In this document: piece after piece, positions 1 through 34,265 of the stretch
Layout: each line of letters opens with the position of its first letter
Numbering within the stretch: the first letter of the stretch is position 1
Assembly: GCA_902634135.1 (NCBI GenBank)
Contig: CACPJB010000001.1
Span: 164,106 to 198,370 of the forward strand
Length of the DNA stretch: 34,265 nucleotides
Reading direction: 5' to 3'
DNA from: an uncultured Marinoscillum sp.
GTDB lineage: Bacteria; Bacteroidota; Bacteroidia; Cytophagales; MED-G16
The notes under the pieces: model-generated
Seen by the model: only the letters and a program-made list of their open reading frames with translations
Database searches by the model: none
What the model was told of the DNA's origin: nothing
Position numbers and translations under genes: made by a program

Positions 1-1170
1 GTTATCTTTTCTAATTGCTTCTAGATTATTATTGCCATAGTAGTAAAAGAAATGATCTCTTGGTTCCGATTCTTTTCCTTCCAAAATTTCAATAATATTA
101 ACTCCATCTATCTTGTGTTTTGGTAGGCTTACATCAACAATATTTGCAATGGTTGGAAAAATATCAATAGTGGAAGATAGCTGATTTGCTATTTTTCCTT
201 TTGGAATAAAATTTTTCCACATCATTACTGTTGGGACCCTTTGTCCTCCTTCAAAACTTGTTCCTTTACCCTCTCTTAAGCCACCAGTAGAACCAGCATG
301 ATTTCCAAAGTTTAACCAAGGCCCATTATCACTTGTAAATATTACCAATGTATTATCAAGGATATTATTCTCTTCAAGAGAATTTATAATCTCTCCAACT
401 GACCAGTCTAATTCCATCATTAGGTCTCCATATAATCCCTGTTTACTCTTACCAAGAAATTTATCAGATACTGCGATAGGTACATGAGGCATGGAATGTG
501 GCACATACAAGAAAAAAGGATTGTTTTTATTATTATTTATAAACTTCACTGATTCTTCGGTATATAATGTTGTTAGAATTGCTTGATCTTCTAATGTTTT
601 TATCTCTCTTATTTTATCAAAATCCTTAATTAAAGGTAACTGAGGATAGGTCTTTTTTTTCCAGTTTGAAGTATCAGAGATCTGATTTCCATTAAAATCA
701 ACAGGCCACATGTCATTAGAATATGGAATTCCAACGTAAGTATCAAACCCATGATTATTAGGTAAGAATTTTTTATGATGACCTAGATGCCATTTTCCAA
801 ATATCCCTGTTGCATATCCTTTTTCTTTTAACATTTCTGCAATAGTTATTTCATCTTTATGAAGACCGTGATTTGAATAAGGCATTAAAGCTCCACTTAT
901 TCCAATTCTGTTAGGATATGTGCCAGTTAAAAGACCTGCTCTCGATGCACTACATACTGCTTGAGCTGAATAAAAATTTGTAAATAACATCCCTTCATTA
1001 ACCATTTTATCAATGTTAGGAGTTTTGTAATTAATAGCTCCAAAATTTGATATGTCTCCATAGCCGAGATCATCCATGAATATGATGACAATGTTTGGTG
1101 GAGTATTTTTTTTATTATCACTACATGAAAAAAGTATTAAAAAAAATATGTTAATAAAGTATTTCATCAT
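1..1170 (-). CDS. Lipoprotein sulfatase (family S1), 3' end outside window
   Basis: This frame stays open for 390 codons from an ATG at 1170 and runs off the left edge, so the C-terminus is missing. It encodes a type I (formylglycine) sulfatase that would hydrolyse sulfate esters, probably on marine polysaccharides. Visible motifs are MDDLGYGD (metal site, about residues 32-39), the modification site C-S-A-S-R at residues 73-77 (Cys73 is the residue converted to formylglycine), GKWHLGH (about 125-131), PHSMPH and TSDNGP. The N-terminus has a hydrophobic stretch ending in a lipobox, LFSC, with Cys16 as the lipidated residue, so the enzyme is probably membrane-anchored and may face the surface. 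It is divergent from the amylase, with only 33 bp between the two starts. The family is clear; the sulfated substrate cannot be told. Confidence 0.93.
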   Translation of the reverse strand, partial: MMKYFINIFFLILFSCSDNKKNTPPNIVIIFMDDLGYGDISNFGAINYKTPNIDKMVNEGMLFTNFYSAQAVCSASRAGLLTGTYPNRIGISGALMPYSNHGLHKDEITIAEMLKEKGYATGIFGKWHLGHHKKFLPNNHGFDTYVGIPYSNDMWPVDFNGNQISDTSNWKKKTYPQLPLIKDFDKIREIKTLEDQAILTTLYTEESVKFINNNKNNPFFLYVPHSMPHVPIAVSDKFLGKSKQGLYGDLMMELDWSVGEIINSLEENNILDNTLVIFTSDNGPWLNFGNHAGSTGGLREGKGTSFEGGQRVPTVMMWKNFIPKGKIANQLSSTIDIFPTIANIVDVSLPKHKIDGVNIIEILEGKESEPRDHFFYYYGNNNLEAIRKDN

Positions 1171-1203
1171 ATCTATACTTAGTAATTTAGATAAATTTTA
1201 ATT

Positions 1204-4002
1204 ATGAAAATAAGGTATCTTATAATATTATTAATCTTCATATCGAAGATATCTTTCTCTCAGGTTCCATCTGGAAATTGGACTGTGAATCCAGACCCTT
1301 TTCTTGAAAATCAGGAAATTACAATTACAGTTTCAAACATAAATTCTGGTAATTTATCTGGAATAAATGATATTTATTTATGGACTTGGTATTCTAAATA
1401 CGGAGGTGGAAATACTAATGATGATAGTCAATGGAATGGTCAGTGGGGTAATTCTAATGAAAATATGAAGATGATAAAGAATTCTGATGGATCTTTCAGC
1501 TTTACTTTCAATCCTTCAAAATTGTATAGTGACTCCTCAATTGAAACAATTGGTGTACTAGCGAAGGCAAAAGATGGAAATGGGGATAAAAAAACTCAAG
1601 ACTATATTTTTGATGTTGGTATTTTTGATTTATCTCTTAACAATCCAACCTCAAATATTTCAGTTATTGAGTCAGGTGGATCAATAAATGTTGATGCAAC
1701 ATCAAGTGTATTAGTAGATTTTACTCTTAAAAAAAATAATGAGGTCGTAAATGAGAAAAAGAATTCTATCTCATATAACTATATCATTAATAATATTACT
1801 GAAAATAGTACTTATAATTTGAAAGCAGTTGATGTTGAGTCAGGATCTGAGATCTCAAGAGAATTCAGTATAGTTATTAAGCCAAATATTTTGATTGAAA
1901 ATCTTCCATATACTAATATGGAGGATGGGTTAAATGTTTTAAGTAATTCAGTAGTTTTTATTTTAAATGCTCCTGGAAAACAATTTATCAATTTGGTTGG
2001 TTCATTTAACAATTGGGAGATTTTAGATGATTATCTTATGAAGTATGATGAAAATTTAAATAAGTTTTGGATTGAATTATCTGGCCTTAATAAGAAATCT
2101 TATCATTCTTATCAATATTTGGTTGATGGATCTATATACATAGCAGATCCTTATTCAACTATAATACTTGATTCTTATAATGATTCTTATGTATGTAAAA
2201 CTTTAGATTGTGGGTTTTCGACTTTTCCATCATATCCAAAACAAAACAAACATGCAGCTTCAATGTTTAAGATTGATGACGATTTTGATTGGGAGGATGA
2301 TAGTTATCAAAAACCTAAAAAAGAAAACTTAATTATTTATGAACTTCTTATTAGAGATTTTCATGAAGAAAGATCTTTTCAGTCTGTAATATCAAAGTTA
2401 GATTATCTTGAGGGCTTAGGAATTAATGCAATTGAGCTCATGCCAGTAAATGAGTTTGATGGTAATAATAGTTGGGGTTATAATCCTTCTTTTCATATGG
2501 CTATAGATAAAGAATATGGATCCCCAACTAAATTAAAAGAACTTGTTAATGAGGCTCACAAAAGAGGAATAGCTATAATTTTAGATGTAGTTTATAATCA
2601 TGCTACCGGGCAAAATCCTTATTTTAGGTTGTGGAATACAGAAAGTGGAGGTTATGTAGGATCTCCATCATCTGATAACCCATTTTTCCAGATATCTCCA
2701 ATCTCTGAATCATATTTAAACTATTTTAATGATCTGAATCATGATTCTCATTTTGTAAAAAATTATATGAAAAGAATTAATAAATATCTAGTTGAAGAGT
2801 TTCATATTGATGGATTTAGATTTGATTTAACAAAAGGTATGACTAATGAAGTTATTGCTGAAAATTATTCTTCAAACAGGATAAATTATTTAAAAAGTGT
2901 TGCAGATGATATATGGAGTCATACACCCGATACATATATAATATTTGAGCACTTCCAGAATTCTGAGGAAAGGGTTTTTTCAGATTATGGAATTATGTCC
3001 TGGGGAGAGGAAAATTATCAGTATAATGAAGCAACTATGGGATATCCATCTGATTTTACTGGAGTTTCATTTAAGTCTAGAGGCTTTTCTAATCCTACAT
3101 TAGTTGGTTTTATGGAAAGTCATGATAAAGAAAGATTGATGTATAAGAATATAACTTATGGTAACTCAACAGATAATTATGATATAAAAGATTTTAATAA
3201 TTCTTTAGATAGGATGAAAGCAGCAGGTGCATTATTTTTTACAATCCCAGGACCAAAAATGATTTGGCAATTTGGAGAACTTGGTTATGAGAATAGTATT
3301 AATACATGTGAAGACGGTACCTTAAATTCAAATTGTAAGCTATCACCAAAAATATCAGCATTTAAGCTCGGAATGGATCAAGATAATGAGAGAAAGAAAT
3401 TATATGATACATGGTCTAGAATTTTATTATTAAGAAAAACTGAAAAAATATTTAGAACTAGTGAATTTTCTACTAGTTTTTCATCAGATATAAAGCATTT
3501 GCTATTAGAGGATGATAATGCTGGTGATGGTATATCAAAGGTTATTGTCATAGGAAACTTTGGAACAGAAGTAAAAGAAGTTTCTGGACTTATTCTTCCT
3601 GGAGGAATTTGGTACAATATTTTTGCAAATAATCAACTGATTTCCGTTAATGAAACAAATAAATTAACTCTAAGTCCAGGTCAGTTTATAATTTTAGCAG
3701 ATAATAAATCAACTATTAAAGATGAAGAAAATTTATTATTGTCTTCAGCTGAAAAACTTTTTGATTCTGATATAAAAATATATCCCAATCCTTTTCGAAG
3801 CAAACTAACTTTAGAAATAGAAAAAGAATTGGAGCCTCCGTATTTAATATATTTATTTAATTCCTCAGGTAAACTAATCTCATTTAAAACTAGATATACG
3901 TCAAAAATAAATCTTGATTATTCTAGCATATCGGGTGGAATATATAACATGATATTGTATTCTAGAGATAATTATTTTGTAAGAAAACTGATAAAAAAAT
4001 AA
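1204..4002 (+). CDS. Secreted GH13 alpha-amylase family hydrolase with type IX sorting domain
   Basis: This 932-residue protein is an alpha-glucan-acting enzyme. A signal peptide ends near Ser19/Gln20. An Ig-like region (about 20-220) is followed by a CBM48-like early-set module (about 230-330, containing VGSFNNWE) and the GH13 barrel. All four GH13 regions are intact: DVVYNH (461-466), GFRFD with Arg539 and nucleophile Asp541, FEH with acid/base Glu582, and ESHD with His640 and Asp641. The last ~75 residues (starting IYPNPF, ending KLIKK) form a Por/type IX secretion sorting domain, so the enzyme should cross the outer membrane and be released or surface-attached. It could be an amylase, pullulanase or related enzyme; the subfamily is not resolved. 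No SusC/SusD pair adjoins it. It is probably functionally linked to the lipoprotein downstream and the divergent sulfatase. Confidence 0.95.
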   Translation: MKIRYLIILLIFISKISFSQVPSGNWTVNPDPFLENQEITITVSNINSGNLSGINDIYLWTWYSKYGGGNTNDDSQWNGQWGNSNENMKMIKNSDGSFSFTFNPSKLYSDSSIETIGVLAKAKDGNGDKKTQDYIFDVGIFDLSLNNPTSNISVIESGGSINVDATSSVLVDFTLKKNNEVVNEKKNSISYNYIINNITENSTYNLKAVDVESGSEISREFSIVIKPNILIENLPYTNMEDGLNVLSNSVVFILNAPGKQFINLVGSFNNWEILDDYLMKYDENLNKFWIELSGLNKKSYHSYQYLVDGSIYIADPYSTIILDSYNDSYVCKTLDCGFSTFPSYPKQNKHAASMFKIDDDFDWEDDSYQKPKKENLIIYELLIRDFHEERSFQSVISKLDYLEGLGINAIELMPVNEFDGNNSWGYNPSFHMAIDKEYGSPTKLKELVNEAHKRGIAIILDVVYNHATGQNPYFRLWNTESGGYVGSPSSDNPFFQISPISESYLNYFNDLNHDSHFVKNYMKRINKYLVEEFHIDGFRFDLTKGMTNEVIAENYSSNRINYLKSVADDIWSHTPDTYIIFEHFQNSEERVFSDYGIMSWGEENYQYNEATMGYPSDFTGVSFKSRGFSNPTLVGFMESHDKERLMYKNITYGNSTDNYDIKDFNNSLDRMKAAGALFFTIPGPKMIWQFGELGYENSINTCEDGTLNSNCKLSPKISAFKLGMDQDNERKKLYDTWSRILLLRKTEKIFRTSEFSTSFSSDIKHLLLEDDNAGDGISKVIVIGNFGTEVKEVSGLILPGGIWYNIFANNQLISVNETNKLTLSPGQFIILADNKSTIKDEENLLLSSAEKLFDSDIKIYPNPFRSKLTLEIEKELEPPYLIYLFNSSGKLISFKTRYTSKINLDYSSISGGIYNMILYSRDNYFVRKLIKK

Positions 4003-4151
4003 TCTAAAAAATAAAAGGAAAAAGTTTATTGAAATTTATTCTATCAAAATCTTAAAATTAATTGAGATAAAGCCGTTTAAAAAACATATTTATTCTTAAT
4101 TTTTAATAGAATATTTACTATAATTGTCACTTATTACGTGATATTAATTGT

Positions 4152-4187
4152 AATATTTTAAAATATTTTAAACTAAACTAAACTAAA
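4152..4187 (+). promoter_or_regulatory. AT-rich leader with 16-bp palindrome and AAACT tandem repeat
   Basis: The 185-bp gap between the amylase and the lipoprotein holds no gene. Its last part contains a perfect 16-bp palindrome (AATATTTTAAAATATT, 4152-4167) followed directly by three AAACT units that run up to the start codon. I found no clear TAnnTTTG box. The palindrome could be an operator, but in sequence this AT-rich it may be chance. Confidence 0.25.
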
Positions 4188-5369
4188 ATGAAATCAAGAA
4201 AATTTAAATCTTTTCTATTTCTAGTTGTGATGTTTACTGCAATTACATTTAGTTGCGATGATAGCATGCCGGAGCCTATCTACGGAACTAAGCCTACTGT
4301 AGCATTCACCGCGACTCAATCGGCTAGTGATATATTCACTTGGTCTTTCACAAACAGCTCTTCTGGAGCTATTTCTTATAACTGGGATTTTGGTGACGGT
4401 AATGGAACATCAGACGCTAATCCAACGCATACATATACTGGTGCTGGATCATTTACAGTAACTTTGACTGCGACAGCAGCAGGTACTAGTAATGCCATGG
4501 GTTGGAGAACATCTGCGCAACAGTCTGTCCAAATTAATTTGCCTACTTATGATAAAGCTAACGTTACTTTTTCTGTAGACATGAAGAATGCAGGATTGAA
4601 TACGGGAGATGTTGTTAATCTCAATGGAGGCGGCGAATTAGGTGGTTGGTGTGGAGGTTGTAACGTCATGACTGATGACGATGCTGATGGTATATATGAA
4701 ATAACTAAACAACTTACTACTAATTCTTCTTACGAGTACAAGTTTACTATAAATGGTTGGTCTGCTCAGGAGCAGTTTGGTTCAGACGATGATTGTGCTG
4801 CAACTGTAGATGGAACTTATTATAATAGACCTCTAACTTTAGGTAACTTAGAAGAAAATGTAACACTAAATACTGCTTGCTACAACTCTTGTGAAGATTG
4901 TATTGACATTCCTAGTACTTTAGTTGGAACATGGAGACTTGATGGATATAAAGTTGGTCCTGCTGCAGACAACGGGGACTGGTGGACTTTTGATGGTAAT
5001 GGTAGAGATTGTCACAAAGATGATACTTATACTTTCACTTCAGGTGGAGGTTTTGAAATCGATCACGGAAGTGAAACATGGTTAGAAACATGGCAAGGTG
5101 TTGCTGCTGAAGGTTGTGGTGCTCCTGTAGCTCCTCATGTTAACAGCACATCACATACTTATACGCTTGCGGGTAGTACTTTAACTGTTACAGGCGATGG
5201 TGCTTACATCGGACTTGCTAAAGCTCATAACGGAGGTGAAAATGGTGTATCTGGTGGAGCTATCACTTATGAAATTCATGATATTACTGCATCTACTCTC
5301 AAGTTAACACTTGATTATAGCGGTGGTAATGGAACTAATTTCTGGACTTATGATTTAGTTAAGCAGTAA
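4188..5369 (+). CDS. PKD-domain, cysteine-rich carbohydrate-binding-like lipoprotein
   Basis: This 393-residue lipoprotein has the lipobox TFSC (Cys23) followed by two Asp, which resembles the acidic surface-export signal of Bacteroidota lipoproteins. A PKD domain spans about 35-117 (YNWDFGDG at 64-71, HTYT at 81-84). A starch-binding-like early-set module follows at about 124-240, with WCGGC, an acidic DDDADG loop and a YEYKFTINGW strand. The C-terminal ~150 residues begin LVGTWRLDGY and look lipocalin-like. Besides the lipid Cys there are eight more (155, 158, 203, 231, 235, 238, 275, 310), probably forming disulfides. No catalytic motif is seen, so a surface glycan-binding role beside the GH13 enzyme is inferred. 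Codon use is visibly richer in G and C at third positions than in neighbours, perhaps reflecting high expression. A strong terminator follows. Confidence 0.85.
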   Translation: MKSRKFKSFLFLVVMFTAITFSCDDSMPEPIYGTKPTVAFTATQSASDIFTWSFTNSSSGAISYNWDFGDGNGTSDANPTHTYTGAGSFTVTLTATAAGTSNAMGWRTSAQQSVQINLPTYDKANVTFSVDMKNAGLNTGDVVNLNGGGELGGWCGGCNVMTDDDADGIYEITKQLTTNSSYEYKFTINGWSAQEQFGSDDDCAATVDGTYYNRPLTLGNLEENVTLNTACYNSCEDCIDIPSTLVGTWRLDGYKVGPAADNGDWWTFDGNGRDCHKDDTYTFTSGGGFEIDHGSETWLETWQGVAAEGCGAPVAPHVNSTSHTYTLAGSTLTVTGDGAYIGLAKAHNGGENGVSGGAITYEIHDITASTLKLTLDYSGGNGTNFWTYDLVKQ

Positions 5370-5390
5370 TTTATCTAAATTATTCTAATG

Positions 5391-5422
5391 AAAAAGTGAG
5401 AAGAAATTCTCACTTTTTTTTT
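5391..5422. terminator. Strong bidirectional intrinsic terminator
   Basis: A perfect 12-bp stem (5391-5402 with 5407-5418) is closed by a GAAA tetraloop. Nine T follow on the plus strand (5414-5422), and five T end the stem on the minus strand. It lies between two converging genes (stops at 5369 and 5433) and probably ends both transcripts. Confidence 0.9.
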
Positions 5423-5432
5423 GAGCTAATTT

Positions 5433-6548
5433 TTATGAATAATATTTTCTAAGAACTTCAGCAAATCTTTCTACATCTTCAATTTTTCCGGTGCTTATTC
5501 TACACCAGTCATAATATGGCGGAAAAGGTCTGCCAACAAGAATACCTTTATCTTTAAAATGTTTACTGAATTCGTCAATATGAACACCAGTCTTAAAGAA
5601 AGCAAAGTTTGTATATGATTTTACGTAATTAAGTTTTAGCTCATCAAAAACATCATAAAAGATTTCTAGTGCCTCCTTATTCTTATTTAAACTATATTCA
5701 AAAAAACTTTTTTCATCATATGCTGACATAGCAGCATGTGTTGCTAACATATTTGTTCCAGCCATAGTGCACTTTTTTAGCTCATCTATCCTTTCGGAAC
5801 TAGCAATTAAATACCCAATTCTAACTCCTGCTAATCCATAAATTTTTGAGAAGGTTCTAGATACAATTACGTTGTGTCCTTCTTTAACAAGTTTAGTCAT
5901 TGTAGGGTATTCATCGTTAATTGAGTAGTCGTAATAAGCTTCGTCAACAAATACACAAGTTTTCTTTGCTGTTGCAGTGCAGAAGTCTTCTAAGTCATCA
6001 GCTTTTAACATGGTGCCTGTTGGGTTATTAGGATTACATATAAATACCATGCTTGTATTATTTGATGTTCTCCTAGAAATTTCATTTAGGTCATACCTTA
6101 GATTATCATCTAGAGGAACCCAGTTTATTTTACAATCAAACTCTTCAGCATAAGTCATAAGTGCAAGATAAGTAGGTTTGCAAGCAATAATTTCTTTCTT
6201 TTCAATTCCAAAAAGCCTACCAGTAGCACGTAAGCCTTCGTTCGAACCTCCAGTAACTAGTACCATGCTTGGGTCTACTCCCTCTCTCTCTGCAATCTTT
6301 TTCTCTAGTTCTGTTACTCTATTGTAGGGGTATCTGCATGCTTCATCAAATGCATCTATAATTGCTTTTCTTACTTTTGGTGATGGACCATAGGGATTTT
6401 CATTAGAACTTAATTTTATTACATTATTTTCTTGATTTAAGGTTTTAGAATTAATCTCAAGGTCTTTGCTAATTCCTGTGAGAGGAAGTGTAACTCCAGA
6501 GACTCCTAGTAGTTTTAATAAATTTCTTCTTGTAATTTGATTGTTCAT
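5433..6548 (-). CDS. Tat-signal class I/II aminotransferase, HisC-like
   Basis: This PLP-dependent fold-type I aminotransferase resembles histidinol-phosphate aminotransferase. The frame opens at 6581, but the ATG at 6548 is preferred because it puts a twin-arginine signal (TRRNLLKLLG) at residues 6-15; from there the protein has 371 residues. Conserved points are SSNENPYGPSP near the start, CNPNNPTGT, VDEAYYDY (PLP-binding Asp), SRTFSKIYGLAG with Schiff-base Lys235, and RISTGK near the end (carboxylate-binding Arg). All essential residues are present. The Tat signal implies folding with PLP in the cytoplasm and export to the periplasm, which argues against a plain role in histidine synthesis. 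No his genes are nearby. The gene is divergent from an S9 peptidase. The substrate is unknown. Confidence 0.9.
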   Translation of the reverse strand: MNNQITRRNLLKLLGVSGVTLPLTGISKDLEINSKTLNQENNVIKLSSNENPYGPSPKVRKAIIDAFDEACRYPYNRVTELEKKIAEREGVDPSMVLVTGGSNEGLRATGRLFGIEKKEIIACKPTYLALMTYAEEFDCKINWVPLDDNLRYDLNEISRRTSNNTSMVFICNPNNPTGTMLKADDLEDFCTATAKKTCVFVDEAYYDYSINDEYPTMTKLVKEGHNVIVSRTFSKIYGLAGVRIGYLIASSERIDELKKCTMAGTNMLATHAAMSAYDEKSFFEYSLNKNKEALEIFYDVFDELKLNYVKSYTNFAFFKTGVHIDEFSKHFKDKGILVGRPFPPYYDWCRISTGKIEDVERFAEVLRKYYS

Positions 6549-6612
6549 AAGGATAAAATTTTTACTTTTAAATAATAACAATTAACTGAATAATTTAAAT
6601 ATAGTAAATAAT

Positions 6613-8643
6613 ATGGAAACTAAAATGAAGAAATCTTTTTTGAAATTTATACCACTAATATTTTTCTCAATTTCACTAAATGCACAGCTAAGTAAAAAAT
6701 TTGAGCCTATAGATATTTTTGATATAGAGTATGTGTCAAGCCCTGAAATATCACCTCAAGGAGATAAAATTCTATTCTTAAGAAATTTTAAAGATATCAT
6801 GACTGACAAAAATTTATCAAACCTATGGGTGGTGAATTTCGATGGGAGTGATATGAGGCCAATTACTACAGGGAATCATAATGCATCATCTCCAAAATGG
6901 TCAAATTCAGGAAAAATGTTTACCTATAAGTCTAATGAAGATGGTAAATCTCAATTGTATTTATATAATTTGGAAAATAATTCTACACAGAAACTTACCA
7001 ACATGCAATCCTCAATAGGGAATGTTGAATGGTCAACTGATGACAAATATCTTCTTTTCAACTCTTTTGTTGAGAAGGTAGATGGTAAGATGATAAAGAT
7101 GCCAAAGAAGCCTAAAGGTGCAGACTGGAATTCCCCTCCAATTGAAATTGATGATATGGTGTATCGTTATGATGGGGGTGGATATAGAAGACCTGGTAAT
7201 AATCAAATATTTATACTTCCTATTGAAGGAGGAACTGCTAGACAAGTAAGTATGCTTGATAAAAATCCAAGTTCAGCGGTTTGGTTAGATAGTGATAATG
7301 TTCTTTTTTCAGCTAATCTTAATGAAAACTCTGATTTTGAGCCAAATAATTCAGATATTCATTTACTTAATATAAAATCTGGAGAATCAAAACAACTGAC
7401 TACTAGATCTGGTCCAGATCGTTCACCAATTGTATCTCCTGATGGTAGCAAAATAGCTTATTTGGGATATGATGATAAATTTTTAGGCTATCAACAAAAT
7501 TCCTTATATATCATGGATACTAATGGTGGAAATGTAAAACTTATTTCTGATGGATTTGATAGAAATATTAGTAATATAAACTGGATGAGAGACGGTAAGG
7601 GCCTGTACTTCCAGTACGATACTGAGGGTATGACCAAGATAGCTAGTATTAGTCTAAGTGGTAAGGTGAAAGATATTGTAGATGAGCTTGGAGGTTTATC
7701 TTTAGGAAGACCTTATAGTGGCGGATCGTATTCTGTATCTAGTTCTGGAAGATATGCGTTTACTTATGGAAATGTTTATAACCCAGCGGATTTGTCTGTT
7801 GGTTATAACGGATCAAAAAATAGATTAACTGATTTAAATAAAGATCTTTTTGATTATAAGAAATTAGGAAAAGTTGAAGAGGTATGGTACGAGTCATCAT
7901 ATGATGGTAAAAAAATACAAGGATGGTTAGTCTATCCACCAGAGTTTGATTCATCAAAAAAATACCCTTTGATACTAGAGATTCATGGGGGTCCATTTAC
8001 TAATTATGGTTTTAGATTCTCAGCTGAAGTGCAGTTATTTGCTAGTAAGGGGTACTTTGTCTTATACACAAACCCTAGGGGAAGTACAAGCTACGGAAAA
8101 GATTTTGCTAACCTTATTCACCATAATTATCCAAGTCAAGATTATGATGATCTAATTTCCGGTGTTGATCATGTAGCGGATAGAAATTATATTGATGAAA
8201 ATAATCTTTTTGTAACTGGTGGTAGTGGAGGAGGGGTACTTACTTCTTGGGTAATTGGAAAAACTGATAAATTTAAAGCTGCAGTTGTAGCTAAGCCAGT
8301 AATAAATTGGTACAGTTTTGTACTATATGCGGACAATATTTCATTTTTCTATAAGTACTGGTTCCCTGGAATGCCTTGGGATAATTTAGAAGAGTACATG
8401 AAGAGGTCCCCTATATCATATGTTGGAAATGTGACTACACCTACTATGCTCTTAACTGGTGAAGATGATTACAGGACTCCGATTGCTGAAAGTGAACAAT
8501 TTTATGCAGGATTAAAATTAAATAAGGTAGAGTCTATGCTTGTACGTATTCCAGGTGCAAGTCATGGAATTGCAGCAAGACCAAGTAATTTAATTGCAAA
8601 GGTAAATGCAATTACTGCTTGGTTTGATAAGTATAAAAAATAA
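6613..8643 (+). CDS. Secreted S9 family serine peptidase (acylaminoacyl/prolyl-oligopeptidase type)
   Basis: This 676-residue peptidase has a signal peptide ending near SLNA|Q. An in-frame ATG at 6625 (MKKSFLKF) is an equally good or better start. An N-terminal beta-propeller built of TolB/WD40-like repeats spans about 30-390. The alpha/beta-hydrolase domain follows, with EIHGGP, nucleophile Ser538 in GGSGGG, probable Asp619 in DDYRTP and His651 in ASHG, giving a complete triad. The arrangement fits the S9C-like group, which cleaves short peptides or N-blocked residues, probably in the periplasm as part of protein scavenging. Its stop lies 1 bp from the stop of the converging YbjQ gene, with no terminator between. 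A second S9 peptidase lies about 0.6 kb downstream but differs in its propeller and is not a recent copy. Confidence 0.93.
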   Translation: METKMKKSFLKFIPLIFFSISLNAQLSKKFEPIDIFDIEYVSSPEISPQGDKILFLRNFKDIMTDKNLSNLWVVNFDGSDMRPITTGNHNASSPKWSNSGKMFTYKSNEDGKSQLYLYNLENNSTQKLTNMQSSIGNVEWSTDDKYLLFNSFVEKVDGKMIKMPKKPKGADWNSPPIEIDDMVYRYDGGGYRRPGNNQIFILPIEGGTARQVSMLDKNPSSAVWLDSDNVLFSANLNENSDFEPNNSDIHLLNIKSGESKQLTTRSGPDRSPIVSPDGSKIAYLGYDDKFLGYQQNSLYIMDTNGGNVKLISDGFDRNISNINWMRDGKGLYFQYDTEGMTKIASISLSGKVKDIVDELGGLSLGRPYSGGSYSVSSSGRYAFTYGNVYNPADLSVGYNGSKNRLTDLNKDLFDYKKLGKVEEVWYESSYDGKKIQGWLVYPPEFDSSKKYPLILEIHGGPFTNYGFRFSAEVQLFASKGYFVLYTNPRGSTSYGKDFANLIHHNYPSQDYDDLISGVDHVADRNYIDENNLFVTGGSGGGVLTSWVIGKTDKFKAAVVAKPVINWYSFVLYADNISFFYKYWFPGMPWDNLEEYMKRSPISYVGNVTTPTMLLTGEDDYRTPIAESEQFYAGLKLNKVESMLVRIPGASHGIAARPSNLIAKVNAITAWFDKYKK

Positions 8644-8644
8644 T

Positions 8645-8959
8645 TTATTTAAGCTTTACTGCTGTCCCATATGCGAGTAATTCAGAAGCTCCAGCCATCA
8701 TGACTGAAGTCTGAAACCTTATACATATCACTGCGTCAGCCCCTAAATTATTTGCATCCTCAATCATTCTTTGTAGAGCTTGTTCTCTGGCATCTGCCTG
8801 GAGTCTTGTGTATTCAGCTACTTCGCCACCTATTAAGTTTTTGAATGCTGCAAGAATGTCATTTCCAACATTTCTTGTTCTCACAGTACTGCCTCTAGCT
8901 ATGCCAAGTGTTTCATCTACTGAGTGACCAGGAATATCATTAGTTGTTGATAATTTCAT
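8645..8959 (-). CDS. YbjQ/UPF0145 family heavy-metal-binding-domain protein
   Basis: This small protein of about 104 residues matches the YbjQ (UPF0145) family over its full length. It has an STT start, a GSTVRTRNVGNDI segment, an IGGEVAEYT segment, a helix rich in Ala/Arg/Glu, LGADAVICIRF and a final YGTAVKLK. The frame is open upstream to 9040, but the added residues are not family-like and would cover the tRNA promoter, so the ATG at 8959 is preferred. The family forms pentamers in known structures and its function is unsettled; 'heavy-metal binding' is a name more than a proven role. No signal peptide is seen, so it is probably cytoplasmic. Confidence 0.88.
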   Translation of the reverse strand: MKLSTTNDIPGHSVDETLGIARGSTVRTRNVGNDILAAFKNLIGGEVAEYTRLQADAREQALQRMIEDANNLGADAVICIRFQTSVMMAGASELLAYGTAVKLK

Positions 8960-9027
8960 GTATAAATATATAAAAATTCTATTATTAATCTTTTTACAAA
9001 GGCTTGTTTTACAAAGATTTTCTTTTA

Positions 9028-9035
9028 TAAATTTG
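9028..9035 (+). promoter_or_regulatory. Bacteroidota -7 element for tRNA-Pro
   Basis: TAAATTTG matches the Bacteroidota consensus TAnnTTTG exactly. It would place transcription start at about 9042, six bases before the tRNA. A TTG at 9004-9006 is 21 bp upstream, a little far for the usual -33 element. Confidence 0.55.
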
Positions 9036-9047
9036 CACACTTAATCT

Positions 9048-9122
9048 CGGGGTGTAGCGTAGCCCGGTTATCGCGCCTCGTTTGGGACGAGGAGGTCGCA
9101 GGTTCGAATCCTGCCACCCCGA
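9048..9122 (+). tRNA. tRNA-Pro (anticodon UGG)
   Basis: A 75-nt cloverleaf. The acceptor stem pairs CGGGGTG (9048-9054) with CACCCCG (9115-9121), with discriminator A at 9122. The anticodon stem is CCTCG/CGAGG and the loop TTTGGGA carries anticodon TGG. The T arm is GCAGG-TTCGAAT-CCTGC. The 3' CCA is not encoded. Confidence 0.96.
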
Positions 9123-9208
9123 CAGATTAAATTCCTCTCTAATAATTTCAGTTTTTTATTTATTCTTATTTATTTCTATCTTGATATTCTAAACTTGATT
9201 AATAAATT

Positions 9209-11509
9209 ATGAGAATACTTATATTATTATTTATAACATTTATTTCACATGCTCAACAGAAAGCTAACTTCAAGGCAGCTGAAAAATTCAGTCAAAGTAA
9301 TTTATCTAAAATGCTAAAAAGTAAATCTGTGTCACCTCAATGGTTTGAGGAGAGCGATAGGTTTTGGTATTCTTATACTACTACCTCAGGAAAAAACTTT
9401 TACATAGTAGATCCATCAAAAAGAACAAAGACAAAACTTTTTGATAACCTTGAATTCTCTGCGAAACTTAGTGATCTCACAAGAAGGCCTGTAAATCATA
9501 ATGAGTTAGATTTAGATGAACTTGAACTTGAGAAAGATAATAGAACACTAACTTTTCAAATAGATAGTATACAGTATAGATATGACATATATAATAAGTC
9601 ACTTGTAATGGGAGATAGTATTGCTGAAGAAGAAAAAAATGATTGGGCAACATACGCGCCAGATTCTTCATACATGTTGTTCGCAAAAAACCATAACCTT
9701 TTTCTTATGGAAGTTGGTGATGAAGATAGCGTTGAAATTCAATTGACAGAAGATGGTGAGAAGTGGTTCTCATACCAGTGGAGGCATGGGGATACAACTT
9801 CTGATAAGAGAATGAGAGCTAGAGCTACATGGTTTAAAGATTCACAAAAATTATATTCAAATAGATCTGATGCTAGAAAAGTAGACGAACTTTTTGTTAT
9901 AAATACTTTAAAAGATCCGCGTCCTGAACTAGAGGTGTATAAGTATGCAATGCCTGGAGAGGTAAATGTTCCTCAGGAGGTATTAGAAATATTTGATGTT
10001 GAGAGTAGATCTAGAATAACCGTAGATGAGGATAAGTATATTGATCAGACAATCTCTCTTCATCTTACAAAAGATAAATCTGAAAGACTTTATATGGTAA
10101 GATTGAATAGAACGAGTGATACATTAGACGTTTCTTATATCAATACTTCTGATGGATCTATAAAATTTTTATTTGAGGAAATAAACCATCCTTATCATAA
10201 TTGGAATTATAGACAGCTTGCGGTTTTAAATGAAGGTAATGAGCTCATATATTGGTCAGAAAAAAATGGATGGGGCCAGCTCTATCTTTATGATGGAAAT
10301 ACTGGAAGGTTAAAAAACAAGATAACAAATGGCGGCTACTTTATAACTGGTAGAATACAAGATATTGATACGCTTAACAGGAAAGTATACTATCAAGCTT
10401 TTGGTAAAGAAAGAGATGTCGATCCATATTATAGCATGGTTTACAGCTCTAATTTTGATGGGTCTGGTATGAAACTTCTTACTAAAGAAAAATATAATCA
10501 CAGAGTTAATTTCTCAGAGTCAAGTAAATATTTTGTTGATAACTACTCTGCAGTTGATAAAGTGCCTACCTCTGTTCTTAGGGATGTATCTGGTAATATA
10601 ATCATGAGGTTAGAGGAGGCTGATTTAACCCTTTTATATCATGCTGGTTGGAAAATGCCTGAAAGATTTAAGGTTAAGGCTGATGATGGAATTACTGACC
10701 TTTATGGGGTAATGTATAAGCCTTTTGATTTTGATCCAGAGAAGAAGTATCCTATAATTTCTTATGTATACCCAGGTCCTCAGGTAGAATCATTTACAAA
10801 TGATTTTACAATTTCAGGAAGATATAATACCGCGATTGCACAACTTGGATTTATTGTTGTGAGTATGGGTCATAGAGGAGGGAGTCCCATGAGGTCTAAG
10901 TATTACCATACTTTTGGTTACCAGAATTTAAGAGACTATGCCCTTGCAGATGATAAGAGGTCATTGGAGCAGCTTGCTGAGAGACATTCTTGGATAGACC
11001 TTGATAATGTTGGAATATTTGGTCACTCTGGAGGTGGTTTTATGTCTACTGCTGCTTTGCTTACGTATCCTGATTTTTATGATGTTGCTTGTTCGTCTGC
11101 CGGTAATCATGATAATAACATATACAATAAGTGGTGGAGTGAGACGCATAATGGTGTTGAGGCTGTATATAAGAAAAAGAAAGATGATGACGGTAATGAG
11201 ATAGAAGAATTGACATGGAATGCGAAGATTAAAACTAATCAGTCTCTGGCAAAGAACTTGAAGGGACATCTTCTCCTAACGCATGGTAACATTGACAATA
11301 ATGTTCATCCTACGAATTCTCTTCGTGTTGCAGATGAGCTTATTAAGGCAGGGAAGAGGTTTGATATGATGATTTTTCCTGGAAAAAGACATGGATACGG
11401 AAGTTTCAGGTCTTATTATGAAAAGATGATGTGGTATTATTTTGCTGAGCATCTTCTTGGCGACTACAGGAATAACGTTGATATAAGTTTACCTAATTCT
11501 GGGAAATAA
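9209..11509 (+). CDS. Secreted S9 family serine peptidase, DPP IV-like
   Basis: This 766-residue peptidase has a short signal peptide (cleavage near SHA|QQ). A DPP IV-type propeller covers roughly 60-500. The alpha/beta-hydrolase domain follows, with the triad Ser607 in GHSGGG, Asp696 in GNIDNNVHP and His728 in KRHGYG. Length and triad spacing fit S9 dipeptidyl-peptidases. I do not see the DPP IV double-Glu motif (WxYEEE type) that holds the peptide N-terminus, so Xaa-Pro dipeptide release is not assured. A periplasmic or surface peptide-degrading role is likely. The gap to tRNA-Pro is 86 bp of AT-rich sequence with no clear promoter. It reads toward umuD, 79 bp away. Confidence 0.92.
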   Translation: MRILILLFITFISHAQQKANFKAAEKFSQSNLSKMLKSKSVSPQWFEESDRFWYSYTTTSGKNFYIVDPSKRTKTKLFDNLEFSAKLSDLTRRPVNHNELDLDELELEKDNRTLTFQIDSIQYRYDIYNKSLVMGDSIAEEEKNDWATYAPDSSYMLFAKNHNLFLMEVGDEDSVEIQLTEDGEKWFSYQWRHGDTTSDKRMRARATWFKDSQKLYSNRSDARKVDELFVINTLKDPRPELEVYKYAMPGEVNVPQEVLEIFDVESRSRITVDEDKYIDQTISLHLTKDKSERLYMVRLNRTSDTLDVSYINTSDGSIKFLFEEINHPYHNWNYRQLAVLNEGNELIYWSEKNGWGQLYLYDGNTGRLKNKITNGGYFITGRIQDIDTLNRKVYYQAFGKERDVDPYYSMVYSSNFDGSGMKLLTKEKYNHRVNFSESSKYFVDNYSAVDKVPTSVLRDVSGNIIMRLEEADLTLLYHAGWKMPERFKVKADDGITDLYGVMYKPFDFDPEKKYPIISYVYPGPQVESFTNDFTISGRYNTAIAQLGFIVVSMGHRGGSPMRSKYYHTFGYQNLRDYALADDKRSLEQLAERHSWIDLDNVGIFGHSGGGFMSTAALLTYPDFYDVACSSAGNHDNNIYNKWWSETHNGVEAVYKKKKDDDGNEIEELTWNAKIKTNQSLAKNLKGHLLLTHGNIDNNVHPTNSLRVADELIKAGKRFDMMIFPGKRHGYGSFRSYYEKMMWYYFAEHLLGDYRNNVDISLPNSGK

Positions 11510-11512
11510 TTT

Positions 11513-11551
11513 AATACTAAAATAATTAGTATTTACTAAAATAATTAGTAA
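11513..11551 (+). promoter_or_regulatory. Two tandem 17-bp inverted repeats upstream of umuDC, candidate operator
   Basis: Two identical units TACTAA-AATAA-TTAGTA lie at 11515-11531 and 11534-11550, 19 bp apart. Flanking bases lengthen the arms to 8 bp in the first copy and 7 bp in the second. The units sit between the upstream stop (11509) and the umuD start (11589). They contain almost no G or C and lack a T tract, so a terminator is unlikely. A dimeric repressor site for SOS-type control of umuDC is inferred. Confidence 0.5.
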
Positions 11552-11588
11552 TTTTAACTTCTTTTGAAAATTTCAAATTGAGTTAGAT

Positions 11589-12017
11589 ATGAAAACTACA
11601 AAACCTTCCTTAGAGAAGACAGATATCCTTAGCGTTGTACCTTTCTATTCACAGGCTGTGCCTGCTGGTTTTCCATCTCCAGCTGACGATTTTTTAGATT
11701 TTGACCTTTCCCTTGACAAGAAACTTATCAAGCACCCAAGTGCTACATTTTTTGTTCGTGCAAGTGGTACCTCTATGATAAATGCCAAAATTTTCGACGG
11801 GAGTATTCTTCTAGTAGATAGGGCAGAGAAAATTAATAATGGAGATATTGTTCTTGCTGTTCTTGATGGAGACTTTACCGTGAAAAGGTATAGGAAAGTT
11901 GACGGTTCTGTATTTCTATATCCTGAGAATAAGTCTATGAGACCAATTAAAATTTTTGATGGCTCCGAGTCATACGTATGGGGTAAAGTCATGTGGTCTT
12001 TTAATAGTGTAGAATGA
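11589..12017 (+). CDS. umuD: UmuD-like S24 peptidase, translesion polymerase subunit
   Basis: This 142-residue protein has the length and layout of UmuD. It is expected to cleave itself after a DNA-damage signal (RecA filament) and then join UmuC as DNA polymerase V. The cleavage bond is probably Ala26-Gly27 in VPAGFPSP. The catalytic dyad is Ser62 (GTSM) and Lys99 (FTVKRY), matching the Ser/Lys spacing of E. coli UmuD. There is no DNA-binding HTH, so it is not LexA. Its last four bases (ATGA) overlap the umuC start, a typical translational-coupling junction. The upstream inverted repeats probably control it. Confidence 0.95.
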
Positions 12018-13264
12018 TAGCTCTTGTAGACTGTAATAATTTTTATGTCTCATGTGAGCGAGTATTTAGGCCACATCTAGAGAATAAGCCCGTTGCTGTA
12101 CTCTCAAATAATGATGGGTGTGTTATAGCTCGATCAAATGAGTCAAAGGCTTTAGGTCTCAAGATGGGAGAGCCAATATTTAAGAAGAGAGAACTTGTAA
12201 GGAAACATAACATACAACTTTTCTCATCGAATTTTGCTTTGTATGGAGATATATCAAAACGTGTTTTTGATATCGTCTCAAGAAACATTCCTGCTTATGA
12301 GATATACTCGATAGATGAGGCATTTTTAGATTTTCGAGGAATAAAAGACCCTTATACTTTTGCTGTTCATCTAAGAAAAAAGGTAAAGAAATGTACGGGA
12401 ATTCCTATCTCTATAGGCATATCATACACAAAGACACTTTCTAAGGTAGCAGGGTATCTTGCCAAAAAATCTCCTGAGGGAGTCTCTTATCTCCACGACA
12501 AGAAACAGATATCAGATATTTTGGGTAGGCTTCCTGTTGATGAGATATGGGGTGTTGGAATGAGGTATGCTATAAAGCTTAAGAAGTATGGAGTACATAC
12601 TGCCAAGAATCTGCTTGAATGCGATGAGACGTGGATCAGGAAGATGATGAATGTAGTAGGTCTTAGGATGGTAAGAGAACTTAAGTGTATGTCACACTTT
12701 AATCTTGAGGAGGGAAGGAGTATGAGGAAGAGTATATGTACCTCGAGATCCTTCTCTGTAGAGGTATCAGATTACACTCAAATGTCTGAGTACATAAGTA
12801 TGTTTGCCTCAAGATGTTCAGAGAAACTGCGTGGTGAGCCAGCATGCGCTAGGTCAATAAGTGTCTTTATGTACACGAATAGATTCAAGCCAAAAGCAAG
12901 GCAATACTCAGGATATTTTTCTATGGACTTCCATACTGCAGCAAGTGATACAATAACTATTACCAAGCTCGCAATAGAGTGTCTAAAAAAAATATATAGA
13001 TCTGGGTATTCATATAAGAAGGCAGGTGTTACACTCTCAGGAATAATTCCAAGAAATCAAGTACAGCTCAGTCTATTTGATTCTGCAGACAGGAAGAAGT
13101 CAGATACTCTTATGCAGACACTGGATAAGATCAATGGAAATATGGGTAGAGATATCCTTAAGCTGAGTTCTTCAGGTATTAATAATAAGTGGAAGATAGG
13201 GAAGGAGAGACTTTCTCCTTGCTACACGACACGGTGGTCGGATATACTTAGCATCAGAGTATGA
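12014..13264 (+). CDS. umuC: UmuC, Y-family DNA polymerase V catalytic subunit
   Basis: This 416-residue protein is full length for UmuC. It copies past damaged bases at low fidelity. Metal-binding residues are Asp6 ([13 protein letters not shown]) and Asp101-Glu102 in SIDEAFLDF. The steric and incoming-nucleotide motif [10 protein letters not shown] is at 32-41, and a helix-hairpin-helix-type thumb region is near 171-195. A C-terminal QLSLF (351-355) is a canonical sliding-clamp-binding motif. It forms an operon with umuD by a 4-bp overlap. Its last 11 bp overlap the 3' end of the converging steroid-reductase-like gene. AGG arginine codons are common here, unlike in the most AT-rich genes of the window, but no mobile-element signs adjoin it. 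Confidence 0.96.
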
Positions 13265-14006
13265 AAGGAAAGACAGCTTTTCTTTCTCTAGGATAGTCAG
13301 GAAAAGTTTTCTTATACCATTTATGATGAGATAATGCTCGAGGGACAAGATTAAAAAATGTCCACAAGAAAAAGGCTAGTCCTGCAACGCTCCATGTCAT
13401 GATGGCAAAGCCAAGCCACTCAATTATCTCTCCAAAAAAATTAGGACAAGAGACATACTTAAATAGGCCTTCTCTAGGTAAGACATACCCTTTATCTTTT
13501 CCTTTCCTTAAACTGATAAGATAAGTATCTGATTTATTATTGATAATAAATCCTAAGATAAAAACGGATATACCTACTATAAATTCAGGAGATGATATCC
13601 AGGAATTAGAATAGTCAAATTTGATATTTCCAAAGTAAATTCCATTTACTAAGCCATTGACAATATTGAAAAAGAATGCAAGAACTGTAATTATAAGTGG
13701 CATCTTCTTCTTCTTTGTCTTAATCCTTAATGGAAATATTACAGTTCTATTGAAATAGTGAATAACCCATAATACGATAAAAAATATTGTAACATCCGAT
13801 AGTGGATTTCCACTTGAGAGAACCAACAATGGACAGATGATAAGTGCTGGTAACTCCATTACTATCCAACCTATTTTATTATCAACTAGAGGGCCCCAGC
13901 TATTTGAAGTGTGTCTACCGTATGGTGCGTCGTAACGTAAGATGAATGGAAAAGATAGAAACCCAATGGCAATCCATCCGTAAACAAAAATTTCATAATT
14001 ACTCAT
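13254..14006 (-). CDS. Steroid 5-alpha-reductase family membrane enzyme (3-oxo-5-alpha-steroid 4-dehydrogenase-like)
   Basis: This 250-residue membrane protein has about six hydrophobic segments and matches eukaryotic SRD5A1/2 along its whole length. The N-terminal [14 protein letters not shown] and MELPAL, and the C-terminal [27 protein letters not shown] and [11 protein letters not shown], are the family's most conserved blocks, including the NADPH-binding region. The family reduces a C=C bond conjugated to a ketone in steroids, or reduces polyprenols (SRD5A3). The bacterial substrate is unknown. It is the last gene of a four-gene operon and starts 8 bp inside the end of the SDR gene, so translation is probably coupled. 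Its 3' end overlaps umuC by 11 bp. I see no sterol-synthesis genes in the window. Confidence 0.88.
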
Positions 14007-14982
14007 AGATTGTATCTTTTATTGTTTTCTCTAGCGGACTTATTTTTAGTCCTAATTCCTTTTTTGCTTTCGAATTATCAATATACTTCGGGAAGTTAAT
14101 AATATTTTCTATAGCTTCTTTTGTCATATTCTCAAGTCCAGGATATAACTTACCATTTATCTCTGCTGCTCTCTTGAGAAGTCCAATAGGAAAGAGAGAG
14201 AGTAGTGGAAGGCTTAATTCTACCATGAGTTTGGGAAAGAAGAAGATTCTTGACTTTTTATCTTGGTAATTTTTAATTACTTCGTGTATTTCTTTAAAAG
14301 ATCTAAACTTTCCAGAGATTAGGTATGACTCCCCGTCTTTTCCTTTTTTTATTGAGCTGTATATAACCTTAGAGAGGTCCTCAACATCTATAACATCTAG
14401 TCCACCATCAACTAAGAAAGGAAGTTTTCCAGAGTGAACTCCCTTGATTATTTTACCAAGTCTTGAAGGCTTAAAATCATTTTTTCCAAGTACAGATGTA
14501 GGATTTATAGATATTGATTCAATTTCTTCTGAAGATGTAACAAGCTCCTGAGCAAGTGCCTTAGTCATATCATAAGCATTTCCTTTTCTTACTAGCTCTC
14601 GAGACTCATCAAAATCTTGGTCCAGAGGCTTTTTTTTGTAAGCATTTACTGTACTTATAAAAATAAATTTCTTTACTTTCTTCTTTATAGATGCATCTAA
14701 GATGTTTTTTGTTCCAATGAAGTTGACATCATAAACTTGGTCATAGGCATCAAACCCTATTGATATCATGGCTGCTGAATGTATGATGACATCACACCCA
14801 TCACAAAACTTTTCAAGTGTATTTATATCATTGAGGTCTCCATAAAATTTATTACAGGAAAGTTCACTTAAGTAATTGACGTCTTCTCTAATTAAGATGT
14901 TTAACTCATCTCTATTATTAAGAATTTCTTTGCAAATATTTATTCCCACCATCCCAGATGCTCCTGTAACTCCAATTCTCAT
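13999..14982 (-). CDS. Extended SDR dehydrogenase, 3-beta-HSD/dihydroflavonol-reductase-like
   Basis: This 327-residue NAD(P)-dependent oxidoreductase has an N-terminal Rossmann fold (TGASGMVG, residues 6-13), the nucleotide-contact Asp in GDLND (48-52), HSAA (68-71), ISTVNAY with Ser110/Thr111, and the catalytic pair Tyr137-Lys141 in YDMTK. The C-terminal half gives the substrate pocket of the extended SDR class. Family relatives oxidise or reduce hydroxyls on steroids, flavonoids and sugars. Its overlap with the SRD5A-like gene (8 bp) suggests the two act on one substrate: a hydroxyl/ketone conversion paired with C=C reduction. It also overlaps the YceI gene by 4 bp. NAD versus NADP preference cannot be told. 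Confidence 0.88.
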   Translation of the reverse strand: MRIGVTGASGMVGINICKEILNNRDELNILIREDVNYLSELSCNKFYGDLNDINTLEKFCDGCDVIIHSAAMISIGFDAYDQVYDVNFIGTKNILDASIKKKVKKFIFISTVNAYKKKPLDQDFDESRELVRKGNAYDMTKALAQELVTSSEEIESISINPTSVLGKNDFKPSRLGKIIKGVHSGKLPFLVDGGLDVIDVEDLSKVIYSSIKKGKDGESYLISGKFRSFKEIHEVIKNYQDKKSRIFFFPKLMVELSLPLLSLFPIGLLKRAAEINGKLYPGLENMTKEAIENIINFPKYIDNSKAKKELGLKISPLEKTIKDTIYE

Positions 14983-15485
14983 TGCTGCTGAAATTCTGTA
15001 AATGTAGAGCTTACCTTGACTTCAATTTCTTCTGCTATGTTTTGAAAGAGAACTCTTGGAACTTTAATCTTATGATCTTTTAGTGCAATCTTAAATTCAG
15101 TGGTAATACTTATTTTTTTTTCTTCTTCTATTTTGTTTATTGGTATTTCTATATTTTTAGTTACTCCATGTAGGGTAATCTCTCCAGTTGCTTTATTTCC
15201 TTTGAAAGTTCCTCTAAAAATACACTCAGGATATTTATCTGTTTCAAGGTAACTGTCATTAAAATGTTTTTGCATTAGCTTATTTGGGAATTCAAAAGAT
15301 GAAACTGGTATTTTAATTATAAATTCTCCTGATTCTATATCTATAGCTCCTATAGATTCAGTATTTACTGCTTGTATATCTTCAAGAGGGGCGTAAGAAT
15401 AAAATTCAATTTTAGAATTTTCAATAATAAACCTACTCTCTTCCTGAAAAGGAAAAAACAATAAAATAAAGTATATGATTACCAT
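14979..15485 (-). CDS. YceI family periplasmic lipid-binding protein
   Basis: This 168-residue protein has a short signal peptide (IIYFILLFFPFQ) and a YceI lipocalin-like barrel. Recognisable points are the FIIENSKIEFYSYAP start, SSFEFPNKLMQKHFND, the ETDKYPECIF segment and GEITLHGVTKNIEIP. YceI proteins bind isoprenoid-type lipids in a hydrophobic pocket in known structures. Here it lies between an outer-membrane barrel gene and two oxidoreductase genes, overlapping both neighbours (7 and 4 bp). It may carry the hydrophobic substrate across the periplasm; that is inference. Final residues FTEFQQQ are ordinary. Confidence 0.9.
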   Translation of the reverse strand: MVIIYFILLFFPFQEESRFIIENSKIEFYSYAPLEDIQAVNTESIGAIDIESGEFIIKIPVSSFEFPNKLMQKHFNDSYLETDKYPECIFRGTFKGNKATGEITLHGVTKNIEIPINKIEEEKKISITTEFKIALKDHKIKVPRVLFQNIAEEIEVKVSSTFTEFQQQ

Positions 15486-16369
15486 TTTTCTTCAGATTTT
15501 TTACCTCTTGAAAATTCTCTTAAAATATTAAACCCAAAACATATTTCTCCATTACCCCAGCTTTTATCATTCTCAAATATGAATCCTTGTTCATTCATAG
15601 CAGAAGAATTTGAAAAATGAAATTGAAACACATGTCCACCGGTCTCAATATCAATACCAATTCCAAAGGAATTATAATTCCTTTCAAAAATATCTTGATA
15701 TGAAGGACTTCCATCATCTTTATGTTTAAATCTATAATGGTATTCAGTTGTTAAAGCAACCCTGTTTCCAATCATATATCTTGCCGATAAGCCTAAACTT
15801 GTAAAGATTTTCTTATTGTAATTGTTGTACTCGTGTACCATTAAGCTTGGTGATGTTTGTATTGAGAATTTTCCAATTTTTTTAGCAATTAATATTTTGT
15901 TTATAATACCTAGTCTTTGCATAAAAGGAATTTTACTTCCATATCTTAATGTCTTAATTGAAGATGCAAAGAGAAATTGAAGTGATATTGGAGTACTATT
16001 ATCAGTAGTCTGTTTTATCAATGAAACTCTTGAAAAGATATCATAAGTTTTTTTATAGGAACTTCTTCCAAGACCAATCATCATATTTTCACTAATCCCA
16101 TAATCATATCCAAGTCTTATTTGCGCTAGATCTAAACCAAAAATATTGTAAAAACCCTCCTCTATGGTTCCAAATCTATGTGATATTCTAAATTCTCCAA
16201 CTCCTTTAGGAATCATCTCTACAGTATGGCCATTTATAAGTCTAGTAGAACTAAAGATAGATGTAATGGGTTGAGACGTATTCTTTGTAGATCCAATTAT
16301 ATCTTCTAAAGAATTTTGAGAACAAATTGATCCTGATAAAAATAAAAAAAAGAGTAAAAATAATCTCAT
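15479..16369 (-). CDS. DUF5777-like outer-membrane beta-barrel protein
   Basis: This 296-residue protein has a signal peptide cleaved near SICS|Q. It continues with STRLINGHTVEMIPKG and EFRISHRFGTIEEG, the hallmark opening of the Bacteroidota DUF5777 barrel family. Alternating amphipathic strands run to an end rich in aromatic residues. No enzymatic function is known for the family; I recall it near YceI proteins and cytochromes in other Bacteroidota. It is the first gene of the four-gene operon, with a divergent OsmC-like gene 40 bp away. The intergenic region holds an AT dinucleotide run but no clear TAnnTTTG box. Confidence 0.82.
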   Translation of the reverse strand: MRLFLLFFLFLSGSICSQNSLEDIIGSTKNTSQPITSIFSSTRLINGHTVEMIPKGVGEFRISHRFGTIEEGFYNIFGLDLAQIRLGYDYGISENMMIGLGRSSYKKTYDIFSRVSLIKQTTDNSTPISLQFLFASSIKTLRYGSKIPFMQRLGIINKILIAKKIGKFSIQTSPSLMVHEYNNYNKKIFTSLGLSARYMIGNRVALTTEYHYRFKHKDDGSPSYQDIFERNYNSFGIGIDIETGGHVFQFHFSNSSAMNEQGFIFENDKSWGNGEICFGFNILREFSRGKKSEEKW

Positions 16370-16409
16370 ATATATATATTTACTTTAAGTTAATTATAAA
16401 TACAGTTAT

Positions 16410-16823
16410 ATGGAAGTAAAGGTTTCTATGTCTTACTTGGATGATGAGAAATATATTGTAAAAAATATTTCGGGAAATGAACTTACAATTGATATGTACG
16501 CAAGAGAAAAGAAAGAAAATTTATCTCCTATGGAGCTTCTTTTATCAGCTGTTACTTCCTGTGCGGCATTAGAAGTTGTATCTATGATTAAGAAGAGAAG
16601 AAGAGAATTTAGGGATATAAAAGCTGAAACTTCTGGGGTTAGAGCTGAATCTCATCCAATGTATTATAAAGAAATTAATATTAAGTATATAATATATTCA
16701 AAAGATTTAGAAGAAAAGGAGGCAGATAGGTTTATAAGTCTTGCTCTTACAAAATATTGTTCTGTTGGTTCATCAATTAGAAAGGATTCACAGATAAAAC
16801 ATACTTTCGAGATAATTAGATAG
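16410..16823 (+). CDS. OsmC-family protein (peroxide-reducing fold)
   Basis: This 137-residue protein is full length for OsmC. The two family cysteines are present: Cys51 in AVTSCAALEV and Cys117 in KYCSVGSSI. In Ohr/OsmC enzymes they form the thiol pair that reduces organic hydroperoxides. There is no signal peptide, so it is cytoplasmic. It sits closest to the YhfA-like OsmC branch, whose substrates are less well known. It stands alone, divergent from the DUF5777 gene and overlapping the valS 3' end by 8 bp without a terminator. Confidence 0.9.
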   Translation: MEVKVSMSYLDDEKYIVKNISGNELTIDMYAREKKENLSPMELLLSAVTSCAALEVVSMIKKRRREFRDIKAETSGVRAESHPMYYKEINIKYIIYSKDLEEKEADRFISLALTKYCSVGSSIRKDSQIKHTFEIIR

Positions 16824-19401
16824 ACTTCTTAAGGTTTTCTAGTTTAACAATTGCGTCATCTCTTTTCTTTATTTCCATATCAACAACTTTTTTTGGAGCG
16901 TTATCTACAAAACTTTTATTTGATAATTTGTTGTTGACAGACATTAAAAAGCCCTCTAAATATTTTATTTGCTTTAGTGTATCATCTTTAGAGTCTTCAG
17001 ATTTTTCTATAGCTAAAGATAAAGTGTCTTTTCCAGATATAAGAGTAGGATAATTAATTGGGATTTCTTTTACTGTCTCAAGATTTTTTGTTTTTGATAA
17101 CTTCTCGATTAAATTTTTATACTTACTAAAATCAAAATCTGATTTTTTATTCACCATCACCTTAACTACATCAATTTGTTTTATTTTATTATCTGATTTA
17201 AGTTTTCTAAGTCCAGTTATGATATTAAAAATTTTATTAAAATCTTTATTTAGATTAGTATCAAACTTTTTCGGAGTAGGGTAATCTGAAATCATTATGT
17301 AGTCTCTTTCTTTATTTATCTGATTCCATAGCTCTTCAGTTATAAATGGCATGAAAGGGTGTAGTGTCTTTAATATTTTATCCATAACTGCTATTGTACC
17401 TTCATATGTTTTTACTGATATAGAATTATCTTTTATGATTTCTAGATACCAGCTACAAAAATCATCCCAAATGAATGTATATAGAGATAAAAGAGCATCT
17501 GATATCCTATATTTTGAAAAGTGATCTTCTATTTCCTCTAAAACTTCATTGAATCTTGAATTTATCCAGTTTATTGCTAAGGATTGATCCTCTCCTTTGT
17601 CTGATATTTCAAGAGTTTGGATTAACCTAAAAGCATTCCATAATTTATTTGAGAAGTTCCTGCCTTGCTCACAAAGCTTCTCATCAAATAGAAGATCATT
17701 TCCTGCTGGTGCACTGAAAAGCATTCCAGCTCTTACACCATCAGCTCCATATTTTTTCATGAGCTCAATTGGGTCAGGAGAGTTTCCTAATGATTTTGAC
17801 ATTTTTCTTCTCTGCTTATCTCTGACTATCCCTGTGAAGTATACATTTTTGAATGGCATTTCTGCTCTATACTCATATCCAGCAACAATCATTCTAGCAA
17901 CCCAGAAAAATATTATTTCCGGAGCAGTAACCAAATCAGAAGTAGGGTAGTAGTATTTAATTTCATCATTTTCTGGATCATTTATTCCATCGAAAACTGT
18001 AATTGGCCAAAGCCAGCTAGAGAACCACGTATCTAGTACGTCTTCATCTTGAGTGAGCTGATCTATAGATATATTTTTATTAATTTCTTTTGCTTTCTTG
18101 AGTGCCTCTTTCTTGGATTCAGCAACTATAAAATCTCCAGATGGGAGGTAATATGCTGGGATCTGGTGTCCCCACCATAACTGCCTTGATATGCACCAAT
18201 CATTGATGTTTTCCATCCATGCCCTATACATGTTTTTAAGTTTTGATGGATGAAATTTGATATTGTTGTTCATCACATTTTCAAGAGCAGGAATCTTTAT
18301 TTCTTTCATGCTAAGAAACCACTGTGTTGATATTTTTGGTTCTACAACAGCATCTGTACGCTCAGAAAAACCAACATTATTTCTGTAGTTTTCAGTCTTT
18401 TCTAGTTGATCAATTTTAGCTAAATCTTTAACAATTTGTTTTCTTACAACAAATCTATCTTCACCTATATATAGCTTTCCCTTATCATTAACCTTTCCTT
18501 CATCATCAAAAATATCTATAGACTGAAGCTTGTGTTTTTCTCCGAGTTTGTAGTCGTTTTCATCATGAGAAGGAGTTACCTTTAGACAACCTGTACCAAA
18601 ATCCATATCTACGTAATCATCAAGAATTATAGGCACTTCTCTTTCAACCAGTGGAACAATTGCCGTTTTTCCGTGTAGATGAGTAAATCTTTCATCTTTA
18701 GGATTAATACAAACAGCGGTGTCTCCAAGAAGTGTCTCAGGTCTTGTCGTTGCAATAGTTAAAGTCTCATCGCTGTCTTTTATTTTATAATTGATATAAA
18801 ATAGCTGAGAATCAACTTCTTTGTATATAACTTCATCATCAGCTAAAGCTGTTTTTCCTTCTGGATCCCAATTTACCATACGAATACCTCTGTATATATG
18901 GCCTTTTTCATAAAGGTCAATAAATACTTTTATCACTGATTTTGAGAGATCTTCATCCATAGTAAATTTTGTTCTATTCCAGTCACACGATGCACCTAGT
19001 TTTTTGAGCTGCTCAAGTATAATTCCTCCATATTTTTCTTTCCATTCCCAAGCATATTTTAGAAACTCATTTCTTGTTAGTGATTCTTTTTCTATTCCCT
19101 TTTCCCTGAGCATAGCCACTACTTTTGCCTCTGTTGCTATTGATGCATGGTCAGTTCCAGGAACCCAGCATGCTTCTTTACCCTGCATCCTTGCTCTTCT
19201 TGTCAGAATATCTTGAATTGAGTTATTTAGCATGTGTCCCATGTGCAGAACTCCTGTAACGTTAGGTGGTGGAATTACTATGGTAAAAGGCTCTTTCTTT
19301 TTATTAGGTGATGAGGAAAAACACTTATCTTCAAGCCATCTTTTGTACCATTTATCTTCTATAGATTGGGGATTATATTTTGAGTCCAGAGACATATGCA
19401 A
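16816..19401 (-). CDS. valS: Valyl-tRNA synthetase
   Basis: This 861-residue class Ia synthetase charges tRNA-Val. Signature motifs are HMGH (53-56) in GVLHMGHMLNN and KMSKS (533-537). The CP1 editing domain lies between, with ATTRPETLLGDTA and the GTGCLKVTPSHDENDY block. The anticodon-binding helical domain and a C-terminal coiled coil (about 790-861) that contacts the tRNA follow. It is full length. The start could be the first ATG (19401) or the third codon (19395); both fit. It lies 11 bp downstream of the class V aminotransferase gene on the same strand and is probably co-transcribed with it. Confidence 0.98.
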   Translation of the reverse strand: MHMSLDSKYNPQSIEDKWYKRWLEDKCFSSSPNKKKEPFTIVIPPPNVTGVLHMGHMLNNSIQDILTRRARMQGKEACWVPGTDHASIATEAKVVAMLREKGIEKESLTRNEFLKYAWEWKEKYGGIILEQLKKLGASCDWNRTKFTMDEDLSKSVIKVFIDLYEKGHIYRGIRMVNWDPEGKTALADDEVIYKEVDSQLFYINYKIKDSDETLTIATTRPETLLGDTAVCINPKDERFTHLHGKTAIVPLVEREVPIILDDYVDMDFGTGCLKVTPSHDENDYKLGEKHKLQSIDIFDDEGKVNDKGKLYIGEDRFVVRKQIVKDLAKIDQLEKTENYRNNVGFSERTDAVVEPKISTQWFLSMKEIKIPALENVMNNNIKFHPSKLKNMYRAWMENINDWCISRQLWWGHQIPAYYLPSGDFIVAESKKEALKKAKEINKNISIDQLTQDEDVLDTWFSSWLWPITVFDGINDPENDEIKYYYPTSDLVTAPEIIFFWVARMIVAGYEYRAEMPFKNVYFTGIVRDKQRRKMSKSLGNSPDPIELMKKYGADGVRAGMLFSAPAGNDLLFDEKLCEQGRNFSNKLWNAFRLIQTLEISDKGEDQSLAINWINSRFNEVLEEIEDHFSKYRISDALLSLYTFIWDDFCSWYLEIIKDNSISVKTYEGTIAVMDKILKTLHPFMPFITEELWNQINKERDYIMISDYPTPKKFDTNLNKDFNKIFNIITGLRKLKSDNKIKQIDVVKVMVNKKSDFDFSKYKNLIEKLSKTKNLETVKEIPINYPTLISGKDTLSLAIEKSEDSKDDTLKQIKYLEGFLMSVNNKLSNKSFVDNAPKKVVDMEIKKRDDAIVKLENLKKSI

Positions 19402-19412
19402 AATTAATAAGT

Positions 19413-20669
19413 CTAAGCAGCTATTGTAAGCATTGCCTCAATAAATTTATCAATATCTTTAACGGTTGAGTATAGATTAGGAGAAACTCTTACTCCACGT
19501 ATTCCTCTTTCATCATCGATTGGAACAGTGAAGATATTATGATCATCAAAAAGCTTATCTGCAAGTTTAGAAGGTTGGAGATTTTTAACTCCAACATTAG
19601 CAATACCATAAGACTGTCCTTCACCAAGAGGTGTATTTAAGATAATATTTTTCTTATCTTTAAGTTCACTTGCCCATCGCATCTGAAGGAACTTAAGTCT
19701 TTTAGACTTCTCTTTCTTACCTATTTTCAAATTAAAATCAACTGCTGGAATAATACCATTTTGGTCAGAGCACGGCCTTGTTCCAAGATGTTCAAGTTTC
19801 ATAATATTATCGTCATCATATGCAGTATCGCCATAAAGTGGCCATAACCTTTCTGCATTTCCTTTTTTAACATAGAGTAGTCCATTTCCTAGTGGAGCTC
19901 CAAGCCACTTGTGAAGACTTGATGCATAATAATCACATCCAATATCAGAAATATCCATGTCAACATGTGAGAAGGAATGAGCTCCATCTATAATTGTTTC
20001 TAGTCCCATCTCTCTGGCCTTTGCACATACTTCTTTAACTGGAAATACTTGACCATTAAGAAAGACCATATGAGAAATTAGAATAACCTTAGTGTTTTTA
20101 TTTACTGCTCCAATAACTTTATCAACAATTTCTTGTTGACTTTTTGGGTGTATAGGAACATCTACTATTCTTACTTTTGTACCTAATCTTCTCTCCCGCA
20201 TATCTAGAGCCTGTATAATATTTGGATATTCTAGGTTTGTTCTTAATATTTCGTCTCCTTTATCAAGTTTTATACCTTGAATGATGATATTCATAGATTC
20301 AGTTGTATTTCTAGTAAGTATGAGTTCATCAGTTTGTATTCCTGCATAATCAGCAAGCTTTTTTCTAACTTTTTCTCGCATTTCCGTCTGGCGAGTTCTC
20401 ATATAGTATGATGGAGATTCGTTTATTTCATTAACAAAGCTTACCCAGTATTCTTTTACGCTCTCAGGAGATGGACTAAAGTATCCAGACTCAAGATTGA
20501 TGAAATTAACATTTTGATGGTACATATCAGCCACCTTTTTCCAGTAACTTTCATCTTTATTTAAACTTTTAAGATCAATTGTATTTTTTTTATGGCTTAA
20601 TGAGAATAAGGGAAATAAGCTTCCAGCTGCTATTGACTTATGAATAAAATCTCTTCTTGATACAGACAT
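19413..20669 (-). CDS. Tat-signal class V aminotransferase-like PLP enzyme
   Basis: This 418-residue PLP protein is of the isopenicillin-N-epimerase/cysteine-desulfurase-like fold. It opens with a twin-arginine signal (SVSRRDFIHKS, Arg5-Arg6) and a hydrophobic stretch. Key residues are TRNTTESMN (119-127, phosphate and ring contacts), Asp228 and His231 in IDGAHSF, and Schiff-base Lys254 in SLHKWLGAP. Family members act as epimerases, desulfurases or aminotransferases; which applies here is open. Export to the periplasm with bound cofactor is inferred from the signal. Its start lies only ~15 bp after a strong terminator, leaving little room for its own promoter. valS follows by 11 bp. Confidence 0.9.
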   Translation of the reverse strand: MSVSRRDFIHKSIAAGSLFPLFSLSHKKNTIDLKSLNKDESYWKKVADMYHQNVNFINLESGYFSPSPESVKEYWVSFVNEINESPSYYMRTRQTEMREKVRKKLADYAGIQTDELILTRNTTESMNIIIQGIKLDKGDEILRTNLEYPNIIQALDMRERRLGTKVRIVDVPIHPKSQQEIVDKVIGAVNKNTKVILISHMVFLNGQVFPVKEVCAKAREMGLETIIDGAHSFSHVDMDISDIGCDYYASSLHKWLGAPLGNGLLYVKKGNAERLWPLYGDTAYDDDNIMKLEHLGTRPCSDQNGIIPAVDFNLKIGKKEKSKRLKFLQMRWASELKDKKNIILNTPLGEGQSYGIANVGVKNLQPSKLADKLFDDHNIFTVPIDDERGIRGVRVSPNLYSTVKDIDKFIEAMLTIAA

Positions 20670-20683
20670 ATTTACAATTTATT

Positions 20684-20715
20684 AAAAAAAAAAGGCTAAC
20701 AAAATGTTAGCCTTT
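20684..20715 (-). terminator. Intrinsic terminator after the SGNH lipoprotein gene
   Basis: On the minus strand a 10-bp stem AAAGGCTAAC/GTTAGCCTTT (20706-20715 with 20691-20700) with a 5-base loop ends in a run of ten T. It lies 27 bp past the stop at 20742 and probably ends the TonB-receptor/SGNH operon. Confidence 0.9.
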
Positions 20716-20741
20716 AATTTTAACTATAAAGTTTGAATAAT

Positions 20742-22334
20742 CTACTCAACTGTTACCGGGAAACCTGGTCCAGGAAAATCTGCAGGGTTACCGTGAGGTA
20801 CAGTAGCTCCAAACTTCTCATTGATAGCATCAATGAACTTATTAGCTATAAGACTATATCCTCTAGCATTTGGATGTATACCATCAGTTGAAAACATGCC
20901 GGTTGGTGGAGCAAAGTCATAAGTTATAATAGCGTTATTTACAACAAAAGGACTAGCACCTCCATATGTTTGGAAGAATCCATCAAAATCAGCTACAGCA
21001 ACTCTGTCACTTCCTACATTAATAACAGCACTTTTAATAGCTATATTAACTAAAGTTCTAGCAGTTTCAAATTCATAAAGTTCAGTAGCAGTAAGAACGT
21101 ACTCATCTGTTAGTGGTGCGGTAACTCCCCATACAACTGTAGGAGAAACAGCAACTCCAAGAACAGCTTGAGCAGCTAATGGTAAAATGTCATTATCTGT
21201 AGCCATTCTAGCCATTCTATATGGTTCTAACTGTGCTCTCGTAGTAGCATCTATCACTGAACCAGCAACTAATGCGTCCCATAATGGACCTAAATCAGTC
21301 AGAGATTCATCATTAATTAGTACTGCGTTTGCTCCAGCAGACCATGAAAGCTGTCTAGCAGCAGCTTCAGTATCACTTAAATAACCTTGTGCAGAAAGTC
21401 CAGCAAGTGTTGCATTGAATCCAGCAGCTAAAGTCTGAAGCAACCCAATCGTTGCAGCATCATCAGTTGGATGTAATGGAATAATTCCAGAAGGTTTAGC
21501 CACAGTACTTGCAATAAATTGAAAATACGGTAAAGCTAATAGATCAGGAACAGTTCCGATAACACCTTTCCAAGCAGGGTTCATAGTAAGCATAGCTCCA
21601 AGAGCTGCCTGATAATTAGTGCCTAATTCTGTGGAATTTGGTTTAGGAGCTTGTGCTTCGTCGCCACCTCTTGCAGAGTAGGCTACAAAGTCAGAAAATC
21701 CTAGCCATGACATGAAGAATGTCCCACCTGATCCAATAAATTGTGCAACAGGAGACAATGTTGCGCCCGAAGCGTCAAACCTCGCAAAAAATGGATTAAC
21801 AGGCGCCTGTGTACCATCATTAGGAATCAAAAACTGACCTAATACTGAATTTGGAAATGCAAAATTATTTAATGCAGCTTTATCTCCACTGTATGGAGTT
21901 GCAACAGAAGCTGCATCACCTTGAGAGAAGCTAATTCCAATTGCACCAGTTGATGCACTTTGTGTCAAGAATGTTTTACCTTGATCATCAGATGTACCAG
22001 CAACACCATCAGGACCTGGACCTAAATACCCATTTTCTGAATTTATGTCTGGTTGATTAAATGTAGCCGAACCACCAGCAAATTGTAGCTGATGATTAAT
22101 CATTTTACCTAGAGAGTACATTTGACCACTGTTGTTCAAAGTACCATCCATAAGACCAGCTGTAAAACTACCTCCTATTGTAACAAACTTACTAAAGTCT
22201 GCACTACCACTATTACCACTTGGGGTTCCAGCAGGATTATAAACATAAGGTTTAAATTCAGCTACTTCTTGTTCACAAGCAAAAAATACTAGTGAAAGAG
22301 CAACTGTTAAAATTATTGATTTAAACTTTTTCAT
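20742..22334 (-). CDS. SGNH/GDSL-like lipoprotein paired with a TonB receptor
   Basis: This 530-residue lipoprotein has the lipobox FFAC (Cys20). Block I of the SGNH hydrolase family is present as TIGGSFTAG with the nucleophile Ser56. Block V, with the Asp-His pair, is DGIHPNARG (Asp484, His487). Block III, normally GxND, reads GFSD at 212-215, so the oxyanion-hole Asn is Ser here. The fold is therefore clear, but full esterase activity is not assured. A large insert (about 225-460) is alpha-helical and Ala-rich. A GPGPDGVAGTSDD segment could bind calcium. It lies 13 bp after the TonB receptor gene, where a SusD-like lipoprotein would normally sit, and may act on or hold the receptor's substrate. 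A terminator follows. Confidence 0.83.
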   Translation of the reverse strand: MKKFKSIILTVALSLVFFACEQEVAEFKPYVYNPAGTPSGNSGSADFSKFVTIGGSFTAGLMDGTLNNSGQMYSLGKMINHQLQFAGGSATFNQPDINSENGYLGPGPDGVAGTSDDQGKTFLTQSASTGAIGISFSQGDAASVATPYSGDKAALNNFAFPNSVLGQFLIPNDGTQAPVNPFFARFDASGATLSPVAQFIGSGGTFFMSWLGFSDFVAYSARGGDEAQAPKPNSTELGTNYQAALGAMLTMNPAWKGVIGTVPDLLALPYFQFIASTVAKPSGIIPLHPTDDAATIGLLQTLAAGFNATLAGLSAQGYLSDTEAAARQLSWSAGANAVLINDESLTDLGPLWDALVAGSVIDATTRAQLEPYRMARMATDNDILPLAAQAVLGVAVSPTVVWGVTAPLTDEYVLTATELYEFETARTLVNIAIKSAVINVGSDRVAVADFDGFFQTYGGASPFVVNNAIITYDFAPPTGMFSTDGIHPNARGYSLIANKFIDAINEKFGATVPHGNPADFPGPGFPVTVE

Positions 22335-22347
22335 AATTATTTATTTA

Positions 22348-25155
22348 TTAGTTTAAAAATTCATCAAAGGTTAGAGATACGTAGAAAAGTTTTCCAACGA
22401 ATGGTCCACCTGGTCTAGATCTGTAATCATTATTATCAATTCCAATATGGTTTCCACCTACTTTAACAATAGTCTTCAGACTCTCAATTTTGTAGTTAAC
22501 TTGAGCGTCAAAAGTTCCGTAAGCAGGAATCATCATATTAGCGAAAGTACTTTCGTATAAGAAGTCATCTTGGAATCTTAGACTTGCTGAGAATCCAAAG
22601 TTTTTAAATACTTCTCTGTTTGAGAAAGTAAAAGAGTACATATTCTCTGGAGTATTAAAATAAGAGATAAAATCACTTTCAGATCTATCAGATCCATCAA
22701 TCTCTAAATTTTTGTAATTATAATTTCCAGCTAATTTGTAACCCATTCCAACATCTACTGTAAGTCCAAGTCCAAATCCCCAAGATCTAACATCAGCATC
22801 AGTATTACTATTTAATGCCCAAGTATATCCAGCAGGAATAGCTTGTCCTTTATGAGTTGAAGCAAACTTAGCGTTAACATTTTGTCCGCCTTCAAAATCA
22901 TCATAATTGGTATTATAATAGTTCATATCAACAAGTAATACATCTCCTATTATTCCTTTATAACCAATTTCAATTGAGGATAATTTTTCGGGCTTTATAT
23001 AATCAACATATGCCTCTTGAAGTAGCGCTGAATTACCTCCAATTGGATTTCCACTAGCAGGATCTAATGTTCCACCTGAAAGTAAAAATGCTTGATAAGA
23101 TTCATTTGTCCAAGCTCCACCTTCCATCACACCGTATCTCTCAGCATTAGCTTTTGCAGTACCAAGAAGTGTTGATGTTCCAGTTGGGAAGAATATAAAC
23201 TGAGACTGAGTATCAGGACTTCTGAAACCAGTTTGATAACTAAATCTTAAATTATGATTTTCAGCAAATGTATAAACTGCTGCAATCCTTGGTGTTACCT
23301 GTCCTTCATAGTTTTGATTTTTATCATATCTTAAAGAACCGATAAATCTGAATCCGTCAAAGACTTCAGTATTTACTTGAGCAAATGCACCAAATTCTCC
23401 AATATGTATTCTCTCATTAACTCCGTTTCCATCAGGATCTTCATTAAAGACAGTCCCATCAGTGAAAATACCATAGTTTCTGTAGTTTGCACCTAATAGT
23501 AACCAGTTAGCAGCCTCATAAGTAATATCAGCATGTGTTAACTTAGAGTTGTCATAGAAACTTGCACCTGGTGCATTAGGATCTTGAAATCTATTTTTCA
23601 TAACTTGATCTCTAACACCTATCCACTCAGCAGATCCTACAGCAGGAATACCAGCATCAGCTTGTTGTCTAGAAACAATATGTGCAAAATGTGTATCTCC
23701 AGCAGGAACTCCAGGAACATAACCTTGCATTGCAGTAATATATGTCTGAAGATATGTAGGAGCCCATTGCGCTGCGCTTGGGCTAAATACTTCATTCATT
23801 ATTGCTCCAAGTGCTCCTAAGTTGTAAGAGTTACCAGCATCGGTAACAGACTGATAAATTTTGAAGTTAAGCTTATCACTCTCTAAACCAAGTTTGAAGA
23901 ATTGCTGTCCGAAATCTCTAAGAGCGTATTTCTGTGCCCCAGTATAGATAGTGTTTCCTCCACCTTTTCTATATACTAATGAAGCTTCAAGATTGTCATT
24001 AAGTCTATAATTAATTCCAATATCATACTTCATATTTTTAGCATCATTATCATCAAGTAAAAATTCTTCAGGTAAACCAGTTCTTCTTAAGTCTAAAACT
24101 TGCTCAGGTAATAGTGACACCCAATTACCAACTAAAGATGCTGCTGCCATAACTGGAACAGCAACTTGAGTCTCATCTCCATGTAGGTTAAGACCATTAA
24201 AATTTGGTCTTCCTCTCATGTCAATATTTCCAAATGCATTTCCTGAAGCATCAACATTAGTTGTATAATCATCAGCAATCCAGTCTGTAGCCATGTCATA
24301 TGAGAAGTTTACTTTAATAGCAAGCTTATCATTGAATGCTTTAGCATACCTTAAGTTATACTTTGAATAGCCATTATTTTCGTTACCAGCTCTATGAGAT
24401 TTTGTATAACCTTGCATTATTTGAGCAGATAAACCTTGGTATTCGAAAGGACTCTTGCTTGTCATAGACATTACTCCGTTAAAAGCATTAGGACCATATA
24501 GAGCAGAAGATGCACCTGGTATAATCTCAACACTTTCAAGGTCAAGAGGGTTAATTCCAACTAAATTACCAGTTGGGAAGTTAAGTAACGGAGCGGATGT
24601 ATCCATTCCATCAACCAATTGAACGAATCTTGTATTCGCATCAGTGGCAAATCCTCTTGTATTAACAGCTGCAAAGTTTAGACTTCCTCTACTCACTTTT
24701 ACACCTTTAATGTGTTCAAGTTGATCCATAAAATCAGCAGTCGCTGTATTTTGGATTTCAAGTAGATCCATCTTTTCAATTGTAACAGGTGCTTCTAAGA
24801 TACTTTGCTCAACTCTTGAAGCAGATACAACTACTTCGCTACCAAGCAGAATAGATTCTGACATAGTAACGTTTAGATCAGACACATTAGAGGAAACATT
24901 AACCTCTTGTGTCTGGTATCCAACAATTGAAAAAACTAATGTTGCAGATGTTTCAGCAACATTCAAACTAAAGTTACCATCTCTATCTGAGACAGTTCCT
25001 AGTACTTTGCCTTTAACTAATATATTTACACCAACTAATCCACCATCTTCATCTGAAACATTTCCTGAAATGGAAATATTTTGAGAATATGATTGGAATG
25101 TAACTGTAGAAAATAATAAGAAAAGGCAGACTAATTTCTTTACAAAATTATTCAT
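22348..25155 (-). CDS. TonB-dependent outer-membrane receptor with CarboxypepD_reg domain
   Basis: This 935-residue protein imports a bulky ligand across the outer membrane using TonB energy. After a signal peptide (cleavage near SYS|Q) comes a CarboxypepD_reg-like Ig domain (about 26-105; ISGNVSDEDGG, NFSLNV, VGYQTQEVNV). A plug follows (about 115-230; VVVSASR, NTRGFA, VEIIPGASSALYGPNA). The 22-strand barrel reaches the C-terminus, ending in alternating aromatic strands. It belongs to the general TonB-receptor type rather than the classical SusC type, as no SusD follows. The partner gene is the SGNH-like lipoprotein 13 bp downstream. The substrate is unknown. An imperfect inverted repeat precedes it (25183-25205). 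Confidence 0.94.
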   Translation of the reverse strand: MNNFVKKLVCLFLLFSTVTFQSYSQNISISGNVSDEDGGLVGVNILVKGKVLGTVSDRDGNFSLNVAETSATLVFSIVGYQTQEVNVSSNVSDLNVTMSESILLGSEVVVSASRVEQSILEAPVTIEKMDLLEIQNTATADFMDQLEHIKGVKVSRGSLNFAAVNTRGFATDANTRFVQLVDGMDTSAPLLNFPTGNLVGINPLDLESVEIIPGASSALYGPNAFNGVMSMTSKSPFEYQGLSAQIMQGYTKSHRAGNENNGYSKYNLRYAKAFNDKLAIKVNFSYDMATDWIADDYTTNVDASGNAFGNIDMRGRPNFNGLNLHGDETQVAVPVMAAASLVGNWVSLLPEQVLDLRRTGLPEEFLLDDNDAKNMKYDIGINYRLNDNLEASLVYRKGGGNTIYTGAQKYALRDFGQQFFKLGLESDKLNFKIYQSVTDAGNSYNLGALGAIMNEVFSPSAAQWAPTYLQTYITAMQGYVPGVPAGDTHFAHIVSRQQADAGIPAVGSAEWIGVRDQVMKNRFQDPNAPGASFYDNSKLTHADITYEAANWLLLGANYRNYGIFTDGTVFNEDPDGNGVNERIHIGEFGAFAQVNTEVFDGFRFIGSLRYDKNQNYEGQVTPRIAAVYTFAENHNLRFSYQTGFRSPDTQSQFIFFPTGTSTLLGTAKANAERYGVMEGGAWTNESYQAFLLSGGTLDPASGNPIGGNSALLQEAYVDYIKPEKLSSIEIGYKGIIGDVLLVDMNYYNTNYDDFEGGQNVNAKFASTHKGQAIPAGYTWALNSNTDADVRSWGFGLGLTVDVGMGYKLAGNYNYKNLEIDGSDRSESDFISYFNTPENMYSFTFSNREVFKNFGFSASLRFQDDFLYESTFANMMIPAYGTFDAQVNYKIESLKTIVKVGGNHIGIDNNDYRSRPGGPFVGKLFYVSLTFDEFLN

Positions 25156-25182
25156 ACACTTTATAGTTTATGTTAAAATTCA

Positions 25183-25205
25183 AGTTAGTTATACTTATAA
25201 CAACT
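25183..25205 (-). promoter_or_regulatory. Imperfect inverted repeat upstream of the TonB receptor
   Basis: On the minus strand AGTTGTTATA-AG-TATAACTAACT forms 10-bp arms with one bulged base and a 2-base centre, 28 bp before the start codon. The short centre suits a protein-binding site better than an RNA hairpin. No known box is recognised. Confidence 0.3.
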
Positions 25206-25239
25206 AAGTAAATTAATCAAAATTTAGGTATTTAGGGAA

Positions 25240-25572
25240 TTAATCAGACTTATTTTCAATATGTTCAATTAGTTTATCACACAGCTTATTTGTCTCTTTT
25301 GACATAAATTCATCCCCAGTTGAGTTAAGAATACTCTGACTTAGTCCTCCAAGACAGTCTATATAAAATCTTTTCATCTCATCTGTTTTCATTTCTTTAG
25401 TCCATAAATCAATTCTTAATGTATTATTCTTTTTATCATCCCATAAGGATAAACTAATTGATTTTGTTTCAGATAATCCATCATTTAAACTATCTTCAGC
25501 CATCCATTCGATTTTTTCTGGTATGTTTTTTTCATCAAGGCTAACAATAAATTTAATTTCAGACTTTTTCAT
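25240..25572 (-). CDS. gldC: Gliding motility protein GldC
   Basis: This 110-residue protein matches GldC across its length: KKSEIKFIVSLDE at the start, PEKIEW, SLWDDKKNNTLRIDLWTKEM in the middle, and a helical end. In Flavobacterium, GldC is a soluble accessory protein of gliding/type IX secretion that aids motility without being essential. It agrees with the type IX sorting domain on the amylase in this window. The gene overlaps the ribF end by 14 bp, so it is the last gene of a truB-ribF-gldC operon. gldB, often adjacent elsewhere, is not seen here. Confidence 0.9.
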   Translation of the reverse strand: MKKSEIKFIVSLDEKNIPEKIEWMAEDSLNDGLSETKSISLSLWDDKKNNTLRIDLWTKEMKTDEMKRFYIDCLGGLSQSILNSTGDEFMSKETNKLCDKLIEHIENKSD

Positions 25573-26497
25573 TATTTAAAATTTTAATTGAACTAATTTC
25601 ATCTTTTATTAATTGAGTTTTAAGTTCTTCTAATGAATTAAACTTAGATTCATCTCTTATTTTATCAATCAAAATGATTTTTAAAGTTTTTTCATAAAGA
25701 TTGAAATTGATACCAAAGATATGTATTTCCACTCTTCTTTCTTTACCATCAACCGTAGGTCTGATTCCTATATTTAGCATTCCTCCGAAATACTTTTTAT
25801 TTAATAAAATTTTACAAACATAAACTCCATTTCCAGGAATAATTTTTCCATCATTAATTAGAGATAAATTTGCAGTTGGATAACCAATTTTTTTCCCAAT
25901 TCCATCACCTTTTATAACATTACCTGTGATAAAAAAATCATAACCAAGCATATTATTTGCTTTTTTTAGGTTTCCAGTTAGTATTTCTTTTCTTATAGAA
26001 GATGAACTTATTTCAAAATTTTTATTTATTTCCTTCTTTTTTATTTCTTGTATTTTAAAATCAAATTTTTCTTTATTATTTTCTAGATAATGAAAGTTAC
26101 CCTCTCTATTGTGTCCAAAACTGTGATTGAAGCCAATAATTAACTTGTTAATATTTAATTTTTTAATTAAATATTGTTGAATAAATGATTCAGCCTTTAT
26201 TTTGGAAAATTCTTTTGTAAACTCAATCAAATAGATAAAATCTATTCCTTCTTTTTCTAAATAATCCATTTTATCATTCTTACTAAGAAGAAATTCTATA
26301 TTGGAATTTTTATCTAATACTGTTTTTGGATGTGGCCAAAATGTAATTAGAATACTTTTACCTTTTTTTAATTTTGCTTGAGTTACTAATTCTGTTATTA
26401 TTTTCTTATGTCCAAGATGGATTCCATCAAAATATCCAATGGTAGCTATCGAATAACCTTTAATGTTAATTTTTGATGTACTTTTAATAATTTTCAA
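25559..26497 (-). CDS. ribF: Bifunctional riboflavin kinase / FAD synthetase
   Basis: This 312-residue enzyme makes FMN from riboflavin and then FAD. The N-terminal adenylyltransferase domain carries GYFDGIHLGH (HxGH at 27-30), FWPHP, GFNHSFGHNREG and SSSSIR. In the third motif Asn124 replaces a more usual Asp. The C-terminal flavokinase domain carries GDGIGKKIGYPTANL (PTAN at 207-210), GVYVC and NIGIRPT. It is full length. It overlaps both truB (14 bp) and gldC (14 bp), implying coupled translation. Base composition here is among the most AT-rich in the window. Confidence 0.97.
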   Translation of the reverse strand: MKIIKSTSKINIKGYSIATIGYFDGIHLGHKKIITELVTQAKLKKGKSILITFWPHPKTVLDKNSNIEFLLSKNDKMDYLEKEGIDFIYLIEFTKEFSKIKAESFIQQYLIKKLNINKLIIGFNHSFGHNREGNFHYLENNKEKFDFKIQEIKKKEINKNFEISSSSIRKEILTGNLKKANNMLGYDFFITGNVIKGDGIGKKIGYPTANLSLINDGKIIPGNGVYVCKILLNKKYFGGMLNIGIRPTVDGKERRVEIHIFGINFNLYEKTLKIILIDKIRDESKFNSLEELKTQLIKDEISSIKILNNEKV

Positions 26498-27176
26498 TTT
26501 TTTCTTTTTTTAAATTTTGAACTAAAATATTTATTCTTAAAGCATTATGCACATCATAATTACCAATCATGGTTCTTCTAAGTTTAGAGAGAACTGCTCC
26601 GCAACCTAATTTTTTACCAAAATCTCTTGCAATAGATCTTATATATGTTCCTTTTGTACACGTTATCTTAAAACTAATGTTTGGGAAATTAATTTTTGAG
26701 ATTTCAAATCTTAGGATATTTATTTTTTTTTCTTTTATTTCTATGTTTTCATTTTGTCTTGCATATTCATATGCTCTTTTTCCATTAATTTTAACTGCGG
26801 AAAATTTTGGTGGTCTTTGAAGTTGTTCTCCTAGAAAATTAAAACTTAAATTTTTAATCTTTTCTTCAGTTATTTCGGTTATATCATAAGTTTTATTAAA
26901 CTCAGTTTCTAGGTCATGAGAAGGTGTTGTTTTTCCTAAAATAAATTCACCTGTATACTCTTTATTTAGATTTTGGATATCATTAATTTTTTTTGTGTTT
27001 TTTCCTGTACAAATAATGAGAAGTCCTGTTGCTAGAGGATCTAAAGTACCAGCATGTCCTACTTTTTTACATTTTATAACATTTTTTAGTTTTTTTACTA
27101 CATCAAATGAAGTCCAATCAAGATCTTTATCAATTAATAAAGTTTGTCCTTTGTTATATTTTTCTAAAAAGCTCAT
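26484..27176 (-). CDS. truB: tRNA pseudouridine(55) synthase TruB
   Basis: This 230-residue enzyme converts U55 in the T-loop of tRNAs to pseudouridine. The catalytic Asp46 lies in GHAGTLDPLATGLL. Other family blocks are LLIDKDLDWTSFDVV, RPPKFSAVKINGKRAYEYAR and TKGTYIRSIARD. It is shorter than the ~310-residue E. coli enzyme and lacks the C-terminal PUA domain, which is usual for Bacteroidota. It is the first gene of the truB-ribF-gldC operon. Upstream, at about 27203, a TTACTTTG differs by one base from the TAnnTTTG promoter element. Confidence 0.97.
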   Translation of the reverse strand: MSFLEKYNKGQTLLIDKDLDWTSFDVVKKLKNVIKCKKVGHAGTLDPLATGLLIICTGKNTKKINDIQNLNKEYTGEFILGKTTPSHDLETEFNKTYDITEITEEKIKNLSFNFLGEQLQRPPKFSAVKINGKRAYEYARQNENIEIKEKKINILRFEISKINFPNISFKITCTKGTYIRSIARDFGKKLGCGAVLSKLRRTMIGNYDVHNALRINILVQNLKKEKIENY

Positions 27177-27238
27177 AAGATGTTAAAATGACTTTTATGA
27201 GCAAAGTAAAAGATTTATTTTAGTAAAGAAGAAATTGT

Positions 27239-28633
27239 ATGAAAAGATATTTGCTCTTTTTTTTTATTATAATCTCCAATGACATTCTCTGTCAAAAGAT
27301 AAAAAGTCAAAAGGGTTTATCATTAAATATCGTAAAAAAAATAGATTTTTCGTCAGTTTTCAATTCTACTGATAATCAAATAGGAGATTATATTATTAAA
27401 AGTTTAGAAAATAAAGGAATAGCAGTTTCAGATGATGAAAGATATTTTATTTCTGTTTCTTTTGGTTGGAAATATAAAAGATCTACAGAATTAGAAATTG
27501 ATAATTTTAAAGGTTTTATTATTGATAAAAAAAATGGAGAAAAAGTTGTAGCAGAATTTTCTTTATCTAAAATTAAAAATCTTAAGCAATCCATTAATCT
27601 TCTTGTTGATAATCTTCTACATAAAAATAATTTAGTAGGTGAAGATGGAAAATTTATTGATATTCAAGACCATTTTATGAAGATGAATATGAAGATGTGG
27701 GATTCTTCCAGGCCAGATTCTCATGCTCCATCAGGCGTAGATGCAGATCATGTCCATACTAAAGGTGGAATAATGATAGGATATAAATTTATTTCATCTC
27801 AAGGTAAAGGAAGCTATAATGATGATACTAGATACGATAGAAACAAAATATTTTCATATTACATGAGAAATGTCATTTCTCAAAAAATTGATAAACATTC
27901 TCTTGAGATAATGTATGGCATTTCAAATTTTCTTACCCTATATTCAAATCTAAGTTTTTTTAAAAAAGAAACTTCATATGAATCTCTTGAAAATGAATTA
28001 AGTAATTTATTTACATCAGGATTTGGAGATATAGATGTTCAATCCTTATACAGTATAATAAGTAAAAAGAATATAAAGCTACATTCAAATTTTGGCTTTA
28101 TTATTCCATCAGGTAGTATTGAAAAGAAAAATAAATTAAATATGATGCCATACTCAATGCAAATTGGATCTGGTCATATGTCTATTCTATCAGGCTTTAC
28201 ATCTTTATTTCAATTGAAAAAAATTTCAGGTGGATTTCAACCAATCTATTCATTTAGAGTTGGAAAAAACTCTAGGGGTTATGCTCAAGGTAATTTATTG
28301 GATATTAATTATTGGGTAGCATTGAAGCTTACCAACTCACTTAGTTTAAGTATAAGACAGAATTATATTAATCTTAAAAAAATTTCAGGTGCAGATAGTG
28401 ACCTTAATAAAAGTTTAATGATTATAAATAACAATAATAATTCAGGAAATGTATTACTAAACTCATCTTTAGGATTAAATCTAGCAATTAAGAAAGGAGT
28501 GTTTAGAAATACAAGAATTTCTTTAGAGTATTCTGTACCAAGTTATATGAGTTATAATGGTCTGCAAGTTGGAAGTTTTAATGACTTTATTTTAAATTTA
28601 CAGTATAGTCCTAACGGACATAAAAATCATTAA
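27239..28633 (+). CDS. Outer-membrane barrel protein with DUF4136-like N-terminal region
   Basis: This 464-residue protein has a signal peptide (cleavage near ILC|QK). Residues about 25-130 look like a DUF4136 domain, normally found as a separate lipoprotein (IVKKIDFSSV, LENKGIAVSDDERYFISVSF, strand KVVAEFSLS). A linker (HFMKMNMKMW) leads to the His-rich motif DSHAPSGVDADHVHTKGG (160-177), which opens a barrel of the 'transporter' type, with many amphipathic strands to the end. The His/Asp cluster could bind a metal. Relatives of the second part often occur near metal-resistance genes; I recall this rather than see it. A helical lipoprotein gene follows after 2 bp. Both genes run opposite to the surrounding housekeeping operons. 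Confidence 0.7.
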   Translation: MKRYLLFFFIIISNDILCQKIKSQKGLSLNIVKKIDFSSVFNSTDNQIGDYIIKSLENKGIAVSDDERYFISVSFGWKYKRSTELEIDNFKGFIIDKKNGEKVVAEFSLSKIKNLKQSINLLVDNLLHKNNLVGEDGKFIDIQDHFMKMNMKMWDSSRPDSHAPSGVDADHVHTKGGIMIGYKFISSQGKGSYNDDTRYDRNKIFSYYMRNVISQKIDKHSLEIMYGISNFLTLYSNLSFFKKETSYESLENELSNLFTSGFGDIDVQSLYSIISKKNIKLHSNFGFIIPSGSIEKKNKLNMMPYSMQIGSGHMSILSGFTSLFQLKKISGGFQPIYSFRVGKNSRGYAQGNLLDINYWVALKLTNSLSLSIRQNYINLKKISGADSDLNKSLMIINNNNNSGNVLLNSSLGLNLAIKKGVFRNTRISLEYSVPSYMSYNGLQVGSFNDFILNLQYSPNGHKNH

Positions 28634-28635
28634 TA

Positions 28636-29064
28636 ATGAGATATATTTTTTTACTTTTTTTATTCATTTCATGTTCAACAGACAACTCGCTTCATGAATC
28701 AAATATGGAATTAGTCGAGGATATTATTTTTAAACATGATCAACTTATGATAGAAATGAAAAACATTAAAAAAATTAAAAATACTTTAAGTGAATTAGAT
28801 GAAAATTTTGATGTTGAAGATGCTATGAAGAATTTAGATGATGCACATAAATCGATGATGAATTTTATGAAAGAATTTAGTGATGAATTTTCTTTTGATA
28901 AGTATCCAATGAATAAAAAAACTTATCAGAATTTAGATAAGATTGATATAAAATCTGTAAATGATAGATTGAATGAATTTTCTAAATATATTAATGATGT
29001 TTCTGAGAAATTTTCATCAAGTATAAGTCAGGGAAATAAGATATTAGATGTTACTTCTAAGTGA
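28636..29064 (+). CDS. Small helical lipoprotein
   Basis: This 142-residue protein has a lipobox FISC (Cys13) followed by Ser-Thr-Asp. The rest is strongly charged and predicted all-helical, with heptad-like spacing over about 25-135 (MELVEDIIFKHDQLMIEMKN, then an AHKSMMNFMKEF stretch). It resembles a Bacteroidota lipoprotein group named by distant similarity to 'viral A-type inclusion protein'. That name carries no functional meaning. It starts 2 bp after the barrel gene, so the two are surely co-transcribed. Its last 21 bp overlap the 3' end of the converging UppP-dipeptidase gene. No enzymatic motif is seen. Confidence 0.75.
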   Translation: MRYIFLLFLFISCSTDNSLHESNMELVEDIIFKHDQLMIEMKNIKKIKNTLSELDENFDVEDAMKNLDDAHKSMMNFMKEFSDEFSFDKYPMNKKTYQNLDKIDIKSVNDRLNEFSKYINDVSEKFSSSISQGNKILDVTSK

Positions 29065-30513
29065 ATCAAGTTCTGAAAAAGAATAATTTAAAATGCCTGA
29101 TTCACATTCGTTAAAATTGAAATGCCACCATTCAAATTCATAGACTGAAAACTTATTTTTTTTCATAATTGATATTAACATATCTCTTACATCCCTTTGT
29201 TTTTTTGTTCCTCCTGTATAGCTTGGATATGCTTTTTCTGTAAATTCATCATATCCTGAAATCATTTCAAAAACTTCTCCACTTTTTATCTCATATAAAC
29301 CTATATCTATAGCACATCCTTTGTTATGTACCGACCCGTTTGAAGGATCTGCTACAAAATGTTTTAAGTCATCAGGTGTTCCTTCCCAAAACATTTTTGT
29401 AATAAACCATGGTCTATACGCATCATAAATTACTATTCCATATCCTTTATTTTTTAATTCTTTATTTGCTTTAATAAGATATGATGCTGCGTCTTTGTTA
29501 AGAAAAGCTCTTGGTTCTTGATAAAAAATAGATCTCATAAAATTATTATTAGAAGCATATCTTATATCTAACCTAAAATCATTGTTTAGTTTTTCAAGAT
29601 CAACTAAATTTTTAAAAGAATTAGTGCTATCAAGTTTAGGAGGAGTTGAATTTATAGCAATTTCTCTGATCTCACTTATTGTTTTAGTTGGATTAATATA
29701 GAAAGTTTTTTCTTTGTCATTGCAACCAAAAAAAATTCCAATTGATCCAACAAGTAAACAGTAGAAAGAAAAATAGATAAGCTTACTTTCTTTGACGATT
29801 TTTAGCATAAGCTTACAAGCTAAAATACCACTAAATAGAGCTGATATAAATCCTATTAAATACGGAAATGATATTATGTTTTGATAAATAATATCTGAGT
29901 TTGATAACCCATTAATAATTTTTAAAATTAAGATTCCAAAAATAGGAACTAATACCATCAAAAATGAAAATTTTGTTGCTTCTTCCTTGTTAATTTTTAG
30001 TAGTAATGCTACTGATATTGTTGCACCTGATCTTGAAATACCAGGAAAAATTGCAAGAGCTTGAGCAAGACCTATTATAATAGCATGTAAATAACTTATA
30101 TTATTTTTATTATTTTCTTTACTGAAATAGGTAAAAAAAAGAAGTAATGAAGTTATGATAAGCATACTTCCAACAAGAAAAATATTTCCATTAAAAAGTG
30201 ACTCTACTTCATTTTCATATAATAATCCAACTATGCCAATTGGAATACTTGATATTAATATTTTAATTACCAGGCTTAAATATTTCTTCTCACCAATAAA
30301 AAATCCTTTTATAATTTTTAGAATATCATACTTAAAAACATAAATTATACTAATAGCAGTAGCTATATGAACTAGAATAGTGAAGGAAAGATTATCTTTT
30401 TGATTGGTGTTTAAAATAAAAGATGCCAGTTCTAAATGGCCACTACTACTGATTGGAAGAAATTCAGTTAAACCTTGAATTATTCCTAGTATAAGAGCTT
30501 CATGCCATTCCAT
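29044..30513 (-). CDS. uppP: Fusion of undecaprenyl-diphosphatase (UppP) and D-Ala-D-Ala dipeptidase (VanX/DdpX)
   Basis: This 489-residue protein joins two full enzymes in one frame. Residues 1-263 are UppP, the membrane phosphatase that recycles undecaprenyl diphosphate for wall synthesis: GLTEFLPISSSGH (14-26, Glu17) and PGISRSGAT (157-165, Arg161), with about eight hydrophobic segments. Residues about 295-475 are an M15D dipeptidase with Arg367 in DAYRP, zinc ligands His396 and Asp403 in SVHNKGCAID, and Glu461 and His464 in EWWH, so all VanX catalytic positions are present. The joint, GSIGIFFGC (256-264), is the last UppP helix and also reads as a lipobox. An in-frame ATG at 29808 (Met236) could start a separate lipoprotein. 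The gene ends a hppA-ftsX-DUF3098-uppP operon, 3 bp after DUF3098. A fusion of this kind is not one I know. Confidence 0.9.
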   Translation of the reverse strand: MEWHEALILGIIQGLTEFLPISSSGHLELASFILNTNQKDNLSFTILVHIATAISIIYVFKYDILKIIKGFFIGEKKYLSLVIKILISSIPIGIVGLLYENEVESLFNGNIFLVGSMLIITSLLLFFTYFSKENNKNNISYLHAIIIGLAQALAIFPGISRSGATISVALLLKINKEEATKFSFLMVLVPIFGILILKIINGLSNSDIIYQNIISFPYLIGFISALFSGILACKLMLKIVKESKLIYFSFYCLLVGSIGIFFGCNDKEKTFYINPTKTISEIREIAINSTPPKLDSTNSFKNLVDLEKLNNDFRLDIRYASNNNFMRSIFYQEPRAFLNKDAASYLIKANKELKNKGYGIVIYDAYRPWFITKMFWEGTPDDLKHFVADPSNGSVHNKGCAIDIGLYEIKSGEVFEMISGYDEFTEKAYPSYTGGTKKQRDVRDMLISIMKKNKFSVYEFEWWHFNFNECESGILNYSFSELDSLRSNI

Positions 30514-30516
30514 TTT

Positions 30517-30723
30517 CTATTTCCCTTTATAAAAAATGGCAAAAAATTGAAATATAAAACCAAAGAGCACAATTATAGGTCCCAATGTTAATCCTAAAAA
30601 TCCATATCCGTACTCTTCATTATCAAGGGTCATAATAAAGAAACCCATAAAAATTATTATTATACCTATAATCATAAGTTTGTAATTACTTTTATTAAAA
30701 GGTAGATTAGATTTATTTTTCAT
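30517..30723 (-). CDS. DUF3098 small membrane protein
   Basis: This 68-residue protein has two hydrophobic helices (about 17-33 and 41-65). It matches DUF3098, with LPFNKSNYKLMIIG at the start and LGPIIVLFGFIFQFFAI at the end. The family is confined to Bacteroidota as far as I know, sits between ftsX and uppP, and has no known function. Its start shares a base with the ftsX stop (TAATG), and uppP begins 3 bp after its end. Confidence 0.88.
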   Translation of the reverse strand: MKNKSNLPFNKSNYKLMIIGIIIIFMGFFIMTLDNEEYGYGFLGLTLGPIIVLFGFIFQFFAIFYKGK

Positions 30724-31619
30724 TACTTATATAAGTCATCTAAGGAAGAGTTCAAATACTTATTTACAGATGTGTAAGTACTTATCATAACAATTAGTAC
30801 ACCAGCTATTATTAATGAGATAAATATAATACTTAATTTTTCAAAGCCTATAATCATATTAGTTTCATTTATTTTTTCATTAATTAAAATTACTATAGAA
30901 TATAAGATTCCTGATGCTAATACTCCAGATATAAATCCATAAGCTATCCCCCTTATTATAAATGGTTTTAAAATATAGTTTGCAGTTGCACCAACAAGCT
31001 GCATACTTCTGATTAAAAATCTTTGTGAGAAAAGTGCTATTCTTAGTGTATTATTAATTAGAATAACTGAAATGATAAATAATATGAAAAATATTCCAAC
31101 AAACACTAAACTTATATTTCTCACATTTGAATTAATATCATTAATCATCTCTTTTGAATAATCTACTTCATAAACTCCGGGAATTTTAAGTATATCACTT
31201 TCAATATTTGAGAGCTTTTCTTTCTCAAAAAAATCAGAATTTATTTTTAGAATTATAAGATCTCTTAAAGGATTATTTCCTAAAAAACTTACAAAATCTT
31301 CTCCAATTTCTTTTGAAAATTCTTTTGCAGCATCTGAACTTGATATATAGGTTAAAGTGGACTCATCTTTTTTTAGAACATAATTTTTTGTAAATAAGGT
31401 CCTTTTAATTTGATCAACTTGATTTAAAGATATTTCTTTATTTAAAAAAATGTTTATTTCTGTATTTTCTTGAATTATTTTCTTCACTTCAATAGAGGAA
31501 AGTAAAAAGAAACTAAATATGCCCAAAAGTAGAAGAGAAAGAGAAACACTAAATATTACACTTAAAAAAGGGAAATTCCCAAATGTTTTTTTTGCAATTT
31601 TCTTTCTCTTCTTATACAT
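30723..31619 (-). CDS. ftsX: Cell-division ABC transporter permease-like FtsX
   Basis: This roughly 298-residue membrane protein works with the ATPase FtsE to switch on wall hydrolases at the division site. It has a cytoplasmic basic N-terminus (MYKKRKKIAKKTFGNFP) and a first helix (about 19-43). A periplasmic domain follows (about 45-160; VDQIKRTL, YISSSDAAKEF, NPLRDLIILK, IPGVYEVDYS). Three further helices contain RSMQLVGATANYILKPFIIRG. The frame is open to 31646, but an ATG at 31619 gives the family's usual N-terminus and avoids overlap with hppA (7-bp gap). ftsE is not in the window, which is common in Bacteroidota. Confidence 0.94.
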   Translation of the reverse strand: MYKKRKKIAKKTFGNFPFLSVIFSVSLSLLLLGIFSFFLLSSIEVKKIIQENTEINIFLNKEISLNQVDQIKRTLFTKNYVLKKDESTLTYISSSDAAKEFSKEIGEDFVSFLGNNPLRDLIILKINSDFFEKEKLSNIESDILKIPGVYEVDYSKEMINDINSNVRNISLVFVGIFFILFIISVILINNTLRIALFSQRFLIRSMQLVGATANYILKPFIIRGIAYGFISGVLASGILYSIVILINEKINETNMIIGFEKLSIIFISLIIAGVLIVMISTYTSVNKYLNSSLDDLYK

Positions 31620-31626
31620 GATACAG

Positions 31627-33750
31627 TTATACCAATAGAGGAGCAATAACTAAAGCAACTACTGATATTAGTTTAAGTAATATATTTAGTGAAGGACCAG
31701 ATGTATCTTTAAATGGATCGCCAACTGTATCACCTACGACTGCAGCCTTATGTGCTTCTGTTCCCTTATTTCCAGCTTCTTCGATCATTTTTTTAGCATT
31801 ATCCCAAGCTCCACCAGCATTAGATTGAAAAATAGCCATTAGAACTCCTGAAGATGTAACTCCAGCTAATAAACCACCTAACATCTCAGCACCCCCACCG
31901 AATCCAATTGCTACAGGTACTAGTATAGCCATTAGACCTGGCAATATCATTTCTCTTAGAGCAGCTTGAGTTGATATTTCAACACATTTGCTATACTCTG
32001 CAACACCGTCTGCTTCATTGAAAATTTTCATATCAGCTTTTGTGGCTTTTGAAAGATCTGAGTCATATTTTCTCATAACCTTTAAAGCTGCCTTTAATTT
32101 TGGGAGTTCATTGAATTGTCTTCTTACTTCTTCAATCATACTCATTGCTGCTTTACCAACTGCATTCATAGACAATGCAGAGAACACAAAAGGAAGCATC
32201 GCTCCTATAAGTAATCCAGTCATAACTACAGGGTTTGATATATCAATTGATGTTATTTGAGCAGTTTGCATAAATGCTGCAAATAGAGCTAAAGCCGTTA
32301 GAGCTGCAGATGCAATAGCAAAACCTTTTCCGATCGCTGCAGTTGTATTTCCGACAGCATCAAGTTTGTCAGTTCTTTCTCTTACCTTAGGTGGAAGCTC
32401 AGCCATTTCTGCTATACCACCAGCATTATCTGATATTGGCCCATATGCATCAACAGCAAGTTGAATTCCAGTATTAGCTAACATCCCTACTGCAGCAATA
32501 GCAATACCATAAAGACCAGCATAACTAAATGAAATTAGAATTGCAGCGCATATTAGTAATATTGGAATTGCAGTTGACATCATACCAACTCCAAGACCAG
32601 ATATAATTGTAGTTGCAGCACCAGTGTCTGACTGTTTAACTATTGATTTTACAGGACTTTTGCCAGTTGCAGTATAGTATTCTGTAATTTTTCCAACACC
32701 TAGTCCAGCTAAAAGTCCAGCTAAAGTAGCATAGAAAACACCTATTGATGTATATTCTATTCCATTAAAAACCCATGTTTCTGGTAAAAAGAAATTGATC
32801 AAATAGAAAGTAGCAGCTATCATTAAACCAGCGGAAACAAATTCACCAGTATTTAAAGCTTTATGAGGGCTTCCACCTTCTTTTACTCTTACAAAAAAAG
32901 TTCCAATTATTGACATGATAATTCCTGTTGAGGCAATGAACAATGGTAGTAAAATTGCATTAGTTTCATTTCCAGAAAATTCTTGTAAACCAACAAATGC
33001 AGCTCCTAAAACCATGGCTCCAATTATAGAACCAACAAATGATTCAAAAAGATCTGCTCCCATACCTGCAACATCACCTACATTATCACCTACATTATCT
33101 GCAATTGTTGCTGGATTTAGAGGATGATCTTCTGGGATTCCTGCTTCAACTTTACCAACTAGGTCAGCACCAACATCTGCTGCCTTTGTATATATTCCTC
33201 CACCGACTCTAGCAAATAGTGCTATAGAAGAAGCACCTAATGAAAATCCAGAGATTACCTTAATTACAGTATCAAGTTCTTTAAACATATTTTGATAAAT
33301 TAGAAAAAGAGATCCTAGTCCAAGAACACCAAGTCCTACAACACCAAGTCCCATTACTGCACCACCTGAAAAAGCAATTTCTAGTGCTTTCCCAAGAGAA
33401 TGTTGAGCTGCATTAGTAGTTCTAACGTTTGCTTTAGTTGCTACTTTCATTCCTATAAATCCAGCTAATCCTGAACATAAAGCTCCAACAACAAAAGAAA
33501 CTCCAACTAGGTAACTAGTTCCTTCACTAATTCCCTTAAAGCCAAGAAGAATTGCTGTTCCAATTACAAAAATTGATAATATTTTATATTCAGCTCTTAA
33601 AAATGCCATCGCACCATCAGAGATGTTTTTAGCAATTCTTTCCATTTTTTCAGAGCCAACTTCTTTAGATGCAACCCAATTATTTTTAAAATATACAAAT
33701 AAGAGTGCTAAGATACCCGCACCAGGTATGAAATATAGTATGTTGTCCAT
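31627..33750 (-). CDS. hppA: Membrane pyrophosphatase (K+-dependent type), ion pump
   Basis: This 707-residue pump uses pyrophosphate hydrolysis to move H+ and/or Na+ out of the cytoplasm, with about 16 helices. Signature blocks are [20 protein letters not shown] (184-203), the acidic [20 protein letters not shown] (218-237) and [15 protein letters not shown] (467-481). Ala471 and Gly474 in the last block are the residues of the K+-dependent subfamily (Lys and Thr in the K+-independent one). H+ versus Na+ cannot be settled by eye. It is the first gene of the hppA-ftsX-DUF3098-uppP run and has a strong promoter match 24-52 bp upstream. Confidence 0.97.
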
Positions 33751-33773
33751 AGTTGTTAATTTAATTTTTACCG

Positions 33774-33802
33774 CAAATATAGTATCTAATATTTAGCTAC
33801 AA
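33774..33802 (-). promoter_or_regulatory. Bacteroidota sigma-A-type promoter for hppA
   Basis: On the minus strand TTG (33800-33802), an 18-bp spacer and TATATTTG (33774-33781) match the Bacteroidota -33/-7 consensus (TTTG, TAnnTTTG), apart from the first T of the -33 box. Transcription would start near 33767, leaving a ~17-base leader. The -33 part lies inside the 3' end of the bacilliredoxin gene. Confidence 0.75.
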
Positions 33803-34212
33803 TATTCTTCGTATATGTTTTTAAGGTGATCAGAAATCATTGATGCATCTCTTCCTTCAATATGATGTCTTTCAACAAAATGTATAAGTTCTCCATTATC
33901 AAATAAAGCTATAGCAGGTGAGCTTGGTGGATAAGGAAGACACATCTCTCTGATTTTATTGACAGCATCAAAATCTACTCCTGCAAAAACAGTATATAGC
34001 TTATCAGGTTTTTTGTCAGATATTGTTAAAGAATGTTTAACTCCTGGTCTTGCAGCTCCAGCCGCACACCCACAAACAGAGTTTATTAATACAAGGCACT
34101 TTCCTGATTTATCATTAAGTTCAGAAACAACTGTTTCTGCATCTTTAAGTTCTGTAAAACCTACTGATGTTAACTCTTCAATCATAGGTTTTGTTAATTC
34201 ATCTGGATACAT
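33793..34212 (-). CDS. BrxA/BrxB (YphP) family bacilliredoxin
   Basis: This 139-residue thioredoxin-fold protein matches YphP over its full length. The redox motif is Cys47-Gly-Cys49 in NSVCGCAAGAARPG. MYPDELTKPMIEEL at the start and PYPPSSPAIALFDNGELIHFVERHHIEGR in the second half (with its breaks at about 94-122) are family landmarks. In Bacillus such proteins remove bacillithiol from proteins; in Bacteroidota they probably serve general thiol repair. There is no signal peptide, so it is cytoplasmic. It probably follows another gene whose end is seen at the window edge, 24 bp upstream. Confidence 0.93.
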   Translation of the reverse strand: MYPDELTKPMIEELTSVGFTELKDAETVVSELNDKSGKCLVLINSVCGCAAGAARPGVKHSLTISDKKPDKLYTVFAGVDFDAVNKIREMCLPYPPSSPAIALFDNGELIHFVERHHIEGRDASMISDHLKNIYEEYCS

Positions 34213-34236
34213 AATAAAAATTTATTTATTTAAAAA

Positions 34237-34265
34237 TTACATAAAACCTAACTCAAGTTTAGCCT
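34237..34265 (-). CDS. Possible C-terminal end of an upstream gene
   Basis: The last 29 bases read on the minus strand as ...AKLELGFM followed by a TAA stop at 34237-34239, then 24 bp to the bacilliredoxin start. That looks like the tail of a co-directional gene. It is too short to identify, and an open frame this short may be chance. Confidence 0.3.

Follow-up and report, generated by a model that had tools for sequence, protein, structure and literature searches.

A conserved tandem pair of candidate SOS operators ahead of umuDC in an uncultured marine Cytophagales bacterium

Two identical palindromes in the umuDC leader

The window, i.e., the whole stretch of 34,265 nucleotides that we analysed, has a GC content of 32% and belongs to a marine Marinoscillum-like MAG whose assembly (965 kb in 56 contigs) is 55% complete. 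It encodes the two subunits of a DNA polymerase V, which overlap by 4 bp (Table 1). The umuD product matched NF007621 with 130 bits (cut-off 110) as well as Peptidase_S24, and has the PAG-F cleavage site and the Ser and Lys residues. The domain search of this 142-aa protein returned Peptidase_S24 only and no DNA-binding domain. UmuC has the domains IMS, IMS_C, and DUF4113. The gene upstream encodes an S9 peptidase and directly follows a tRNA gene.

The box TACTAA-AATAA-TTAGTA is found twice between the peptidase gene and umuD, in identical 17-bp copies that start 19 bp apart. The pair begins 5 bp past the stop codon of the peptidase gene and ends 38 bp upstream of umuD, and the sequence from 11505 to 11592 reads AATAATTTAA-TACTAAAATAATTAGTA-TT-TACTAAAATAATTAGTA-ATTTTAACTTC...ATG. 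Once the odd spacer is set aside, the perfect palindrome extends over 21 bp in the first copy and 19 bp in the second. By chance, 0.03 exact matches to the box are expected in the window, and none of 100 dinucleotide shuffles of the window had two. A previous sequence-only reading of this DNA had reported the two copies and their spacing in the umuDC leader, and we confirmed both the coordinates and the identity of the downstream genes. It had also pointed to the inverted repeat between the copies (TTAGTA-TT-TACTAA) as allowing alternative pairings or cooperative binding. This repeat is present, but it arises automatically when two such palindromes lie side by side and is thus no independent evidence for alternative pairing.

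A scan of the umuDC leader for sigma-70-type promoters gave nothing useful, and no Bacteroidota −33/−7 promoter could be placed there by eye with confidence. Another inverted repeat lies between the second palindrome and the start of umuD. It is mostly preserved in the genus and missing from the sister genus; it might form an RNA hairpin close to the start codon, or else be a dyad linked to the promoter.

Table 1. Features of the umuDC locus, in window coordinates.
Feature	Position	Strand	Description
tRNA gene	9048-9122		directly ahead of the S9 peptidase gene
S9 peptidase gene	9209-11509		upstream of the box pair
Operator 1 (candidate)	11513-11533	.	palindrome AATACTAA-AATAA-TTAGTATT; core TACTAA-N5-TTAGTA at 11515-11531
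Operator 2 (candidate)	11533-11551	.	palindrome TTACTAA-AATAA-TTAGTAA; core box at 11534-11550
Further inverted repeat	11555-11585		TAACTTCTTTTGAAA / TTTCAAATTGAGTTA
umuD	11589-12017	+	142 aa; S24 protease subunit of DNA polymerase V
umuC	12014-13264	+	416 aa; Y-family polymerase

Exact boxes precede umuDC, recA, and a regulator gene

We searched for TACTAA-N5-TTAGTA in the organism's own assembly, as the sequence-only reading had proposed, and found three exact copies. Two are those ahead of umuDC, and the third (C1:37216-37232) lies 41 bp upstream of the start of recA. Downstream of this strong box, at a distance of 28 bp, the recA leader has another one that is weaker, TACTACTTATTTTAGCA (L001:1473-1489). 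The weaker box is conserved among the recA leaders of the genus (L182-L190), being preserved in all eight that we measured (one with an N in the box). The shorter core CTAA-N5-TTAG is found at the same position in all nine recA genes identified in the genus, one of which has an N beside the core. The own genome also has 15 boxes with one mismatch. Among the 12 that we inspected, 11 are within ORFs, and the remaining one (window 26384-26400) lies 115-168 bp from two possible starts. The short core is close to background genome-wide, with 46 copies against 40 for a control, and is thus too common alone to define a regulon.

A census of 12 congeneric genomes found 26 exact boxes: nine ahead of umuDC, nine ahead of a regulator gene described below, seven ahead of recA, and one inside an ORF. 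The reversed control pattern has 12 matches in the same genomes. The sequence-only reading took the pair for a candidate SOS operator, and named random scatter of the motif, or its absence ahead of other damage genes and of umuDC in relatives, as grounds against this proposal. We found the opposite of both: 25 of the 26 exact copies precede one of the three operons, two of which encode RecA and a repressor of the RecA-cleavable type, and the pair is conserved ahead of umuDC in relatives. Each of these operons has two boxes, with a fixed spacing that differs between the operons: 28 bp for recA, 39-40 bp for the regulator, and 19 bp for umuDC.

In the two best sister assemblies, 32 of the 37 one-mismatch sites outside the three operons are within ORFs. 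Among the other five, one is close before tgt-like and sigma-factor-like ORFs, and one lies 263 bp before a small ORF. Since the near-matches outside these operons fall almost entirely within ORFs, these results suggest a minimal SOS regulon of three operons (recA, repressor, and umuDC), as predicted from near-exact boxes, a procedure that weaker operators could escape. The one-mismatch box between the tgt-like and sigma-factor-like genes (G007, L117:993-1037) is not among the near-matches of the window's own genome or of G008, and is probably due to chance.

The pair is conserved with umuDC in one family

The UmuC proteins with 80-95% identity to that of the window come from MAGs and single-cell genomes of marine Marinoscillum and Flammeovirgaceae (Cytophagales), and every one of their umuDC leaders has the box pair at exactly 19 bp. 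This pitch is found in 17 out of 17 entries, which we count as about 10 distinct loci because some named loci and other entries are apparently the same contigs. These loci, in one of which the contig stops ahead of umuD (G066), cover three genera of a single family. In an alignment of nine leaders, the half-sites are invariant or nearly so, and the spacers and flanks vary; spacers and downstream leader are unlike between genera. The gene upstream of umuDC is also variable, being either the S9 peptidase or a tRNA-Pro, which indicates that the boxes move together with umuDC rather than with its upstream neighbour. Where tRNA-Pro is the immediate upstream neighbour (L018 and L022), this hints at a rearrangement at a tRNA.

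For more distant UmuC relatives, from Bacteroidales, Flavobacteriia, Planctomycetes, and Proteobacteria (L025-L069), the 900 bp upstream contain no exact core box, and a scan of 391 genomes of the order revealed the exact double core at 19-bp pitch before umuDC in this family only. In a genome from another family of the order (G322), the locus L107:1494-1893 has a double CTAA-N5-TTAG at 19-bp pitch directly ahead of a 118-aa ORF. This ORF, which matches nothing in Pfam, is a candidate for an uncharacterised damage-inducible gene. A contig of a MAG labelled Gammaproteobacteria bacterium (L024) encodes a UmuC 81% identical to that of the window behind a Cytophagales leader with both boxes; it is probably mis-binned.

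A putative repressor with a box in its own leader

The regulator gene mentioned above is found in nine of the 12 genomes of the genus. Its product of 254 aa combines an HTH_3 with a Peptidase_S24 domain, and A107-G108, S145, and K184 are invariant across the alignment of these sister sequences. We assign these residues by motif to a putative cleavage site (A107-G108) and a putative Ser/Lys dyad (S145 and K184), which fits RecA-stimulated self-cleavage, as would be expected of such a repressor. An exact box is found in the leader of each of the nine genes, which makes them candidates for autoregulation, and eight of them have a second box with one mismatch, 39-40 bp away and adjoining the start codon. 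A search of solved structures matched HTH domains only. The regulator was placed in the CTAA-type non-canonical LexA group, with the motif as the sole criterion. We also sampled 24 regulator homologues from the rest of the order, i.e., from further genera and families. The leaders of eight contain the core box, against 0.3 expected from shuffling, and those of the other 16 lack an exact one.

We did not find the regulator gene in the window's own 55% complete assembly. In relatives, its neighbour is a nitroreductase gene, after which comes thrS (a name that we gave on the basis of the sequence itself and not of a family search). Contig C20 of the own assembly terminates inside the nitroreductase homologue, beside the expected place of the regulator, so that an assembly gap is the likely reason for its absence. 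We infer that this organism also encodes the repressor.

A known motif and the alternatives to it

The sequence-only reading regarded the SOS operators of Bacteroidota as poorly described and knew of no matching LexA box. This view is not supported, since CTAA-N5-TTAG was published in 2021 as the site of a non-canonical LexA of Bacteroidota, a protein with a CI-type HTH and an S24 protease (PMC8565304). Sanchez-Osuna et al. found it ahead of umuDC, recA, dinB, recN, and other Bacteroidota genes, and reported promoters with at least two sites (PMC8565304). In Pontibacter actiniarum, gel shifts (EMSA) showed that binding is lost when either half-site or the spacing is mutated, and RT-qPCR showed induction of the genes by mitomycin C (PMC8565304). 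The regulator is widespread across Bacteroidota and missing from Bacteroidales (PMC8565304). We therefore regard the motif as already known, and the view that the pair is an ordinary DNA-damage switch of the Bacteroidota LexA counterpart as well supported. The two palindromes are very probably a double operator of this CTAA-type non-canonical LexA.

The boxes might instead be bound by a different dimeric regulator, such as another XRE protein, a phage repressor, or UmuD itself, as in the UmuDAb of Acinetobacter. The HTH and S24 gene is absent from the own assembly, and the binder of the boxes is putative in this lineage, which leaves some room for this idea. Yet the UmuD of the window has no DNA-binding domain, every genus member with the HTH and S24 gene (nine out of nine) has the box in the leader of that very gene, and the motif is the one shown to be bound by the non-canonical LexA family (PMC8565304). 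We consider a different regulator improbable. An even smaller probability attaches to the inverted repeats acting as RNA hairpins of the umuD leader, i.e., as an attenuator or stability element, and not as DNA operators. The leader does fold into two hairpins and a third (z = −3.95), but any perfect inverted repeat would. Moreover, the same 17-bp box lies at other distances from the starts of recA and the regulator, in otherwise dissimilar leaders, its half-sites are conserved in sequence beyond what pairing alone demands, and no T-rich terminator tail is found at the repeats. The AT-rich composition of the window and the near-background frequency of the short core might suggest chance palindromes in intergenic DNA. 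Such an origin is next to inconceivable given how few exact matches are expected, a 19-bp pairing fixed in about 10 loci, and the near-exclusive placement of the exact sites of the genus before three operons; conservation already contradicts it.

Proposed functioning of the double operator

If the pair is the double operator of a non-canonical LexA, one repressor dimer, with its CI-type HTH and S24 protease tail, would bind each TACTAA-N5-TTAGTA box. Dimers at both boxes would repress umuDC and hold off the mutagenic polymerase. Upon DNA damage, RecA filaments would stimulate self-cleavage of the repressor at Ala-Gly; this would free both boxes and turn on umuDC, along with recA and the repressor gene bearing the same box. 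Repressor binding, cleavage, and induction are taken here by analogy from the published family. A more tentative possibility, on which we would not insist, is that in this streamlined marine lineage the SOS regulon has been reduced to these three operons and that each operon's own box spacing sets the strength and timing of its response through cooperative or side-by-side binding of dimers, in which case the closest pair, that of umuDC, might give the tightest repression.

The interest of these observations is modest and lies in the seemingly minimal size of the regulon and in the fixed spacing of the pair. They extend the published SOS system of Bacteroidota to marine Cytophagales that are uncultured and have small genomes. 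There, they offer a compact and testable case for the contraction of the damage response during genome streamlining, and for the restraint of a mutagenic polymerase by two operators set close together.

Comparison with known systems

Classical LexA boxes of other phyla resemble the present ones in being palindromic, often present more than once per promoter, and located ahead of recA, lexA, and umuDC, but they differ in sequence from TACTAA-N5-TTAGTA. Canonical LexA has a winged LexA domain, whereas the regulator of this genus has a CI-type helix-turn-helix. We rejected its identification as a canonical LexA because its matches are to HTH_3/HTH_19 and its score with the LexA equivalog is 26.6 bits, far below the cut-off of 110.95. 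In the UmuDAb/DdrR system of Acinetobacter, a non-LexA protein of the S24 family also represses umuDC through palindromic sites (PMC11332147). However, in UmuDAb the DNA-binding domain is part of a UmuD (PMC11332147), whereas the relatives studied here have a separate HTH and S24 gene. A self-repressing UmuD of this type was rejected because the 142-aa UmuD lacks such a domain at its N-terminus.

The closest system is that of the Bacteroidota non-canonical LexA (PMC8565304), in which the marine Marinoscillum-like lineage does not appear by name. The half-sites, the 5-bp spacer, and the targets (umuDC, recA, and the regulator's own gene) are the same, as are the HTH_3 and S24 repressor with Ala-Gly and Ser-Lys and the multiple sites per promoter. 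The differences concern the details of the sites and the size of the regulon. Here, the half-sites are lengthened to TACTAA/TTAGTA, i.e., by another two matching bases at either end, and a strict 19-bp tandem precedes umuDC. The regulon apparently comprises three operons in this lineage, against about nine on average in the families with large regulons (PMC8565304).
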